The position numbers were made by a program, and so were the translations under genes. A stretch of 64,000 nucleotides of DNA, from the NCBI RefSeq assembly GCF_003234965.1, contig NZ_QKVK01000006.1, forward strand, positions 1 through 64,000, given 5' to 3'. Source of the stretch: Aestuariivirga litoralis (GTDB lineage: Bacteria; Pseudomonadota; Alphaproteobacteria; Rhizobiales; Aestuariivirgaceae). Below, piece by piece: positions 1 to 64,000 of this stretch (position 1 is the first letter of the stretch; the number at the start of each line of letters is the position of its first letter). The notes beneath the pieces were generated by a model. It saw nothing but the letters and a program-made list of their open reading frames with translations. It had not been told where the DNA came from and made no database searches.

Positions 1-1
1 C

Positions 2-301
2 GTGTTCCGCGGCCTCGACCTCAAGCGCATGGCGCGCGACATGCGCCAGCCGGTGCTGGTCGACTTCCGCAACCTCTTTTCCATCGCCGATGCCCGCAAT
101 TCCGGCATGGATTATCATTCGATCGGGCGGCCCGCCTCCCGAGGGCTTCCGTGGCATGCCGGAGCGGAGCGGGTCGCCCCCGGCAGCGGCCGAGTACACG
201 GGAGTGGCGCAGCGCTGCCCACATGTATCGATGGATCTTCACCAGTTTGCAGCGAGCATTCGGCTCCGAACGTGTACTCCGATTTGATGGTTAAGGCATG
301 A
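2..301 (+). CDS. ugd: UDP-glucose 6-dehydrogenase, C-terminal end (5' partial, altered tail)
   Basis: The reading frame is already open at the window edge. Residues 1-45 match the C-terminal end of UDP-glucose 6-dehydrogenase, which oxidises UDP-glucose to UDP-glucuronate for polysaccharide synthesis: a DLKRMARDM helix, then PVLVDFRNLF and a terminal YHSIGRPA. Family members normally stop within a few residues of that point. Here about 50 further residues follow (rich in G, S, A and R) that resemble nothing I know, ending at a TGA at 299-301. The tail may be a read-through created by a deletion or frameshift next to the insertion-sequence scar downstream. Identity of the first 45 residues is fairly safe; the stop position is not. 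Confidence 0.6.
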   Translation: MFRGLDLKRMARDMRQPVLVDFRNLFSIADARNSGMDYHSIGRPASRGLPWHAGAERVAPGSGRVHGSGAALPTCIDGSSPVCSEHSAPNVYSDLMVKA

Positions 302-737
302 TTGGTTTCGGCGCCACGGTGGGCGGTGAAGCCAATCAGCGTTGCGCAGCTGCCCGCGCGGACTGCGGAATGAAGACCTCGGGGCTGGTGGCCGGTAGCC
401 TAGCGAGCCATGTGGTCAGGCGCGTTTTGTAGAAGCGACGCCAGCTTTCGACAGCGACGCCGACTTCAGCGAGAGTATGGATATACGGTACTCCCGTCTG
501 TCACGCGCGCGTGCGCGCGGAAAACTACGGACATTGGCTTGTTTTTGAGGCTGGGACGCGGTGCGGGGCTTCGCCGGACCTTGGCAGCATCCCCCCCGAC
601 TCCTGGGCGCCGCCCCCGGTTGCCCCCGGCAGGCCCGCCACAGCCCAGCGGAGGGGCTGCGGCGTCGATCGATGGCGAGGTGGGCACCCCCACGCCAGCC
701 CCTGCCTACCCCTGCCCTGGTGGGTGGCGGAGGGTGG
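302..737. other. Intergenic region without a recognisable gene
   Basis: Open frames occur here on both strands, but their translations are low-complexity, arginine- and proline-rich and show no domain. An alternating CG/TG purine-pyrimidine run lies near 503-520. The stretch 560-735 is very GC-rich and abuts the left end of the IS481 remnant. I see no promoter, tRNA or coding signal that I would defend. Confidence 0.5.
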
Positions 738-1800
738 TGTTCAGACCGGGGACATGGTTGACGCCTGTTCGGAGATATGGCTGACACTTTATTGATCCGT
801 CAAGTCGATTGAAGCGATTTGGTGGGAGGCGAAGAACACGCCGAACTGTCCGTCTTGGGCGAGTGGCCGGATGGCGAGGCGTTCGCCGCAGAAGGCTTCG
901 GGGACTTTCCAGTGTCGTCCCTGGAAGGAGATGTCGCTTTTGGTGGCCGGGACCTTGCGGGTGAGGGTGCCGTCCTCGTAGTGCGGTTGCGCGGGTTTGG
1001 ACGGCATGGGCCTTATGCTTGGCCGGTAACGGCTGGCGGGCACGGCGAGGCCCAGCGCCTCGTGCGGGCGCTGGTGATTGTAGACCAGGCGCCAGTGGTC
1101 GAAGGCCTTCTGGGCGTCGGCCCTGGTGGCGAGCGGACGGAGGCTCAGCACCTCCTCGTCCATGCTGCGGTGAAAACGCTCGTTCTTGCCCCGGCTCTGC
1201 GGGTGGTAGGGCCGGGAGTGGATGAGATCGACGCCAAGCTTCAGGAGCCACACCCGGAACCTGGTCCAGCAGTTGCCCTGCGAACCGCCCCACGGCGTGC
1301 CATTGTCCGTGAAGATGCGCGGCGGCAGGCCATGCACCGCGAACACCTGGGTGAGCGCCGCCTTCACCTCCTCGCCTGTCTCGCCGCCCAGCGCCTTGAG
1401 GCAGGGCGCATAGCGCGAATGGTCATCGACCACCGTGAGGGGGTGAAGCCTTGAGCCGTCGCCCAGCCGTGAATGGCCCTTGAAGTCCATCTGCCAGAGG
1501 TCATTGGGCGCTGCCGCCTCGAAGCGCAGGCGGGCCGGCTCGCCGCCCGGTTCCGGCAGGATCAGCCCATGGCGCTTCAGGACCTGGTGTACTGTCGAGC
1601 AGGCAGGCCTCGCCTGACCCGCCCTCTCGAGCACAGCCCTGATCTTGCGCGCCCCCCAGGCCGGATGCTCCGCCCGGGCCGCCAGGATCCGCTGCTCGAT
1701 GCCATCCGCTGTCCGGCGAGGGCTCGCCGGAGGGCGCCGCGAGCGGTCGGCAAAACCGCCAACATCTCCGGCGCTGGGACCATCCGCCACCATCCTGCAT
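738..1800 (-). mobile_element. IS481-family insertion sequence, truncated at the transposase 5' end
   Basis: The element is read from right to left. A TGT-starting end that fits the family is visible at about 738-765 (TGTTCAGACCGGGGACATGG), just past the transposase stop. The inverted partner of this sequence is not found between 1750 and 1900, so the other end is missing. The element breaks off near 1760-1800, shortly before a tRNA fragment. It is probably immobile unless helped in trans. The right boundary is approximate. Confidence 0.65.
789..1793 (-). pseudogene. IS481-family transposase, N-terminally truncated
   Basis: The 334-residue product carries a retroviral-integrase-type catalytic core with the DDE triad visible as D103 (LWQMDFKGH), D163 (IFTDNGTPWG) and E205 (RGKNERFHRS), plus the C-terminal Mu-type extension usual in this family. 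Family members begin with a roughly 50-residue helix-turn-helix region that precedes the GLADRSRRP-like linker. Here the protein starts almost at that linker (GGFADRSRRP, residues 12-21), so the DNA-binding N terminus is lost. The catalytic part looks intact, but a protein without the end-binding domain is unlikely to transpose. Confidence 0.8.
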
Positions 1801-1849
1801 CATCTGGATACAGTTTGGTGTGCCACCGGATAGTGCTGGGCGGTGATCT

Positions 1850-1891
1850 GCAATCAGGGGGTCAGGGGTTCGAGTCCCTTAGCCGGCACCA
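1850..1891 (+). tRNA. 3' fragment of a tRNA-Thr gene (not a functional tRNA)
   Basis: The sequence contains the 3' side of an anticodon stem, a variable region, a perfect T arm (AGGGGTTCGAGTCCCTT) and a 3' acceptor strand GCCGGCACCA. The GCCGGC acceptor and the AATCAGG anticodon-stem strand match alphaproteobacterial tRNA-Thr(UGU) from memory. No matching D arm or 5' acceptor strand (GCCGGC) lies in the 60 bases upstream, and the bases 5' of the anticodon do not pair properly. A lone 3' tRNA end is the usual footprint of tyrosine-recombinase integration (an att site); a deletion by the neighbouring insertion sequence is the alternative. Confidence 0.75.
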
Positions 1892-1940
1892 GTGGTACCG
1901 GTGCGCATCTTTGTCTCTCCTTCCGTGTCAGGATGAAGGA

Positions 1941-3155
1941 CTAGCGGCCATTTCGCTGCAATCTCGACTTGATGGCTCTTGCAATGAGGCCGATGTCGCC
2001 CCGGGCCAGTGCGGCGCCGAGCTTGCGGCTGCGCTGCGTGGCGCGGTTCCAGCGCGTCGGGGGGCGGTAGCCGGCCACGCGGTCCTCCAGCATCCGCAGC
2101 CAGTCTCCCGTGACGTTGTGGCGGCGTGCATAGGCGATGATCGACTGGAGTTCGAGGAACTGAACCTCGTTGCGGATCGGCATGGTGGTGATCGCCGCCG
2201 GATCGAAGGGTGTGCTGAAACAGCCTGGCGTGGCATCACCCAGCGCCATGAAGTTCAGCCTCGTGCGGATGCACTTCTCGCAGGTCCCGCAGTTCTGGCC
2301 GGGGTCAGGCCCTTCCCAGCACACCTTGAGGCTGGTCACGGCCGTGGGGTGCCTGGCGATCAGGGCGACCTTCTCGGTTCGCGAATATCCAGCACCATCA
2401 TGGATGATGCGCATCTGGCTGCCTGACAGGAGATGGTCGGTGATGGGGCTGGAGCCCCAGGGTATCACCAGCGCGTCGTAAGGCTCGGAACTGCCGACCA
2501 GCGCATCGCTGTGATCGTGGGAGAAATTGTGCAGGCAACATGCAAGTTGGGCGGCAACCGAATCCTCCCAGTCCTGCGGCAGGGCCTGCCGCAGATTGGT
2601 GCGCACGACCCTGATGTCGAGGCCCAGCTGGCGGGCCAGTGGTGTCAGGCGTTCCGTGAGGCGGGCAAACCCGTCCACAGCGCTCAGCGGAACGTCGAAA
2701 CCATGCACCAGCACGAGCGTGTCATCGAGCGGCTGACCATCGAGGGCGCGGTTTTGCCGGCAATGGCGGAGCATGGTGAAGATCGAATCGACGCCACCGG
2801 AAAACGCCGCGAGTGCCTTTCGGGGGCGCACCCCGTCCAGATGGACAACGGTATCGGCCGTGATCGCGATACGCCGGTAGCGCTGCGGCCGCCACAAGGT
2901 CCACGCCTCCTGGTATTCACGCAGGTTGGCGAGCAGCTCGTGGCTTACCGCGCCGCGGACGTGAAGCGCCTCGCCCTTCTCCATGGCGTAGAAGATGACA
3001 CCGAGCACGAAGCCATCGAGGACGGCCGGAACTGCAAGATCCGTATCCGCGATCTCGAAGAAGATGTCCTTGGCTGCCGTACCGTCCCCGTGAAAGAGCG
3101 TGACGGTCCTGACGGTCCCTCTTCCGGATACCTCCTGCGAGAACCTCAACTCCAT
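1941..3155 (-). CDS. QueC-like PP-loop ATP pyrophosphatase-fold protein
   Basis: This 404-residue protein has an N-terminal region of about 110 residues of unknown type followed by a PP-loop domain with SGGVDS at residues 119-124, the AMP-forming nucleotide-binding motif. Cysteines C279, C289, C292 and C295 (NCGTCEKC) repeat the C-x(8,9)-C-x2-C-x2-C zinc pattern of QueC, the 7-cyano-7-deazaguanine synthase. QueC is about 230 residues, so the extra N and C domains and the gene setting argue against a role in queuosine. It probably adenylates a carboxylate to make an amide or nitrile bond, the step done by asparagine-synthetase-like proteins in related cassettes. It is the last gene of the minus-strand cassette, 83 nt after the nucleotidyltransferase gene. 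Fold assignment is solid; substrate unknown. Confidence 0.7.
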   Translation of the reverse strand: MELRFSQEVSGRGTVRTVTLFHGDGTAAKDIFFEIADTDLAVPAVLDGFVLGVIFYAMEKGEALHVRGAVSHELLANLREYQEAWTLWRPQRYRRIAITADTVVHLDGVRPRKALAAFSGGVDSIFTMLRHCRQNRALDGQPLDDTLVLVHGFDVPLSAVDGFARLTERLTPLARQLGLDIRVVRTNLRQALPQDWEDSVAAQLACCLHNFSHDHSDALVGSSEPYDALVIPWGSSPITDHLLSGSQMRIIHDGAGYSRTEKVALIARHPTAVTSLKVCWEGPDPGQNCGTCEKCIRTRLNFMALGDATPGCFSTPFDPAAITTMPIRNEVQFLELQSIIAYARRHNVTGDWLRMLEDRVAGYRPPTRWNRATQRSRKLGAALARGDIGLIARAIKSRLQRNGR

Positions 3156-3238
3156 GACTGCGTCCTCACTTGCAACCCCCTGACGTATAAGTCAGGCAAA
3201 CGCCCGTTTTCACTTCATCCCCGCCTCTCAAAACACCC

Positions 3239-4321
3239 TCAGGCCGGATTGCGGGACGGGTCTTGGCGCGGCCCCATGCCCTTGATGCGGCGACGCAGGC
3301 CGACGGCCGGCCGCAGGGCCGCGAGCAGGCGCACGGGGTTGAGGAGGCCGGCACGATCCTCCTCGAACAGCCGCGCCATGAGCCGGTGCAACTCGCCCTC
3401 GGCGTCGGAGCGGGCGCGCGCTTCGGCGATCTCGGTGGCGAACACCTTCTCGACGGCCTCCGTCGGAAAATCGGGGATGAACCGGTTGGCCACGGCAAGC
3501 GCCCTCGCCAGCCTGATCTGGAGCTTGCGGTTCAGGGCCTCCTGGCGCAGCAGCGCCCAGTCGAAATCCGGATGTGCACGCAGGATGGTGGCGGCATCAT
3601 AAAGCCAGTCCAGGCGTTCCTGGTGGCGATCGCGCAAGCCATTGAGCATGGCGGTGAGGAGCTCATCCTCCGGCGCGAGAACCCTCAGTGTCATGCCCTT
3701 CCACGTGATCTGCCGTGAGCGCTGCCAGAAGCCGTCATCGGCCCGCGGCGTGCGGCATTCGGCAAGCGCGTTCCAATGCAGGTCGACACCATTGCCGGCG
3801 GAGTCGGTGTAGTCGTCCGAATGCCGGTTGCGCGGGCTCGATCCGGCAGGCGCCTTGAGGCTGAAGCCAAGCCCGGCGAGCACGGCCTCGGCGCGCGGCT
3901 TGTCCGCGAGGTGGATCAGCACATCGCAATCACCGAAGGACCGGAGCGCCGCGCTGGGGTGATATTGCAACACCACGGCCGTGCCCTTGATGAGGATGAA
4001 GTCGATCCCGGCTTGCTGGAGGGCACGCAGCGTGCGCTCGATCACCGCGAGCAGCCGGCTGTTGCGATAAAGGAAGTAGCGGTAGATGCCCTTGAGGCGC
4101 CCCTGGTGCGGGGCCAGCACGGGGTCCGCGCCGGCCTCGGCGTAGAGTGCGGGGATAAGGCGGTAGGATGATGCACCGATCCTGTCGATATCCACCGTGA
4201 GCGCCCACTTCTGCAGGGCGGTGTGGCGGGACTGGCCCTCGCCGAGAAGTGCCTCCAGCATGTAGCCGTGGACCTCGCCGATGCCGGACCGCAAGAACGC
4301 ATAGAGATCCGGCAGGCTCAT
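3239..4321 (-). CDS. Nucleotidyltransferase family protein (NTP_transf_5 type)
   Basis: The 360-residue product resembles the uncharacterised nucleotidyltransferases found in exopolysaccharide and modified-peptide loci. The core is FILIKGTAVV (K112, G113) followed by R127 and the metal-binding pair D131/D133 in SFGDCDVLI. The DLHWNAL and ERLDWLYDAA segments are also typical of the group. The start at 4321 forms an ATGA overlap with the upstream glycosyltransferase stop, so the two are translationally coupled; the longer open frame upstream lies inside that gene. Relatives in lasso-peptide clusters act with kinases on the peptide C terminus, and others accompany glycan synthesis. Which applies here cannot be read from sequence. 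Confidence 0.75.
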   Translation of the reverse strand: MSLPDLYAFLRSGIGEVHGYMLEALLGEGQSRHTALQKWALTVDIDRIGASSYRLIPALYAEAGADPVLAPHQGRLKGIYRYFLYRNSRLLAVIERTLRALQQAGIDFILIKGTAVVLQYHPSAALRSFGDCDVLIHLADKPRAEAVLAGLGFSLKAPAGSSPRNRHSDDYTDSAGNGVDLHWNALAECRTPRADDGFWQRSRQITWKGMTLRVLAPEDELLTAMLNGLRDRHQERLDWLYDAATILRAHPDFDWALLRQEALNRKLQIRLARALAVANRFIPDFPTEAVEKVFATEIAEARARSDAEGELHRLMARLFEEDRAGLLNPVRLLAALRPAVGLRRRIKGMGPRQDPSRNPA

Positions 4322-5043
4322 GCCGGCTGCCCGTCCGCCGCCTGCGCCAGCTTCCGGCGGCGCAGCATCGATTCCCGCACGATGCGCAGCCGGCTGGCCT
4401 CGATCTCGGCCTTGCGGGTGAGCGTCATGTTGGCGCCATGGATGCGGCGGTGCATCACGATGTCGTCGATGAACCTGATGCGCGCGCCGAGGTCCTGCGC
4501 CCGGGCCCACCAGGCCAGGTCGCCATGCGCGGGATAGCCTTCGTCGATGCGGCCGAACGTGGTGACCGCAGAGGCACGCAGGATCGAGGATCCGGCGAGG
4601 TGCCCATGCTGCGGCCGTTGCGGCAGGGCAAGACGGGCCCGGTCAGCCTCGCTCATCTCGGGGGTGTGGAAGCAGGTGAAGCGCCCCGTGACGATGTCGG
4701 GCACCGGCGTTCCGGCAAATTGCGCCATGAGGCAGCCGATCGCGCCGGGTGCCAGCAGGTCGTCGGCATCGAGATGCAGGAAGAAATCGCCCTGCGCCTC
4801 GTCCATGCCGACATTGCGCGCCACCGCAAGACCGCCATGCGGGCGGCCGATCACCCGCACAGGCTGGCCGAAACCTTCGGCAACAGCGGCAGAGCGATCC
4901 GTCGATCCGTCATCCACCACCACGATTTCAAGCACCGGCCAATCCTGCGCGAGAACGCTGCTGATCGTCTCCGCAATGTAGCGCTCGGCATTGAAGGCCG
5001 GGATGATCACGCTGATGCGGCCAGAGGATATGTCGTTCACCAT
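4318..5043 (-). CDS. Family 2 glycosyltransferase (first of a tandem pair)
   Basis: A 241-residue GT-A fold protein that transfers a sugar from a nucleotide-sugar donor. It shows the GT2 opening SVIIPAFNAERYI (11-23), the UDP-binding VVVDDGSTD (41-49) and the metal-binding DADD at 92-95. No membrane segment is present, so it should act at the cytoplasmic face. The start at 5043 lies one base after the stop of the second glycosyltransferase (TGACATG), and the stop overlaps the next start as ATGA. At 241 residues it has no room for extra domains. The acceptor is unknown; the neighbours suggest a peptide, protein or lipid carrier handled by the cassette. Confidence 0.85.
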   Translation of the reverse strand: MVNDISSGRISVIIPAFNAERYIAETISSVLAQDWPVLEIVVVDDGSTDRSAAVAEGFGQPVRVIGRPHGGLAVARNVGMDEAQGDFFLHLDADDLLAPGAIGCLMAQFAGTPVPDIVTGRFTCFHTPEMSEADRARLALPQRPQHGHLAGSSILRASAVTTFGRIDEGYPAHGDLAWWARAQDLGARIRFIDDIVMHRRIHGANMTLTRKAEIEASRLRIVRESMLRRRKLAQAADGQPA

Positions 5044-5044
5044 G

Positions 5045-5797
5045 TCAGTCCTTCCCCGGCGGCCCGGATTCGCGCTGTGCTGCAAGCGGGGCCAGCGACT
5101 TTGCCTCGCCCTGGCCCGACCTGCGGCGCTGCAGCGACTTGCGCAGCATGAGCGCGAGGTACGTGCGGTTGGCCTCCTGATCGCGCGTGATGTTGCTCCA
5201 GTGCAGCCGCTGGCGCAGCAGAAGCCCGTCATGGAGCAGCATTGGAACCTGGCACTCGCGGGCGCGCATGAACCAGTCCCAGTCGTCGCAGTGGCGCAGG
5301 CTCTCATCGAGCATGCCCACCTGATCAAAGACGCTGCGGCGGAACAGGCAGACGCCGAGCTGGGTGGAAATCTTTTCCTCGGTCTCGATCGCACGGAAGA
5401 CCAGCGGCTCCCCCGGTTCACTGGCAACCTCCTCGCGTTGCAGGCGGCCGATGGCAATGGCCGCCGCCTTGTCGCCGCGCAGCTTCGCAACCTGCAGCGC
5501 CAGTGAGCCTGGCTCATAAACGTCGTCGGCGTCGAGGAAGCCGATGAACTCACCCTGCGCCACGGCCAGGCCACGGTTACGGGCCGATGGCGGCCCGCCA
5601 TTGGCCTGGCGGATCAGCGTCACCTCGGCCCCGAAGGCCTGCACGGCTTCGGCGGTGCCGTCCGTCGAGCCGTCATCGACGACGATGACCTCCTTTGCCG
5701 CGTGGCTCTGCTGCAGCACGCTGCGAACCGCCGCGGCGACGAAGAGTTCGGCATTGTATGCCGGGATGATGACACTCACCAGGCCCTCAACCGGCAT
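5045..5797 (-). CDS. Family 2 glycosyltransferase (second of a tandem pair)
   Basis: A 250-residue GT2 protein with VSVIIPAYNAE near the N terminus, VVDDGSTDGT (D41, D42) and DADD at residues 89-92, followed by a DESLRHCDDWDWFMRA acceptor-side segment typical of the family. I chose the ATG at 5797 because the conserved fold begins four residues later. An in-frame ATG at 5845 would add 16 residues without homology and lie deeper in the kinase gene. The start overlaps the kinase 3' end by 11 nt. It is clearly related to the next glycosyltransferase but not a recent duplicate, so the two may add different sugars. Confidence 0.82.
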   Translation of the reverse strand: MPVEGLVSVIIPAYNAELFVAAAVRSVLQQSHAAKEVIVVDDGSTDGTAEAVQAFGAEVTLIRQANGGPPSARNRGLAVAQGEFIGFLDADDVYEPGSLALQVAKLRGDKAAAIAIGRLQREEVASEPGEPLVFRAIETEEKISTQLGVCLFRRSVFDQVGMLDESLRHCDDWDWFMRARECQVPMLLHDGLLLRQRLHWSNITRDQEANRTYLALMLRKSLQRRRSGQGEAKSLAPLAAQRESGPPGKD

Positions 5798-6821
5798 GCT
5801 GCACCGCTCTGTGATGGATGATGCCGAGCAATTCGCCGGCCGCACGCGAGGGATCGCCGCCGACCCTCAGCCGCCAGCACGGCAGTTCGCGCAACACGGC
5901 GGTGATGGCGCCGAAGGACTTCGCCCGCTCGCCCGGAAGCTGGAACAACGTGCTCGGCGCAAGCGCGCGCAGGGCTTCGGCACGTCCCAGCGGCTCGGCC
6001 GTGCAGCCGTTGCCCGGCACGATCATCGGCACGACGACGGCGCGCAGCGGCGCCGCGCGCTGCAACGCCGCCGGACAATGCTCAGCGAGGAAGATGATCG
6101 ACTTGCCTCCGGGGTCCTTGAGGCCGGCGGCAAACGCCGGGCTGAGCAGCGGCAGGCGGGCGATGGAATTGCCGTCTGCCTTGCCGCTGCTGAACAGCGA
6201 ATGGACCATGGGCCATGGGCCCGGCTGCAGCAGGCAGTAGTCATCCGAAAGATAGTTGAGCTCTGAGCCGATGCAGGCCAGCGCCGTCGTCGACTTTCCG
6301 GATCCGCCACGGCCCACCAGCAGCACTGCTCCCTCCGGACGGCCGACGGCCGCGCCATGAACGAGTTGCAGCCCGTGCCCGGCCGACCACCAGTGCAGGA
6401 TGCGCAGGAAGGGAGACCCCGGTTCCCAGCTCGAAAGCGTGGCGTGATCGGGCACCCGGAACAGTGCCAGGCCGCGGGACGCATCATAGGCTTCGAGGCG
6501 CCTTGTCTGATGATCGGCGGCAAAGCGCAACGGTCCATCGAGGAACGTCACCCCCTGCTCCGTCCCGGCAAGGGCCGGCTCGGGCGTGGACACGCCCGCC
6601 GCCGCGTCGTCCCAGCACAGGATGGTGAGGTCCGCGGCGCTGGGCTGCGCTCGCTCGAGGTGGCCGAAGGCCGGAAGAAGCCGCGACGCCAGTCCCCGGC
6701 CGGCAAAGCGGAAGCGCAGCGTGTGCTCCGCGATGCGGCAGCTGTGCTCGACGATGCCGGAGGGCTCCGCCTGCGCGAAGAGAATGCCGGCAAAATCGAA
6801 GAGACTGCGGGGATCGGTCAT
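5787..6821 (-). CDS. HprK-related kinase (HprK-rel-A type)
   Basis: The 344-residue protein has an N-terminal beta-rich region (1-140) and a P-loop domain resembling HPr kinase/phosphorylase. Visible motifs are HGAAV at 155-159, a Walker A GRGGSGKST at 170-178 and LSDDY at 191-195, where HprK places its catalytic aspartate. HprK phosphorylates a serine on the carrier protein HPr; no HPr or PTS gene is near. Its direct coupling (ATGA overlap at 6818-6821) to a PqqD-like protein matches the HprK-rel-A/PqqD pairing seen in several proteobacteria and recalls the HprK-like kinases that phosphorylate lasso peptides. The likely target is therefore a peptide or a glycan carrier. Confidence 0.8.
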   Translation of the reverse strand: MTDPRSLFDFAGILFAQAEPSGIVEHSCRIAEHTLRFRFAGRGLASRLLPAFGHLERAQPSAADLTILCWDDAAAGVSTPEPALAGTEQGVTFLDGPLRFAADHQTRRLEAYDASRGLALFRVPDHATLSSWEPGSPFLRILHWWSAGHGLQLVHGAAVGRPEGAVLLVGRGGSGKSTTALACIGSELNYLSDDYCLLQPGPWPMVHSLFSSGKADGNSIARLPLLSPAFAAGLKDPGGKSIIFLAEHCPAALQRAAPLRAVVVPMIVPGNGCTAEPLGRAEALRALAPSTLFQLPGERAKSFGAITAVLRELPCWRLRVGGDPSRAAGELLGIIHHRAVQHAG

Positions 6822-7240
6822 TCCGCCTTCGGGTTCTTGATCGGCCAGCCGGCTTCCGTCACTTCATGGATGGGGTCGATGAGCAGCATTTCCTGCATGT
6901 CGGTGAATTTCTGAAGCTGCGGCGCGGCGAACACCCCACGCGGCGCGAAGGGGCGCGCCGCATCCCGCCCGGCTGTGGCGTAGGGCACGACGAGTTCCTC
7001 CGCCACCAGTTGGGCAACGAAATCGGCCACGGGCTCAGCGACGCTCTCGCGCGCCACACCGGCATCGTCGGCGAGGCAGGCGGCAATGTCATCGGCTGTC
7101 CAACCGGCGGCCAGTCCCTGCCACACGTCGAGCGCCGCATCACGCAGGCTATAGTAAGTACCGGACTGGAGATGGATGACCACGGCCTCGCCGTCGAGGA
7201 TCTCGCTCACCACATCAGGTTCATTTGGCCGGTACTGCAT
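6818..7240 (-). CDS. PqqD-like (RRE-fold) protein with a conserved-looking C-terminal tail
   Basis: Residues 1-85 have the PqqD pattern: a beta-hairpin containing ILDGEAVVIHLQSGTYYSL followed by a helical part ending in FVAQLVAEELV. PqqD folds bind leader peptides and present them to modifying enzymes. Unlike PqqD (about 90 residues), this protein has 140 residues. After a linker, residues 111-134 form a distinct segment, KFTDMQEMLLIDPIHEV followed by TEAGWPI. I recall similar tails in PqqD-like partners of HprK-related kinases. It is the first gene of the cassette, preceded by an AGGA ribosome-binding site, and overlaps the kinase start by 4 nt. The tail may be a substrate segment or a docking element. 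Confidence 0.75.
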   Translation of the reverse strand: MQYRPNEPDVVSEILDGEAVVIHLQSGTYYSLRDAALDVWQGLAAGWTADDIAACLADDAGVARESVAEPVADFVAQLVAEELVVPYATAGRDAARPFAPRGVFAAPQLQKFTDMQEMLLIDPIHEVTEAGWPIKNPKAE

Positions 7241-7249
7241 GCGTCACAT

Positions 7250-7289
7250 TCCTGTGTATGTCCTGTGAGCGACCTATAAACATCCTGTG
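7250..7289 (-). promoter_or_regulatory. Three helically phased direct repeats CACAGGA upstream of the pqqD-like gene
   Basis: On the minus strand the heptamer CACAGGA occurs at 7283-7289, 7261-7267 and 7250-7256. The spacings are 22 and 11 nt, that is two and one helical turns. The last copy also supplies the ribosome-binding site. Such phased repeats suggest a regulator binding on one face of the DNA across the start region of the cassette. Confidence 0.4.
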
Positions 7290-7301
7290 ATGCCGCGTGA
7301 A
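7273..7301 (-). promoter_or_regulatory. Candidate sigma-70 promoter of the HprK/PqqD cassette
   Basis: On the minus strand, TTCACG (7301-7296) and TATAGG (7278-7273) are separated by 17 nt, each matching the consensus at four of six positions. It lies about 35 nt upstream of the pqqD-like start, and one CACAGGA box falls in its spacer. The rest of 7302-7674 shows no gene that I can support on either strand. Confidence 0.35.
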
Positions 7302-7674
7302 GGCGCTTTTCACCCCGGGGATGCAACGGAGGCCGTAATGCTCGGTACGCGCAATTACGGGTTGCGAATGGTAACGTGGCCATCCAGGGCAGCGCCGACC
7401 CCGCACACCGCCCCTTCAGAACTGATTCCAGCAGCCTGCGTTACATGCATGTTTTGCCATGTGTCCACTTGTCGACACGTTCCCGGAGAAACTGCGTAGG
7501 GAGATGATCATATCGCACAGGACATTACTTACTTGTGCCTACGCCAAGAAGATTTTCCGTTCAGCCGGAGCAAATCTTCTACAAGGCGTTGCTGGAACGT
7601 GTCGCGGTGATGTCATACCCGCTGTTCCGGTTCCCCTCGCGGGAACTGGCGAATGCCGGGCAACTGACAGCGAG

Positions 7675-8019
7675 ATGAGTGACGTGACGACACATCCGAC
7701 TTCGAGAATGGTCCGCAACCTCGCCATGCGATTCGCCGAGATCGTCCACAAGGTTGGCCGGCGGATCCATATCGGCTGCATCATGGCGGCAGGCCAGGAC
7801 TGGGTGGAGGTGAGCCTGCCCAAGGCCACATCGGTGGAGAGCGGTGCCCGCGTGCGTTTCATGCCGGCCGACGCCTATCACGAAGTGGCGGTGAGCTGGC
7901 GGACGGATGACAGGGTCGGGTTCACCTATGTCGAGGGGGGACCCCCGGAAGAGCAATTCGCAGGCTTCGCCGGACTGACGGACCCCCGCCCCGCCTTCCT
8001 GAAGATGCCGCGGAGCTGA
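7675..8019 (+). CDS. PilZ-like domain protein
   Basis: The 114-residue product has a beta-rich central part, WVEVSLPKATSVESGARVRF then AVSWRTDDRVGFTYVEG (about residues 62-80). The latter resembles the end of a PilZ barrel, usually written as RVVW..GDRIGVRF. PilZ domains commonly bind cyclic di-GMP, but the RxxxR and DxSxxG binding motifs are not obvious here, so it may be a non-binding variant. I chose the ATG at 7675; the frame is open for 216 nt upstream, but that part has no domain and unlike composition. It is divergent from the HprK/PqqD cassette and may be unrelated to it. Confidence 0.5.
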   Translation: MSDVTTHPTSRMVRNLAMRFAEIVHKVGRRIHIGCIMAAGQDWVEVSLPKATSVESGARVRFMPADAYHEVAVSWRTDDRVGFTYVEGGPPEEQFAGFAGLTDPRPAFLKMPRS

Positions 8020-8095
8020 GTCAGCCAGTCGCGCCGCCCGATGGACGAAGGTCACGGCGTGGGGCAGCGGCGATCGCCGTCGCTGCGCCGGACAC

Positions 8096-8848
8096 TCAGA
8101 GACCCAGGGCGTCGATGTCCACGGCCTTGGCCGCATCGATGCCCTTGAGGGCAAAGGCGCTGGCGGGAGGCACCTCGGAAGACCAGCCGGTGAAGGTGAC
8201 GGCGGCGCTCGCCGCGACATCCCCCGTCCCGGAGAACCACGTGCCGTTGATGCGCGCCGGAAGGCTGGTGCTGCGGTCGACCCAGACCTCGCCGGTGAAG
8301 CGCCCCCCCATCACCGCGTCAAGTGTCGTCTGCTCGGGCTGGTCGGGCAGGCCCTGGGCAATGGGCGTGATGGAATTGACGCCACCGAAGAAGTCCGTGG
8401 CAGGATCCTGGGACAGAAGGCCGAGGAACGGAATGAAGAGTCCCGGCACCATGAAGGCAGCCCCCCTCTCCGGCGCCAGCTTCACCACCGTCTTGGCGGC
8501 CAGCGACAGGCGCAGCAGCGTGGCCTCGCCGCCGGTGATCAGCATCTGCACATCCGGTTCACCGCCGCCGCCGAACACCGCGAACAGGCTGTCCGGACGC
8601 GTGAACACGACGCTGGCGCGCGTTCCCAGCGTCTTGAGCCGATCCTTGGCAACGGAGGCGCCGAACACCGAGTCCGCCGTGAAGGACAGGGCCTTCGCCG
8701 CCTGCAGCGCGGCCAGCGTGTCGTTCACGGCACCCGCTCCATCCGGCGCCGCGGCGCGCACTCCGGCCGTGCCAGCAATGGCCGCAACGGCACCACCCGC
8801 CAGAAACCCGGCAAATCCACGGCGGCCGATCATCAAGTCATCACGCAT
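8096..8848 (-). CDS. Tat-exported DUF2092-like periplasmic protein
   Basis: The 250-residue product starts with a twin-arginine signal (IGRRGFAGFLAGGAVAAIAG, cleavage probably near VRAAA), so it is exported folded. The mature part has the feel of the DUF2092/LolA-like barrel group: FTADSVFGAS, VVFTRPDSLFAVF, then a VWVDRSTSLPARI segment in which a hydrolysis-like D-R-S-T lies on a strand. The ATG at 8848 has a GGGA ribosome-binding site; an in-frame start at 8914 would place 22 residues before the signal peptide. No operon partner is seen. Function unknown; a lipoprotein- or outer-membrane-related role is possible. Confidence 0.6.
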   Translation of the reverse strand: MRDDLMIGRRGFAGFLAGGAVAAIAGTAGVRAAAPDGAGAVNDTLAALQAAKALSFTADSVFGASVAKDRLKTLGTRASVVFTRPDSLFAVFGGGGEPDVQMLITGGEATLLRLSLAAKTVVKLAPERGAAFMVPGLFIPFLGLLSQDPATDFFGGVNSITPIAQGLPDQPEQTTLDAVMGGRFTGEVWVDRSTSLPARINGTWFSGTGDVAASAAVTFTGWSSEVPPASAFALKGIDAAKAVDIDALGL

Positions 8849-9169
8849 GTCTGTTTCCCTGTCCTGGCCTCGATACACGCTGGCAGATCCTGTCGGCCAT
8901 ATCAAACTCCGCAATCACATACCACTTGGAGGACATGGTGGAACTGCCATTCACAAAAAGATTGCGCCCAGACAACCCTGGCGCGAACGCTGACCTTGCG
9001 GGTTTCGGTGGCATCGTGTCCCGCCGCGTGTTTCGCTGACACGCCTTCTGATTGCAGCCTGCAAGAATACAGCCATCTTCGTCTCGATCCGGTGGCAGCC
9101 GTGCGTGTTACAACGCGCTTATGAAAGATGTTTAGATACTTTTGCATCGCAAACGTTCATTCTGCAGTG

Positions 9170-9721
9170 ATGAGAACCAGAACTGCGAATTACCTGGTCA
9201 TGGCCTGCTGCAGCCTGGCCTTGGCATTGCCATCCCTCATGCCGCTTTCTGCGACTGCTGCAACAATCGATTCCAAGACGGCATGCCGTGCCGAAGACGT
9301 GATCACCTCGCTGGCTGGCGTAGCGCCCGACAAGCTCGACTTCTTCGGCAAGCCGAAGGGCCAGGGCTCCTTTGCCTGCGAGGCCTATTTCTCGTTCAAG
9401 CTCTATGCCGAGGTGTGGACGCGCATCAACGATCTGGCGGCCACGCTGAAGACAACCGAGGCGATGTGCACCATCAACGGTCTCGTCACCCTGCCGAAGC
9501 TCGACGCGCTGCAGATGACCTATGACATCACTGCGGCGGGGCAGTTCACGGTCACCTCCGTCAACAACGGCCTGCCGACGGATGCGCGCAGGCTGTCCGG
9601 CAGGCTCAAGGCCGGCCTCGCCCGCCTCGCGGCGCTGCGCGATGCCGACGACGACACGATCTATCGGCAATTCGCCCGCCGCAACTGCCCGGAGGCCGAC
9701 TATCCCGACGAGATGGAGTGA
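9170..9721 (+). CDS. Secreted protein of unknown function
   Basis: The 183-residue product begins with a Sec signal peptide (basic MRTRTANY, a hydrophobic core to about residue 25, and a signal peptidase site near SATAA). The mature part contains four cysteines, two of them in TACRAED and GSFACEAY, which could form disulfides in the periplasm. I do not recognise a domain. The ATG at 9170 is preferred over 9128 because it puts the signal peptide at the N terminus. It is separated from its neighbours by more than 90 nt on each side and is probably transcribed alone. Confidence 0.6.
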   Translation: MRTRTANYLVMACCSLALALPSLMPLSATAATIDSKTACRAEDVITSLAGVAPDKLDFFGKPKGQGSFACEAYFSFKLYAEVWTRINDLAATLKTTEAMCTINGLVTLPKLDALQMTYDITAAGQFTVTSVNNGLPTDARRLSGRLKAGLARLAALRDADDDTIYRQFARRNCPEADYPDEME

Positions 9722-9813
9722 CGGCCCAGTGAGCCCGACAGGGGCCCGGTTGCCTCACCCCGGCAATGCAATATGATGCGCCACAACCCTGAACCTGCCC
9801 GGCCCTGCGCCCC

Positions 9814-10731
9814 ATGCAGCGGCCGGAATTTGCCGTGGAGCGCCTGCGCGTGCCGAGATTCAGCCTGATCGTGACCTGCAAGGGGCGCCTGATGCACCTG
9901 CGGCAGACCCTGCCCCTGTTCTGCCAGCTGCCCGGCTGCGAGGTGACGGTGGTCGATTATGGCTGCCCGGACCGCAGCGGCGACTGGGTGGCGGCGCATT
10001 TTCCCACGGTGAACGTGGTGCGGGTCGAGGATGATCCCGGCTTCAACCCCTCGCGCGCCCGCAACATCGCGGCGCGGGCCAGCACGGCGGACTACCTGTT
10101 CTTCGTCGATGCCGACATCCGGGTGGCAGCCAATGCGATGGATGCGATCAGCGCCGCCGTCACGCCCGAGACCTATGTGACCATCGATGCCACGGAGCGC
10201 GGCGATGACCTGCGCGGCACGGCCGTCGTGCCGCGCGCGATGTTCGAGGCGGTGGGCGGCTATGACGAGCTGCTGCGGCACTACGGCATGGAAGACACCG
10301 AGCTCTACACGCGGCTCACCGATTACGGCTGCAAGGATGCCTTCATCCCGCCCGACGCCTTCACGGCCATTCCGCATGGCGACGAGCTTCGCACCACCTT
10401 CTTCCCGACCAAGTCGGTGCGCAAGCTGCGGCTGATCGCGCAGTTCTATCAGGAATACATCAAGGTGTTCCGCCGCTCGGTGCGGGTGCCGCAGCTGGCA
10501 CTGGAGGACCGCGAGCAGATCCACGCCGCGGCCTGCTCGCTGGTGGAACAGCTGACCGCCGCAAGCGACCCGCGCAACGGCGCCCGCCTCGGCCTGAAGC
10601 TGCCGCTCATCCGGCCCGAAGACAAGATCGGGGGCGACATGGACTGGCAGTTCGAACTGACCATGACGATGAAGCCGCGCAACCCCTCGGCCTTCCGCCA
10701 GGCCTACCGGAACCCCCTGCTGCGGCGCTGA
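9814..10731 (+). CDS. Family 2 glycosyltransferase with galactosyltransferase-like C-terminal part
   Basis: A 305-residue soluble glycosyltransferase. The N-terminal half opens with FSLIVTCKGRLMHLRQTLP and has TVVDYG and a metal-binding VDAD (FFVDADIRV) at about residues 97-100. The second half carries FEAVGGYDELLRHYGMED, the signature of GT27-like C-terminal domains that read donor and acceptor. A GTG at 9850 with GGAG ten bases upstream is an alternative start that would remove 12 residues. The gene converges on the BON-LysM gene across a hairpin. Acceptor unknown. Confidence 0.8.
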   Translation: MQRPEFAVERLRVPRFSLIVTCKGRLMHLRQTLPLFCQLPGCEVTVVDYGCPDRSGDWVAAHFPTVNVVRVEDDPGFNPSRARNIAARASTADYLFFVDADIRVAANAMDAISAAVTPETYVTIDATERGDDLRGTAVVPRAMFEAVGGYDELLRHYGMEDTELYTRLTDYGCKDAFIPPDAFTAIPHGDELRTTFFPTKSVRKLRLIAQFYQEYIKVFRRSVRVPQLALEDREQIHAAACSLVEQLTAASDPRNGARLGLKLPLIRPEDKIGGDMDWQFELTMTMKPRNPSAFRQAYRNPLLRR

Positions 10732-10734
10732 TGG

Positions 10735-10759
10735 CCCGGGCCGCGCCGGGCGGCCCGGG
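10735..10759. terminator. Bidirectional hairpin between convergent genes
   Basis: CCCGGGCCGC and GCGGCCCGGG form a perfect 10-bp stem with a 5-nt loop, placed between the ends of two convergent genes. No T tract follows on either side, so termination efficiency is uncertain. Confidence 0.55.
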
Positions 10760-10767
10760 GATCGACG

Positions 10768-11205
10768 TCAGCCGAGGTCGGGAATGCGCAGCACCTGGCC
10801 GGGATAGATCTTGTCCGGGTGCGACAGCATCGGCTTGTTGGCCTCGAAGATCACCTGGTGCTTGGTGCCCGTCTTGTAGAAGTGCTCCGAAATCTTCCAC
10901 AGATTGTCGCCCTTCTTGACGGTGTAGAACACCGGCTCCCTGGCGTCCGGCACTGTCACCTCGGCCTCGACCTTGGAGATGCCCTGGGTATTGCCGATGG
11001 CCACGATGGCCTTCTCCAGCACCTCCTGGCTCGACACGTCGCCGCGGATGATGGCCTTGTCACCCTTCACCTCGACCACGACCTTCTCGGTGCCCAGGCT
11101 ATGCGAGTCGAGTTCCTTCTTCAGCGCGTCGGCGCTGGGGGCCTCGTCCCTGGACCCGATGCCGATGGACTTGCCGGCGGACTTGATGAAGTCGAAGATA
11201 CCCAT
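10768..11205 (-). CDS. kbp: BON-LysM domain protein, Kbp/YgaU-like
   Basis: The 145-residue product has a BON domain (about residues 25-90, with VVVEVKGDKAIIRGDV) followed by a LysM domain (about 95-143, FYTVKKGDNLWKISEHFY ... GQVLRIPDL). This architecture and length equal E. coli Kbp (YgaU), a cytoplasmic potassium-binding protein linked to the osmotic and stress response. No signal peptide is present, which agrees with a cytoplasmic location despite the LysM domain. The ATG at 11205 follows a good AAGGAG site; the in-frame extension to 11286 is not needed. Confidence 0.85.
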   Translation of the reverse strand: MGIFDFIKSAGKSIGIGSRDEAPSADALKKELDSHSLGTEKVVVEVKGDKAIIRGDVSSQEVLEKAIVAIGNTQGISKVEAEVTVPDAREPVFYTVKKGDNLWKISEHFYKTGTKHQVIFEANKPMLSHPDKIYPGQVLRIPDLG

Positions 11206-11649
11206 GATCTGCTCCTTGCTTATGATCAACTTAGTGGCCGCTCCTTCAACCCCGGAGCCGACGAGGAGTCCACCCGAATATCGCAATTCTGCACCGGGAT
11301 CATGACGCCGAGCTAAGCAACGTGTTTTTACTTAGTTTACTCTGGGCTGTTTCTTCCGGCGTTTTTGCCCGTATTGGCTGGTAATGTCGCAGATGAGTTA
11401 TGCTAAGTTGAGGTCGCACCGCAGCCACCTTCTCCGCTTCCGGCAATATTTCTTGCCCTGGTTGCGTCTCGCGGTGTCTGTGCAGACCCCCTAAATCGCT
11501 ATCTGCAATACACTTTTATTTCCGATTGACTGGACAGTCAGCAGTTGTTAAATCTTCTTTTGTAATCGATTGTGGTTTGGGTGTTTCAAAGTTCCCGAAC
11601 CTTTTGGGCTTGAACTTATCAAGCCAGATAATGCGCGCGGACCAATCAG
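11206..11649. other. AT-richer divergent control region
   Basis: These 444 nt separate the minus-strand kbp gene from the plus-strand tadE-like gene and are clearly less GC-rich than the neighbouring genes. I see no coding frame. It holds a possible promoter with an inverted repeat (listed separately) and several A/T runs between 11320 and 11640. Confidence 0.5.
11526..11554 (+). promoter_or_regulatory. Candidate promoter with overlapping inverted repeat upstream of tadE/tadG
   Basis: TTGACT (11526-11531) and TAAATC (11549-11554) are 17 nt apart. The -35 overlaps an inverted repeat TGACTG-GA-CAGTCA at 11527-11540, which could be an operator. The -10 match is weak (three of six). Confidence 0.3.
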
Positions 11650-12132
11650 ATGCTGGCTTTCAGGAAGAGCAACAACAGGCTGTCCCGGCTGCGGGACGAT
11701 ACCGACGGTTCCGTACTCGTGGAATCCGCGCTGATCATGCCGATGGTCGTTCTGTTCATTGCAGGCATCGCCGACTATGGCGTCACCCTCTATCAGTACC
11801 ACACACTCTCGACGGCAAACGGTGCGGCCGTGCGCCAGCTGGTCGTGAGCCGCGGCTTCGACAAGCCATATGAAGGGGTTCTTGCGCAATACGCCGAGTG
11901 GGCTCCCAATCTTTCGGTTAAGGGCAGCCAGATCACGGTATCGGTGGAGAATTCCTCCGGCAAGTTGACGGCCTGCACTGACGGTACAAGCCCAAGCTGC
12001 AAGACCTTGCTGGACGCCGGCGCCGGCAAGCAAGGCTCCATCTCGCTGAATTACCCCTGCACGGTGACCTTCATTCCAAGCATGGCGAGCCCGTGCCCCA
12101 TCAAGATCACGGCAAGCGGGATGATCGAATGA
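11650..12132 (+). CDS. TadE-like pilus assembly protein
   Basis: A 160-residue protein with the TadE/TadG N terminus: a short basic cytoplasmic part, then DTDGSVLVESALIMPMVVLF (about residues 18-37), in which the glutamate before a hydrophobic helix is characteristic. The remainder is periplasmic and contains four or more cysteines. TadE pseudopilins support Flp/Tad pilus assembly for adhesion. Its stop overlaps the next start (ATGA at 12129-12132). No tadABC, rcpA or flp gene lies in the window, so the pair is detached from the rest of the machinery. Confidence 0.8.
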   Translation: MLAFRKSNNRLSRLRDDTDGSVLVESALIMPMVVLFIAGIADYGVTLYQYHTLSTANGAAVRQLVVSRGFDKPYEGVLAQYAEWAPNLSVKGSQITVSVENSSGKLTACTDGTSPSCKTLLDAGAGKQGSISLNYPCTVTFIPSMASPCPIKITASGMIE

Positions 12133-13901
12133 TGAGCAAGTTCCCACGGCGGATGGTCCGCTTCGGCAAGGACGAGTCTGGCGCAGCCTTCATCTACTTC
12201 ACGATGACCCTGCCCGTACTGATCGCTCTGACGTCGATGGCGGTCGATCTCGGCTATGTCTGGTATGTGAAGACACGCCTGCAGGTGGCCGCTGACATGG
12301 GAGCACTGGCGGGTGCATCCAAGCTCTACACGGACAACGCAAAGGCCGTCACCGATCTTGCCACCACCTATGTCAATTCGAACCTGCCTAGCGACTGGAC
12401 AGGTGGCGGCAAGACGACGGCGTCCGGCAAGCCGAAAATCGAATGCCTGACCACCATCTCGAATATGGGACTGACCTGTTCGAGCCTCAGTGGCGGAAAC
12501 GCCCTCAGGGTGACGGTCAATGCAAAGGCACCGCTGTTCTTCGCAACGATGCTCGGCTTCAAGTCGATAAACCTGTCGGCGGAGGCAATGGTCACCGGTG
12601 GCGGGTCTGCGCCGCCGCCGCTCAATGTCGCGATCGTGCTTGATGCCACGGCATCGATGGCCCAATCACTCGGCACCTCGTGCGGCTCGCTTACGAGCCC
12701 GAAGAAGGTCGAGTGTGCAAGCCTCGCGGCGAAAACGCTGATGACGAAGCTCTGGGCGTCGGTCGACCAGGTCGCGCTCTATGCCTATCCCGCGTTCGAC
12801 ACGGCCAGCAAGGACATCATCACCTGCAAGACCGGAGCTTCAGGTTCCGCCAATTGGATCAACTACTCGACGCTGACGAGCACCCCGAATTACCGGCTGG
12901 TCGACTTCAACGACACATTCACGGACAAGGGCACTCCACCGACGACAGGCCTGGACGTCACCAACCCGCTGGTGAAGGCCTTTGGCAAGACTCCGACTGC
13001 CGCCCCGAAGAACGACACGACGACCTGCAACGGACTGAACAGCGCGGCCATTGGTGTGGGCACATCCATCGCCGATGCCATCGTGCAGGCACAGAACGAC
13101 CTGATTGCCGCCAATGATGCATTGGTCGCAAAGGGAGAGCCCAAGCGCCAGAATGTCTTGATCGTCCTCAGTGACGGCGACGCCAACGGCAACAGCAAGT
13201 CTCTCCTGAGCGCGAACCCGCCCGACGACTTCAGGCCGGGCACCGACCTCTACGGCAAGACCAGTTCAAGCTGGGTCGTGGATGTCCATCGGATGATGGA
13301 TCAGTGCCAGGCTGCGGTGACGGCGGCCAAGGCCGCGGCAGCCACCGGAACGTGGGTGTACTCCATTGCCTTCGCAGCTCCCTCTACTGCCAAGGGGTCC
13401 TGCTTCACCGACAGGCCGGTGACCACCGTCATAAAGACAGCCACCTCCACGCCAGCCCTGACGTCGGCTGACAACATCGTCACCACGAGATCGTGCAGCA
13501 GCAGCAACAAGTGCAAGGCGATAGCATCAGCTCCGACCAGTCAAATCACGTCGACGATCAAGGCTCAGGTCGCATCGACGTCGCAGGTTGCCGTCACGAC
13601 GTGGGGAAAGACCATCGTGACGACATGCACCAAGCCTGATGGCAGCACGAGTGGTACCTGCACGACGACGCTGACACCTTCGAAGGTCCAGACTGACACT
13701 TACGATCTGACGAAATACGACACGACCGCCTGCGCCACGATGCGGGCCATCGCATCCGATCCGTCCAAGTTCTACTCGACGGATGGCAACACGAAGTGCG
13801 CATCTTCCGCAAACCCAAACTTCACTGACCTCGTCAAGATATTCAACAATGTCGCAGCGAGCATCATGAAGAAGCGGCGCATCCCCAGCAGCACGACGTG
13901 A
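12129..13901 (+). CDS. TadG-like protein with von Willebrand factor A domain
   Basis: The 590-residue product starts with a Tad-type membrane helix (ESGAAFIYFTMTLPVLIALT) and the YVWYVKTRLQVAADMGALAGA segment of TadG. A VWA domain follows from about residue 167 (NVAIVLDATASMA), where the metal site reads D-A-T-A-S instead of the usual D-x-S-x-S. The domain is interrupted by long Thr/Ser-rich inserts, and the LIVLSDGDANG strand comes later. It probably sits on the outer face of the inner membrane and acts in pilus anchoring or adhesion. The start is set by the ATGA overlap with the tadE-like gene. Confidence 0.8.
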   Translation: MMSKFPRRMVRFGKDESGAAFIYFTMTLPVLIALTSMAVDLGYVWYVKTRLQVAADMGALAGASKLYTDNAKAVTDLATTYVNSNLPSDWTGGGKTTASGKPKIECLTTISNMGLTCSSLSGGNALRVTVNAKAPLFFATMLGFKSINLSAEAMVTGGGSAPPPLNVAIVLDATASMAQSLGTSCGSLTSPKKVECASLAAKTLMTKLWASVDQVALYAYPAFDTASKDIITCKTGASGSANWINYSTLTSTPNYRLVDFNDTFTDKGTPPTTGLDVTNPLVKAFGKTPTAAPKNDTTTCNGLNSAAIGVGTSIADAIVQAQNDLIAANDALVAKGEPKRQNVLIVLSDGDANGNSKSLLSANPPDDFRPGTDLYGKTSSSWVVDVHRMMDQCQAAVTAAKAAAATGTWVYSIAFAAPSTAKGSCFTDRPVTTVIKTATSTPALTSADNIVTTRSCSSSNKCKAIASAPTSQITSTIKAQVASTSQVAVTTWGKTIVTTCTKPDGSTSGTCTTTLTPSKVQTDTYDLTKYDTTACATMRAIASDPSKFYSTDGNTKCASSANPNFTDLVKIFNNVAASIMKKRRIPSSTT

Positions 13902-14003
13902 TTGGTCGACGTGTCCTCAGCGCGCGTGATGGTCAGGCCTGCTCCGCCTGAAAGCTGGCCGGCCGCAGGGCGGAACCGGTGAAGCTAGATTGATTTCAAC
14001 GCC

Positions 14004-14186
14004 ATGAACGAGGACGGAATACTCTTTCTCTCCGCGGTGTTGGAGATACTTTTCCTCTTCAGCACTGCCTTTGCATTGATCGTATTGTGGGTCAGGTTTC
14101 GGACCAAGCGATCGTCAAGGGAGAAGGACGGCGTTGCATCGGGTCCGCGACGAGGCGGACTGACGGACGAACGCCGCAAGGAATAG
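14004..14186 (+). CDS. Possible small single-span membrane protein
   Basis: A 60-residue frame (MNEDGILFLSAVLEILFLFS...) encodes one strongly hydrophobic helix (residues 5-30) followed by a basic tail, an arrangement that rarely arises by chance. No ribosome-binding site is visible, and no family is recognised. The remainder of the gap between 13902 and 14245 shows nothing else. Confidence 0.3.
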   Translation: MNEDGILFLSAVLEILFLFSTAFALIVLWVRFRTKRSSREKDGVASGPRRGGLTDERRKE

Positions 14187-14245
14187 CCGCGGCGGCAGAC
14201 GCCGGCAATTGTCGGGAAGCCAGCATGGCGCTGTCGAAGGCCAGT

Positions 14246-15043
14246 TCACACATCCCCCGAGATCGCCCCGATGATGCGCTTCGGCCCCAGGCTGGTGTCG
14301 CCGCCGAAGGGGTTGTCGATGATGATGTTGAGGGCCAGGATCACGCCGAGCGCGCTCATCTGGATGAACACCACCTGCGCGCCGTAGCGCGTCACGCCGT
14401 GGCGGCCCGCCAGCACGCAGGCGGAGAGGAAGAACATGCCGATCATCAGCCACACCACGTCGGGGATGCCATTGACCGAGGCCGAGAGGCGGCTGGTGCG
14501 GGCATCCTCGATCTTGTGCATGTAGTCGCTCAGGTCATAGCCGAGATTGGGATTGTCGTTCCTGAGCAGCGCCTGCAGCCGCCGCACCTCCGCCCACAGC
14601 GCGTTGAGTTCGTTCTCGGCGATGGGGGAGAGCGACTGCGGCCGCCGCGCCAGCCGCGGCCACTCATCCGCCGCCACGCTCGCCACATAGGCGCGCAGCA
14701 GCCTGCGCCCCTGTGCGCCATCGGCTTCCAGCCGGGAGAGGTCGCGGTCCACCCGCTTGATGGCCAGCGCCTCCAGCGTCACCTGGTGGTCGGCATTGCC
14801 GAAGCTGGTCAGCTCGCTGGTTGTGATCAGCGCCAGCAGGAAGGCGATCAGCGCGAGGATGGAATTGTGCACGCCGTCGCCCATGTTGCGCGAGGGTTCG
14901 CCATCATTCACCACGCGTGACCACCACAGGCGGTGCGCGAGCTTGGCGATCGCCACGCCCAGAAGCCCGGAGACCACGGCGCAGCCAAGCAGGATCAGCA
15001 GGTCCGGAACGCTGAGCGAAAGATTGTAGAGAATGTCGATCAC
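14246..15043 (-). CDS. DUF4239 (bestrophin-like) membrane protein
   Basis: A 265-residue protein with two hydrophobic N-terminal segments (residues 12-32 and about 60-80), a soluble helical middle and two C-terminal segments (about 193-213 and 222-242). The block VNDGEPSRNMGDGVHNSI after the first segment and NPFGGDTSLGP near the end are typical of DUF4239, a family that may share the bestrophin channel fold. Transport is not proven for the family. It lies 12 nt downstream of the divergently unrelated ScpB-like gene end, transcribed separately toward the TadG gene. Confidence 0.65.
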   Translation of the reverse strand: MIDILYNLSLSVPDLLILLGCAVVSGLLGVAIAKLAHRLWWSRVVNDGEPSRNMGDGVHNSILALIAFLLALITTSELTSFGNADHQVTLEALAIKRVDRDLSRLEADGAQGRRLLRAYVASVAADEWPRLARRPQSLSPIAENELNALWAEVRRLQALLRNDNPNLGYDLSDYMHKIEDARTSRLSASVNGIPDVVWLMIGMFFLSACVLAGRHGVTRYGAQVVFIQMSALGVILALNIIIDNPFGGDTSLGPKRIIGAISGDV

Positions 15044-15055
15044 GGCGGGGTTCCC

Positions 15056-15850
15056 TCAGCGTCCGGTGAAGCGCGGCGCGCGCTTCTCGCGGAAGGCGGC
15101 AACGCCCTCGCGGTAATCGGCGCTGTCATAGACCAGACGGCGCATGTCCTGCAGGCGCTCGAAGGTCTGGGCGGCGATCGGCACCTCGTCGCTCAGAACG
15201 CGCAGTTGTTCCTTGATCACCGCCATGGCGAGCGGGGCCTTGGCCGCCATGCGCCTTGCAAGGTCCAGCGTGAAGGCATCGATCTCCTCCGCCGGAACCA
15301 GCCAGTTGATGACGCCCCATTCCAGCGCCTGCGCCGCCTCCGCCGGCGCGGCGGTGAAGAACAGTTCCTTGATCACGTTGAGCCGCAGCCGCCCCATGAA
15401 GTGCAGCAGCCCCGTGGTGTTGTAGGGCACGCCGAGGTTCACCGGGGTGATGGCGAAAGTGGCGGAGGCATCGGCCACCACCAGGTCGCAGCTCAGCACC
15501 AGGTCGAAGGCGCCGCCCCACACCGAGCCCTGGACCTTGGCGATCACGGGGCCCGGAAAGCGCCGGATGGCACGCAGCGTGTGCTCGAGAGGGTCGGCAT
15601 AGCGCAACGGGTCCAGGCCGCCGACGGGAAGCTCGCCGATGTCATGCCCCGAGGACCACACCTTGGCGCCGGGCTCCGCCGCGATGATCACGACGCGCAC
15701 CGACTGCTGCTGGAAGCCCGCCAGCGCCGCCGAGATCGCGTCCATCATGCCATGGCTCAGCGCATTGCGCCTGGCGGCATGGGCGAGCGTGATGGTGCCG
15801 ATGCCATCCGCGGCGCTGCTGGTGATGTAGTGCTCCGTCGCCTCGCCCAT
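15056..15850 (-). CDS. scpB: Methylmalonyl-CoA decarboxylase-like crotonase (ScpB-like)
   Basis: A 264-residue crotonase-fold protein. It matches E. coli ScpB (YgfG), which decarboxylates methylmalonyl-CoA to propionyl-CoA, much more closely than generic enoyl-CoA hydratases. Shared landmarks from memory are VWSSGHDIGELPVGGLDPL, KVQGSVWGGAFDLVLSCDLV, FAITPVNLGVPYN and MRRLVYDSADYREG. The oxyanion-hole stretch (SSGHDI) and the GSVWGGAF loop are intact. No other genes of the Sleeping-beauty mutase pathway are in the window. It stands as a single minus-strand gene. Confidence 0.8.
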   Translation of the reverse strand: MGEATEHYITSSAADGIGTITLAHAARRNALSHGMMDAISAALAGFQQQSVRVVIIAAEPGAKVWSSGHDIGELPVGGLDPLRYADPLEHTLRAIRRFPGPVIAKVQGSVWGGAFDLVLSCDLVVADASATFAITPVNLGVPYNTTGLLHFMGRLRLNVIKELFFTAAPAEAAQALEWGVINWLVPAEEIDAFTLDLARRMAAKAPLAMAVIKEQLRVLSDEVPIAAQTFERLQDMRRLVYDSADYREGVAAFREKRAPRFTGR

Positions 15851-15968
15851 GCTGGTGCTCCTGCCGCCTCGTGCAGGCTCACGTTAGGGGAAAGCGCCGC
15901 CTCCGGGTTTGACGCGCGTCAAGCCCCGCCCGCCGCCTTCAGGTTGCATGTCCCGCCAGTCCCGGGCC

Positions 15969-17189
15969 TCAGCGCGCCGCGATCTGTCCGGCCACGTGCT
16001 CGGCATCGACCCAGACGCCCCAGATGAAGGCGGAGGCCCGGCGCGACAGCCAGGGTAGGCCGAGGAAATAAAGCCCGGGCGCCTTGCTGGAGACGCCGCG
16101 CTCATGGGCTGGCCGGCCCTTCTCGTCGAAGGCATCGAACTTGATCCAGCCGAAATCCAGCGCATAGCCGGTGGCCCAGATGATGGAGGTGACGCCGGCC
16201 TGCTTCAGGTCGAGTGACAGGATGGGGTTGAGCGCGCAGTCCGGCATGGCTGCCAGCCTGCGGGCCTCGGGCTCCGGGGGAAAGTCAAGCTTGTTGGCGG
16301 CGATGTGGGCGTCCGCCTCGTCCAGCACCGAGAGGTAATTGGCATCGCCACGCTCGATGTTGGCCTTGAGATCGGGGGCGAAGGTCATCCTGCCATTCGC
16401 ATAGCCATCGGTGCGGCCCACCAGCGTGATGCCGCGGTGTGCGAGCTCGCGGAAGTCCACCGTGTGGCCACCATGCGCGCCGCTCACCGCGATGGTCACA
16501 TGCTCCATGCCAGGCGCGATGGTTTTCGCGTTCCACTTGCCCAGCGCGCCCAGCCACCACACGAAGTCCTTGCCGCGATAGGCGCGTGGCGGCCGGTCAT
16601 GCGGCCCGACGGAGAGATAGACGGTGCGGCCGGCGCGCTGCAGCTCATCGGCGATCTGCGCGCCCGACGAACCTGCCCCCACCACCAGCACCGCGCCGGG
16701 CGGCAGCTGCCCGGGGTTCTGGTAATGCGCCGAATGGATCTGCAGGATGCCTTCCGAGTCCGGCACCATGACGGGGCGCAGCGGCTTCTGGAACGGGCCG
16801 GTGCAGGCCACCACATTCTTCGCCTCGATCACCCCCGCCGTGGTTTCTGCCCGGAAGCCGCCATCGCCGTTGCGCGTGAGCGCCGTCACCTCGACGCCGG
16901 TGCGGACGGGCGAATTGTTCTGCCTTGCGTAGTCCTCGAGGTACTGCACGATCTCGTCACGCGTGGCGAAGGCATCGCCATGGCACTTGAATTCGAGGTC
17001 GGGGAAGCGGTCATGCCAGGCCGGGCCATTGGCAACGAGGGAGTCCCAGCGCTCGGCGCGCCAACGTTCGGCGATGCGCCTGCGCTCGACGACGAGGTGC
17101 TCCCGCCCCAGCTTGCCCAGATGCCGGCTCACCGCCAGCCCCGCCTGGCCACCGCCGATGATGAGTGTTTCGACCTTCTCGACCGCCAT
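15969..17189 (-). CDS. Flavin-containing monooxygenase (CzcO-like)
   Basis: A 406-residue FAD/NADPH enzyme with an N-terminal FAD-binding GGGQAG (12-17), a second NADPH-binding GAGSSG (171-176) and IWATGYALDFGWI near the C terminus, which is the ATG motif of this family. Relatives annotated CzcO or flavin monooxygenase oxidise N- or S-containing small molecules; the substrate is rarely known. It sits 68 nt downstream of the trimethylamine-dehydrogenase-like gene on the same strand and may act on the same class of amine. Confidence 0.75.
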   Translation of the reverse strand: MAVEKVETLIIGGGQAGLAVSRHLGKLGREHLVVERRRIAERWRAERWDSLVANGPAWHDRFPDLEFKCHGDAFATRDEIVQYLEDYARQNNSPVRTGVEVTALTRNGDGGFRAETTAGVIEAKNVVACTGPFQKPLRPVMVPDSEGILQIHSAHYQNPGQLPPGAVLVVGAGSSGAQIADELQRAGRTVYLSVGPHDRPPRAYRGKDFVWWLGALGKWNAKTIAPGMEHVTIAVSGAHGGHTVDFRELAHRGITLVGRTDGYANGRMTFAPDLKANIERGDANYLSVLDEADAHIAANKLDFPPEPEARRLAAMPDCALNPILSLDLKQAGVTSIIWATGYALDFGWIKFDAFDEKGRPAHERGVSSKAPGLYFLGLPWLSRRASAFIWGVWVDAEHVAGQIAAR

Positions 17190-17257
17190 GTCCGCCGTCC
17201 CTTCCGATATTCACGTCCTGCCGCCGTTCTACTGGAGATGCGCTGCCCGCGTCAGGA

Positions 17258-19363
17258 TCATTTCGCCGCAGCCGTGGCGGCATCCCAGTAGAATGGCCCC
17301 TGCGCCAGGCCGGTGACCTCCCGCCGCATGGTTGCGGCAACGGGCCCCTGCTCCGGATCGAACTCCTCGGCATAGCGCCGGCCTGCCCACACGGCGGCGG
17401 CGATGGTGCCGGGCGCCAGCGCATCGCCGATGAGGGTGACCGAGCCCAACCCCGCCGCTGCCCAGTCCTGCCGCCGCGCCGCGAGCGCGCGCGCCAGGCC
17501 ATTGTGCGGCAGCCGCGCGGTGACGGTCACCAGGGAGCAGTCGTCCACCACCGTCTCGCGGCCGGTAAACCCGCAGGCATAGGTGACGCGCGAACCATCG
17601 GCGCCGACCAGATGATGGTGCGAGACGATGCGCACCCCGAGGTTCACCAGCCGGTGCTGCACGAAGAGTTGTTCCATGGTCATGCGCATCCAGGTGGAGA
17701 CTTCGGCCGCAGGCGTGACCACCGAGACCCCGAAGCCCTCCCGCACCAGCAGCTCCGCAAGAACGCCGCCCATGTAGTAATGGTCATCGTCATAGATCAC
17801 CACGTTCCGGTGGCGGGGCCGCTGGCCCGCCATCAGCTCGTCCGGCGAGAGCACATCGGCATCCCCGAGCGGTGCCGGACGCAGCAGGCGGCGCCCGACG
17901 CCGTCCTTGCGCCAGGCCGATCCCGTGGCGATCGCCACATGCGCAAAGCCGAAGCCGAGGATGTCTTCCGCCGTCAGCGCGCTGTCGCGGTAGAGGGTGA
18001 TGCCGGGGGCCGCCTGGATCTGGCCCAGGCGGTAGTCCGCAACGCGCTTCCAGGCGGACAGGCCTGGCAGCCTGGCCTCGCGCATCACCCGCCCGCCGGG
18101 CTCGCCCTGTTCCGCCAGCGCCACCTCGGCGCCGCGGCGGCCCAGCATCATCGCGGCCTCGAGGCCCGCCGGACCCGCACCGACGACCAGAACCCTTGCA
18201 GATGTCTCCACCGGGCGGATCACCTCCGGGTGCCAGCCGCGCCGCCACTCGTCGCCGAAGGAGGGGTTCTGGGTGCAGCGGCTGGGCGTCATGGTGAAGT
18301 CGCCGGCCACGCACATGTTGCAGCCGATGCATTCGCGAATGTCCTCGATGCGGCCCTGCGCGATCTTCTGCGGCAGGAAGGGATCGGCGATCGAGGGCCG
18401 CGCCGCGCCGATGAGGTCGATCACGCCGTCGCGCACCAGCTTCACCATCAGGTCAGGCGAGGTATAGCGGCCGACGCTGACGATGGGCTTGCTGGTCAGC
18501 GGCTTGATGCCCTTGATGAAGGGCAGCTGGTAGCCCTCCTCGGCGAAGCGCGAGGTCTGGCTGTCATTCTCCCAGCCGGACAGTGTCAGGTCCCACAGGT
18601 CGGGCAATTCGGCGAGGTGGCCGATGATATCCTGCGCCTCCGCCGCATGGATCCCCTCCTCGCCCACCATCTCGTCGACCGAGATGCGGCAGGGCACGGC
18701 GCAGCTGTCGCCGACGGCATCCTTGGTGTCCTCGATCAGTTCCTTCAGGAAACGCGCACGGTTCTCCAGGCTGCCGCCATATTCATCGCTGCGCTGGTTG
18801 AAGCGGCGCGACAGGAAATACATCGGCAGGCCAAACAGCTTGCCGGCATAGACATAGATGAGGTCGAAGCCGGCGCGCTTGGCGCGCAGCGCTGCATCAC
18901 GGTGCCACTTGCGGAAATCCCGGATGTCCTGCTTGTCCATGCCCCGCACCTGCACGGGGTCGCTGAAATAGCTGTAGACCGGCAGGTCCATCGGCCCCAG
19001 CGGGATCTCGCGCGAATAGAGGTTGGGCGCATTCATGCTGTTGTGGGCCAGCTGCAGGCCGGCGAGCGCTCCCTTCACCTTCACCGCCTCGGCGATGCGT
19101 GCCAGCATGGGCAGGTCCTGGTCGTCCCAGATGCGCAGCTCGATGAAAGGCGCGATGTCGCCGGTGGGGTGGATCTCGACCTGCTCGGTGCACACGACAC
19201 CCCAGCCGCCCTCCGCCTTGATCGCCCGCATGGTGGCGAGTGCCGTGGCGTCACGGTAGCCCATGCCGTTGCAATGGGGCACCTGGTAGAAGCGGTTCTT
19301 GGTGGTCACCGGCCCGATCTTCACCGGTTCGAAGAGGATGTCGTAACGCGGATCACGGCTCAT
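17258..19363 (-). CDS. Trimethylamine dehydrogenase-family flavoprotein (amine/betaine demethylase-like)
   Basis: This 701-residue enzyme has an N-terminal FMN TIM barrel and a C-terminal ADP/FAD-like half (VVGAGPAGLEAAM at about 395). It follows the trimethylamine dehydrogenase plan closely. Residues FYQVPHC put C31 where that enzyme binds FMN covalently. C345, C348, C351 and C363 reproduce the 4Fe-4S pattern, and the GWHPE block follows. In my recalled alignment the tyrosine and one tryptophan of the substrate cage are replaced (Q61; DFTMTP region), while the W264 equivalent is kept. It probably removes a methyl group from a methylated amine, betaine or proline, passing electrons to an ETF. 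It is divergent from an ABC importer gene. Confidence 0.75.
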   Translation of the reverse strand: MSRDPRYDILFEPVKIGPVTTKNRFYQVPHCNGMGYRDATALATMRAIKAEGGWGVVCTEQVEIHPTGDIAPFIELRIWDDQDLPMLARIAEAVKVKGALAGLQLAHNSMNAPNLYSREIPLGPMDLPVYSYFSDPVQVRGMDKQDIRDFRKWHRDAALRAKRAGFDLIYVYAGKLFGLPMYFLSRRFNQRSDEYGGSLENRARFLKELIEDTKDAVGDSCAVPCRISVDEMVGEEGIHAAEAQDIIGHLAELPDLWDLTLSGWENDSQTSRFAEEGYQLPFIKGIKPLTSKPIVSVGRYTSPDLMVKLVRDGVIDLIGAARPSIADPFLPQKIAQGRIEDIRECIGCNMCVAGDFTMTPSRCTQNPSFGDEWRRGWHPEVIRPVETSARVLVVGAGPAGLEAAMMLGRRGAEVALAEQGEPGGRVMREARLPGLSAWKRVADYRLGQIQAAPGITLYRDSALTAEDILGFGFAHVAIATGSAWRKDGVGRRLLRPAPLGDADVLSPDELMAGQRPRHRNVVIYDDDHYYMGGVLAELLVREGFGVSVVTPAAEVSTWMRMTMEQLFVQHRLVNLGVRIVSHHHLVGADGSRVTYACGFTGRETVVDDCSLVTVTARLPHNGLARALAARRQDWAAAGLGSVTLIGDALAPGTIAAAVWAGRRYAEEFDPEQGPVAATMRREVTGLAQGPFYWDAATAAAK

Positions 19364-19562
19364 CTTGGCAAGCTCCCCTCACGCCTGAAGGCCAGAGCTT
19401 ATGCGCAGCGGCGGCATGGCCGCAATGCCGGTACCGCCCGCCGCCATGTGCAAAAAAATACTTTTCCCCCTGCCCGGCACATGCTCCAATGCAACCACAA
19501 TGGCAGGGCCGCACAGAACCGCCCGCCGGACCAAATGGGCGTGGAAACAGAGGAACGAAGAC

Positions 19563-20540
19563 ATGAGCATCAAGTCCCTTCTCACACTGGCCACCGGCGC
19601 TGCCGCCGCAATGGTGATGGCGGTTTCGGCCGAGGCCGGCACCATGCGGCTGGGCATGACGACCTGGGTGGGCTACGGCCCCATGTTCCTGGCCCGTGAC
19701 AAGGGCTTCTTCAAGGAGAACGGCCTCGACGTCGACCTGCGCATCATCGAGGATGCGTCGATCTACATGGCGGCCATCGCTGCCGGTGAACTTGATGGCA
19801 ACGCCTCCACCCTCGACGAGATCATGAAGTACCGCTCGCCCGAATTCTGCTTCAAGGCGGTGGTGGCGCTCGACGACAGCCACGGCGGCGACGGCGTGCT
19901 GGTGCGCGACGACGTGAATTCGCTGAAGGACCTCAAGGGCCAGCAGGTCGGCATGAACGAGGGATCCGTCTCTCAGTTCTGGTTCAACATCCTGCTCACC
20001 CGCGAGGGGATGACCGAGAAGGACCTGCAGATCACCAACATGACGGCGGATGACGCGGCTGCGGCCTTCATCGCCGGGCAGATTCCCGCCGCCGTGACCT
20101 GGGAGCCGCACCTGTCGCTGGTGCGCCAGAAGAAGCAGGGCAAGGTGCTGATCGACAGTTCGCAGACGCCCGGCCTGATCGTCGACGTGGTGGCGCTCAC
20201 CTGCGACTACATCAAGAACAATCCGAAGGATGTCGAGGCCTTCGTGAAGGGCCTCTACAAGGCCGTCGACTTCATCAAGACCAATCCGGACGAGGCCTAT
20301 GCCATCATGGCCAAGGGCGTGGGCGGCTACTTGGAGAAGCCGGAGGACTTCGCCGAGGCCGCGAAGGGCGTGCGCTTCTACGACCAGGCGCGCAACGTCG
20401 AGTTCTTCGGCACGCCCGAGAAGGGCGAGGCCAAGGACCTGATGGACATGGGCAACAAGATCTGGGGCGGCTTCCAGAAGATGAAGATGGACATCGGCTA
20501 CAACGACCTGATCGACCTCACCTTCGTCAACCCCAAGTGA
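19563..20540 (+). CDS. ABC transporter substrate-binding protein, NitT/TauT/SsuA type
   Basis: A 325-residue periplasmic binding protein with a Sec signal peptide (residues 1-25, cleavage near AEAGTMRLG). Family signs are TWVGYGPMFLARDKGFF at the start of lobe one and AAAFIAGQIPAAVTWEPHLS in lobe two. Members bind taurine, sulfonates, nitrate, pyrimidine precursors or aromatic acids, and sequence alone does not decide the ligand. The ATG at 19563 is the only start that leaves a proper signal peptide. Permease and ATPase genes follow at 77 nt and then 2 nt spacing, giving a complete importer. Confidence 0.85.
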   Translation: MSIKSLLTLATGAAAAMVMAVSAEAGTMRLGMTTWVGYGPMFLARDKGFFKENGLDVDLRIIEDASIYMAAIAAGELDGNASTLDEIMKYRSPEFCFKAVVALDDSHGGDGVLVRDDVNSLKDLKGQQVGMNEGSVSQFWFNILLTREGMTEKDLQITNMTADDAAAAFIAGQIPAAVTWEPHLSLVRQKKQGKVLIDSSQTPGLIVDVVALTCDYIKNNPKDVEAFVKGLYKAVDFIKTNPDEAYAIMAKGVGGYLEKPEDFAEAAKGVRFYDQARNVEFFGTPEKGEAKDLMDMGNKIWGGFQKMKMDIGYNDLIDLTFVNPK

Positions 20541-20617
20541 CCCCGGGCGCGTGACGATTTGATACCCCTGATGCAGGGCGGGCCACCAGCCCGCCTTGCG
20601 TCCTTCCGGACGGACCC

Positions 20618-21421
20618 ATGGCCACCAAGCGATCGCTGCTGCAGAGCTTCACCACGCCCTTCGGCGAGATTTCCGCCACCGCGGCGCTGATCGCGGCATC
20701 CATCGTCTGGATTGCCGTGCTCGGCGCCTGGGCGATTGCCACCTATGGCGGCTTCATCGCCGACATGTTCCTGCCGGTGCCGGATGCGGTCATCCGCCGT
20801 GGCCTGACGCTCGCCTCGGATGGCACGCTGTTCGTGCACCTGTGGTCGAGCGTGAAGGTGGTGATCCTCGGCTTCATCCTCTCCGCCGTCATCGCCGTGC
20901 CGCTCGGGCTCTACATGGGCACCTACAAGATCGTGCAGGCGGCATTGGAACCGCTGGTCAACTTCATCCGCTACCTGCCCGTCACCTCGCTCGTGCCCCT
21001 GTTCATCCTGTGGATCGGCATCGGCCTTGGCCAGCGTGTCACGGTGATCTTCTTCGGCGTGTTCTTCTCCCAGCTCATCATGATCTCGGACGAGGCGCGC
21101 GCCGTGTCGCGCGACCTCGTCAATGCCAGCTACACGCTGGGCACGACGCGCAACGAGGCGATCTGGCACGTCATCTTCCCGGCAGCGCTGCCCAACATCA
21201 TCAACACGCTGCGCGTCACCATGGGCTGGGCCTGGACCTATCTCGTGGTGGCGGAACTCGTGGCGGCCAATTCGGGCCTCGGCTTCATCTCGCTCAAGGC
21301 CATGCGGGGCTTCCAGGTGGACACGATCTTCCTCGCCATCATGCTCATCGGCCTCCTCGGCCTCATCTCCGACATGGCCTTCCGCCTGCTCAGGCGCTGG
21401 CTCTGCCCCTGGGCGGCCTGA
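20618..21421 (+). CDS. ABC transporter permease, SsuC/TauC type
   Basis: A 267-residue inner-membrane protein with about six hydrophobic helices and the EAA-type loop (NEAIWHVIFPAALPNIINTL, about residues 183-202) that contacts the ATPase. It forms the channel of the importer for the ligand captured by the upstream binding protein. The stop is two bases before the ATPase start, so the two are probably translated together. Confidence 0.87.
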   Translation: MATKRSLLQSFTTPFGEISATAALIAASIVWIAVLGAWAIATYGGFIADMFLPVPDAVIRRGLTLASDGTLFVHLWSSVKVVILGFILSAVIAVPLGLYMGTYKIVQAALEPLVNFIRYLPVTSLVPLFILWIGIGLGQRVTVIFFGVFFSQLIMISDEARAVSRDLVNASYTLGTTRNEAIWHVIFPAALPNIINTLRVTMGWAWTYLVVAELVAANSGLGFISLKAMRGFQVDTIFLAIMLIGLLGLISDMAFRLLRRWLCPWAA

Positions 21422-21423
21422 GC

Positions 21424-22197
21424 ATGAAGGGCAGCCTCTCCATCCGGAACGTCACCCTCACCTATGGCAAGGGCGAGAAGCGGGTGCTCGCCCTCGACGG
21501 CATTTCCTTCGAAGTCGAACCCAACGAGTTCACCGTCATCGTCGGCCCCTCCGGCTGCGGCAAGTCGAGCCTGCTCTACATCGCCGCCGGCCTTCTCGAT
21601 GCCACCTCGGGCCAGATCCTCGCGTCGGGAAAGCCGGTGGAGGAACCGGGCGCCGATCGTGGCATGGTGTTCCAGTCCTACACGCTCTTTCCCTGGCTCT
21701 CGGTGCGCGGCAATGTGGAATACGGCCTGCGCCGCAAGGGCATGGCGCCGGAAGAGCGCGCGAGGATCGTCGACCGCTACCTCGCGGAAGTGGGCCTCAC
21801 GGCCTTCGCCGGCCATTACCCCAAGCAGCTCTCGGGCGGCATGATGCAGCGCGTGGCCATTGCCCGGGCACTCGCCAATGATCCCGACATCCTGCTGATG
21901 GACGAACCCTTCGGCGCGCTCGACAGCCAGACGCGGCATACCATGCAGAAACTGCTGCTGCGGGTGTGGGAACATTCCCACAAGACCGTCGCCTTCGTGA
22001 CCCATGACATCGACGAGGCGATCCTGCTGGGCGACCGGGTGATCGTGATGACGGCGCGCCCCGGCAAGCTGAAGGCCGACATCCGCATCGACATTCCGCG
22101 CCCGCGCAACCCGGACGTGGAGCTGGAGCCGGACTTCATCGCCCTGAAGCGCCGTATCCTGAACGAGCTGCGTGACGAGATCGACGAGGATCACTGA
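21424..22197 (+). CDS. ABC transporter ATP-binding protein, SsuB/TauB type
   Basis: A 257-residue ATPase with Walker A GPSGCGKSS (about residues 41-49), signature LSGGMMQRVAIARAL, Walker B ILLMDEPFGALD and the switch histidine in VTHDIDEA. It energises the upstream permease. The ATG at 21424 gives the usual family length; an open frame extending further upstream overlaps the permease and is not used. Its 3' end comes one base before the GTG start of the SDR gene. Confidence 0.9.
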   Translation: MKGSLSIRNVTLTYGKGEKRVLALDGISFEVEPNEFTVIVGPSGCGKSSLLYIAAGLLDATSGQILASGKPVEEPGADRGMVFQSYTLFPWLSVRGNVEYGLRRKGMAPEERARIVDRYLAEVGLTAFAGHYPKQLSGGMMQRVAIARALANDPDILLMDEPFGALDSQTRHTMQKLLLRVWEHSHKTVAFVTHDIDEAILLGDRVIVMTARPGKLKADIRIDIPRPRNPDVELEPDFIALKRRILNELRDEIDEDH

Positions 22198-22198
22198 C

Positions 22199-22963
22199 GT
22201 GGCCGATCTCTCGCTCTTCGATCTCTCGGGCCACAGGGCGCTCGTCACCGGCGCCAGCCGCGGCATCGGCCAGCAGCTGGCCATCGCGCTGGCCCGCGCC
22301 GGTGCCGATGTGGCCATCACCGCGCGGGATGAAGCAAGCCTCGCCGCCACCGCCCGGGCGGTCGCGGGCCTCGGGCGCAGTGCTGTACCGCTGGCACTCG
22401 ACGTGCGCGACGTGGGTGCCATCGGCAGCGCGGTCAGCGCCGCCGCGGAGAGGCTCGGCGGACTCTCGATCCTCGTCAACAATGCCGGGGTGGAGGAGGT
22501 GACGCCTTCGCTGCAGGTCACCGAGGCGATCTGGGACAAGATCCTCGACACCAACCTGAAGGGCGCCTTCTTCTGTGCCCAGGCCGCGGCGAAGCGGATG
22601 GGTGACGGGGGCTCGATCATCAATCTCTGCTCGCTCACCAGCGAGGTGGGCATTCCGACCGCCGTGCCCTATGGCGCGTCCAAGTCCGGCCTTCTCGGCA
22701 TGACTCGCGCACTCGCCGCCGAATGGGCGCCGCTCGGCATCCGCGTCAATGCGATTGCGCCCGGTTATTTCCGCACCGCCATGACGGAGGTGTTCTACGA
22801 GAATGCCGCCTGGCAGCAGGCCATGAAGGCCAAGATCCCCATGGCGCGCTTCGGAGACCTCTCCGACCTCGACGGCATGGCCGTCTTCCTCGCCTCCCGG
22901 GCCTCCGGTTACGTGACCGGCCAGTGCTTTCCCGTGGATGGCGGATTTCTCGCCTCGATCTGA
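22199..22963 (+). CDS. SDR-family oxidoreductase
   Basis: A 254-residue classical short-chain dehydrogenase with TGASRGIG near the N terminus (nucleotide binding), NNAG, the catalytic serine in CSLTS, YGASK as the YxxxK pair, and a C-terminal YVTGQCFPVDGG. It resembles gluconate 5-dehydrogenase and sugar-alcohol dehydrogenases. I prefer the GTG at 22199 with GAGGA eight bases upstream; a start at 22172 would overlap the ATPase by 26 nt. It continues the importer operon and precedes a zinc dehydrogenase by 14 nt, so the two may oxidise and reduce successive intermediates. Confidence 0.82.
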   Translation: MADLSLFDLSGHRALVTGASRGIGQQLAIALARAGADVAITARDEASLAATARAVAGLGRSAVPLALDVRDVGAIGSAVSAAAERLGGLSILVNNAGVEEVTPSLQVTEAIWDKILDTNLKGAFFCAQAAAKRMGDGGSIINLCSLTSEVGIPTAVPYGASKSGLLGMTRALAAEWAPLGIRVNAIAPGYFRTAMTEVFYENAAWQQAMKAKIPMARFGDLSDLDGMAVFLASRASGYVTGQCFPVDGGFLASI

Positions 22964-22977
22964 AGGGAGCATTTCCC

Positions 22978-23970
22978 ATGAAGGCCGTCCGGCTCCATGC
23001 CAAGGGTGATCTCCGCGTCGAGGAGATCGCCGCACCCGCCGCACCTCTGCCCGGCTGTGTGAACCTCGCCGTCACCGCCGCCGGCATCTGCGGCTCCGAC
23101 CTCCATAATTTCCGCACCGGCCAGTGGATCAGCCGCAGCCCCTCGGTGCCGGGCCATGAGCTGATCGGCCGCGTCACGGCGCTGGGTGCGGGGGTCGCCG
23201 ATCTCGCGCCGGGCGACCGGGTGGTGGCCGACTCCCGCTTCTGGTGCGGCGACTGCCCGGCCTGCCGGGCGGGCAACCATCACCTCTGCGCCAGCCTCGG
23301 CTTCGTGGGCGAGGTCTGCGATGGCGGCTTTGCGGAGGCAACCTCCCTGCCCCGCCGCCTGCTCCATAAGTTGCCGGAGGATCTTCCCGATGAGGCCGCC
23401 GTGATGGCGGAGCCCGTCGCCGTGGCGCTGCATGCCGTCAGGCGCCTACGGGCCGAAGCCCAGGCACCTGTGCTCATCGCCGGTTGCGGGCCCATTGGCG
23501 GGCTTGCGGCGCTGGTGCTGTGGGCGGCAGGCCACCGCGACATCCGCGTCGCGGACCGCAATGCGCAGCGCCTCGCGCGCGTCTGCGCGGTGACGGGCGC
23601 GCGGCCCGTCGACCTCACGGCCGCCTCGGCCGGCGCTGACATCCGCTTCGCCATCGAAGCCACCGGCAGCACGGCTGCGCTGGAGAGCCTGCTCGGCTGC
23701 ATGTCGGGGGGTGGCGCCATCGCTCTCGTCGGCATCATGCATGGCCGGATCGCACTCGATCCGAACATCCTTGTCGAACGCGAGGTCAGCCTCATCGGCT
23801 GCCACGCCTTCCGCGACGAGTTGCCGGAGGCCATCCAACTCCTCGCCCGCGTGGCGCCGCAGGCGCGCCATCTCATCGACCGCGAAATCACGCTTGCAGA
23901 CGTGCCGCAGGCCTATGAGCGCCTGATCGCCGGGAAATCCGAGGGGCTGAAGACCATCATCCGGCCGTAG
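22978..23970 (+). CDS. Zinc-dependent alcohol dehydrogenase, L-idonate 5-dehydrogenase-like
   Basis: A 330-residue medium-chain dehydrogenase. The catalytic zinc site is visible in GICGSDLHNF and GHELIG, and the structural zinc site in CGDCPACRAGNHHLC. A Rossmann GCGPIGG follows at about residue 170. The closest groups are L-idonate 5-dehydrogenase and sorbitol or threonine dehydrogenases, and pairing with an SDR is typical of idonate/gluconate interconversion. The gene ends the plus-strand operon and converges on the MalK-type ATPase gene only 3 nt away. Confidence 0.8.
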   Translation: MKAVRLHAKGDLRVEEIAAPAAPLPGCVNLAVTAAGICGSDLHNFRTGQWISRSPSVPGHELIGRVTALGAGVADLAPGDRVVADSRFWCGDCPACRAGNHHLCASLGFVGEVCDGGFAEATSLPRRLLHKLPEDLPDEAAVMAEPVAVALHAVRRLRAEAQAPVLIAGCGPIGGLAALVLWAAGHRDIRVADRNAQRLARVCAVTGARPVDLTAASAGADIRFAIEATGSTAALESLLGCMSGGGAIALVGIMHGRIALDPNILVEREVSLIGCHAFRDELPEAIQLLARVAPQARHLIDREITLADVPQAYERLIAGKSEGLKTIIRP

Positions 23971-23973
23971 CCG

Positions 23974-25023
23974 CTAGATCCGCGCCCCGCTCGCGGCATC
24001 GAAGAGGTAGCAGCGGGCCACGTCGAAGCTCAGGCTGATCGGCGTTTCGAGCTCCTGGCGGAAATTCCGGGCACCCTTGGCCACCACCATCTGCTCACCG
24101 GCGAGAGCCGAGACCAGCGTCTGGTCGCCCGTCGGCTCCAGCGAATAGAGGCTGGAGTTGAGGTGGCCCTGGCCGGGCGCGGCCACCGAAATGTCCTCCG
24201 GGCGGATGCCGAGGATGACACCCTTGCGGCTCCCCTTGCCCACGCCCTCGACGCGTGTCGACGGGCCGATGAAGGTGCCGTTCTCGATGTCGCCCTTCAG
24301 CAGGTTCATAGGCGGCGAACCGATGAAGCCCGCCACAAAGACATTGGCGGGGTTGTTGTAGACCTCGTCGGGCGTGCCCAGCTGCTGGATCCTGCCCTTG
24401 CTCATGATGGCGATGCGGTCCGCCAAGGTCATGGCCTCGATCTGGTCATGCGTCACGTAGATGGTGGTCGTCTCCAGCCGGCGCTGGATGTGTTTCAGCT
24501 GCGCGCGCATGGTGAGCCGCAGCTTGGCATCGAGGTTGGACAAGGGCTCGTCCATCAGGAAGACCCGCGGGTGGCGCACCACGGCACGCGCCAGTGCGGC
24601 GCGCTGGCGCTGCCCGCCGGACAGGGCGCGCGGCTTGCGGTCGAGCAGGTCGCCCAGTTCGACGATGGCCGCGGCCTCGCGCACCATCTGGTCATGCTTC
24701 TCCTTCGGCACGCCGCGCATGCGCAGGGGGAAACGGATGTTCTCGTAGATCGTCATGTTGGGGTAGAGCGCGTAGGACTGGAACACCATGGCCACGTCAC
24801 GGTCGCGCGCGTCGACATCGTTCACCGCCTCCCCGTCGATCAGGATCTCGCCCCCCGTGGGGTCCTCGAGGCCGGCGATCATGCGCATGGTCGTCGTCTT
24901 GCCGCAGCCCGAGGGGCCGAGGAAGACCATGAATTCCTTGTCGCGGATCTCCAGGTCGATTGCATCCACCCCGACCACCGGGCCCCAGGCCTTGCTGATC
25001 TTGTTGAGGCTGATCGACGCCAT
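23974..25023 (-). CDS. ABC transporter ATP-binding protein, MalK/UgpC type
   Basis: A 349-residue ATPase with Walker A GPSGCGKTT (about 38-46), signature LSGGQRQRAALARAV, Walker B VFLMDEPLSNLD and a C-terminal regulatory OB-like domain from about residue 240, as in MalK and UgpC. Such ATPases serve carbohydrate importers. The matching permease and binding-protein genes are about 7-9 kb away on the same strand (30982-34370), with the catabolic operon in between on the other strand. GGGAG precedes the ATG at 25023. Shared motifs in the two control regions support one regulon. Confidence 0.9.
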   Translation of the reverse strand: MASISLNKISKAWGPVVGVDAIDLEIRDKEFMVFLGPSGCGKTTTMRMIAGLEDPTGGEILIDGEAVNDVDARDRDVAMVFQSYALYPNMTIYENIRFPLRMRGVPKEKHDQMVREAAAIVELGDLLDRKPRALSGGQRQRAALARAVVRHPRVFLMDEPLSNLDAKLRLTMRAQLKHIQRRLETTTIYVTHDQIEAMTLADRIAIMSKGRIQQLGTPDEVYNNPANVFVAGFIGSPPMNLLKGDIENGTFIGPSTRVEGVGKGSRKGVILGIRPEDISVAAPGQGHLNSSLYSLEPTGDQTLVSALAGEQMVVAKGARNFRQELETPISLSFDVARCYLFDAASGARI

Positions 25024-25063
25024 GCTTCGCTCCCGCTTTTTTGCGGAGAATTACACATCCGAC

Positions 25064-25104
25064 ACTAAATGCAAGATGGAAGCGCGATTGTTTCGGAATT
25101 ACGC
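25064..25104. promoter_or_regulatory. 41-bp element shared with the sorC-side control region (copy 1)
   Basis: A block starting ACTAAAT and ending GTTTCGGAATTACGC recurs at 34598-34638. Without gaps, the first 7 bases are identical and 19 of the last 23 match. It lies 41 nt before the MalK-type gene start and 170 nt before the COG4091 gene start. Likely a binding site for the local SorC-type regulator. Confidence 0.6.
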
Positions 25105-25170
25105 CCAACGATGAAGCGATCGCACCCGCGCTGGATACTCACAGCGGCTTGTTTGCACCTGCACAACCCC

Positions 25171-25184
25171 TTCGCATATGCGAA
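25171..25184. promoter_or_regulatory. Perfect 14-bp palindrome TTCGCATATGCGAA
   Basis: The palindrome is exact and lies between the divergent MalK-type and COG4091 genes. A shortened version, TCGCATTGCGAA, occurs at 34653-34664 in the other divergent region of the same locus. It is a good operator candidate, 31 nt upstream of the -35 box at 25215. Confidence 0.55.
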
Positions 25185-25214
25185 ACAGCGCGGATTTCGA
25201 CCAAACAATACTTA

Positions 25215-25242
25215 TTGACACTTTGTGGCGCAAAAGTATCCT
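25215..25242 (+). promoter_or_regulatory. Sigma-70 promoter of the COG4091-E1-E2-kinase operon
   Basis: A consensus TTGACA (25215-25220) is followed after 16 nt by TATCCT (25237-25242). The ATG at 25274 with its AGGAG site begins 32 nt downstream of the -10. Confidence 0.6.
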
Positions 25243-25273
25243 ATTCCTGATTTCCAGCAGTCAGGAGACCGGC

Positions 25274-26629
25274 ATGCCGGCAGACCAACTTCCGCGCGGC
25301 GAGCGCCGCATCGGCGCCACGACCGGACTTGCAGCAGACCTCGCCCGCCGCCTCGAGCAGGAAGGCCGCCCGATCCGCGTGGGCCTCATCGGCTCGGGCG
25401 AGATGGGCACCGACATCGTCACCCAGTGCCAGCAGATGACCGGCATCACGGTCGCCGCCATCGCCGAGATCAACCTCGCCGCCGCGCGGAAGGCACTCAG
25501 CATTTCCGGGCGGCCCGAGGATGCCGTGCTCGAAGCGGGCACCGCCTCCGACTTCTCCGTTGCGCTTGAGGGTGGCAAGACCGCCATCACGCAGGATGCG
25601 CAGCTCGTCTGCACCTCGCCCCACATCGACGTGGTGATCGACGCCACCGGCAAGCCCGCCGTGGGGGCCGAGATCGGCCTCACTGCCATGGAACATGGCA
25701 AGCACCTCGTCATGATGAATGTCGAGGCTGACGTCACCATCGGCGCCTATCTGGCGCGCGAGGCAAAGCGGCTGGGCGTGGTCTACACGCTGGGTGCGGG
25801 CGACGAGCCCTCCTCCACCATGGAGCTGATCAACTTCGTGACCGGGCTCGGCTATCCCATCGTCGCCGCCGGCAAGGGCAAGAACAACCCGCTCAACATC
25901 GATGCGACCCCGGCCGAGTACATGGACGAAGCCAGGCGCCGCAACATGAACCCGCGCATGCTGGTGGAGTTCGTCGACGGCTCCAAGACCATGGTGGAAA
26001 TGGCCGCGATCGCCAATGCGACCGGCCTCGTGCCCGACTGCCCCGGCATGCACGGCCCCGCGGCGACGCTCGACCAGCTCGAAAAGGTGCTGTGCCCCAG
26101 GGCCGACGGCGGCGTGCTCTCGAAGAAGGGTGTGGTCGACTATTCCATCGGCAAGGGTGTCGCACCGGGCGTCTTCGTCATCGCCGAAATGGCGCACCCC
26201 CGCGTGCGCGAGCGCATGCATGACCTGAAGCTCGGTCCCGGCCCTTACTACACCTTCTACCGCCCCTATCACCTGACGAGCCTCGAGGTGCCGCTCTCCT
26301 GCGCCCGCGCCGTGCTCTATCACGCGGCCGACATGGTGCCCCTCGACGTGCCCTCGGCCGAGGTCTGCGCGGTGGCGAAGAAGGACCTCCAGCCCGGCGA
26401 GCGGCTGGATGCCATCGGCGAGTACACCTACCGCGCCTGGATCATGACCACGGGCGATGCCGCGCGCGACCGCACCATTCCCTGCGGGCTGCTCGAGAAC
26501 GGCAAGGTCACGAAACCCATCCGGAGGGGCGAGCTCCTCACCTACGACAATTGCGCGGTGGACAGCTCCGCCCGCATCGTGGCGCTGCGCCAGCGCCAGG
26601 ACGACATGCTGAAAGGAAGCGCACGATGA
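25274..26629 (+). CDS. COG4091-type oxidoreductase (homoserine-dehydrogenase-like, SAF domain)
   Basis: A 451-residue protein with an N-terminal Rossmann fold (GLIGSGEMGTDI, about residues 37-48), a homoserine-dehydrogenase-like middle and a C-terminal SAF domain (from about 370, VCAVAKKDLQPGERLDAIGEY). The family is a predicted NAD(P)-dependent dehydrogenase, found in several sugar and polyol loci, without an assigned general reaction. It opens the catabolic operon: its stop overlaps the E1-alpha start as ATGA, so its product probably feeds the E1-E2 complex. The ATG at 25274 follows AGGAG at good spacing; 32 upstream in-frame codons lie over the promoter. Confidence 0.8.
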   Translation: MPADQLPRGERRIGATTGLAADLARRLEQEGRPIRVGLIGSGEMGTDIVTQCQQMTGITVAAIAEINLAAARKALSISGRPEDAVLEAGTASDFSVALEGGKTAITQDAQLVCTSPHIDVVIDATGKPAVGAEIGLTAMEHGKHLVMMNVEADVTIGAYLAREAKRLGVVYTLGAGDEPSSTMELINFVTGLGYPIVAAGKGKNNPLNIDATPAEYMDEARRRNMNPRMLVEFVDGSKTMVEMAAIANATGLVPDCPGMHGPAATLDQLEKVLCPRADGGVLSKKGVVDYSIGKGVAPGVFVIAEMAHPRVRERMHDLKLGPGPYYTFYRPYHLTSLEVPLSCARAVLYHAADMVPLDVPSAEVCAVAKKDLQPGERLDAIGEYTYRAWIMTTGDAARDRTIPCGLLENGKVTKPIRRGELLTYDNCAVDSSARIVALRQRQDDMLKGSAR

Positions 26630-27642
26630 ACGCGGTGGGCAAGATCAAGCCGAACGCCCGGCCCTTCTACCAGAAATACTCCGGCGAACAGCTCAAGGAA
26701 GCATTGCGCAGGATGTACCTGATCCGCCGCTTCGAGGAAGGAGCCGAGGAAGCCTATATGCGCGGGCTGATCCACGGCACCATGCATCTCTCGATCGGCC
26801 AGGAGGGCTCCGCCGTGGGCGCAACCATGGCGCTGCGGAACTCCGACTACATCACCTCCACCCATCGCGGCCACGGCCATTGCATCGGCAAGGGGGCGGA
26901 CCCCAAGCTGATGTTCGCCGAGTTCTTCGGCAAGGAGGAAGGCTATTGCCGGGGCCGCGGCGGCTCCATGCACATCGCCGACGTGGCCACAGGCAACCTC
27001 GGCGCCAATGGCATCGTCGGCGGTGGCCTGCCGATCGCGGTGGGGGCGGCACTCGCCATCAAGAAGCAGAAGCGCGACGACGTGGCCATGTGCTTCTTCG
27101 GCGACGGCGCCTCCAACGAGGGCGCCTTCCACGAGGCCCTCAACATGGCGGCGATCTGGAAGCTGCCTGTCGTCTTCGTCTGCGAGAACAACAAATACGG
27201 CATGTCGGTCTCGACCGAGCGCTCGATGGCGGTGGCGAACGTCGCCGACCGCGCGGCGGCCTATGGCATGCCCGGGGTGATCGCCGACGGCAATTCCATC
27301 GCCGATGTCGAGGAGGCGATTGCCGAGGCCATCGCGCGGGCGCGCCGCGGCGAAGGCCCGAGCCTCGTCGAATGCAAGACCTACCGCACCCGCGGCCATT
27401 CCCGCTCGGACCGCAACCGTTACCGCACCAAGGAGGAGATCGAGGAATGGAAGGCGCGTGACCCGATCCCGCATTTCGAATCCGAGCTCATGGCGCATGG
27501 CATTGCCACCGAAGCGGAGGTGAACGCCATCCGCGAGTCGGCAGAGGCCGAGATCGCGGCAGGTATCGAATTCGCTCGGCTGGGGACGAACCCCGATCCG
27601 GCGGAGGTCACCCGCGACGTCTATTCCAACGAGGCGGCCTGA
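26626..27642 (+). CDS. 2-oxo-acid/acetoin dehydrogenase-type E1 component, alpha subunit
   Basis: A 338-residue thiamine-diphosphate enzyme subunit. The TPP-magnesium motif runs from [17 protein letters not shown] to NN in VCENN (about residues 163-190), and the phosphorylation-loop-like [15 protein letters not shown] is also present. It resembles acetoin dehydrogenase and pyruvate dehydrogenase alpha subunits. With the beta subunit it performs oxidative decarboxylation or cleavage and loads the acyl group on E2. The setting in a sugar-uptake locus rather than beside housekeeping pdh genes suggests a special substrate. Genes on both sides overlap it by 4 and 1 nt. Confidence 0.85.
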
Positions 27643-28628
27643 TGCGGGAACTCACCTATGCGCAGGCCATCCAGGAGGCGCTGGCCCAGGCGATGGATGC
27701 CGACCCCGCCGTGTTCCTGATGGGCGAGGACATCGGCGTCTATGGCGGCGCCTTCCAGGTGACGGGCGACCTCGTGCACCGCTATGGCGAAGACCGCGTG
27801 ATGGACGCGCCGATTTCGGAACTGGGCCAGGCCGGCGTTGCCGTTGGCGCCGCCCTTGCCGGCTGCAAGCCGGTGCTCGAATTCCAGTTCTCCGACTTCG
27901 CCACGCTGGCCATGGAGCAGATCGTCAACCAGGCGGCGAAGCTGCGCTTCATGCTGGGCGGCAAGGTGAATGTGCCGCTCGTCATGCGCTTCCCCGCCGG
28001 GTCCGGCACCGGCGCTGCGGCCCAGCATTCGCAGTCGCTGGACGCGTGGCTCGCCCATGTGCCGGGCCTCAAGGTGGTGCAGCCCTCCACACCCGCGGAC
28101 GTCAAGGGCATGCTGCTCGCGGCCATCGACGACCCCGACCCCGTGATGGTCTTCGAGCACAAGCTCCTCTACAAGATGAAGGGCGACGTGCCGGAGGAGC
28201 CCTATCGCATCCCCATCGGCAAGGCGCATGTGGCGCGCGCGGGCCGCGACGTGACCGTGGTGGCCACCTCCATCATGGTGCACAAGTCGCTGGAGGCCGC
28301 CGAGACGCTGGCAGCGGAAGGGATCGACGTCGAGGTGATCGACCTCCGCACGCTGCGCCCCATCGACACCGCCACCATCATCGAGAGCGTCAAGAAGACC
28401 TCGCGGCTCGCCTGCGTCTATGAGGGCGTGAAGACGCTCGGCATCGGCGCCGAGATCGCGGCCCGCATCGCCGAGAGCGAGGCCTTCGACTATCTCGATG
28501 CGCCGATCCTGCGGCTGGGTGGAGCCGAGAGCCCCATCCCCTATAACCCGGAGCTCGAGAAGGCGGCGGTGCCGCAGGTGCCGGGCATCGTGGAGGGTTT
28601 GCGCAACCTCGTGAAGGGGCGGCTCTAG
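27642..28628 (+). CDS. 2-oxo-acid/acetoin dehydrogenase-type E1 component, beta subunit
   Basis: A 328-residue transketolase-like subunit with [30 protein letters not shown] and the [20 protein letters not shown] block that completes the thiamine site. The C-terminal domain begins with [14 protein letters not shown]. It forms an alpha2-beta2 E1 with the preceding subunit. The substitution pattern in the GAAAQHSQS region is the ordinary one. The start overlaps the alpha stop by one base (TGATG). Confidence 0.87.
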
Positions 28629-28629
28629 C

Positions 28630-29877
28630 ATGGCCGTCGAAGTCATCCTGCCGCGCGTCGACATGGACATGGCGACGGGCAAGATCTCCAAGTGGCACCA
28701 CAGGGACGGCGACCGGGTCGCCAAGGGTGCCGCCCTCTTCGAGATCGAGACCGACAAGGCCGCGATGGAGATCGACAGCCCCGCCGACGGCATCCTGCGC
28801 AACATCACGGTGAACGAAGGCGGCACGGCGCCCGTCGGCTCCGCTGTCGCGTGGATCTATGCCGAGGGCGAGGCGGTCACCACCCCTGCCCCGGCGAAAG
28901 CAGCCGCCATTGCGCCTGTCGCCTCAAACGCGGCACCGGCAGCCGCTGCGCCCGTCGCGTCACCCTCCATTGCCAATGGCGAGACCCCGCGCGCCACGCC
29001 ACTTGCCCGCCGCCTCGCGCGGCAGGCCGGCCTCCCGCTCGCCGCCATCCCCGGCAGCGGCCCGCGCGGCCGCATCGTCGCGGCGGATGTGCGCGGTGCG
29101 GGAGAGGCGAAGCCTGCGCCCGCCGCAGCGCCTGCACCCTCTCCAGACAACGTGCAGAAGCTCTACGCCCTCGGCAGCTTCGAGGTCGTGCCGGTCGACG
29201 GCATGCGCCGCACCATCGCGGCGCGGCTCACCGAGTCGAAGCAGACGGTCCCGCATTTCTATCTCTCGGTCACCTGCACGCTGGACACACTGCTGGCGAC
29301 GCGCGAGCGGCTCAATGCCTCCGCCCCCAAGGGGGCGGACGGCACGCCGCTGTGGAAGCTCTCGATCAACGACTTCATCATCAAGGCCATGGCCGCCGCA
29401 CTGCAGAAGGTGCCCGCCGCCAATGTCACCTGGGCGGGTGACGCGATCCTGCAGCACCGTGGCTCGGACGTAGGCGTGGCGGTGGCCGTCGAGGGCGGGC
29501 TCTTCACCCCCGTGATCCGCGCCGCCGAGGCCAAGACGCTCACCGCCATCTCCGCCGAGATGAAGGAACTCGCCGCCAGGGCCCGGGCGCGCAAGCTGGT
29601 GCCGTCGGAATACCAGGGTGGCACCACGGCCATCTCCAATCTCGGCATGTATGGGATCGAGCAGTTCACCGCCATCATCAACCCGCCACAGGCGACGATC
29701 CTCGCGGTGGGTGCCGCCGTCGAGCGCTTCGTGCCGGTGAAGGGCCAGCCGGTGCTGGCCACCCAGATGACCGCCACCCTCTCCTGCGACCACCGGGCGG
29801 TGGATGGCGCCGTCGGTGCGGAGTTGCTGCAGGCCTTCCGGAGCTTTATGGAAGAACCTCTGCTGATGCTCGCCTGA
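28630..29877 (+). CDS. Dihydrolipoamide acyltransferase (E2)
   Basis: The 415-residue protein has one N-terminal lipoyl domain (lipoylated K43 in ETDKAAME), an Ala/Pro-rich linker, an E3/E1-binding domain (about 117-155, TPLARRLARQAGLPL ... GPRGRIVAADV) and the acyltransferase domain ending with DHRAVDGAVG, in which H388 and D392 are catalytic. It moves an acyl group from E1 to coenzyme A. No dihydrolipoamide dehydrogenase (E3) gene is nearby, so E3 must be borrowed from another complex. The start lies one base after the E1-beta stop. Confidence 0.88.
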   Translation: MAVEVILPRVDMDMATGKISKWHHRDGDRVAKGAALFEIETDKAAMEIDSPADGILRNITVNEGGTAPVGSAVAWIYAEGEAVTTPAPAKAAAIAPVASNAAPAAAAPVASPSIANGETPRATPLARRLARQAGLPLAAIPGSGPRGRIVAADVRGAGEAKPAPAAAPAPSPDNVQKLYALGSFEVVPVDGMRRTIAARLTESKQTVPHFYLSVTCTLDTLLATRERLNASAPKGADGTPLWKLSINDFIIKAMAAALQKVPAANVTWAGDAILQHRGSDVGVAVAVEGGLFTPVIRAAEAKTLTAISAEMKELAARARARKLVPSEYQGGTTAISNLGMYGIEQFTAIINPPQATILAVGAAVERFVPVKGQPVLATQMTATLSCDHRAVDGAVGAELLQAFRSFMEEPLLMLA

Positions 29878-29890
29878 CGGGAGGACGACG

Positions 29891-30838
29891 GTGCCGCGCT
29901 ATGACTACGTCTCGATGGGCTTCTATACTTACGATTGCCTCGGCTGGCCCTTCACCGAAGTGCCACCGGGCGGCGGCACGGTGTTCATCGACGAACTGAC
30001 ACTGGCTGTCTCGGGTGCCGGCGGCACCGCAGCCATCGCCGCCGCCAAGATGGGCCTCGCCACGCTCGCCGTTGCCGGCGTGGGCGACGACCTGATGGGC
30101 GACTGGGTGCTGCAGCGGCTCCAGCACTTCGGCGTCGACACCTGGGGCGTGCAGCGCGAACCGGGTTGGAAGACCTCCTCATCCATCGTGACCACGCGCG
30201 CCGACGGCTCCCGCCCGGCGCTGCACATGAAGGGTGCCACCTCCAACTTTTTCGTGACGGAGGAGATGATCCCGCGCGCCACCGACACCAAGGTGTTCCA
30301 TGCCGGTGGCGTTGGCCTGATGGACGCCATGGACAAGGGCCAGACTGCGGTGGTGATGAAGGCCGCCAAGGCCAATGGCGCGACGACCACGGTGGACGTC
30401 TTCGCCGGAAGCCCGAAGGACCTCCCCGCCATCGCACAGGTGCTGCCCTATACCGATTACTTCATGCCCTCGATCGAGGAGGCGCAGGCGCTGTGCGGGC
30501 GGAGCGACCATGGCGACACGGCGAAGTTCTTCCTCGACATGGGGGTCAAGGCCTGCGTGCTGACGCTGGGCGGCGACGGCGCCTATTACCATGACCGCGA
30601 CGGCGTGACGTTCCACGTGCCGGCCTATGACATCGCGGTCAAATGCACCTGCGGCTGCGGCGATGCCTTCGACGCGGGCTTTGCGGTGGCGCTGGTGAAG
30701 GGCTTCGACATGGAAACGGCGGTGCGCTTCGCGCAGGCGACATCGGCTCTCAATGCGACGGGTCTGGGCTCACAGGCCGGCGTGAAGGATTTCGCGCATA
30801 CGCTGGCGTTCATGAAGGGGACGAAGACGAAGGGGTAA
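29891..30838 (+). CDS. PfkB-family carbohydrate kinase
   Basis: A 315-residue ribokinase-fold protein. The N-terminal region has SGAGGTAAIAAAKMGLATLAVAGVGDD (sugar-binding GG and VGDD), and the C-terminal catalytic motif reads CTCGCGDAFDAGF, where D is the catalytic base of the usual G-A-G-D pattern. GTG is the start, after GAGGACG. The kinase ends the operon, 13 nt after E2. It probably phosphorylates the imported sugar or an intermediate; ring size and position cannot be deduced. Confidence 0.85.
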   Translation: MPRYDYVSMGFYTYDCLGWPFTEVPPGGGTVFIDELTLAVSGAGGTAAIAAAKMGLATLAVAGVGDDLMGDWVLQRLQHFGVDTWGVQREPGWKTSSSIVTTRADGSRPALHMKGATSNFFVTEEMIPRATDTKVFHAGGVGLMDAMDKGQTAVVMKAAKANGATTTVDVFAGSPKDLPAIAQVLPYTDYFMPSIEEAQALCGRSDHGDTAKFFLDMGVKACVLTLGGDGAYYHDRDGVTFHVPAYDIAVKCTCGCGDAFDAGFAVALVKGFDMETAVRFAQATSALNATGLGSQAGVKDFAHTLAFMKGTKTKG

Positions 30839-30860
30839 GTTCCTCGCAGTCCCCAGATCT

Positions 30861-30939
30861 TCATCATGCCCGGGCTTGTCCCGGGTATCCTTTTCCAGCT
30901 CCCGAGAAGGATGCGCGGCACGAGCCCGCGCATGATGAG
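30861..30939. repeat. Palindromic intergenic repeat, type A copy 1
   Basis: Two inverted arms face each other: TCATCATGCCCGGGCTTGTC followed by CCGGGTATCC, and the mirrored GGATGCGCGGCACGAGCC through CATGATGAG. It lies between the convergent kinase and permease genes. Matching copies occur at 38699-38779 and 62109-62188. Confidence 0.75.
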
Positions 30940-30981
30940 AATTGGATTGCGGGGCGTCATGCAGAGGTAAGCCGAAACGCC

Positions 30982-31809
30982 CTACCCCTTCACCGCCCCC
31001 ATGGTCAGCCCGCGCGACAGATGGTTCTGGATCAGGATCACCAGCAGCAGTGCTGGGAAGAAGGCGAGGAAGGCCACCAGCGCAATGGCGTTGTAGATGA
31101 TGCCGTCGGAGCCGCCGGAGAAGTTCGCGAGCGCAACGGACAGCGGATAGGCATTCTTGCTCGCGATGATCAGCGTGAAGAGATACTCGTTCATCGCGAA
31201 GATCGCCGCGATCACGGCAGCCGTGATGATGCCCGGCAGGCACATGGGAATGATGATCGACCACAGGATGCGCAGGTCGGAGGCACCATCGGTGCGCGCC
31301 GCGTCCTCGATCTCGTGCGGGATGTCGATCATGTAGGAGCGGATGATCCACACGACGATCGACAGGTTCATCGCCGCATAGACCAGCATCAGCGCCCACA
31401 CCGTGTCCAGGAGACCCAGCGCGCGGAACAGGAAGAAGATGGGGATCGCCACCGCCGCCGGCGCCATCATCTTGGTCGAGAGGATGTAGAAGCCGATATC
31501 CTCCCGTCCCCGGTACTGGTAGCGCGCCAGCGAATAGGCGGCGGGAATGCCGAGCACGAGGCAGATCAGCACGCTGCCCGACACGGCGATCACCGAATTC
31601 ATGAAGTAATGCATGATCGGCCATTCGGCCCAGATCTTGGCCCAGGTCTCGATCGAGATCGTCGGGAAATAGATGGGTTCGGGCGCGATGATCTCGTTCC
31701 TCGGTCGCAGCGCGATGGTGGCGAAGAAGATGATCGGCAACAGGCAGAACAGTCCCCAGACGATGAGCAGCACGGTGCGGCCGAGGGAGAAGCGCGAGCC
31801 TTCCGACAT
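30982..31809 (-). CDS. Carbohydrate ABC transporter permease, MalG/UgpE type
   Basis: A 275-residue inner-membrane protein with about six helices and the EAA loop EIEDAARTDGASDLRILWSI (about 187-206), which docks the MalK-type ATPase. Typical CUT1 features are the APEPIYFPTISIETW segment after the first helix and NFSGGSDGIIYNAI near the end. The ATG at 31809 overlaps the stop of the first permease by one base; the longer in-frame extension lies within that gene. Confidence 0.88.
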   Translation of the reverse strand: MSEGSRFSLGRTVLLIVWGLFCLLPIIFFATIALRPRNEIIAPEPIYFPTISIETWAKIWAEWPIMHYFMNSVIAVSGSVLICLVLGIPAAYSLARYQYRGREDIGFYILSTKMMAPAAVAIPIFFLFRALGLLDTVWALMLVYAAMNLSIVVWIIRSYMIDIPHEIEDAARTDGASDLRILWSIIIPMCLPGIITAAVIAAIFAMNEYLFTLIIASKNAYPLSVALANFSGGSDGIIYNAIALVAFLAFFPALLLVILIQNHLSRGLTMGAVKG

Positions 31810-32720
31810 CAGTCCCTCCCCGACTTGAAGAAGCGCCTGACGAAACTCTGCGCCAGGATGATTGTGAGGACGAGCACCACCACGGAGGCCGCCGAGGCAT
31901 AGCCGAACTCGAAGCTCTTGAAGCCGGTGCGGTAGATGAAATAGCTCACCGTCTCCGTGTCGCCGGCGGGCGCTCCCTGCGTGATGATGTGGGGCGAGGC
32001 GAACATGGTGAGGATGTCGATCCCCCGCAGCACCAGCGCGATGGCGATGACCGGCCGCATCAGCGGCAGCGAGATCGAGAAGAAGATCTGGCCCCAGCGT
32101 GCGCCGTCGAGGCGGGCGGCCTCCTCGATCTCCTTGTCCTGGCCCTGCAGGGCGGCGACGAAGATGATGAACAGGAAGGGCACCCACTGCCACACGTCGG
32201 TGACCACAAGCACGCCGCGGGCAAGCCAGGAGGAGCCCATGAAGTCGATGTTGGAGTCAACCAGCCCCACCCGCATCAGCAGGTCGCTGATGACACGGCC
32301 GTCATTGAACAGCAGCTTCCACAGATAGGCCACGGCCGAGGGCATGAACAGCATCGGCAGCAGGAAAATGATGCGCCAGCCGCGCACGAAGGGATCGCGG
32401 TAGACGAGTGCCGCCAGCGTCATGGCGATGACGAATTCGATCGCCAGCGTGATGCCGCCGATGATCAGCGTGTTGGACAGGCTGTGCCAGAAGGCCTCGT
32501 CGGCAAACAGGTCGACGTAGTTCTGGAAGCCGATGAATTCGAGCTTGAAGCGGCCCTGGTAGAAGCTGCGCCACAGCGCGAAGATGCCGGGATAGAGCGT
32601 GATCGCCAGCAGGTAGACGACGGCAGGCGCCACCAGCAGGTAAGGAAAGGCCTTGCGCCGGAACGGGCTGCGTCGCCGCGCCGTGCGCAAGGCCGAGGTG
32701 GGGAGGACGGCGTCGGTCAT
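31809..32720 (-). CDS. Carbohydrate ABC transporter permease, MalF/UgpA type
   Basis: A 303-residue CUT1 permease with six predicted helices starting at YLLVAPAVVYLLAITLYPG and an EAA loop, KEIEEAARLDGARWGQIFFS, near residue 205. It pairs with the following permease to form the channel. The gap of 75 nt to the upstream binding-protein gene contains a hairpin, which probably lowers permease expression relative to the binding protein. Confidence 0.88.
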   Translation of the reverse strand: MTDAVLPTSALRTARRRSPFRRKAFPYLLVAPAVVYLLAITLYPGIFALWRSFYQGRFKLEFIGFQNYVDLFADEAFWHSLSNTLIIGGITLAIEFVIAMTLAALVYRDPFVRGWRIIFLLPMLFMPSAVAYLWKLLFNDGRVISDLLMRVGLVDSNIDFMGSSWLARGVLVVTDVWQWVPFLFIIFVAALQGQDKEIEEAARLDGARWGQIFFSISLPLMRPVIAIALVLRGIDILTMFASPHIITQGAPAGDTETVSYFIYRTGFKSFEFGYASAASVVVLVLTIILAQSFVRRFFKSGRD

Positions 32721-32741
32721 GAAACCTGCTGGGATGAGTTA

Positions 32742-32779
32742 CCCCTCCCCCGCCCACAGGGAGCGGAACGGGAGAGGGG
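32742..32779. repeat. GC-rich hairpin between binding-protein and permease genes (type C)
   Basis: CCCCTCCCCCG and CGGGAGAGGGG pair with one mismatch in an 11-bp stem. Hairpins at this position usually stabilise the upstream part of an importer mRNA. Related CCTCTCC-type hairpins occur at 52205-52240 and 63279-63309. Confidence 0.55.
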
Positions 32780-32795
32780 CCGGAGAAGTGCGAGA

Positions 32796-34370
32796 TCAGA
32801 ACGGCAGCGGCTTGCCGCGGCCAACCCACATGCCGGGCTTGGTGGCAGCGAAGTTCATCGGATCCTTGCCCTGGTAGAAGCCGTTCTTGGACATGATGTC
32901 CTTGACCTTGACGGCGGCCTCGTCCAGCGCGGCCTTGGGCTGCATTTCGCCCACAACCACCTTGTTGATCAGGAAGCCAATCTCCTGGTCGATCTGGAAG
33001 CCGGACGGGAGGCGCGGCGCGCACCAGGCATAGTTCAGTTCCTCGCCCCACACCTTGGCGGGCTGGGACACGGCCTGCAGCTTGGCATTGTTCAGCACCG
33101 ACTTGTAGCCCGGCGCCACACCATTTGCGTTGGCCTCGTTCATCGCCATGATCGAGGCGGTGGTGAGGTAGGCCAGCATCAGGAAGGCCGCCTCCGGTTC
33201 CGGCGAGGACGCCGTCACGCAGGAGGTGGAGCCGGCGATGTTGGGCGGCGCGAAGTTGCCGCCCTTGACGCGGGGCTCGAAGATGGTGAGCACGTCCTCG
33301 CCGATCTTCGACTGGTCGGGCCGCGTGGCCTGGGTGCCCGAATCCTGCCAGGAGATGTTGCAGGCGATCTGACCACCGAGCCATGCGGCGCGGTTGGTCG
33401 GCCAGTCGGCGGCCGCCACACCCTCGATCGCATGCTTGGACAGCGCCACGATCGTCTCGAGGCCCTTGACGCCGGCGTCGCCGTTGAAGATCGGCTCCCA
33501 GTTCTCGTTGAAGAGTTCGAGGCCATACTGCGCGGCGATGTGCTGCCAGGTATAGGTGGCCCAGAAGCCGCGGCCGCACATCATGCCGATGCCGTTGACG
33601 CCCTTCTCGGCCTTGTTCAGTTCCGGCGCGATGCGGATCATGTCGTCATAGGTCTCGATCGACTTCACGCGGTCGGCGTCGATGCCGATCTTCTTGAAGA
33701 TCGAGGGGCGGATGTGGACCATCTGGATGTCGCAGTCGAAGGGAATGCCGAGGATGCCCTTGTCCGCCCAGTGGCCGTAGTTCAGCTGGTAGGTCTCGTA
33801 GAAATCATCGAAGGGCAGGTTCCACTTCGCGACATATTCATCGAGCGGCTTGAGGAAGCCCTGCGCCGCGAAGTCGCCCAGCCAGGGCGAGAAGAACTGG
33901 ATGGCATCGAAGCTCGCGTTGCCGGAGAGGAACTCGGCAACCACCTTGTCGTACATGGAATCGTCGGGGATGGCGACGAGCTCGATCTTGATGCCGGAGA
34001 GCTGTGCGAAGGGCTCGATCTGGTCCTGCGCGGATTCACGGTCGGCCGCGCCGATGGCGAAGCGCACCGTCTTGCCGGCATGTTCTTTGCGGATCGCTTC
34101 CCAGTCCACCGTGCGGATCCAGTCCTTCTTCGGATCCCACAGCTCGTCATTGTCGCCCAGCTTGTACTGCTCGCGATATTCCTTCTTCACCATGTTGCCG
34201 ACATTGATCTTGGCCAGCACGTCGGCCGGGTTCGGCAGGTTCTGGGCATAGGCGCGGCGGATATTCACCAGCGGCACGGACCCCGTGCCCACGGCAAGGG
34301 CGGCGCCTGCGGCGGCGGTGGACTTCAGGAGCGAGCGACGGGTGATCAGGCCCGACTTGGTGATCGGCAT
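32796..34370 (-). CDS. Tat-exported carbohydrate ABC transporter substrate-binding protein
   Basis: A 524-residue binding protein, larger than the usual 400-450. It has a twin-arginine signal (TRRSLLKSTAAAGAALAVG, with cleavage probably after AYAQ), so it is exported folded. The fold-type segments IELVAIPDDSMYDKVVAEFL and FDAIQFFSPWLGDFAAQG are those of family-1 extracellular solute-binding proteins. The ATG at 34370 has GGAGG eight bases upstream and is preferred to 34385. An extra N-terminal stretch (about 35-95, PADVLAKINVG ... WDPKKDWIRTVDWEAI) is unusual for the family. It heads the transporter operon and is divergent from sorC. Confidence 0.85.
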   Translation of the reverse strand: MPITKSGLITRRSLLKSTAAAGAALAVGTGSVPLVNIRRAYAQNLPNPADVLAKINVGNMVKKEYREQYKLGDNDELWDPKKDWIRTVDWEAIRKEHAGKTVRFAIGAADRESAQDQIEPFAQLSGIKIELVAIPDDSMYDKVVAEFLSGNASFDAIQFFSPWLGDFAAQGFLKPLDEYVAKWNLPFDDFYETYQLNYGHWADKGILGIPFDCDIQMVHIRPSIFKKIGIDADRVKSIETYDDMIRIAPELNKAEKGVNGIGMMCGRGFWATYTWQHIAAQYGLELFNENWEPIFNGDAGVKGLETIVALSKHAIEGVAAADWPTNRAAWLGGQIACNISWQDSGTQATRPDQSKIGEDVLTIFEPRVKGGNFAPPNIAGSTSCVTASSPEPEAAFLMLAYLTTASIMAMNEANANGVAPGYKSVLNNAKLQAVSQPAKVWGEELNYAWCAPRLPSGFQIDQEIGFLINKVVVGEMQPKAALDEAAVKVKDIMSKNGFYQGKDPMNFAATKPGMWVGRGKPLPF

Positions 34371-34597
34371 GCGGTGGTCCTCCATGGGGTTCGGCCTGTG
34401 TCGTTGTATCCGCGCCTCGCCGCAGGCCGGCGGCGGGCGGGATCATCCACGTCAGATGTGCATGTGGCGGGGCGTGGCCAGCCGCGATACGCGGTGGCGG
34501 CGAACGAAACGACGACTGTCGGCAAGGGCAGCATGTCCGTTCCTCCCTCGACGCCCTCCCGTTCTGGTGCAGGATGGGCGTTCACTTCAATTCATGT

Positions 34598-34638
34598 ACT
34601 AAATTGCATGATCATGCGCAAATGTTTCGTAATGACGC
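34598..34638. promoter_or_regulatory. 41-bp element shared with the malK-side control region (copy 2)
   Basis: This copy matches 25064-25104 and also contains an exact 12-bp palindrome, GCATGATCATGC, at 34606-34617. It lies 176 nt before the SorC-type gene, almost the same distance as copy 1 to the COG4091 gene (170 nt). A SorC-family regulator site is the simplest reading. Confidence 0.6.
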
Positions 34639-34652
34639 GGCGCAACAAGGTC

Positions 34653-34664
34653 TCGCATTGCGAA
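34653..34664. promoter_or_regulatory. Imperfect palindrome TCGCATTGCGAA
   Basis: Shortened relative of the TTCGCATATGCGAA palindrome at 25171-25184, one or two bases shorter in the centre. Both lie 3' of their copy of the 41-bp shared element. Confidence 0.45.
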
Positions 34665-34813
34665 AAACACCGAGGCCGACGTCTTCCGGAGGGCCGGAAA
34701 ATCACCCTGCACAAGCCATGGGGCGTCACCACGATCTGCAACATAAGTGCGCGCTTGCCCGATTTAGTATCCTCCGTCACAATGAGAAATCGTCATCGGC
34801 ACGTGGTCCCAGC

Positions 34814-35806
34814 ATGTTGGAGAAGACCCAGACCCGCAAGAGCCGCCCGCTCGCCGCCGAGCGCGGTGCCGGCCGCATCGCCCGCAACCGCATGCGCATT
34901 GCCTGGATGTATTACGTCGAGGGACTGACGCAGAACGAGATCGCTGACCGGCTCGGCATCGGCCGCGTCACGGTGGTGCGCAACATCAACGAGGCGATCA
35001 AGCAGCGCGAGGTGAAGATCTGGATCGAGGGCGACGTGGCCGAGTGCTTCGAGCTCGAGGCCGAGTTGAAGGCGGCCTTCGGCTTCAAGGATGCCGTGGT
35101 GGTGCCGGAGCCCGTGAGCCCCGAAAACATCCGCAAGGCCATCGGGGTCGCCGCAGGCATGTACCTCTCCGATACCCTGGAAGACGACATGACAGTGGGC
35201 GTGGGCTGGGGCGCGACGCTCTATGAATCACTCGCAACGCTGGCCCCGCGCGACCTCGAGAATGTGCAGGTCATCTCGCTCCTTGGGGGCATCGTTCAGG
35301 CGCGGAAGTTCAACCCGGCGGAATTCGCCTGGCAGTTCGCCCGCATCATGGGGGCCGACTGCTATCTCTTCCAGGCCCCGGCCGTCGTCGATTCACCCGA
35401 AACGCGCGAGGCGCTGATCGAGCGCTGCGGGCTTCGCGACATCTTCCGCCGCGCCGAGCGGCTGGACCTCGCCATCCTCAGCGTGGGCACCATGGCGCCC
35501 TCCTCAACCGCCTTCCGCTTCAACCTGATCAGCGACGAGGAACGCGCCGAATTGCTGAAGCTCGGCGCGGTGGGCGACATGCTGTTCAACTTCTATGACC
35601 GCGACGGAAAACTCGTCGACCACCCGGTCAACCGCCGCATCATGTCGCTGCCGCTGGACCAATTGCGCAGCGTGCCCACTCGCGTGCTCGCCTCGGGCGG
35701 CAACGACAAGGTGGACTGCCTGCTGGGCGCCATCCGCCTCGCCGATGCCAATGTGCTGATCACCAACGAGGCGACTGCGCGCGAGCTGCTGCTCCGGAAG
35801 CCTTAG
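34814..35806 (+). CDS. SorC-family sugar-responsive transcriptional regulator
   Basis: A 330-residue regulator with an N-terminal helix-turn-helix (LTQNEIADRLGIGRVTVVRN, about residues 38-57) and a C-terminal sugar-phosphate-binding domain of the SorC/DeoR effector type (VGVGWGATLYESL, ISLLGGIVQ, LASGGNDKVDCLLGAI). Such proteins respond to phosphorylated intermediates, which fits a kinase in the regulon. No good ribosome-binding site is visible before the ATG at 34814, so expression may be low. It is divergent from the binding-protein gene and likely controls both divergent regions through the shared motifs. Confidence 0.85.
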   Translation: MLEKTQTRKSRPLAAERGAGRIARNRMRIAWMYYVEGLTQNEIADRLGIGRVTVVRNINEAIKQREVKIWIEGDVAECFELEAELKAAFGFKDAVVVPEPVSPENIRKAIGVAAGMYLSDTLEDDMTVGVGWGATLYESLATLAPRDLENVQVISLLGGIVQARKFNPAEFAWQFARIMGADCYLFQAPAVVDSPETREALIERCGLRDIFRRAERLDLAILSVGTMAPSSTAFRFNLISDEERAELLKLGAVGDMLFNFYDRDGKLVDHPVNRRIMSLPLDQLRSVPTRVLASGGNDKVDCLLGAIRLADANVLITNEATARELLLRKP

Positions 35807-36366
35807 ACGCCGCGGGCCTTCATCAGGCCCTGCGCCGCACTCCGGAGCTTCCAGCCGAAGGCCAGCAGCACGAGGCCCACCAGCACCGCGGTGCCGGCGA
35901 TAACCCAGATGATGCTGATGGCGGCCGTCGCCGGGTAGAACACGATGAGGAGGCCCAGTGCAGCCCCCGCGAGGCCGGCGAGTGCCAAGAGCCCCGGCTG
36001 CTCGATGTCCTTCCACATGACCAGCGCCCCGATGAGCTGGAGAAGCCCTGCCGCGATGTTCCAGAAGCCGATGAGCAGCACGACATAGGTCGTTGCGAAG
36101 CCCGGTGCCAGCAGGCAGACGAGGCCCGCGACGATGCCCACGATGGCGGTGAGCAGGCTGGTGACGGAGGTGCCCTGGTCCTTGCCCCGGAACACGCCCC
36201 ACAACCCGAGCAGGCCATCCACAAGGGCGTAGATGCCGAACAGCGTCACCACCACGGCCAGGGTCACGCCCGGATAGACGAAGGCGAGGATGCCGAAGGC
36301 GAGGCTGGCCAGCCCGCGCAGCAGGATCGTCCGCCACATCGCGGTAAAGAATTCACGCATCGCCAT
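35803..36366 (-). CDS. HdeD-like (DUF308) membrane protein
   Basis: A 187-residue protein with about six hydrophobic helices in three repeated pairs, each opening with a G-rich turn (GLASLAFGILAFVYPGVTL, then similar). This is the HdeD/DUF308 pattern, linked in E. coli to acid resistance. The start at 36366 follows GGGGGAGA; an ATG two codons later is possible. The stop overlaps the sorC 3' end by 4 nt in a tail-to-tail manner. Confidence 0.8.
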   Translation of the reverse strand: MAMREFFTAMWRTILLRGLASLAFGILAFVYPGVTLAVVVTLFGIYALVDGLLGLWGVFRGKDQGTSVTSLLTAIVGIVAGLVCLLAPGFATTYVVLLIGFWNIAAGLLQLIGALVMWKDIEQPGLLALAGLAGAALGLLIVFYPATAAISIIWVIAGTAVLVGLVLLAFGWKLRSAAQGLMKARGV

Positions 36367-36435
36367 TTCTGATCTCCCCCAGTTTGGCTAGACTGGGCGC
36401 AACCTAGCACACTCCCATTGAGTCTGGAGAGCGGA

Positions 36436-37371
36436 TTGGACACGCAGACCCACGCCAAGTACGAGCAGCTGATCGAGCGCACCCGGGCGATCCCGCCCAC
36501 GCCCACGGTCGTCGTCCATCCCTGTGACGAGACCTCGCTGATGGGCGCGGTCGAGGCCGCGCAGTTGGGCATCATCACCCCGATCCTGGTGGGCCCGCGG
36601 CGCCGGATCGAGGCGGTGGCGGAGAAGGCGGGGGTTGACATCTCGCGGCTCCGGCTCGAGGACGTGCCCCACAGCCACGCCGCCGCCGCGCGTGGCGTCG
36701 AGTTGATCCGCGCCGGTGCGGGCGCCCTCCTGATGAAGGGCAGCCTGCACACCGACGAGCTGATGCATGAGGTGACGTCCTCCGCCACAGGTCTGCGCAC
36801 CGGCCGGCGCATCAGCCATGTCTTCGTGATGGATGTTCCGACCTATCCCGAAACCCTGTTCATCACCGATGCGGCGATCAACATCTTCCCCGATCTCGAT
36901 ACCAAGGCCGACATCGTCCAGAACGCCATCGACCTCCATGTGCAGATCGGGTTCGGCATGCCGCGCGTCGCCATCCTCTCGGCGGTGGAGACGGTGACCA
37001 CCAAGATCCCCTCCACCATCGAGGCCGCAGCCCTGTGCAAGATGGCCGAGCGGGGCCAGATCACCGGCGGCCTGGTCGACGGCCCGCTCGCCTTCGACAA
37101 TGCCATCGACATGGATGCCGCGCGCATCAAGAACATCCATGGCGAGGTGGCGGGCCGCGCCCAGATCCTCGTCGTGCCCGATCTCGAGGCCGGCAACATG
37201 CTGGCCAAGAACCTCACCTTCCTGGCCAATGCCGATGCGGCGGGGCTGGTCGTTGGCGCGCGGGTGCCGATCGTGCTCACCTCGCGCGCCGACTCGGTGC
37301 GCTCGCGCATGGCGTCCTGCGCCATCGCGGCGCTTTACGCGCAGTCGCGCCCGGCCATTCCGGGGGAGTGA
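36436..37371 (+). CDS. pta: Phosphate acetyl/butyryltransferase
   Basis: A 311-residue protein of the short phosphotransacetylase type. It converts acyl-CoA and phosphate to acyl phosphate. Recognisable blocks are PTVVVHPCDETSLMGAVEAA, ITPILVGP, GADALLMKG-like GAGALLMKGSLHT, and the C-terminal VPDLEAGNMLAKNL that forms the coenzyme A site. It resembles the phosphate acetyltransferase half of enoyl-CoA hydratase/Pta fusions, without the hydratase part. I prefer the TTG at 36436 because GGAGA lies just upstream; TTG at 36418 is the alternative. It could drain acyl-CoA made by the nearby E1-E2 complex. Confidence 0.8.
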   Translation: MDTQTHAKYEQLIERTRAIPPTPTVVVHPCDETSLMGAVEAAQLGIITPILVGPRRRIEAVAEKAGVDISRLRLEDVPHSHAAAARGVELIRAGAGALLMKGSLHTDELMHEVTSSATGLRTGRRISHVFVMDVPTYPETLFITDAAINIFPDLDTKADIVQNAIDLHVQIGFGMPRVAILSAVETVTTKIPSTIEAAALCKMAERGQITGGLVDGPLAFDNAIDMDAARIKNIHGEVAGRAQILVVPDLEAGNMLAKNLTFLANADAAGLVVGARVPIVLTSRADSVRSRMASCAIAALYAQSRPAIPGE

Positions 37372-37374
37372 GGC

Positions 37375-37689
37375 TCAGCCCCGGTCGATGATCCGGTCGG
37401 GCAACTGGTCCACGCCCTCGGCGTGGGGGTCCGGATGCTCGCCCTCGGCCCCCTCATGCAGGATGCGCGTTGCCACCTTGTGCTTCACCTTGTTGGAGGT
37501 GGGGCGTGGCGCCGTCCCGCCGTCAGCCTCGAGGTCCTTTGGGGCATCCTCCCCCCGGCGCGCCGATTCGGCGAACTGGCGCAGCGCCTCGGGGCGCTGG
37601 CCGTCGCGGTCACCCAGGTCATTGACGGCCGCCTGCAGGGCCTCGCGCTCATCGGCCTTGCCGGGTTTCTGTCGGGAAGTGTCGGTCAT
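37375..37689 (-). CDS. Small hydrophilic protein of unknown function
   Basis: A 104-residue, strongly charged protein without hydrophobic segments, with KPGKADEREALQAAVNDLGD and a GEHPDPHAEGVDQLPD tail. The ATG at 37689 is preceded by a strong GGAGGAGG site, and the longer open frame upstream has no coding character. No family is recognised. It converges on the pta stop with a 3-nt gap. Confidence 0.55.
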   Translation of the reverse strand: MTDTSRQKPGKADEREALQAAVNDLGDRDGQRPEALRQFAESARRGEDAPKDLEADGGTAPRPTSNKVKHKVATRILHEGAEGEHPDPHAEGVDQLPDRIIDRG

Positions 37690-37962
37690 GTCGGCCTCCT
37701 CCGGTGGTTCGCGCCAAAACCCCCGAGGGCCCTCCCCGGTTCCCTCGCGTGAACTGCCCTTTTTGCTTGACAGTTGCCCTCCGCCGGTCCAATTCCGGAC
37801 CGTGGCCCGGAAACCCGCGCCATTCTCAAACAGGAACCCGAAACCCAATGCCAAGCGACCATAGTCGATCGACCATGCCGTTACTGGCGCGCGCTGGGTT
37901 CTGAGCTTTCTCGGTTCACCCGCCCGCCGCCGGTAACGGCTGGTCGGAAAGAGGTGAACCAA

Positions 37963-38160
37963 ATGACCTTCAAGACTCTCTTCACGTTCCGCAAGGCCGC
38001 CATTCAGGGCGGCCAGTCAGATGACGCCGGGATGATCGTCATCCTGATGATGGCACTCGTCTTCGTGCCCATCATCGTGGCCCATGCCTCGGTGATGCTG
38101 CCGGATGCCCCGGCCACCCAGATCGCCGGCGCCTTCAGCGCCCTGCTCAAGACCTTCTGA
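37963..38160 (+). CDS. Small single-span membrane protein
   Basis: A 65-residue protein with a soluble N terminus (MTFKTLFTFRKAAIQGGQ) and one membrane helix from about residue 24 (MIVILMMALVFVPIIVAHA). The ATG at 37963 follows GAGGTG. It is divergent from the 104-residue protein and ends before a strong hairpin, so it looks like an independently expressed gene. I do not recognise a family. Confidence 0.55.
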   Translation: MTFKTLFTFRKAAIQGGQSDDAGMIVILMMALVFVPIIVAHASVMLPDAPATQIAGAFSALLKTF

Positions 38161-38167
38161 CGAAACC

Positions 38168-38190
38168 CCGGGCCCCCGAAAGGGGCCCGG
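38168..38190. terminator. Bidirectional hairpin terminator
   Basis: CCGGGCCCC and GGGGCCCGG form a 9-bp perfect stem with a CGAAA loop between convergent genes. Only short T runs flank it. Confidence 0.6.
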
Positions 38191-38193
38191 TGG

Positions 38194-38616
38194 TCATTTC
38201 GCCTGCAGGCTGGCGATGTAATCGATGAGATTGTCGACACGCCGCTCGACCGAGGCCTCGTCGCCTTCGGCGCCGCCAAGCTCCTGGGCGGCCTCGGCCT
38301 TGAACCACACGCCCCACACCGGCATCTCGCGCTCGCCATGGCCCGGCACGGGCTCCCGCCCGTCGATCATGCGAGCCAGCTTGTCCTTCGGGAACGCGCC
38401 ATAGCGTTGGGTGAGCGTCGTCAGGTCAGGCGGCTTGACGGCCAAGCTGAAGGCCTTGGGGCCGTTGCCCCTGCCATCCTCGCCATGGCAGCTCGCACAA
38501 TACATGTTGAAGTCATGCTCGCCCGAAACGCCGGCATTGGGGTCCATGTCTTCCTGGGCGTGGAGGGGAGCGGCGGCGAAAAGCAGGAACGCGGCGAAGA
38601 ACGGAAGCTTGCGCAT
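38194..38616 (-). CDS. Periplasmic class I c-type cytochrome
   Basis: A 140-residue protein with a Sec signal peptide (residues 1-20, cleavage near LHAQE), the haem-attachment CASCH (about residues 41-45, MYCASCHGEDGRGNG) and a likely axial methionine in REMPVWG near residue 100. It carries one haem and should shuttle electrons in the periplasm. The ATG at 38616 gives a proper signal; an in-frame extension to 39012 lacks one. No oxidase or dehydrogenase gene is adjacent, so its partner is unknown. Confidence 0.82.
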   Translation of the reverse strand: MRKLPFFAAFLLFAAAPLHAQEDMDPNAGVSGEHDFNMYCASCHGEDGRGNGPKAFSLAVKPPDLTTLTQRYGAFPKDKLARMIDGREPVPGHGEREMPVWGVWFKAEAAQELGGAEGDEASVERRVDNLIDYIASLQAK

Positions 38617-38698
38617 GGCAAAGACCTTTTGATTCACGGCTTCGACCTCTGCGCGACTGTAGCGCAACTCCAGAGGTCCGTCACCACGCTCCCCCACC

Positions 38699-38779
38699 TC
38701 ATCATCGCCGGGCGTGTCCCGGCGATCCTTGCCGACGTGCCCCAGAAGAAGATGCCCGGGACGAGCCCGGGCATGATGG
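38699..38779. repeat. Palindromic intergenic repeat, type A copy 2
   Basis: Arms TCATCATCGCCGGGCGTGTC and the mirrored GATGCCCGGGACGAGCCCGG followed by GCATGATGG face each other between the sufA end and the cytochrome gene start. Same family as 30861-30939 and 62109-62188. Confidence 0.75.
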
Positions 38780-38801
38780 ACCTTCAGAGGGGAAAACGAC
38801 C

Positions 38802-39173
38802 TCAGGCGTTCGCCGGCTTCAGCTGCACGCTTTCCCCGCAGCCGCAGGCGGAGACCTGGTTGGGGTTGTTGAACACGAAACCCGATTTCAGCGTGGTGGT
38901 CTGGTAGTCCATCTCGGTGCCGAGCAGGAACATCATCGCCTTGGCGTCGATCAGCACCTTGACGCCCTTGTCTTCCACCACCTCGTCGAAGGGCTTCTGG
39001 TCCTCGGCCCATTCCATGGTGTATTCCATGCCCGCACAGCCGCCATTCTTGACGCCGATGCGCAGCCCCACCACAGGCTTTTCCGACTTCGCCATGATCT
39101 CGCGCACGCGGTCGGCGGCGGCGTCGGTGAGCTTCATCACCTGCGGCTTGGGACGGGGATTGGCTGATGCCAT
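38802..39173 (-). CDS. sufA: A-type iron-sulfur carrier SufA/IscA
   Basis: A 123-residue HesB/IscA-family protein with the three conserved cysteines: GGCAGMEY in the middle and ACGCGES at the C terminus. It carries 2Fe-2S or 4Fe-4S clusters from the SufBCD scaffold to target proteins. It is the last gene of the suf operon, 10 nt after sufT. Confidence 0.92.
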   Translation of the reverse strand: MASANPRPKPQVMKLTDAAADRVREIMAKSEKPVVGLRIGVKNGGCAGMEYTMEWAEDQKPFDEVVEDKGVKVLIDAKAMMFLLGTEMDYQTTTLKSGFVFNNPNQVSACGCGESVQLKPANA

Positions 39174-39183
39174 GGCTTCCTCC

Positions 39184-39564
39184 TTACCACATGTTCAGTG
39201 CAACGCGGGCCTCGTCCGACATGCGGCTGTGGTCCCACGGCGGATCGAAGACGATTGTCGCCCGGCAGCTCTGCACGCCCTCGACGGCGGAGACCGCATT
39301 CTCCACCCAGCCCGGCATGTCGCCCGCGACGGGGCAGCCGGGCGCCGTCAAGGTCATCTCGATTGCCACGTTGCGGTCGTCATCGATGTCGACCTTGTAG
39401 ATCAAGCCCAGCTCATAGATGTCGACCGGGATCTCGGGGTCGTAGACGGTCTTCAGCGCCGCGACGATGCCGTCGGTGAGGCGCGCCAGCTCGTCCGGCG
39501 GTATGGCCGAAGGGTTCGGCGCATTGTCGGCTGCGGGCTTCGTTTCAGTGGCGGCATCGGTCAT
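39184..39564 (-). CDS. sufT: SufT-like DUF59/MIP18 family protein
   Basis: A 126-residue DUF59 protein with KTVYDPEIPVDIYELGLIYK and MTLTAPGCPVAGDMP, the signature of SufT proteins that help maturation of certain iron-sulfur enzymes. The cysteine in APGCPV is conserved. Its start overlaps the sufS stop by 4 nt. Confidence 0.88.
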   Translation of the reverse strand: MTDAATETKPAADNAPNPSAIPPDELARLTDGIVAALKTVYDPEIPVDIYELGLIYKVDIDDDRNVAIEMTLTAPGCPVAGDMPGWVENAVSAVEGVQSCRATIVFDPPWDHSRMSDEARVALNMW

Positions 39565-40781
39565 CCGAAGATCCTCCGGGCAGAGATAAGCGCGTCCGCC
39601 AGAACATCAACCTCTTCGAGGGTGTTGTACATGGCGAATGAGGCACGGCAGGTGGCCGTGACGCCGAAGCGCTGCAGCAACGGCTGCGTGCAATGGGTGC
39701 CGGCACGCACCGCAACACCCGCCCGATCGATCACGGTCGCCACGTCATGGGCATGCGCCCCTTCCATGGTGAATGAGACGATGGCGCCCTTGTTTCTGGC
39801 GCGGCCATAGATGCGCAGCGAATTGATCTCCGAGAGCCGCTCCATCGCACGGTCGCGCAGCAGCGCTTCGTGTGCGGCAATGTTGTCAAGGCCGACACCC
39901 CGCATGTAGTCGAGTGCCGCACCCAGTCCGATGGCCTGTACGATCGCGGGCGTGCCCGCCTCGAAGCGATGCGGCGGGTCATTGTAGGTGACGTAGTCGG
40001 TGCCCACTTCCGAGATCATCTCGCCGCCACCCTGGTAGGGCGGCATCCTGGCGAGGAGTTCCTTCTTGCCGTAGAGGACACCGATGCCGGTCGGCCCATA
40101 GGTCTTGTGGCCGGTGAAAACGAAGAAATCGGCATCGAGCTTCTGCACGTCGACGGCCATGTGCACGGAGGACTGCGAGCCATCGACCAGCACGGGAATT
40201 CCCCGCGCATGGGCGAGCCTGATCACCTCCGCCACCGGCACGATGGTGCCGAGCGCGTTGGACATCTGGGTGATCGCCACGATCTTCGTCTTCGGCGTCA
40301 GCAGCTTCTCGAACTCATCGAGCAGGAAGTTGCCGTCATCGTCGATCGGCGCCCACTTCAAAACCGCGCCATTGCGCTCGCGGTGGAAGTTCCACGGCAC
40401 GATGTTGGAATGGTGCTCGAGGATCGACAGCACGATCTCGTCACCCGGCCCGATCACCATGCCGCCGAAGCTCTGCGCCACTAGGTTGATCGCTTCCGTT
40501 GCGTTGCGGGTGAAGATGATCTGCTCAGGCTGCGGCGCATTGATGAAGCGGCGCACGCTCTCGCGCGCATCCTCGAAGGCCTGGGTGGCGGCATTGGACA
40601 GGTAATGCAGGCCACGATGCACGTTGGCATATTCTTCCGTATAGGCCTTCATGATCGCATCGAGCACAGGCTTCGGCTTCTGGGCCGAGGCGGCATTGTC
40701 GAGATAGACCAGCTTCTTGCCATAGACCTCGCGCGACAGGATCGGGAAGTCGGCGCGGATGGCGGCAACGTCGTAAGCCAT
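39561..40781 (-). CDS. sufS: SufS cysteine desulfurase (type II)
   Basis: A 406-residue PLP enzyme that takes sulfur from cysteine for cluster assembly. Visible features are YLDNAASAQKP, the PLP lysine in FTGHKTYGPTGIG (about residue 227) and the catalytic cysteine in RAGTHCTQPLL (about residue 365), in the short loop typical of type II. No SufE or SufU gene is in the operon, so the sulfur acceptor is encoded elsewhere. The start overlaps the sufD stop by one base. Confidence 0.92.
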   Translation of the reverse strand: MAYDVAAIRADFPILSREVYGKKLVYLDNAASAQKPKPVLDAIMKAYTEEYANVHRGLHYLSNAATQAFEDARESVRRFINAPQPEQIIFTRNATEAINLVAQSFGGMVIGPGDEIVLSILEHHSNIVPWNFHRERNGAVLKWAPIDDDGNFLLDEFEKLLTPKTKIVAITQMSNALGTIVPVAEVIRLAHARGIPVLVDGSQSSVHMAVDVQKLDADFFVFTGHKTYGPTGIGVLYGKKELLARMPPYQGGGEMISEVGTDYVTYNDPPHRFEAGTPAIVQAIGLGAALDYMRGVGLDNIAAHEALLRDRAMERLSEINSLRIYGRARNKGAIVSFTMEGAHAHDVATVIDRAGVAVRAGTHCTQPLLQRFGVTATCRASFAMYNTLEEVDVLADALISARRIFG

Positions 40782-41953
40782 CAGCCCTTCCTCCGGTGCT
40801 CGGTCAGCCAGCGCGCGGCGAACTCTTCGAGTGCCGCCTTGATGCCGTCATGGTGGATCATGTCGAAGGCCTCGCCCACGAAGGCCGCGATCAGCAGCGC
40901 CTTGGCCTCCGCCTCCGGAATGCCGCGGGATTTGAGGTAGAAGACATGGTCGTGGTTGAGGTCGCCGGAGGTCGCGCCATGGCCGCAGGCCACATCGTCG
41001 GCATAGATCTCGAGCTCGGGCTTGGCGTCGAACTCGGCGGTCTCGGAGAGCAGCAGCGCATGGCTCGACTGCTTGCCATCGGTCTTCTGCGCACCGGGGC
41101 GCACGATCACCTTGCCCTGGAAGATGCCGCGGGCATGGTCGTCCATCACGCACTTGAAAAGCTCGCGGCTGGCGCAATTCGCCACCTCGTGGTCGACCAC
41201 GAGGCGGGTGTCGGCATGCTGCTTGCCCGCCAGCAGATAGGCGCCCGAGACCTTGGCATCGGCGAATTCGCCGATGAAGCGGAAGGTGCCATCCTGGCGG
41301 TTGAGCTTGGCACCAGTCGTCAGCGTGAAGTCGCGGAAGGTGACGCTGTGCCCGACGATCACGTGGCAATGGGCAAGATGCACCGCGTCATGCGACTCGA
41401 GCTCCACCTTCACCCGGTCGAGGCGCGCGTTGTTGCCTACGCGGATCTCGGTCACCGAATTGGCGAGGTAGCTCCCCTCGCCCAGATGCGTCTCGACGAT
41501 GGTAGCCGAGGCATCATCCGCCACCTCGATCACGTTGCGCGTCGCCACCGTGCGCGGGGCGGCGTCGGTCGAAACGAAGATGAGTTCGATGGGCGTATCG
41601 ACATTGCCCTCGATCCGGAGCCGTGCGCCATCGGTGGCAAAGGCAACGTTCATCAGGTTGATCGGATCGCTGAGCTCGGATTTCGACTCCACCCACGCAT
41701 TGGCGAGCCTCGAATGCGCCGCATCATACTCACCATTGACGAACACCATGCGCGTGGCGGCAACGCTCGCGAAGATCGAGGCGCCAACCAGCCGCTCGAC
41801 CTCGCCCGCCTTCGCCTGCACCTTCTGGCGCGGCGGATAGGGCTTGTCGATCATCTGGCGCAGGTCGGTCCAGCGCCAGTCCTCCATGCGCCGGTGCGGC
41901 AGCTGGAAGCCCAGCGCCTCCTCGGCGGCGGTCTTTGCGAGGGCCGTGCTCAT
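40781..41953 (-). CDS. sufD: SufD subunit of the SufBCD scaffold
   Basis: A 390-residue beta-helix protein with the SufB/SufD core: TYRHAHVIVG-like HLAHCHVIVGHSVTFRDF, VNCASRELFKCVMDDHARGIFQGKV, and a C-terminal ATSGDLNHDHVFYLKSRGI. It forms SufBC2D, on which clusters are built. ATGA overlap with sufC (41950-41953) indicates coupled translation. Confidence 0.9.
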   Translation of the reverse strand: MSTALAKTAAEEALGFQLPHRRMEDWRWTDLRQMIDKPYPPRQKVQAKAGEVERLVGASIFASVAATRMVFVNGEYDAAHSRLANAWVESKSELSDPINLMNVAFATDGARLRIEGNVDTPIELIFVSTDAAPRTVATRNVIEVADDASATIVETHLGEGSYLANSVTEIRVGNNARLDRVKVELESHDAVHLAHCHVIVGHSVTFRDFTLTTGAKLNRQDGTFRFIGEFADAKVSGAYLLAGKQHADTRLVVDHEVANCASRELFKCVMDDHARGIFQGKVIVRPGAQKTDGKQSSHALLLSETAEFDAKPELEIYADDVACGHGATSGDLNHDHVFYLKSRGIPEAEAKALLIAAFVGEAFDMIHHDGIKAALEEFAARWLTEHRRKG

Positions 41954-42711
41954 GCCGCGTCCTGCGTGAATTCAGCATAGCCCTTCTCTTCGAGTTCGAG
42001 GGCCAGGCTCTTGTCGCCCGACTTCACGATGCGGCCCTTGGACAGCACATGCACGAAGTCCGGCACGATGTAGTCGAGCAGGCGCTGGTAGTGGGTGATC
42101 ACGATCATGCCGCGGTCGGGCGAGCGCAGCGCGTTCACGCCTTCCGCCACCACGCGCAGCGCGTCGATGTCGAGGCCGCTATCCGTCTCGTCGAGGATGC
42201 AGAGCGAGGGCTCCAGCACCGCCATCTGCAGGATCTCGGCGCGCTTCTTCTCGCCGCCGGAGAAGCCCACGTTGACCGGCCGCTTCAGCATGTCCTGGCT
42301 CACGTTCAGTTTCGCCGCGCGGTCCTTGACCAGGCGCATGAAGTCCGGCGTCGAGAGTTCCTTCTCGCCGCGCGCCTTGCGCTGGGAGTTCAGCGCCACC
42401 TTCAGGAACTGCATGGTGGCCACACCGGGGATCTCGATCGGATACTGGAAGGCCAGGAACACGCCTTTGGCGGCGCGCTCCTCCGGCGGCATCTCGAGCA
42501 GGTCCTCGCCCTTGTAGGTGACGGAGCCTTCGGTCACCTCATAGCCTTCGCGGCCCGAGAGCACATAGGACAGAGTCGACTTGCCGGAGCCGTTCGGGCC
42601 CATGATGGCATGCACCTCGCCCGGGTTCACCTTCAGCGACAGGCCGCGGATGATCTCCCGGTCCTCGTCTTCGAGCTTCACATGCAGGTTGTCGATGTTG
42701 AGCAGGGTCAC
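41950..42711 (-). CDS. sufC: SufC ATPase of the SufBCD scaffold
   Basis: A 253-residue ABC-type ATPase with Walker A GPNGSGKST, the SufC-specific signature FSGGEKKRAEILQ and Walker B LCILDETDSGLDIDAL. ATP binding drives opening of the SufB-SufD dimer during assembly. I place the start at the GTG at 42711 (VTLLNIDNLHV) after GAGG, which gives the normal family length; the frame extends to 42786 into the small upstream gene. Confidence 0.92.
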   Translation of the reverse strand: MTLLNIDNLHVKLEDEDREIIRGLSLKVNPGEVHAIMGPNGSGKSTLSYVLSGREGYEVTEGSVTYKGEDLLEMPPEERAAKGVFLAFQYPIEIPGVATMQFLKVALNSQRKARGEKELSTPDFMRLVKDRAAKLNVSQDMLKRPVNVGFSGGEKKRAEILQMAVLEPSLCILDETDSGLDIDALRVVAEGVNALRSPDRGMIVITHYQRLLDYIVPDFVHVLSKGRIVKSGDKSLALELEEKGYAEFTQDAA

Positions 42712-42721
42712 GGTTGTCGCC

Positions 42722-42907
42722 TCAATGAGTAAGATACTGGTAGCCGAGCGTGATGACGGCAAGGCCGATGGCGCCCTTGACGCCATCGGCCGCCGCCTTG
42801 GGCAGGGCCGTTTGCGGATCTGCCGAACGGTACTGGGAGTAGCGGAAAACCGCGAAGACCAGCGCCAGCCCGATGGGAAGTGCGATATCGTAGGCGGTGA
42901 TCGTCAT
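42722..42907 (-). CDS. Small membrane protein between sufB and sufC
   Basis: A 61-residue product with two hydrophobic segments (residues 6-21 and about 44-58) around a soluble [20 protein letters not shown] loop. It overlaps the sufB stop (ATGA at 42904-42907), has GGAG upstream and ends 10 nt before sufC, so it is translated as part of the operon. I recall similar hypothetical proteins in suf operons of related bacteria but no function. Membrane anchoring of the assembly machinery is only a guess. Confidence 0.65.
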
Positions 42908-44418
42908 CCGACGCTCCCTTCCAGCGAGATGCCGATGAGCTTCTGCGTCTCGGCCATGAATTCCATCGGCAGCTGCTGCAGCACGTCGCGCACGAAGCCG
43001 TTGACGATCAGGGCCACCGCCTCTTCCTGCGAAAGCCCACGCGACATGCAGTAGAACATCTGGTCGTCCGAGATCTTGGACGTCGTCGCCTCATGCTCGA
43101 ACTGCGCGGTCGAGGTCTTGGACTCGATGTAGGGCACCGTATGCGCGCCGCACTTGTCGCCGATGAGGAGCGAGTCGCACTGCGTGAAGTTGCGGGCGTT
43201 CAGCGCCTTGCGGTGCGCCGAAACGAGGCCGCGATAGGTGTTGTCGGAACGGCCCGCCGCGATGCCCTTGGAAATGATGCGGCTCGACGTGTTCTTGCCG
43301 AGGTGGATCATCTTGGTGCCGCTGTCGACCTGCTGGCGGCCATTGGAAATGGCGATCGAATAGAACTCGCCGCGCGATTCCTCGCCGCGCAGGATGCAGC
43401 TCGGATATTTCCAGGTGATGGCCGAGCCCGTCTCCACCTGCGTCCAGCTGATCTTGGAGCGGGGGCCACGGCAGTCGCCTCGCTTGGTCACGAAATTGTA
43501 GACGCCGCCCTTGCCCTCGGCATCGCCGGGGTACCAGTTCTGGACGGTCGAATACTTGATCTCGGCATCGTCCAGTGCGATCAGCTCGACCACGGCCGCG
43601 TGCAGCTGGCTCTCGTCGCGCGTCGGCGCGGTGCAGCCTTCGAGATAGGAGACGTAGCTGCCCTTGTCGGCGATGATCAGCGTGCGCTCGAACTGGCCCG
43701 TGTTCTTGGCGTTCATGCGGAAATAGGTCGACAGCTCCATCGGGCAGCGCACGCCCGGCGGCACGTAGACGAAGGAGCCGTCCGAGAACACGGCAGCATT
43801 GAGGGCCGCATAGTAATTGTCGCCCTGCGGTACCACCGAGAAGAGATACTTCTTCACCAGCTCCGGGTGCTCGCGCAGCGCTTCCGAGATCGAGCAGAAG
43901 ATCACGCCCGCCTTGGCGAGTTCCGCCTTGAAGGTGGTGACCACCGAGACCGAGTCGAACACGGCGTCGACCGCCACCTTGCCGGAGGCATATTCATTGC
44001 CCTCCTCGTCCAGCTCGCTCTTCTCGCCCTGCTTCCGCACACCGGCGAGGATCTCCTGCTCCTTCAGCGGAATGCCGAGCTTGGCATAGGTCTCGAGCAG
44101 CTTGGGGTCCACCTCGTCGAGGCTCTTCGGCGCCGAGACGCTCTTGGGCGCCGCGTAGTAATAGAGGTCCTGGAAGTCGATCTTGGGGTAGTCGACCTTG
44201 GCCCAGGTCGGCTCCTCCATCTGCAGCCAGCGGCGATAGGCTTCCAGCCGTGCCTCCAGCATCCAGCCCGGCTCGTTCTTCTTGTTCGAGATGAAGCGGA
44301 CGATGTCCTCGTTCAGGCCCTTCGGCGCATATTCGGACTCGATGTCGGTCGTGAAGCCGTACTTGTACTTGTCGACGTCGATGTCCTTGACGAGTGCAAT
44401 CGTTTCAATGTCAGCCAT
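42904..44418 (-). CDS. sufB: SufB subunit of the SufBCD scaffold
   Basis: A 504-residue protein of standard SufB length, opening with the [17 protein letters not shown] segment and containing the beta-helix core up to [20 protein letters not shown]. SufB binds the nascent cluster and receives sulfur from SufS. I use the ATG at 44418, with TGAGGA upstream, rather than the longer frame to 44472. It follows the IscS-like gene by 8 nt. Confidence 0.93.
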
Positions 44419-44426
44419 GTCAATCC

Positions 44427-45509
44427 TCAGGCAGCAGCCCTGGCCTTGTGGCGGTCGCGGATCTTGCGCCACGCGGCGGTGAAATGTTCGATGTCCTGTT
44501 CGGTGGTGTCCCAGCCCAGTGATACGCGGATGGCAGCCTCGGAGATTTCCGGCTTCACCCCCATCGCTGCCAGCACATGCGATTTCGCCACCTTGCCCGA
44601 CGAGCAGGCGGAGCCGGACGAGACCGCGACCCCTTCGAGGTCGAAGGCCATGAGCAGCGTCTCGGCCTTCATGCCGGGAAAGGCGAAGCAGGTGGTGTTG
44701 GGCAGGCGTTCCACGGTGCTGCCGAAAATCTCGGCACCGTCGAGCCCTGCCTCCAGGCGGTCACGGAGCGTCCGGACGTCGTGCCTGAGGCCGGCGACCG
44801 CGCCGAAGCCTGCAATCGTTATCAGGTTCTCGGTCCCCGCCCGTCGGCGCAGCTCCTGGCCGCCGCCGTGGATCAAAGGCTCGACCGGAATACCATCGCG
44901 GACAACCATTGCTCCGATGCCAACCGGACCGCCGGCCTTGTGCGCGGACAACGTCAAAAAATCAACCGACAACAAGCCAAAATTCAACGGCAGCTTGCCC
45001 AGAACCTGCACCGCATCACTGTGCACCAGCGCGTCATGCTGCTGCGCCAGGCGCACCACTTCGGCCAGGGGCTGCACCACGCCGGTCTCGTTGTTGGCCG
45101 CCATCACGCTCACCAGCGCCCTGGGCCCGTGCAGCAATTCCGCGAGCGCTTCAAGGTCGATGACGCCATTGCCATCGACCGGAATGATGCCCACGGGCTT
45201 GCCCGACGCCGTCGCCGCCTGCAGCACCGACGGGTGCTCCACGGCAGAAACGATAATCCTTTCAACGGGCGCGCCCTTGAGGATCATGTTGTTGGCTTCG
45301 CTGCCGCCGGAGGTGAACACCACCATCGGCGCGATCACGCCAACCGCGCGCGCCACCTGCTCCCGCGCCTCGTCCAGCAGCTGCCGCGCCGCGCGGCCCT
45401 CGGCGTGGACCGACGACGCGTTGCCGGTGCAATCCATCGCGCGCAGCATCGCCGCCTTCGCCTCCGGGCGCAGCGTCGAGGTGGCGTTATGGTCGAGGTA
45501 GCTCCTCAC
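44427..45509 (-). CDS. Cysteine desulfurase, NifS/IscS type
   Basis: A 360-residue PLP enzyme, type I. It shows YLDHNATS near the start, the PLP lysine in [13 protein letters not shown] and the active cysteine in [12 protein letters not shown] on a long mobile loop. It is separate from SufS, so the operon carries both desulfurase types, as is common in Rhizobiales. The GTG at 45509 overlaps the rrf2 stop as GTGA; the extension to 45644 is only open frame inside rrf2. Confidence 0.88.
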
Positions 45510-45976
45510 TGAGGCGCGCCCTCCGGGTGGCGGTCCTTGGTCTGCTTGATGGTTGCGGCCAGTGCCAAATTCCGTTTCTCGACAACGTCTTCGAGCGAAA
45601 TCGACGACAGGAAATACATCATCTGCCGACCCAGGCTCGACCACAGGTCATGCGCATTGCAGCGCTCGCCCTTGACGCAGCCCTCCACCGCATCCCCGCC
45701 GCAGCGGGTGAACTGCAGCTCCTCGTCGACGGCGGCGATGATCCTGGCAACCGGGATCTCGCCCATCGGGGTGGCCAGGCGATAGCCGCCGCCGGGTCCG
45801 CGGGCACTCTCGACCAGCTTGTGCTTCCTGAGCTTGCCGAACAGCTGCTCGAGATATTCCTGTGAGATGTCCTGACGTTCGGCGATTTCGGCCAATGACA
45901 CCGGCGCCCCATCGGAATGGGTGGCGATGTCGATCATCGCCATCACGGCATAGCGGCCCTTGGTGCTCATCTTCAT
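45506..45976 (-). CDS. Rrf2-family regulator, IscR-like
   Basis: A 156-residue winged-helix regulator with a helix-turn-helix (VSLAEIAERQDISQEYLEQL), the GPGGGYRLA wing and three cysteines in TRCGGDAVEGCVKGERC (about residues 91-107), the cluster ligands of IscR and RirA. The protein senses iron or cluster status. It is the first gene of the suf operon and probably regulates it, as shown by the inverted repeat at 46052-46070. This resembles IscR more than RirA by its spacing of cysteines. Confidence 0.88.
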   Translation of the reverse strand: MKMSTKGRYAVMAMIDIATHSDGAPVSLAEIAERQDISQEYLEQLFGKLRKHKLVESARGPGGGYRLATPMGEIPVARIIAAVDEELQFTRCGGDAVEGCVKGERCNAHDLWSSLGRQMMYFLSSISLEDVVEKRNLALAATIKQTKDRHPEGAPQ

Positions 45977-46051
45977 GGCACGAAATCCTTGATTTTGAAC
46001 CCCTCACCCGTGCTAAAGGCGAGAACTTCAAGACGGAGTCCCGCTCCGCCA

Positions 46052-46070
46052 GTTTCGAACAATTCTAAAC
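46052..46070 (-). promoter_or_regulatory. Candidate Rrf2/IscR-like operator of the suf operon
   Basis: GTTTAGAA-TTG-TTCGAAAC on the minus strand has 8-bp arms with one mismatch. It lies immediately downstream of the -10 box, over the transcription start, a position that suits repression by the first-gene product. Confidence 0.55.
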
Positions 46071-46073
46071 AGG

Positions 46074-46102
46074 GATATAGAAAACCCGAGTACAGGAGTC
46101 AA
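46074..46102 (-). promoter_or_regulatory. Sigma-70 promoter of the rrf2-suf operon
   Basis: TTGACT (46102-46097) and TATATC (46079-46074) are spaced by exactly 17 nt on the minus strand, matching the consensus at five and at least four positions. It lies about 98 nt upstream of the rrf2 start. Confidence 0.65.
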
Positions 46103-46167
46103 TTATTCGGTGGATCCTCCACCGGGTTTTTCCCGTGCCGGATATCTCCCATGAGGATCAGAGCTTT

Positions 46168-46821
46168 ATGCCGGAAGTGATTTTCAGCGGGCCCGCGGGC
46201 CGCATCGAAGCACGCTACCACCACTCCAAGGCGGCAGGCTCTCCCATCGCCATCCTGCTCCACCCGCACCCGACCTTCGGCGGCACGATGAACAATCCGA
46301 TCGTGCATGCCATGTACCAGATGTTCCAGAGCCGCGGATTCTCGGTTTTGCGCTTCAATTTCAGAGGCGTAGGCCGTTCGCAAGGGGTCTTCGAGAATGG
46401 CGCGGGCGAACTGTCCGATGCCGCCTCGGCGCTCGACTGGCTGCAGTCCTTCAACCGCGAAGCCAAGATCTGCTGGATCGCCGGCGTCTCCTTCGGGGCC
46501 TGGATCTCGATGCAGCTGCTGATGAGACGCCCTGAAATCTCAGGGTTTATTTCGGTTGCCCCACTCGCCAAGCATTATGACTTCTCCTTCCTCGCCCCCT
46601 GTCCGGCCTCTGGCCTGTTCGTGAACGGCGAGAAGGATACCGTGACATCGCCCGAGGCGGTTCACAGCCTTGTATCCAAGCTCAAGACTCAAAAGGGAAT
46701 TACCGTCGAACACAAGGTGATCCCGGGGGCCAACCACTTCTTCCAGGACAAGATCGACGAGCTGACCAAGACCTGCTCGACCTACCTCGACAAGCGCCTC
46801 GCGGCGGAAGGCCAGCTCTAG
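46168..46821 (+). CDS. Alpha/beta-hydrolase fold protein, COG2945 type
   Basis: A 217-residue hydrolase with the nucleophile in GVSFGAW (about residue 114), an acid in NGEKDTVTSPE and the histidine in PGANHFFQ, arranged as in COG2945 proteins (CHP02xxx-type short serine hydrolases). The substrate is not known; it is divergent from the suf operon in most Rhizobiales. I prefer the ATG at 46168, which matches family length, over a GTG at 46135. The two genes share a 190-nt control region. Confidence 0.8.
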   Translation: MPEVIFSGPAGRIEARYHHSKAAGSPIAILLHPHPTFGGTMNNPIVHAMYQMFQSRGFSVLRFNFRGVGRSQGVFENGAGELSDAASALDWLQSFNREAKICWIAGVSFGAWISMQLLMRRPEISGFISVAPLAKHYDFSFLAPCPASGLFVNGEKDTVTSPEAVHSLVSKLKTQKGITVEHKVIPGANHFFQDKIDELTKTCSTYLDKRLAAEGQL

Positions 46822-46857
46822 TCAGCTATCGGGTGGCTTGAGCGCGCCGGGCGGGAG

Positions 46858-47790
46858 ATGACGGCACCGATGACGCCCAACCACCACCATATCCCGCTGT
46901 CCGTCTGGGGCATGCTGCTGTTCCTCTCCGTCATCTGGGGAGGCTCCTATCTCTTTGTTGGCATTGCGGTAAAGGACCTGTCGCCGCTGGTGATCGTATG
47001 GGCGCGGGTGGTGCTGGCCGCGGCTGCCCTGCTGCCGTTTCACTTCCTCCTGGTCGGGCCACTGCCGAGGGACCGCGAGGCCTGGACGGCCATCATCGGG
47101 CTGTCAATTCTCAACAACGTCATTCCTTTCACGCTGATCGTGACGGGGCAGACGATGATCGCCTCGGGACTGGCCTCGGTGATCAACGCCACCTCGCCGC
47201 TGTTCGGTGTCGCCTTCATTGCTGCGGCTGGGCTCGACCCACTCATCCCACGGAAAGTGCTGGGAATTCTGATCGGCATCGCGGGCGTCGCCGTGCTCAA
47301 GGGCACCTCGCTCTTCGGCGAAAACTCGCAGAGCATCGGCATCCTGCTCTGCCTCGGGGCGGCGGCGAGCTATGGGGTGGGCAGCCTCTGGGCGCGGATG
47401 AAGCTGAAGAACACGCCGCCCTTGAGCATGGCCACGGGGCAGCTGCTGGTCTCATCGCTCATCATGACAATATTCGCATTCAGCTTTGATAACCCCGCAC
47501 AACTCATTGATGCATCGAAGGAAAGCTGGGCTGCGCTGCTGGGGCTTTCGTTGCTGTCCACGTCCTTCGCCTATATCCTGTTCTTCCGCGTGGTGGCCAG
47601 GTCTGGGCCGGCCAACGTGTTGTTGGTGACCATGCTGATCCCGGTATCGGCCATTGCCATGGGCATCGCGGTTCTGGGCGAAACCCTTGATCGCATGGAG
47701 ATTTTAGGGACGGTGATCATCATGCTGGCACTGGTGGTGATCGATGGGCGCGCGCTGAAGCTGCTGCGCCGTCAACCGAAGGCCTTGTGA
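46858..47790 (+). CDS. EamA/DMT-family transporter (first of two)
   Basis: A 310-residue inner-membrane protein with ten predicted helices in two EamA repeats; each begins with a WGGSYLFVGIAVKDLSPL-like motif or its second-half relative LLSTSFAYILFFRVVAR. Family members export amino acids, drugs or nucleotides. It lies 36 nt after the hydrolase gene and precedes another EamA protein, but the two are not close copies. Confidence 0.82.
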   Translation: MTAPMTPNHHHIPLSVWGMLLFLSVIWGGSYLFVGIAVKDLSPLVIVWARVVLAAAALLPFHFLLVGPLPRDREAWTAIIGLSILNNVIPFTLIVTGQTMIASGLASVINATSPLFGVAFIAAAGLDPLIPRKVLGILIGIAGVAVLKGTSLFGENSQSIGILLCLGAAASYGVGSLWARMKLKNTPPLSMATGQLLVSSLIMTIFAFSFDNPAQLIDASKESWAALLGLSLLSTSFAYILFFRVVARSGPANVLLVTMLIPVSAIAMGIAVLGETLDRMEILGTVIIMLALVVIDGRALKLLRRQPKAL

Positions 47791-47850
47791 GTTTCGCCAC
47801 TGAAGGGCACCTGACGCAGAGGCAGTATAGAGGCAACCAGGGAGGTTGCC

Positions 47851-48849
47851 ATGCCTGTTGCCGCTTCAGCACTGTCCCGCGCCTCGCGCACCGCAGCCCT
47901 TTTCAACGCGCCTGCCACGGCGCTGGTATTGGTCATGCTGGCAGCCACCTTGTGGGCCACGGTAGGTGTGGCCAGCCGCTTGTTCCCAAACGATCTTTCG
48001 GTGAGTGACGCGGGCTACGGCTTCATCCGGACAGCGGTGGCCGGGCCGGCTTTGCTGCTGCTCTGGGCGCTCTGCGGCGGCCGAGCGCGGACGTGGCCCA
48101 GGCTGAAGAACCTGCCGAACTTGATCGTTTTCGCAGTCTGTTGCGCTGTTTTCCAGATCGGACTGTTCCGCAGCTTCACCCTGCTGGGGGTGACGGTCAC
48201 GGTGTTCATCACCGTCTGCCTGCCCCCGGTGGTCGCCGTGATGTGGGGGCTGTGGCGGCAGCCGGGGGCCGTGTCGCGGCCGGTGCTGGGGGCGCTGGTC
48301 CTGGCGGTGGCGGGGCTGGCGGCATTCAGCGGTTCCGGTTTCCACGGTGGGAATTTCTCCAGCATAATCGAGGGCTTAGTGCTCTCTGTGGCGGCCTCCA
48401 TTGCATTCGTGCTGATGTCCGGGGCGGCGCGGCAGCTGGCCGGGGAGCATCCACCGCTGCTGATCGCCGGGCTTGGCCTGTCGCTCACATCGCTGCTGCT
48501 GGCGGGCATGGTTTTCATAACCGAACCAATGGCTTGGACGTCGATCGGGCAGGCCCTCGGGCAGTGGCGGTCGGGTGGTTTCCTGCTCTATCTCGGCCTC
48601 GTGCCAACGGCGCTGGCCTATTACCTCTACTGCACCGGCATGGCGCGCTGCCGGACCGCGGCGGGCGGGCTGGTCGCGTCCATGATCGAGCCCGCCGTGG
48701 CGGCCGGGCTGGCCTTGCTGCTCCTCAGGGAATGGCTTTCATTTCAAGAACTTGCGGGCTGCCTTCTGCTATTCGGCGCGATGCTGGTGCTGTGGCAGGA
48801 GGAGCAGCGGATCACGGCCGCGCAACGACGCCGCCCGGCAATGGCATGA
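47851..48849 (+). CDS. EamA/DMT-family transporter (second of two)
   Basis: A 332-residue inner-membrane protein, again with ten helices (ALVLVMLAATLWATVGVASR; LVPTALAYYLYCTGMARC). The N-terminal 20 residues are cytoplasmic. AGGGAGG precedes the ATG at 47851. Its 3' end overlaps the convergent anmK gene by 38 nt. Substrate unknown. Confidence 0.82.
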   Translation: MPVAASALSRASRTAALFNAPATALVLVMLAATLWATVGVASRLFPNDLSVSDAGYGFIRTAVAGPALLLLWALCGGRARTWPRLKNLPNLIVFAVCCAVFQIGLFRSFTLLGVTVTVFITVCLPPVVAVMWGLWRQPGAVSRPVLGALVLAVAGLAAFSGSGFHGGNFSSIIEGLVLSVAASIAFVLMSGAARQLAGEHPPLLIAGLGLSLTSLLLAGMVFITEPMAWTSIGQALGQWRSGGFLLYLGLVPTALAYYLYCTGMARCRTAAGGLVASMIEPAVAAGLALLLLREWLSFQELAGCLLLFGAMLVLWQEEQRITAAQRRRPAMA

Positions 48850-49894
48850 GCACGCCAGTGGTGCCCGGGAAGGTGATCGGAAGCCCCCGCAGGCTGCGGA
48901 CGGCGAGGTAGGCCCAGGCCTCCGCCTCCATCGAGTCGCCATTCATGGCGCATTCTTCTGCAGCAATTACAGGCGCTTGCAAGCATTCCCGCAGATCGCG
49001 CATCAAGGTGGGATTGAGCCTGCCGCCGCCGCAGACGATGTACAGGCGGGGCGGCTCCGGCACCAACCTCACGCCGGCCGCGATGGCTTCCGCCGTGAAA
49101 CGCGTGAGGGTCGCCGCGCCATCGGCCGGCGAGAGGCCATCGACGAACCTCACATCGAAGCTGTTTCGGTCGAGCGACTTGGGTGCAGCGGTTGCGAAAA
49201 AGTTGTTTTTGAGTTGCTGTTCGATGACATTTCGGTTGCTGTTGCCACGTGCGCCAAGACAACCGTCGACGTCGTAGGGAACGTCGGTCCAGCGTTCGCA
49301 CCAGTCGTTGAGAAGGGCATTGCCGGGTCCGGTGTCGAAGGCAACGAGCTCACCGTCCCGCCCGATCCAGGTCATGTTGGCCACCCCACCGATATTGACG
49401 AAGGCGACCGGGCGTTCGCCCACGGAAGCAGCCAATGCCCGGTGGTAGACCGGCACCAGGGGCGCCCCCTGCCCGCCCGCGGCGACATCCGCGGCGCGCA
49501 TGTCGTAGACCACGGGGATGCCGGTGCGCCGGGCGAGGGTGGGGCCCAAGCCCAGCTGGACGGTGAGGCGGCGCTCCGGGCGGTGGATGACGGTCTGGCC
49601 GTGAAAGCCGATGACGTCGACCTCGGCCGGGGTAAGGCCATTCGCCTCCAGAAAGCGCTCCACCGCCTCGGCATGCCATTCGGTCAGCGCACGCTCGGCT
49701 TCGGCCAGGATGCCGGGGCGGGCATCGCGGGAGGTGAGTGCCTTGGCCTCGGTCAGGGCGTCATGCAGCACGGCCTGCTGGTCGGGGCGGTAGGGAAAGG
49801 TGGCGGAAGGGCCGTGGCTCACTTGCTCCTCGCCGTCGGTGCGCAGCAGCGCCACGTCGATGCCGTCGAGCGAGGTGCCGGACATGAAGCCCAA
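48812..49894 (-). CDS. anmK: Anhydro-N-acetylmuramic acid kinase
   Basis: A 360-residue ASKHA-fold kinase that opens and phosphorylates 1,6-anhydro-MurNAc during cell-wall recycling. MSGTSLDGIDVAL is the AnmK hallmark, with AFDTGPGNAL and VCGGGRLNPTL as the other nucleotide loops. The ATG upstream is not obvious: the frame starts with TTG at 49894, four residues before the signature. A start slightly further upstream is possible. It is divergent from tyrS, a common order in Rhizobiales. Confidence 0.88.
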   Translation of the reverse strand: MGFMSGTSLDGIDVALLRTDGEEQVSHGPSATFPYRPDQQAVLHDALTEAKALTSRDARPGILAEAERALTEWHAEAVERFLEANGLTPAEVDVIGFHGQTVIHRPERRLTVQLGLGPTLARRTGIPVVYDMRAADVAAGGQGAPLVPVYHRALAASVGERPVAFVNIGGVANMTWIGRDGELVAFDTGPGNALLNDWCERWTDVPYDVDGCLGARGNSNRNVIEQQLKNNFFATAAPKSLDRNSFDVRFVDGLSPADGAATLTRFTAEAIAAGVRLVPEPPRLYIVCGGGRLNPTLMRDLRECLQAPVIAAEECAMNGDSMEAEAWAYLAVRSLRGLPITFPGTTGVLMPLPGGVVARP

Positions 49895-49966
49895 AGCGGT
49901 GGTCAGTTTTGACAGGGCGGGCCTCCGTGGTAAGAGCCCGCAGCCTTATTCGAAAGTCCGGGTGCC

Positions 49967-51208
49967 ATGAGCCAGTTCAAGTCCGATTTCCTCACCATAC
50001 TGTCAGAGCGGGGCTTCATCCACCAGATCTCGGACCCCGAGGCGCTGGATGCCGCGGCCAAGGCGGGCTCGATCACCGGCTATATCGGCTTCGACGCGAC
50101 GGCCACCTCGCTCCATGCGGGCTCACTCGTGCAGATCATGATGCTGCGCTGGATGCAGAAGACCGGCCACAAGCCGATCGCGCTGATGGGCGGCGGCACC
50201 ACCAAGATCGGCGACCCGTCCTTCAAGGACGAATCCCGCAAGATGCTGAGCGTGGAGCAGATCGCCACCAACCTCGCCGGAATCAAACAGGTCTTCACCA
50301 AGTTCCTGACCTTCGGCGACGGGCCGACGGACGCCAGGATGGTGAACAATGCCGACTGGCTCGATCACCTCAACTACATCGACTTCCTGCGCGACTATGG
50401 CGTGCACTTCACCATCAACCGCATGCTGAGCTTCGACTCGGTGAAGCTGCGGCTCGACCGCGAGCAGCCCCTCACCTTCCTCGAATTCAACTACATGATC
50501 CTGCAGGGCTACGACTTCCTCGAACTGTCGCGCCGCCACAACTGCGTGCTGCAGATGGGGGGCTCCGACCAGTGGGGCAACATCGTCAACGGCATCGAGC
50601 TTGGCCGGCGCTGCGACCAGCGTCAGCTTTTTGCGCTGACGTCGCCCCTGCTCACCACCTCCTCAGGCGCCAAGATGGGCAAGACGGCGTCGGGTGCGGT
50701 GTGGCTCAATGCCGACCTGCTGTCGCCCTATGACTACTGGCAGTACTGGCGGAACTCGGAAGATGCCGACGTGACGCGCTTCCTGAAGCTCTATACCGAG
50801 ATGCCGCTGGCCGAGATCGCCAGGCTCGGCGCGCTGGGCGGCTCCGAGATCAACGAGGCCAAGAAGATCCTCGCCACCGAGGCGACCGCCATGCTGCATG
50901 GCCGCGCGGTGGCGGAAGAGGCCGCCGAGACGGCGCGGCGCACCTTCGAGGAAGGCCAGAGTGCGGCGGGGCTGCCGTCGATCGCGCTCGACCTCGATGC
51001 CGGAACGGGCCTGCTCGCGGCCTGCGTGGCGGCAGGCTTCGCATCGTCCAACGGCGAGGCGCGGCGCTCGGTGCAGGGCGGCGCCATCAAGGTCAATGAC
51101 CAGGCGGTGGCGGACGAGAAGCTGGTGCTGAACCGCGCGCTGCTGGCCGATGGCGTCATCAAGCTGTCGATGGGCAAGAAGAAGCACGTGCTGGTGAAGC
51201 CGGCCTAG
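49967..51208 (+). CDS. tyrS: Tyrosyl-tRNA synthetase
   Basis: A 413-residue class I synthetase. The HIGH motif appears as the variant SLHAG in [11 protein letters not shown], the KMSKS loop as AKMGKT, and an S4 RNA-binding domain lies at the C terminus (from about 350, [19 protein letters not shown]). Tyrosine recognition parts YIGFDAT and [10 protein letters not shown] are intact. It charges tRNA-Tyr in the cytoplasm. Confidence 0.95.
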
Positions 51209-51240
51209 GGGCTGTTCGCCCTTTCTCCACCATTCACTGC

Positions 51241-51322
51241 CGTCACCCCGGCGAAGGCCGGGGTCCCGCTTTGGGGGGCCGAGCTTGAGGGAAGCTGGGC
51301 CCCAGCTTTCGCTGGGGTGACG
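51241..51322. repeat. Palindromic intergenic repeat, type B
   Basis: CGTCACCCCGGCGAAGGCCG and the mirrored GGGGTGACGG with an inner CCCCAGC / GCTGGGG stem form a long foldable unit after tyrS. This CGTCACCCCGGC type is widespread in alphaproteobacterial genomes and may act as a terminator. It differs in sequence from the type A copies. Confidence 0.7.
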
Positions 51323-51343
51323 GAATAAAGCTGCGCGCCAACC

Positions 51344-51694
51344 TCAATCCGTCCAGCGGATGAACTTCAAGCTCCGGATCAGGCCCTCGCGCACCTCGTA
51401 GATCGCCATGATGTGCAAGTCTCCCGTTGGCAGGCCGTAGACGGTTTCCTTGTCGATGGCGTGGGTGGGCCCCTCAAGGCGCTGGTGGACGGTGCAGCGG
51501 AGCTGCGGATTGTCGGCGAAGCGCCTGGTGTAGACACTGCGGATTTCGGCGAGGCCGTTGCAGATCAGCTGGCCGGTGACGAGGTCCGAGATCGTCGCGT
51601 CCTCGGCGAAAAGGGCGCAATAGCCATCGATGTCGTGGGCGTTGTAGACCTCGAGCTGGCGGTTGACGACGTCACGCGGGGATGGGTGCGGCAT
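51344..51694 (-). CDS. SnoaL/NTF2-like small protein
   Basis: A 116-residue NTF2-fold protein with VVNRQLEVYNAHDIDGYCALFAEDA at the start and a terminal VREGLIRSLKFIRWTD, the pattern of SnoaL-like and ketosteroid-isomerase-like families. Its pocket may bind a small hydrophobic molecule, but no catalytic pair is evident. It converges on the type B repeat after tyrS. Confidence 0.7.
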   Translation of the reverse strand: MPHPSPRDVVNRQLEVYNAHDIDGYCALFAEDATISDLVTGQLICNGLAEIRSVYTRRFADNPQLRCTVHQRLEGPTHAIDKETVYGLPTGDLHIMAIYEVREGLIRSLKFIRWTD

Positions 51695-51736
51695 GGGCCG
51701 GACTATAGGTCCCGCCCCCGCATTGTCCAGTCGGCG

Positions 51737-52033
51737 TCAGACGATGCGCCAGACGCGGACGCCGGCCACGCCGTTTTCCACCAGCGTGCGGCAGGTGAAA
51801 CGCTTGGGGCGGTGGCGGCGGGCGCAGCCGTGAAGGCCGATGACCGAGGCGCCCGGCGCAAAGAACGAGTCGCCCAGTTCCATGTCGCGGAAGGGATACT
51901 TGGCGCGGCCACGATGCGGAGTCGGCAGGCCCTTGGTGATTGCGATCTCCTCCTCCGGCACCGCGCCCGGCAGGGCCGCAGCGCGGCCGGCGTGGAGATC
52001 GAACAGGTTCATCACGGTCTTTTCATATTCCAT
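51737..52033 (-). CDS. Small basic protein of unknown function
   Basis: A 98-residue protein with AKYPFRDMELGDSFFAPG in the middle and basic, cysteine-containing HGCARRHRPKRFTCRTL near the end. The middle motif recalls short phage- or plasmid-associated proteins with a PFxxMxVGDSF box, whose role is unclear to me. I place the start at the ATG at 52033; the open frame extends to 52117 without a ribosome-binding site. Confidence 0.45.
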   Translation of the reverse strand: MEYEKTVMNLFDLHAGRAAALPGAVPEEEIAITKGLPTPHRGRAKYPFRDMELGDSFFAPGASVIGLHGCARRHRPKRFTCRTLVENGVAGVRVWRIV

Positions 52034-52364
52034 GTCGCAAGGCTCCCGAAGGCGAGGTGGTGTTCGCACTTGCACCAAGCTGTGCGGAACCTGTCCGCAA
52101 GCTTGAGCATCCTGCACGCTAATGCGTGCTTGCTGTCATGTTCCTGACGGCAGGTCCCGGGACGCTGGATGATGATGGCTGGCCGACCGGGCGGAGCGGA
52201 TTGTCCTCTCCCCCCGCCGGGGGGCTCATAGGGGGAGAGGAAGAGAGCAAACGGGACTGCAATCGTCGTCAGCTCAGGGACGAGGATTACAAGCGATTCG
52301 GGCGTGCATCAATTTATAACTGATTTCAATAAGTTGATTGAGCAGCCATTCAGTGGCGCAGAAC
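52034..52364. other. Intergenic region with a type C hairpin
   Basis: The region has no supported gene. A GC-rich hairpin lies at 52205-52240 (CCTCTCCCCC with GGGGGAGAGG, enclosing CCCCCGCCGGGGGG). AT-rich sequence from 52310 precedes the end of the large AsmA-like gene. Confidence 0.5.
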
Positions 52365-55300
52365 CTATTGCGCCGGGCTCACGGCTTCCTCGGCATTCTT
52401 GCCGGTCTTCTTCACGGGTTTCATCGGCTCGCAGCGGCTTGAATATTCGAAGAACTTGCGCAGGAATCCGGGGGCCACGGCGGAGACGGGGTTCATCTGG
52501 AAGTCCGGCTTGTCCACCGTGCCGCTCATGGCGAAGGTGACGCCGATGATGCCCTGCCCCTTGCCGCCCGTGATGATATCGCCCAGCAGCGGAATGTCGC
52601 CCAGCGCGGCATTGAGGGCATAGGCGGGGGTGATGGTGCCGGCGATGTCGATGGCGCCATCAGCCTTGCGGATCAGGCCCGCCGCGCTGGCGCCCAGTTC
52701 CGGCCCGCGCACCAGCGCCTCGCCGATGCAGATGAAGCGGCTGTCGGAGGTGAAGGGCAGCGACAGCTTCTTGAAGCTCAGCGCATCGCGCCGCGGGCCG
52801 TCACGCCGCGGCGCATCACGCTTCGGCTTGCCGCGGGCGTCGAGTTCGGCGAGGGCTGCCTCGTTGCGGACCTCGAAATCGCGCAATGTGAGCTTGCCCT
52901 TCCTGACCGAGCCATCGGCGCTGAGCAGCGCGAAGAACTCGATCTGGCCGCCGGCCACCTTGGAATAGAGGTTGGCGGCGCGGATCGCCGCGCCACCATC
53001 GCGCCCGTTGATGCGCATCTCGCGGCCGCCCTCCACCGGCGTCACCCTGAACACGATGGGCTGGCCGCTGAGGAAGGTGCCGTTGATCTCCGCCTCGCTA
53101 AGGCGGGAGGACTTCGACACGAGGCTGCCGCTGACGCTGGTGATGATCTCGCCGAGATTGGCATAGACACGGCCGATCGACAGGTTGAGCTTTACCGTGC
53201 GGCCGGAGTTTGCCTTGGCCTCCTCCGCCGCCTGGGCGGCCTCGTCACGGTTCTGGTTGCCGAACAGGCCGCGGATCAGCGGGCGGGCATCGAAGCTGTC
53301 ACCCGTCACCTGCACGTCCATGACATTGTCGGCGACCTTCACGGTGGCGGCGAAGCGGTTCTCGTCCGACAGGCGCATTTCGGTGAAGTTCGCCGAGCGC
53401 AGGCCCTGGCGCTTGGGCGCCAGCAGCATGCTGCCCTTGATCGACAGGTCCTTGCCCTTGATCTCCAGATCCTCGACGCGCGGTCCCTTCTCGCCCTTGG
53501 AATAGAAGGTCATCTTCGCGGCGGTCTTGGGAATGGCCGGGCGGGCCCAGCCGATCTGCTGGATGCGCATGGCGACGTCGCTGAGGTCGGCCACGATATC
53601 CACCCGGCCCTGCGGATCGGCGAGGTCGGCGATGGTGGCGGTGACCGGCACGGGACCGCGGGCAAAGGTGCCGAGATCGATTCCCAGCGTGCGGCGCTGC
53701 TCGCCGTCGAGGGTGGTCTTGATGACGGCGGACTGCAGGAAATCCGGTGCGGGGCCACGCTGCCAGGAGAGCTCCGACGGGATGCCGGCGATCTTGGCGG
53801 GGCCGGTGGCCGTGAGCACGCCCTTCTCCATCGTCAGGTCGATCTTGCCCTCCGAGATGTCGACGCCGGGCAGCGCGTCCTTGAGCGCGGCATTGACCAG
53901 GCGCGCCGCGGCCTTCATCTCGATCCGTTCCGGCGGCAGCGGCTTGATCATCGGGAAGGCGAGATGCACCTTCATGGTCGCGTCGCCCTCGAGCTTCGAG
54001 GTGTCGAGGCCGGTGTGGCGGATGAGGTTGAGGTCCGGCTGGTCGAGATACTCGATCAGCGCCTGGGCGCCGGCGGCGATGTCCAGCTCGAACTCCGACC
54101 TGGTCTCGACGGCGAGGATGTCCTTCGACAGCATGGTGCCGTGGGCAAGCCGGCCCTTGGCGCCCGACGGCAGCACCACGTCGCCGCCGTCGATGGTGAG
54201 CGAGAAGTCGTCGTCCTTCAGCGTGGCCGTGCCGGAGGCGTTGATCAACGGCGGCAGGTTCTTGAAATAGCCGGTGGTGACGCCTTCCATGGCCATGGTC
54301 ATGTTGATGGCGCCGGGTTGCAGCTGGCGGGTGCGCTTGGCCTCCGCCATGGCATTGGCCGGCAGCCTCACCGTGAACTGGCCCTCGGTGATGAGGCCTT
54401 CCTTGACGTTCTCGTTGACGAAGGTGCGCGTCTTCTCAGCGATGATCGGCGGCCAGAGCTGCTTCAGCAGCGCCGCCGGCATGCGCTGGATGCGGCCGCC
54501 CATCATGATGGCGGGCGACTCCTCGCCGCCCGCGATGGCGCCCTTGAGGCGCACCACGGCGCTGCCGGAGAGCACCTGCAGGTCGTTGATGTCGAGTTCC
54601 GCCTGGTCGATGAGCGCCTTGCCGTCGAAGATCACCTGGTCGATGGCCACCGGGTTGCGGATCGAGCCCTGGGCATCGAGGGCGGCATTGTCGGCCTCGA
54701 GGTGGATGTCGATGGCGGTGAGGCGGCCGTCGGCGCTGCGCTCCGGCGTGAGCCTGCCCGTCATCTGGGCATGCGAGCTGCCGATGAGGAGCTGGGAGTC
54801 GGTGATGCTGATCGCGCCGCTGGCGGGATCATATTCGGCGCGCAGCGAGCCTTCGTCGACATTGAGGCGGCCTGCCAGGTAGTCCGGCAGGTCGACGACG
54901 CCCGCCGCCGCCTGGAACTCGCCCACCGCGCTGGTGACGCGGCCCGCGTCGGTCACCTCCATCGAGATCTTGCCGGAGAGCGGCACGTCGACGCGCGCCA
55001 GCTTGGAGAAGGCATAGATCTGGTCCGAGATCTTGGCGGGCGAGAGATCATCGACGCGGGCATCGATCGAGAAGCTGTGGGTGGCCCGGCTGTAGGAGGC
55101 ATTGCCCGAGGCCTTCCACTCGCCCGCCTTGTCGCCGCCGTTGAGGACCGCGGCATTGGCATCGACGATGAAGCCGTCAGGCTGGCGGATGAAGGTCAGG
55201 TGCGCGTCGCGGATGTTCCAGCTCGCGTTGTTGGCCTCGTCGAAGAAGGTGATCGCGGCATTCTCGATCTTGATGGCATTGATCGAGCTGATGGCGCCGG

Positions 55301-55970
55301 AATCCGGCCCGCCGCTGACCAGCGCGATGAGGGCGGCACCGGAACTGTTGAACTGCGGCTGCGGGGCGGCGGCGCCCTCGCCCGGCTGCAGGTCGCTCTT
55401 GCCGGTGCCGTTGGCGTCGATGGTGACGGCTTCGCTTTCGGGCGCGGGCTCCTCGAAGCCCAGCGAGAAATTGCCGTCGAGCCCGCGCCGGGCGCGGATC
55501 GAAGGTCCCTTGAGGGTGATCGAGGTGGGCACCACCTCGCCCGAGAACAGCGCGCCCTCGTCGATGCCGAGCGAGGCATGCGGCGCACTCGCCAGATAGG
55601 TGCCCTGCTTGTCCCTGAGCACCAGATCGCCGATCTGCACATGCGGAACGCCGGAGGAGCCGTCACGCTCCAGCGTCACTCCCCCCACCGAGACGGTCAT
55701 GCTGGGGAGGCTCTGGTTGATCTTGGCCTCGATGCTGCCGCGCAGGAAGTCGAGCGACACCGGCCCCTGCGACAGCCGCACCAGGACGGCAAGGGCGAGA
55801 ACCAGCAGAACGGCCAAGACCGACATCAAGCTGTAAGCGCTTATCCTAGCAAGGCGCCGCAACGTCTTCCCGTTCCACTGATCCGAATCCGACCAAACAT
55901 GTGCCACTGCGGGCAGCCTCAGGCAATTGCCAAAGCCCCGCCGCTGCGATTTGCCCCCTTTGGCCACCAA
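52365..55970 (-). CDS. Large AsmA/YhdP-like protein (DUF3971-type)
   Basis: A 1201-residue protein with one N-terminal membrane helix (VLAVLLVLALAVLVRL, about residues 51-66) and a very long periplasmic part of repeated beta segments, with the C-terminal IDIAGTITPAYALNAALGDIP typical of AsmA-like proteins. YhdP-type proteins are proposed to bridge phospholipids from the inner to the outer membrane. The frame opens at a TTG at 55970; ATG at 55826 is another possibility but would leave almost no cytoplasmic part. A basic charged stretch GKPKRDAPRRDGPRRDALSF near residue 1050 is notable. It stands alone. Confidence 0.8.
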   Translation of the reverse strand: MVAKGGKSQRRGFGNCLRLPAVAHVWSDSDQWNGKTLRRLARISAYSLMSVLAVLLVLALAVLVRLSQGPVSLDFLRGSIEAKINQSLPSMTVSVGGVTLERDGSSGVPHVQIGDLVLRDKQGTYLASAPHASLGIDEGALFSGEVVPTSITLKGPSIRARRGLDGNFSLGFEEPAPESEAVTIDANGTGKSDLQPGEGAAAPQPQFNSSGAALIALVSGGPDSGAISSINAIKIENAAITFFDEANNASWNIRDAHLTFIRQPDGFIVDANAAVLNGGDKAGEWKASGNASYSRATHSFSIDARVDDLSPAKISDQIYAFSKLARVDVPLSGKISMEVTDAGRVTSAVGEFQAAAGVVDLPDYLAGRLNVDEGSLRAEYDPASGAISITDSQLLIGSSHAQMTGRLTPERSADGRLTAIDIHLEADNAALDAQGSIRNPVAIDQVIFDGKALIDQAELDINDLQVLSGSAVVRLKGAIAGGEESPAIMMGGRIQRMPAALLKQLWPPIIAEKTRTFVNENVKEGLITEGQFTVRLPANAMAEAKRTRQLQPGAINMTMAMEGVTTGYFKNLPPLINASGTATLKDDDFSLTIDGGDVVLPSGAKGRLAHGTMLSKDILAVETRSEFELDIAAGAQALIEYLDQPDLNLIRHTGLDTSKLEGDATMKVHLAFPMIKPLPPERIEMKAAARLVNAALKDALPGVDISEGKIDLTMEKGVLTATGPAKIAGIPSELSWQRGPAPDFLQSAVIKTTLDGEQRRTLGIDLGTFARGPVPVTATIADLADPQGRVDIVADLSDVAMRIQQIGWARPAIPKTAAKMTFYSKGEKGPRVEDLEIKGKDLSIKGSMLLAPKRQGLRSANFTEMRLSDENRFAATVKVADNVMDVQVTGDSFDARPLIRGLFGNQNRDEAAQAAEEAKANSGRTVKLNLSIGRVYANLGEIITSVSGSLVSKSSRLSEAEINGTFLSGQPIVFRVTPVEGGREMRINGRDGGAAIRAANLYSKVAGGQIEFFALLSADGSVRKGKLTLRDFEVRNEAALAELDARGKPKRDAPRRDGPRRDALSFKKLSLPFTSDSRFICIGEALVRGPELGASAAGLIRKADGAIDIAGTITPAYALNAALGDIPLLGDIITGGKGQGIIGVTFAMSGTVDKPDFQMNPVSAVAPGFLRKFFEYSSRCEPMKPVKKTGKNAEEAVSPAQ

Positions 55971-56067
55971 AGATGGGCCAAAGCGTGGCTGTCATTCTGG
56001 TAATGTTCCAGCCTGGCGGGGGCGGCAACACAGGGCTGCAGATCGGACGCAACCGGTTGATCCTGAA

Positions 56068-56850
56068 CTAGACTTCGCCCTCGTTCGGAATGTTGAGCAC
56101 CCGCCCGCAGGCCTTGCAGTGGACGGCGTCGCGGTCATGCCGGGTGAGGCCGCAGTCCGGGCACTTGAAGAACACCTTGTCGGGCCGGAGCATGACCTGC
56201 ACGAGGCGGAGGAACAGCGAGACGCCGAAGATCATGATCAGCACCGCGATCATCCGGCCGCCGGTGCCTTCCAGCACCACGTCGCCGAAGCCTGTCGTGG
56301 TGAGGGCCGTCACCGTGAAATAGAGCGCATCGGCATAGTTGGCGATCTTCGGGTTGGTGAAGTGCTGGGTCTCGTAGACCAGCGCCGTCATCATGAAGAC
56401 GAAGACGCCGAGGTTCAGCGCCGACATGATGAGCTGCTCGTTCCTGCGGAACCACGGGAAGTCCTGGCGGAGCCGTTTCACCATGGTGTAGGAGCGCAGC
56501 AGGCGCAGCACCCGGGCGATGCGCAGGAAGGCCAGCCCCTCGCCCACGATGGGCGCCAGCATCGAGACGATGACCACGATGTCGATGACGCCGTAGACGC
56601 TCATCACCATGCGCCAGCGGCGCCGCGCGATCCACAGCCGGGCAGCGAAGTCGATGAGCAGCACGACGCCGATGACGGCATCGACATATTCCGTCTCGTC
56701 CCAGTGTAGGAAGGAGGTGGCGATGACGAAGGCGATGGTGACAAGGTCGAAGACCAGCAGGCCATAGCGGAAGCGGTGCCCCGATGGCGTGTCGCCCTCA
56801 TAGAGGTTCCAGATGCGCTGCTTGAGGCTGGGGGTTTCGGCCGCGTCCAT
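56068..56850 (-). CDS. Voltage-gated potassium channel-like protein with C-terminal zinc ribbon
   Basis: A 260-residue six-helix channel subunit. The voltage-sensing helix has regularly spaced arginines in FLRIARVLRLLRSYTMVKRL (about 108-127). The pore loop reads TTTGFGD instead of TVGYGD, a common prokaryotic variant. After the last helix a short cytoplasmic tail carries C230, C233, C245 and C248 as CPDC ... CKAC, a zinc-ribbon-like module. Potassium selectivity is likely but not certain. Confidence 0.8.
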   Translation of the reverse strand: MDAAETPSLKQRIWNLYEGDTPSGHRFRYGLLVFDLVTIAFVIATSFLHWDETEYVDAVIGVVLLIDFAARLWIARRRWRMVMSVYGVIDIVVIVSMLAPIVGEGLAFLRIARVLRLLRSYTMVKRLRQDFPWFRRNEQLIMSALNLGVFVFMMTALVYETQHFTNPKIANYADALYFTVTALTTTGFGDVVLEGTGGRMIAVLIMIFGVSLFLRLVQVMLRPDKVFFKCPDCGLTRHDRDAVHCKACGRVLNIPNEGEV

Positions 56851-56923
56851 GGCCCATGGTTAGGCCAGACCGACACCGCCGTCCAGAGAGGACGGCGGCG
56901 ATGTTTCGTCTGGTTTCAACGCC

Positions 56924-58876
56924 TTACTGCATGGCCCGCGCCGACTTCGCGAGCCGCGCCAGGGTGATGAACCCGGCGCGGTAGCCATAGGGGTCCTCGC
57001 CGCGGCTGGCGCTGGCGAGCGCGATCACGTCGTCGTAGCCGAAGCTGCCGGTATATTGGCCGCCGCGCAGGATCTGGCCGAAGGCCGCCACCGCGGCGGC
57101 AAAGCTCGCGTCCTTGTCCGGCCTCTCGTCCGCCGCGGTGACGGGCCTGGTGATGAGGCGGCTCTCGTCCTCGCCCGGCAGCTTGTAGCGGATCTTGACG
57201 AAGGCATATTCGCCGGCGGGCGTTCCCGGCTGTTCCGCCTTGCCATAGCGCAGCGGGTCGACGAGCTGGCCCTTGGAACCACTGGGCGTCACTTCATAAA
57301 GCGCCGTCACGGTGTGGCCCGCCCCGATGTCGCCCGCGTCCACCTTGTCGTTGTTGAAGTCGTCCTTGTCGAGGACACGCGTCTCATAACCGATGAGGCG
57401 GTATTCGGAGACGGCGGCGGGGTTGAACTCGACCTGGATCTTCACGTCATTGGCGATCGGGAAGAGGGTCGAGGTCGCCTCGTCCACCAGCACCTTGCGG
57501 GCCTCGCCGAGGCTGTCGATGTAGGCCGCGTTGCCATTGCCGCTCTGGGCGAGCCTCTGCATCAGGTCGTCGTTGTAATTGCCCGCGCCGAAGCCGAGGA
57601 CGGAGAGATAGATGCCGGACCGGCGCTGGCGCTCGACGAAGTCCTGGAGCTCACGCGGGTCGGAGATGCCGACGTTGAAGTCGCCGTCGGTGGCGAGGAT
57701 CACGCGGTTGACGCCCTGCCTGTCGAAGTTGCGCGTGGCGAGGTCATAGGCCTGGCGGATGCCTTCGGCACCCGCGGTGGAGCCGCCCGCCGACAGGGTG
57801 TCGAGCGCGGCGAGGATCTTCGCCTGATCGGAGGCCCTGGTGGGCTCCAGCACCGTGCCCGCACTGCCGGCATAGGTGACGATCGACACCGTGTCGTCGG
57901 GCGACAGCGTGTCGAGCAGCAGGCGGAAGGAATTGAGGAGCAGCGGCAGCTTGTCCTGGTCCTGCATCGAGCCAGACGTATCGATGAGGAAGACGAGGTT
58001 GGCGCGCGGCCTCGTCTCGCCAGCCACGGAATAGCCCTTGATGCCGATGCGCATCAGCCTGGTGCCGGCGTTCCACGGCGTCTGCATGAGGCTGACATTG
58101 GCCGTGAAGGGCTCGGCGCGGTCCGTGGGGGCCCGATAGTCATAGGGGAAGTAGTTGATCATCTCCTCCACCCGCACGGCATCCTTCGGCGGCAGAACGT
58201 TCGCCTCCAGCGAGCGGCGCACGAAACTGTAGGAGGCGGTGTCGACGTCGATCGAGAAGGTGGAGAGCGGATCGGTCGCCACCTGCTTCACGGGGTTCGA
58301 TGTGAAGTCGGTGAAGCGGTCGCGGTTCTCCTGAAGCGTGGGCACGGCAACCGCATCGGCCGCGTCCGAACTTGCGGCAGCGGTGATGCCATCGGCCAGC
58401 GTCAAGGCGCCGAGCGCCTCCTTGCGCCTGGCGGCCACCTGCGGCGGCGCGGCGTTCATGGCCTCGGCCTCCGCCTTCGGAGAAGGTTCAGCCATGTTCC
58501 GCGCAAGGTCCTCCACGGCCGGAGCGGGCCTCGAGGCGATGGGGGACGGTGGTGCGGCGGGTGGCGCGAAGGCCCCCTCGTTGGCGAGGTGCTGCAGCAC
58601 GGGGCTGCCGATGACGAGCAGGGTGATCGCGGCCAGCGCGGTGCCCGCCATGAACGCGTGACTGCGGTTGATGCTGTGCATGACTTTTCTCCGGTTCCAG
58701 ATGGTGGCCATCCGGTTCCTGAGACGCGCGGCGACACCCGCTTCTTGGGAGGTCGTGGAGATTTTCTCCGCATGCGCCATTGCGGCGGCGATCGCCTCGG
58801 CGCGCGCGGCGGCAGAGGGGCGCGGGAGGTCCTCGCTGCGGAAGATCTGCTTCAACTCGTCAAGTTCGTTCATCAT
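56924..58876 (-). CDS. VWA-domain protein (YfbK-like) with single N-terminal helix
   Basis: A 650-residue protein. Residues 1-75 are cytoplasmic and resemble the short N-terminal part of membrane anti-sigma-like proteins; a membrane helix follows (about 80-100, HAFMAGTALAAITLLVIG). The periplasmic VWA domain has an intact metal site (VFLIDTSGSMQDQ), and its von Willebrand/DUF3520-type C-terminal part follows. E. coli YfbK has the same plan. It overlaps the sigma-factor gene by 17 nt, so the two probably work together. Confidence 0.82.
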   Translation of the reverse strand: MMNELDELKQIFRSEDLPRPSAAARAEAIAAAMAHAEKISTTSQEAGVAARLRNRMATIWNRRKVMHSINRSHAFMAGTALAAITLLVIGSPVLQHLANEGAFAPPAAPPSPIASRPAPAVEDLARNMAEPSPKAEAEAMNAAPPQVAARRKEALGALTLADGITAAASSDAADAVAVPTLQENRDRFTDFTSNPVKQVATDPLSTFSIDVDTASYSFVRRSLEANVLPPKDAVRVEEMINYFPYDYRAPTDRAEPFTANVSLMQTPWNAGTRLMRIGIKGYSVAGETRPRANLVFLIDTSGSMQDQDKLPLLLNSFRLLLDTLSPDDTVSIVTYAGSAGTVLEPTRASDQAKILAALDTLSAGGSTAGAEGIRQAYDLATRNFDRQGVNRVILATDGDFNVGISDPRELQDFVERQRRSGIYLSVLGFGAGNYNDDLMQRLAQSGNGNAAYIDSLGEARKVLVDEATSTLFPIANDVKIQVEFNPAAVSEYRLIGYETRVLDKDDFNNDKVDAGDIGAGHTVTALYEVTPSGSKGQLVDPLRYGKAEQPGTPAGEYAFVKIRYKLPGEDESRLITRPVTAADERPDKDASFAAAVAAFGQILRGGQYTGSFGYDDVIALASASRGEDPYGYRAGFITLARLAKSARAMQ

Positions 58877-59399
58877 GATCCGCCATCGCCCGCAGGCGCT
58901 TCTTCACCTCGCTCATGCGCCAGGCCACGGTTCCCGCACTGATGCCGAGGATGGTGGCTGCATCGTCCTGTGTGACCTCCTCCGCCAGGATGAGGAGGGC
59001 CGTCTCCTTCAGGTCCGGCTTCAGCTGGTCGAGCGCCAGATAGAGCCAGCGCAGGCGGGCGTCGCTGTCGGCCCAGTCGGCGCGGTGCGCCGCCGACATC
59101 GCGGCGAAGCCCTGCTGCATGTCCCTGAGCCGTCCCTGCCGTCGCCGGTGGTCGCGGCAGGCATTGAGGACCAGCTGGTAGAGCCAGGTCGAAAAGCGGC
59201 TGTCGCCCCGGAAGGCGGCAACATGCGATACGACCCGCATCAGCACCTCCTGCGCCACGTCCTGCGCATCGGCACGCGAGCCGAGCAGGCGATAGGCGAA
59301 GCGGAAGGCCGTGTCATGGTGGCGCTCCAGCAGGCGCCGCAGCGCCTGCCTGTCACCCTTCCCGGCCGCTCCCGCCAGTTGCTCGTCCGTCCCGCTCAT
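58860..59399 (-). CDS. ECF RNA polymerase sigma factor
   Basis: A 179-residue sigma factor with region 2 (FRFAYRLLGSRADAQDVAQEVL, about 33-54) and region 4 (QDDAATILGISAGTVAWRMS, about 146-165). No extra N- or C-terminal domain is present. Its start lies in a simple upstream region, and the VWA protein gene follows with overlap. A classical zinc anti-sigma factor is absent; the N-terminal cytoplasmic part of the VWA protein could take that role. Confidence 0.85.
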   Translation of the reverse strand: MSGTDEQLAGAAGKGDRQALRRLLERHHDTAFRFAYRLLGSRADAQDVAQEVLMRVVSHVAAFRGDSRFSTWLYQLVLNACRDHRRRQGRLRDMQQGFAAMSAAHRADWADSDARLRWLYLALDQLKPDLKETALLILAEEVTQDDAATILGISAGTVAWRMSEVKKRLRAMADHDERT

Positions 59400-59512
59400 G
59401 TGCTCGAAGACTTAGACGCCGCGATTGGGCGGATTCTTGGGAGCCGCGGTAAATTCTTTTCGGACCACCCTGCCCCGCGCTATGCTGGCCCTGAAATCAA
59501 GGAGTTGAGAGA

Positions 59513-59800
59513 ATGCCGAAGGGATACTGGATCGCCCATGTGACGGTCACCAACCCGGACCAGTACCAGCTTTATGCCGCGGGCACGCGCGAGGCTTTCC
59601 AGAAGTATGGTGCCAACATCCTCGCCCGTGGCGGGGCCTTCAGGCAACTCGAGGGCGATGGCCACCCGAGGAACGTGGTGATCGAGTTCCCCAGCCTGCA
59701 GGCCGCCATCGACTGCTACAATTCGCCGGAATACCAGGCGGCCAAGGCCAAGCGCGAGGGAGCAGGCATCGCCAACATCGTGCTGGTTGAGGGGGTCTAG
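59513..59800 (+). CDS. DUF1330 family protein
   Basis: A 95-residue ferredoxin-fold (dimeric alpha/beta barrel) protein with PKGYWIAHVTVTNPDQYQLY and VVIEFPSLQAAIDCYNSPEY, both standard for DUF1330. Members are often annotated as stress-related, with no proven reaction. AAGGAG precedes the ATG at 59513. Confidence 0.85.
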   Translation: MPKGYWIAHVTVTNPDQYQLYAAGTREAFQKYGANILARGGAFRQLEGDGHPRNVVIEFPSLQAAIDCYNSPEYQAAKAKREGAGIANIVLVEGV

Positions 59801-59818
59801 GGGGCCAGCGGGGGACCG

Positions 59819-60574
59819 TCACCTCAGGTCGAGAAGGCTGAGCTTGCCGAGGGAGGGAAGCTTCACTGCCAGATCATCCGGATCGACGCCGATGGTGGTG
59901 CCGAGCAGGCTGAGCTCCACCCCCTCCCGCAGGGCGAGGGTGAGGCCAAGGACACCAGCGGCCGAGACCGTCCAGCCGGAGCCGCTCGGCGCACGATCCA
60001 CGGCGAGCCCGGGGCCGAGATAGTCCTTGCCCACCGCGGCGGGCGGCAGTTCCACGTCGAAGCCCGGCGTGTTGCGCACCACCCAGGCGACGAAACTGTT
60101 GGAGTTGGGGCCGGGCCAGACCACGTAGCTTCCCGCCTCGCGATGCGGATAGCGGGCGATGGCCTGCTCGATCAAAGGAATGAGCGTTGCGGCCCCGGGC
60201 CCCGAGACCTGCGCCGCGACATAGGGCCGGTTGCCGTACCAGAAGGCATCCGCGGCATAGGCATCGCGGCGGACCGGATTGCCCCAGCCGACCACATCAT
60301 AGCGCGTCCAGGACGTTGCCCCCTCCGGCTTCACGACGAGGGCCAAGTGTTCCGCGAAGATCGACTTCCAGCGCCCGGTGCGCGCGGCGAGGATCAGCAC
60401 CCTGGCCTCCGGCACCTTCGCTGCGTCCGGGAGGAGATGCGATGAACTCCAGTTGGCGGTGCGCCAGCTTTCCGCCCAGCCGCGCGACAGCGACAAGGCA
60501 GCGCCGATGGCGATCGGGACCGCCACGGCAAGCCCCAGAAAAAGGGTGACGAAAAACAGGCTGCGCCGTATCAC
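59819..60574 (-). CDS. DUF3750 family membrane-anchored protein
   Basis: A 251-residue protein with an N-terminal hydrophobic helix (residues 6-26) and the DUF3750 signatures WKSIFAEHLALVVKPEGA, YDVVGWG and YVVWPGPNSNSFVAWVVRN. The conserved H, W and N residues suggest an enzyme active site outside the inner membrane, but none has been shown. GTG at 60574 is the start. It converges on the DUF1330 gene and is divergent from dapB. Confidence 0.75.
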   Translation of the reverse strand: MIRRSLFFVTLFLGLAVAVPIAIGAALSLSRGWAESWRTANWSSSHLLPDAAKVPEARVLILAARTGRWKSIFAEHLALVVKPEGATSWTRYDVVGWGNPVRRDAYAADAFWYGNRPYVAAQVSGPGAATLIPLIEQAIARYPHREAGSYVVWPGPNSNSFVAWVVRNTPGFDVELPPAAVGKDYLGPGLAVDRAPSGSGWTVSAAGVLGLTLALREGVELSLLGTTIGVDPDDLAVKLPSLGKLSLLDLR

Positions 60575-60670
60575 AGGTTGTGAGTTTTGGCGGCCTTCAT
60601 GGCGGGATCAAGGCGCTTTCCATCGCCAGGGTCCATTGCTAAAGGCGGGTCGAACGAGGGGTGACGACCA

Positions 60671-61471
60671 ATGAAGATCGCAATCGCCGGGGCGGCGGGA
60701 CGGATGGGACGGGTGCTGACGCGCATCGTCAACGAGACGCCGGGCGCCGAAGTGGCAGGCGGGCTGGAGCCCAGCGGATCACCCCATGTGGGGTCCGACA
60801 TGGGCGAACTCGCCGGCCTCGGAAGGCTGGACGTGGCGATCACCGATGACCCGATCGCACTCCTCACCCGGGTCGACGGCATCATCGACTTCACCGTGCC
60901 GGCAGCGACGCTGGCGCTCGTCGAGCTTTCCGCGCAGGCGCGCATCGTGCACGTGATCGGCACCACCGGCATCGACGAGGCGGGCGAGGCGAAGATCAGG
61001 GCGGCGGCGCGGCATGCGCGGATCGTCAAGTCCGGCAACATGAGCCTCGGCGTCAACCTGCTCGCCGTGATGGTGCGGAAGGTGGCCGCGGCGCTGGGCG
61101 AGGACTTCGACATCGAGGTTCTCGAAATGCACCACAGGCACAAGATCGACGCGCCCTCGGGGACCGCCCTGCTCCTGGGCCAGGCGGCAGCCGAGGGGCG
61201 CGCCATCGACCTGAAGAGCCGCTCGGTCCGCTCACGCGATGGGCATACGGGGGCCAGGCCCCCTGGCGACATCGGGTTCGCGACGCTGCGTGGCGGCTCG
61301 GTGGTGGGCGAGCACACGGTGATGTTCGCAGGCCCCGCCGAGCGCATCGAGCTGACCCACAAGGCCGAGAGCCGGGACATTTTCGCGCGTGGCGCAGTGC
61401 GTGCCGCGCTCTGGGGTTTCGACAGGAAGCCCGGGCTTTATTCGATGACCGACGTTTTGGGACTGGAGTAG
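60671..61471 (+). CDS. dapB: 4-hydroxy-tetrahydrodipicolinate reductase
   Basis: A 266-residue enzyme of lysine and cell-wall diaminopimelate synthesis. The nucleotide-binding [10 protein letters not shown] (residues 7-16), VIGTTGID and the substrate-binding [13 protein letters not shown] (about 155-167) are all intact. It is followed 3 nt later by gpmA, an order frequently seen in Rhizobiales. Confidence 0.95.
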
Positions 61472-61474
61472 ATC

Positions 61475-62092
61475 ATGGACCGCCTTCTCGTGCTCGTCCG
61501 CCATGGGCAGAGCGAATGGAACCTCAAGAACCTGTTCACCGGCTGGAAGGACCCCGACCTCACCGAACAGGGTGTCGCCGAAGCCCATGAAGCGGGAAAG
61601 AAGCTGAAGGCCAGGGGCTTCCACTTCGACATCGCCTATACGAGTGCGCTCTCCCGCGCCCAGCGCACGCTGAAGATCATGCTCGACGAGCTGGGCCAGC
61701 CCGGCCTCGAGACGGTTCGTGACCAGGCGCTGAACGAACGCGACTATGGCGACCTCACCGGCCTCAACAAGGATGACGCGCGCAAGAAATGGGGCGAGGA
61801 ACAGGTGCATATCTGGCGCCGCTCCTATGACGTTCCACCACCCGGCGGCGAGAGCCTGAAGGACACGCTGGCGCGGTCACTGCCCTACTACATGAAGCAC
61901 ATCCAGCCCGACGTGCTCTCCGGCAAGCGGGTGCTGGTGGCGGCACACGGCAATTCCATCCGTTCACTGATCATGGCGATCGAGGGCCTGACGCCGGAAC
62001 AGATCCTCGAGCGCGAACTCGGGACGGGTGTGCCGGTGGTCTACCGGCTGGGCGCGGACTCGCGGCCGGTGTCGGTCGAGGTGCTGGGCTGA
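61475..62092 (+). CDS. gpmA: 2,3-bisphosphoglycerate-dependent phosphoglycerate mutase
   Basis: A 205-residue mutase that interconverts 3- and 2-phosphoglycerate. The phosphohistidine motif is [24 protein letters not shown] and AHGNSIRSL (second histidine) complete the site. It is shorter than the 250-residue E. coli protein, as usual for alphaproteobacterial forms. The start is 3 nt after the dapB stop and the transcript probably ends at the hairpin 62109-62143. Confidence 0.93.
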
Positions 62093-62108
62093 GGGCTCGA
62101 CCCTCCCG

Positions 62109-62188
62109 TCATCATGCCCGGGCTCGTCCCGGGCATTTTTTTTGGTGGGCGCGAAAAGGATGGTCGGGTCGAGCCCGGCCATGATGAG
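62109..62188. repeat. Palindromic intergenic repeat, type A copy 3, also gpmA terminator
   Basis: The first arm (TCATCATGCCCGGGCTCGTC then CCGGGC) is followed by eight T, making a perfect intrinsic terminator for dapB-gpmA. The mirrored arm ends CATGATGAG, as in the other copies at 30861 and 38699. Confidence 0.8.
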
Positions 62189-62212
62189 CCAATAGAGCAG
62201 ACAAAATGCCCG

Positions 62213-63217
62213 CTAGGCCCCCAGGCTCTCCTTCACACGCTCCTGGAAGTAGTGAACGCCCTGCTCATGGCGCGGTGACAGCGGGCCTGCTGAATAATTC
62301 CCGGCCTCGTAATTGTGGTGCGTTCTCACGCAGATCTCGTAATCCTCGCGCACCACGGCGAGGTTCCTTGCAATGGTGTCCGAGCGCTTTTCGTCCAGTG
62401 CGGGATCGAGGTCGGCGAAGTAGAAGTGGTAGAGCTGCTCGGTGCGCTTCGTGCCGATCGGGTTGATGCGGGATGTGTTCATTCCGCCCTCGAACAGCGA
62501 GAGCGTCCAGTTGGGCCACATCCACAGCCACTTGCCGCGATAGAAGAGGCCCTCGCGCGGGGGTGCCGTCATGCGGATGAAGCCCTTGTGGGCGGTGGTC
62601 TTGAACTGCTCGAAGTCGATGGCCGCGAAGAACTTCGGGTGGATGCCGGGGATGTGGTAGCCCTCGACGAAATTGTCGGTGTAGATCTTCCAGTTGGCGT
62701 CGAAGTTCACCGTTTCGCTGCGCACCGGCTGGTAGGTTTCGATGGGTTCATCGGCCAGTTCGGCAACGAGGTCGCCCAGTTGCGCGACAAGCCCCTCCTG
62801 CGGATCGATGGCGACGAAGAGCAACCCGCGCCAGGTGGCGACGTGGATGGGTTCGAGCGGCCAGTCGGCGGGGTTGAAGCCCGGTTCCTCGCCGAACCAC
62901 GGCGCGTTGATGAGATGGCCATCATCGGCGAAGACCCACTGGTGATAGGGGCAGCGGATGGTGGCGCAACGGCCCGTGCCCTCCTCCAGCAATTGCGCGC
63001 CGCGATGGCGGCAGACATTGCGGAAGGCGCGCAGCTCGCCATCACGCCCGCGGATGGCGAAGACCTTGATGCCGGCAATGTCGGCGGCGACATATTGCCC
63101 CCGCTCGGCCACCTGCGAGACGGGGCCCAGCATCTGCCAGGTCTTGGCGAAGATCTCGTTGCGCTCGCGCGGGAGAACGGCGGGATCGACGTAGAGACGC
63201 GGGTCGAGGTTGAGCAT
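62213..63217 (-). CDS. Rieske-type ring-hydroxylating or demethylating oxygenase, alpha subunit
   Basis: A 334-residue protein with an N-terminal Rieske centre (C69 and H71 in CRHRGAQ, C89 and H92 in CPYHQW) and a mononuclear iron site in YTDNFVEGYHIPGIHP. Related proteins hydroxylate aromatic rings or demethylate betaines such as stachydrine and glycine betaine; sequence does not choose. The reductase partner is not in the window. The ATG at 63217 follows AAGGAG; the extension to 63271 lacks support. Confidence 0.85.
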   Translation of the reverse strand: MLNLDPRLYVDPAVLPRERNEIFAKTWQMLGPVSQVAERGQYVAADIAGIKVFAIRGRDGELRAFRNVCRHRGAQLLEEGTGRCATIRCPYHQWVFADDGHLINAPWFGEEPGFNPADWPLEPIHVATWRGLLFVAIDPQEGLVAQLGDLVAELADEPIETYQPVRSETVNFDANWKIYTDNFVEGYHIPGIHPKFFAAIDFEQFKTTAHKGFIRMTAPPREGLFYRGKWLWMWPNWTLSLFEGGMNTSRINPIGTKRTEQLYHFYFADLDPALDEKRSDTIARNLAVVREDYEICVRTHHNYEAGNYSAGPLSPRHEQGVHYFQERVKESLGA

Positions 63218-63278
63218 AGACGGCACTCCTTCGGATGGGGAAAGAGTGCATGGAATTGGAGGAGTGGGCAAGATGATC

Positions 63279-63309
63279 GTCCTCTCCCGCCACTTCAGCG
63301 GGAGAGGAC
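63279..63309. repeat. Perfect 12-bp hairpin (type C) between prfB and the Rieske gene
   Basis: GTCCTCTCCCGC and GCGGGAGAGGAC pair perfectly with a 7-nt loop. It lies downstream of prfB on the minus strand, so it may terminate prfB transcription. The same CCTCTCC theme recurs at 52205-52240 and 32742-32779. Confidence 0.6.
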
Positions 63310-63329
63310 TTGAAGGGTCAAGTACAGCC

Positions 63330-64000
63330 CTACTCGATGTCCTCGATCACCTGGTCGCCGCCGCCCTTGACCTTGTGGGCGAGCGAGGCCTGGATGAAGT
63401 CCTCCACTTCGCCGTCGAGCACGTCGCCCGGCGAGGTTGAGGTGTGGCCGGTGCGCAGGTCCTTCACCAGCTGGTAGGGCTGCAGCACGTAGGAGCGGAT
63501 CTGGTGACCCCAGCCGATGTCGGTCTTCTTGGCATTGGCCGCGTCGATCTTTTCCTGCTGCTTCTGCAGTTCCATCTCGTAGAGGCGGGCCTTCAGCATC
63601 TTGAGCGCTGTGGCGCGGTTCTTGTGCTGCGAGCGCTCGGCCTGGCAGGCGACGATGATGCCGGTGGGCACATGGGTGATGCGCACGGCCGAGTCGGTGG
63701 TGTTGACGTGCTGGCCGCCGGCTCCCGACGCGCGGTAGGTGTCGACCTTGAGGTCCGACTCCACCACCACGATGTCGATGTTGTCGTCGACGACCGGATA
63801 GACCCAGACGGAGGAGAAGGAGGTGTGGCGCCGCGCATTCGAGTCATAGGGCGAGATGCGCACGAGGCGATGCACGCCCGATTCGGTCTTGAGCTTGCCG
63901 TAGGCGTTGTGGCCCTTGATCTGGATGGTGCAGGACTTGATGCCCGCCTCTTCGCCCGCATGCTCGTCCAGCACCTCGGCCTTGAAGCCGTACTTGTTGG
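63330..64000 (-). CDS. prfB: Peptide chain release factor 2, C-terminal part (5' partial)
   Basis: The frame runs to the window edge. Visible are the peptidyl-tRNA hydrolysis motif in [10 protein letters not shown] (GGQ) and, before it, the stop-codon recognition loop as [15 protein letters not shown]. coli RF2 has SPF here. The C-terminal [21 protein letters not shown] is typical of RF2 rather than RF1. It terminates translation at UGA and UAA. The regulatory frameshift site, if present, lies outside the window. Confidence 0.9.

Follow-up and report, generated by a model that had tools for sequence, protein, structure and literature searches.

Ordinarily, an RRE protein binds a precursor that is the product of another gene. 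The LPP RiPPs, described in May 2026, combine an RRE, an HprK-like kinase, an NTP transferase, and an MsbA-like transporter, as exemplified by the lpp cluster of Paenibacillus alginolyticus (PMC13381572). According to the accessible portions of this literature, LPP and paeninodin clusters often lie in capsule loci. In pseudomycoidin, a kinase phosphorylates the peptide and a nucleotidyltransferase adds hexoses to the phosphate (PsmK/PsmN; PMC8498205). In addition, the consulted parts of the RRE-Finder papers describe RREs fused to PF00535 domains, and report that, among PF05402 proteins, 21% are longer than a discrete RRE while carrying no further Pfam annotation (PMC7470986, PMC12710340). A PqqD-like protein and an HprK-related kinase also occur together in the HPr-rel-A system (TIGR04352/TIGR04353), on which no paper was found in the open-licence literature.

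The window analysed here is a 64,000-nt stretch of Aestuariivirga litoralis DNA (GCF_003234965.1, NZ_QKVK01000006.1, positions 1 to 64,000). Six ORFs, all on the minus strand, occupy 1941..7240, as the initial annotation had placed them. They encode a PqqD-like protein of 140 aa (6818..7240), an HprK-like kinase of 344 aa (5787..6821), two GT2 glycosyltransferases of 250 aa (GT2a, 5045..5797, ATG start at 5797) and 241 aa (GT2b, 4318..5043), an NTP_transf_5 nucleotidyltransferase of 360 aa (3239..4321), and a QueC/ExsB-like ATP-pyrophosphatase-type protein (1941..3155). The junctions also agreed with that annotation, with overlaps of 4 nt (PqqD/HprK), 11 nt (HprK/GT2a), and 4 nt (GT2b/NTP_transf_5), a 1-nt gap between the two GT2 genes, and an 83-nt gap before the QueC-like gene. 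In a Pfam scan of eight proteins of the window, both GT2s (PF00535, 115 and 110 bits) and the nucleotidyltransferase (PF14907, 133 bits) exceeded the cut-offs, and a DxD motif was seen by eye in all three, together with GDCDVLI in the nucleotidyltransferase. The PqqD-like protein scored 45.3 and 43.9 bits against PF05402 in two scans (cut-off 23.4) and falls in the oversized PF05402 class noted in the RRE-Finder literature, as far as that was accessible. The cassette proper consists of the PqqD-like protein, the HprK-like kinase, the two GT2s, and NTP_transf_5; the QueC-like gene only adjoins it.

The kinase scored under the cut-offs of PF07475 and TIGR04352, and the cassette differs from the HPr-rel-A system in falling far below its thresholds (31.6 of 200 and 23.7 of 35). 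Despite these scores, the label of HprK-related kinase held: a profile of its relatives returned HPr kinases as the top PDB matches (HprK/P 1jb1 and others), and the predicted model (mean pLDDT 93.9) matched the PEPCK/HprK fold. The Walker A motif GRGGSGKS spans residues 170–177 (6291..6314, minus strand). Across 48 aligned rows, H155 and D193 were invariant and K176 and D194 were conserved at 90% or more. The kinase is rare, with 33 matches in 297 genomes, window included.

Recurrence of the neighbourhood had been set as a check on the grouping, and the same families were found together across phyla; the grouping is therefore not a matter of chance. The comparison covered 102 loci (L041–L141 and the window's first 20 kb), representing 100 distinct places since L042 equals L126 and L043 equals L099. 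Outside the window, the kinase had 32 matches in the order, and all were followed up, the first 20 being mostly the best-scoring and the remaining 12 added later. A PqqD-like protein with the full C-terminal tail described below was present in 22 of the 32, accompanied by GT2 in 22/22, NTP_transf_5 in 20/22, and lasso B2 in 0/22. Lasso B2 occurred in 6 of the 10 kinase loci without a full tail: one of these ten had a degenerate tail (L054), six had a tail-less PqqD (five with B2 and one with an Asn-synthase relative), and three had no detected PqqD (one with B2). The weaker kinase relatives among the 12 later loci lay mostly in lasso-like sets without the tail. Among the 80 tail-found loci (L062–L141), which cover at least 15 phylum-level groups, were picked by part of the tail, and are counted without the window, kinase was found in 71, GT2 in 71, NTP_transf_5 in 56, and all three in 51. 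The order PqqD-HprK-(GT2)1-5-NTP_transf_5 was kept in 24/102 loci, window included. Moreover, kinase–GT2 fusions occurred in six loci, and one tailed PqqD was fused to GT2. A rough pattern found no DxD in 23/87 copies of NTP_transf_5. Many copies of the cassette were surrounded by GT2, GT4, epimerase, sulfotransferase, and methyltransferase genes, the ABC, GT4, and epimerase counts being rough because the Louvain clusters mix related families.

In the PqqD-like protein, an RRE of lasso-B1 type is joined to a conserved tail at the C-terminus, a feature absent from the initial annotation. The RRE, a winged helix at about residues 8–88 (6977..7219, minus strand), was most similar in Foldseek to leader-bound lasso B1, with TbiB1 (5v1v/5v1u) and 6jx3 as best matches, and HMMER linked it to TbiB1, PbaB1 (9x90), TfuB1, and LppB (9x8z). 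The tail includes a leader-like segment, VFAAPQLQKFT (residues 103–113; 6902..6934, minus strand), bearing the lasso/LPP-type motif [F/Y]xxPxL. It continues into a core-like part, DMQEMLLIDPIHEVTEAGWP (residues 114–133; 6842..6901, minus strand), with the pattern D-M-x-x-L-L-x-x-D-P-[I/V]-H-[E/D]-V-x(3-4)-G-W-P. As the regular expression that collected 100 tails itself imposes D, P, H, and W, conservation was taken from the 21-row alignment of kinase-found loci, which omits the degenerate tail of L054; here D114, D122, P123, H125, G131, W132, and P133 were invariant (21/21). The tail is nearly letter-for-letter the same across Chloroflexota, Cyanobacteria, Planctomycetota, Acidobacteria, Pseudomonadota, and other groups. 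An aromatic residue stood 18 positions before the Asp of DPxH in 87/100 tails. In the AF2 model, residues 101–110 had a mean pLDDT of 95 and a strand was predicted at residues 109–112 (aromatic +5 to +8); the core part was of low confidence (block means 73, 54, and 62).

The leader-like segment was further compared with LPP, in which the LppA leader (Y-16 and residues -12 to -7) pairs with LppB according to the part of that description consulted (PMC13381572). The predicted strand at 109–112 falls where this pairing takes place. The counterpart of LppB D70, which holds the leader Tyr, is residue 70 of the present protein; each lies four positions before the conserved Phe74. Asp occupied this position in 11/23 Tyr tails, 2/60 Phe tails, and 1/4 Trp tails (Tyr vs. 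Phe, p 4.7e-6, uncorrected for kinship and with two duplicate loci included), and columns 71 and 70 ranked highest for covariation with the tail aromatic. At the position of the other contact, LppB N33, Asn was found in 10/23 Tyr vs. 6/60 Phe tails (p 0.0013, likewise uncorrected for kinship and with the two duplicate loci). Both contacts are missing in most of the RREs compared, including that of the window (P70 and R33). The 18 residues from the aromatic to the invariant Asp of DPxH equal the spacing from the aromatic to the phosphorylated Ser in the LPP motif; in the LPP text available, the core residue is that Ser, whereas the cassette tail has Asp. No Ser, Thr, or Tyr was invariant in the tail, and 14/100 tails lacked all three between D(-8) and the 24th residue after GWP. 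Therefore, an LPP-like phosphoserine acceptor was rejected as a general feature.

The absence of lasso cyclase and protease genes, noted initially for the window, extended to nearly all related loci. Relatives of the macrolactam synthetase (Asn_synthase-like) were found by phmmer in 0/102 loci, window included, and lasso B2 in 1/102 (L138, beside a separate tail-less PqqD). In three further tail loci, B2 was found in 0/3 and a synthetase relative in 1/3 (L166, an Asn-synthase relative beside the kinase). A lasso peptide cluster was thus rejected for the tail loci, with L166 as the exception. The initial annotation had also asked for recurrent short conserved ORFs. Among 4815 short intergenic ORFs, no family occurred in more than three loci, and the 15 families listed were confined to L041, L042, and L126, two of which are the same contig; a variable precursor could be overlooked by this similarity scan. 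A separate short precursor was set aside with that caveat. The loose pattern YxxPxL matched 217 ORFs, the first 60 of which were chance-like, and it did recover typical lasso leaders in L151. Profile searches for stand-alone tail copies in 398 and 201 genomes gave matches only in frames of at least 79 aa, the shortest being weak and partial, and frame length does not exclude a short gene. Among the Pfam families listed (25 of 64, for 85 of 119 unassigned ORFs), none was recognised as a leader peptidase; in the window, the Pfam scan covered eight proteins. An apparent lack of such a peptidase is unusual for a RiPP. An ABC-cluster member of 500–760 aa was present in 28/102 stretches, not always inside the cassette; over its first 20 kb, the window had no member of the ABC cluster as a candidate MsbA-like exporter.

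The initial annotation knew of no described pathway with this set, a statement that now holds in part. In the sections of the LPP description consulted (PMC13381572), that system shares the lasso-B1-type RRE, the HprK-like kinase, the NTP transferase, the lack of a lasso cyclase, the YxxP-type leader, frequent nearby sugar genes, and MsbA-type ABC exporters, such as adjoin some of the present loci. However, neither an RRE–precursor fusion nor GT2 as core genes was found in those sections. There, the LPP precursor is separate, with the motif YxxPxVLxHQxIxFETxxS and a variable C-terminus, whereas the cassette has a different, conserved tail fused to the RRE. The same source gives LPP an SpI peptidase, no peptidase having been recognised here among the Pfam families listed, and confines it to Bacillota, whereas the cassette spans many phyla and includes GT2s in its block. 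Paeninodin/pseudomycoidin-type lasso peptides share the RRE, the HprK-like kinase, and the hexose-adding nucleotidyltransferase in the text available (PMC8498205), but differ from the cassette in having macrolactam synthetase and B2. No description of an RRE–tail fusion was found in the open-licence literature searched, main texts only and partly in excerpt. The tail motif was not found in the available parts of the RRE-Finder papers, which do not mention a kinase (PMC12710340), HPr (PMC7470986), or a nucleotidyltransferase (both).

These findings suggest a widespread, apparently undescribed gene set in which a peptide is decorated with phosphate and sugars. We propose, with moderate confidence, that the cassette is a RiPP-like relative of the LPP and paeninodin pathways that has gained glycosyltransferases and in which the RRE carries its own leader and core. 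The precursor would have no separate gene, its leader and core forming the C-terminus of the PqqD-like protein. The RRE would bind its own [F/Y]xxPxL segment as an added β-strand and extend the conserved core (DMxxLLxxDPxHEV...GWP) towards the enzymes. The kinase may phosphorylate the core or something that the core presents, after which NTP_transf_5 and the GT2s would add and extend sugars, by analogy with pseudomycoidin, and an MsbA-type ABC transporter may export the product in some hosts. As the carrier is constant and the sugar enzymes vary in number and kind by genome, one would expect an unchanging peptide that bears a genome-specific glycan. A more speculative version, which we consider rather doubtful, is that the RRE-fused core stays uncleaved, is activated by the kinase at the invariant Asp (as an aspartyl phosphate) or at His instead of Ser, and primes genome-specific glycans built by exchangeable GT2s; with such phylum-spanning, self-presenting carriers, glycans would be assembled on a protein and not on a lipid.

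The tail might instead be a docking or pseudo-leader motif that regulates or recruits the kinase and glycosyltransferases, the true acceptor being a different molecule in trans, such as a variable peptide, a lipid, or a polysaccharide. We regard this as possible but tentative: a core motif that is near-invariant across phyla without an invariant hydroxyl residue resembles a protein–protein interface, and the tail of L084 sits inside the protein, flanked by the PqqD and GT2 domains, but the leader-like segment resembles the true lasso leaders of L151 and covaries with the leader-contact residues of the RRE, and no recurrent trans peptide emerged from the short-ORF scan. An ordinary exopolysaccharide or capsule locus, with the kinase and PqqD as regulatory passengers, would accord with the surrounding sugar genes and with the capsule setting of LPP and paeninodin clusters in the literature available; it appears unlikely, as the block order is kept amid otherwise different neighbourhoods and the kinase–GT2 and PqqD–GT2 fusions amount to seven ORFs. 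Under the favoured RiPP-like reading, a conserved precursor-like part is welded to the RRE while the surrounding sugar enzymes vary. The analysis also links the LPP/paeninodin enzymes of Bacillota with a far broader group. Should the tail be the acceptor, it would offer a simple, testable peptide-glycosylation platform, and [LI]L[LAI]DP[IV]H[ED]V would be a search handle for hundreds of clusters; otherwise, the motif would be an unexplained docking code for HprK-like kinases.

The initial proposal of a peptide-tailoring system is retained for phosphorylation and glycosylation, on family assignments and the recurrent set, but not for its acyl-adenylate step by the QueC-like enzyme. That gene lies on the same strand, 83 nt downstream of NTP_transf_5, but no relative was found in the 101 other loci or in 12 further kinase loci, and it was rejected as a pathway member; a six-gene pathway including it is extremely improbable. 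The QueC-like protein was sub-threshold for PF06508 (14.3 bits) and PF19932 (22.3 bits), and FSGGVDS and a CxxCxxC stretch were seen in it by eye. In three of the four plasmid regions opened, its relatives adjoined polysaccharide pyruvyl transferase genes.

The six open reading frames that the initial annotation had placed in one coupled cassette were found as described, junctions included, and all lie on the minus strand; Pfam bore out the PqqD (6818..7240), two GT2 (5045..5797 and 4318..5043) and NTP_transf_5 (NTP5; 3239..4321) assignments. The HprK-like (5787..6821) and QueC-like (1941..3155) proteins both remained below the Pfam threshold. The kinase assignment is nevertheless settled, because a profile of 48 relatives had HPr kinases as its first PDB matches (1jb1, E = 2.3e-7) and the AF2 model (mean pLDDT 93.9) matches the PEPCK and HprK/P fold. 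Among aligned relatives, His155 and Asp193 never vary, and Lys176 of the P-loop and Asp194 rarely do. In the alignment, His155, Lys176 and Asp193-Asp194 correspond to the catalytic His, Lys and Asp-Asp residues of HPr kinase.

When 297 genomes of the order were searched with the kinase, 33 matches turned up in 25 genomes. One was the window's own, and stretches of up to 20 kb were fetched around all 32 others (20 first, then the remaining 12). The first 20, mostly the best-scoring matches, carried a PqqD-like gene and GT2 genes in 20/20 and NTP_transf_5 in 19/20. The last 12 were mixed: three held a cassette whose PqqD-like protein bears a conserved C-terminal tail (L165, L166 and L170), six were lasso-like sets whose PqqD has no tail (five with the B2 protease, one with an Asn-synthase relative), and in three no PqqD was detected, one of these having B2. 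The tail-bearing cassette was present at 22/32 matches, the window left out, with GT2 genes near 22/22 and NTP5 near 20/22. B2 occurred in 0/22 tail-bearing loci versus 6/10 of the others; therefore, the tail-bearing cassette and the lasso-like sets are separate within this kinase family. On a Crinalium cyanobacterial plasmid (L061), the PqqD, nucleotidyltransferase and HPr kinase genes adjoin in its own annotation.

The QueC-like gene had been proposed as a sixth member. Since none of the 101 other loci showed a relative of its protein and relatives elsewhere mostly lie beside pyruvyl transferase genes, it is rejected as a member, and the unit that recurs comprises five genes. The family adjoins polysaccharide pyruvyl transferase genes in Azospirillum, Gloeothece and Gemmobacter plasmids (L005, L006 and L007), possibly an unstudied pair; a fourth region opened, from Nostoc, has QueC-like relatives with no such gene beside them. 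A DUF2092 gene 5′ of the cassette (window 8096-8914) is kept in a congener (L010:12488-13240, 4e-107), near whose copy lie a distant relative of QueC and a gene that, judged by eye, is possibly ATP-grasp-like. An IS3-like transposase ORF, also identified by eye (window 789-1793), borders the cassette region and may bear on mobility. The same genome carries a second, divergent cassette (L060, G000:C12:348001-368000; PqqD 11160-11579 and HprK 10171-11154, both minus strand) with the tail DPIHDIDPQRGWP, GT2 and GT4 genes and, on the opposite strand, a relative of NTP5.

In the window protein, the tail consists of a leader-like (residues 103-113) and a core-like segment (114-133). D114, D122, P123, H125, G131, W132 and P133 were invariant in 21/21 aligned PqqD-like rows from the kinase-found loci, an alignment that left out L054, whose tail is degenerate (DPIH kept, GWP lost). 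The tail pattern [LI]L[LAI]DP[IV]H[ED]V matched 455 stretches in 84,980 species genomes, 367 of which encode PqqD-like relatives. Going by their titles, the best 80 of these 367 represent 15 or more phylum-level groups (among them Chloroflexota, Cyanobacteria, Verrucomicrobia, Lentisphaerae, Planctomycetota, Acidobacteria, Actinomycetota, Gemmatimonadetes, Nitrospirae, Ignavibacteria, Bacillota, Bipolaricaulota, Cloacimonadota, Rokuibacteriota and Pseudomonadota). Within about 9 kb, and with many contigs truncated, 71 of these 80 had the kinase, 71 GT2, 56 NTP_transf_5 and 51 all three. The window's gene order, with one to five GT2 genes, was seen in 24/102 loci (window included); the kinase is fused to GT2 in six loci and the tail-bearing PqqD to GT2 in one. 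Within any one phylum the tail is infrequent, occurring in 7/398 genomes of Pseudomonadota, the window's phylum, and 4/201 of the phylum of an Anaerolineales MAG (L083); both counts take in the centre genome and a single weak match.

The tail starts as [F/Y/W]xxPx[L/F/V/I/M], with the aromatic in 87/100 tails and Pro in 90/100, and so has the form of the leader motif [Y/W]xxPx[L/V/I/F/A], described as bound by lasso and LPP RREs (PMC13381572). It also looks like lasso leaders such as KLPYKKPTLTPYGSIQNIT in L151, a stretch of Oscillatoria PCC 10802 upstream of L104; there a lasso cluster, whose two precursors are nearly identical, precedes the tail cassette by about 10 kb. The nearest structural match of the RRE part (residues about 8-88) is leader-bound TbiB1 (5v1v and 5v1u). 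The AF2 model of the window protein gives residues 101-110 a mean pLDDT of 95 and the blocks of 111-140 values of 73, 54 and 62; a strand spans residues 109-112, at aromatic +5 to +8, and we infer that the tail may add as a strand to the RRE sheet. In the LppB-LppA structure, the RRE sheet pairs with the leader from Y+4 to Y+9. The leader Tyr is bonded there by LppB D70, and N33 secures the turn at Pro. PqqD-like residue 70, which occupies the LppB D70 position (9x8z) four before the conserved Phe74 in both, is Asp in 11/23 Tyr tails, 2/60 Phe tails and 1/4 Trp tails (Tyr versus Phe, Fisher p = 4.7e-6, ancestry uncorrected), and position 33 is Asn in 10/23 Tyr versus 6/60 Phe tails (p = 0.0013, ancestry uncorrected). 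By permutation, also uncorrected for ancestry, columns 71 and 70 ranked first of 82 tested for association with the tail aromatic; invariant column 27 gives no value. The window protein has Phe in its tail and neither contact (P70 and R33). Taken together, the leader-like form, RRE likeness, modelled strand and covariation argue for an RRE that reads the tail of its own protein. In DPxH, the invariant Asp follows the aromatic by 18 residues; in the LPP motif, Tyr and the phosphorylated Ser are equally far apart.

HprK-like kinases are reported to phosphorylate Ser of lasso and LPP precursors (PMC8498205, PMC13381572), and the pseudomycoidin cluster nucleotidyltransferase to put one or two hexoses on that phosphate (PMC8498205); LppN showed no activity in the LPP authors' host, for which they proposed a missing partner or substrate (PMC13381572). 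Here the block itself includes GT2s, and around some loci lie GT4, epimerase, sulfotransferase, methyltransferase or carbamoyltransferase genes. Given this precedent, the GT2s and the varied sugar genes, the natural reading is that the product would be a phospho-glycosylated peptide whose carrier stays constant while its glycan varies. In this model, the acceptor is the weak step: no hydroxyl residue is invariant in the tail, and none follows D(-8) in 14/100 tails. The acceptor might be the invariant Asp or His, or a lineage-dependent residue, or the tail may present something else. NTP_transf_5 copies without the DxD motif occur in L043, L056, L061 and other loci, with a second copy keeping DxD in L056 and L061.

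The cassette would work like LPP and paeninodin chemistry but is judged to belong under neither, because defining features of both families are missing. The HPr-rel-A system was rejected, its NCBIfam models scoring far below cut-off; the lasso PqqD model was the most frequent NCBIfam match in aligned relatives (57/63 members at 1e-5). A 2025 RRE survey gives 21% of PF05402 proteins as exceeding discrete RRE length with no other annotation (PMC12710340), and the family described here offers an explanation for some of them. No account of an RRE-tail fusion was found in the literature searched. The cassette appears to be undescribed, though related to known RiPP chemistry, and it may perhaps form a separate class.

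Among the 102 loci, no macrolactam synthetase and no short-ORF family present in more than three loci was found, and B2 occurred in one, in a set separate from the tail cassette; no peptidase was found among the 25 families listed, of 64 in the tally of accessory genes (85/119 ORFs scanned). A further tail locus, L166, has an Asn-synthase relative (10777-13785) between the kinase and GT2 of its cassette (L166:9268-14468), which may be a tail pathway that has gained an enzyme resembling a cyclase. In a Bacillota MAG, a lasso-like set of tail-less PqqD, B2, HprK and NTP5 adjoins a tail-bearing cassette (L138:3865-7192 and 8944-13396), resembling reports of LPP and paeninodin clusters lying together.
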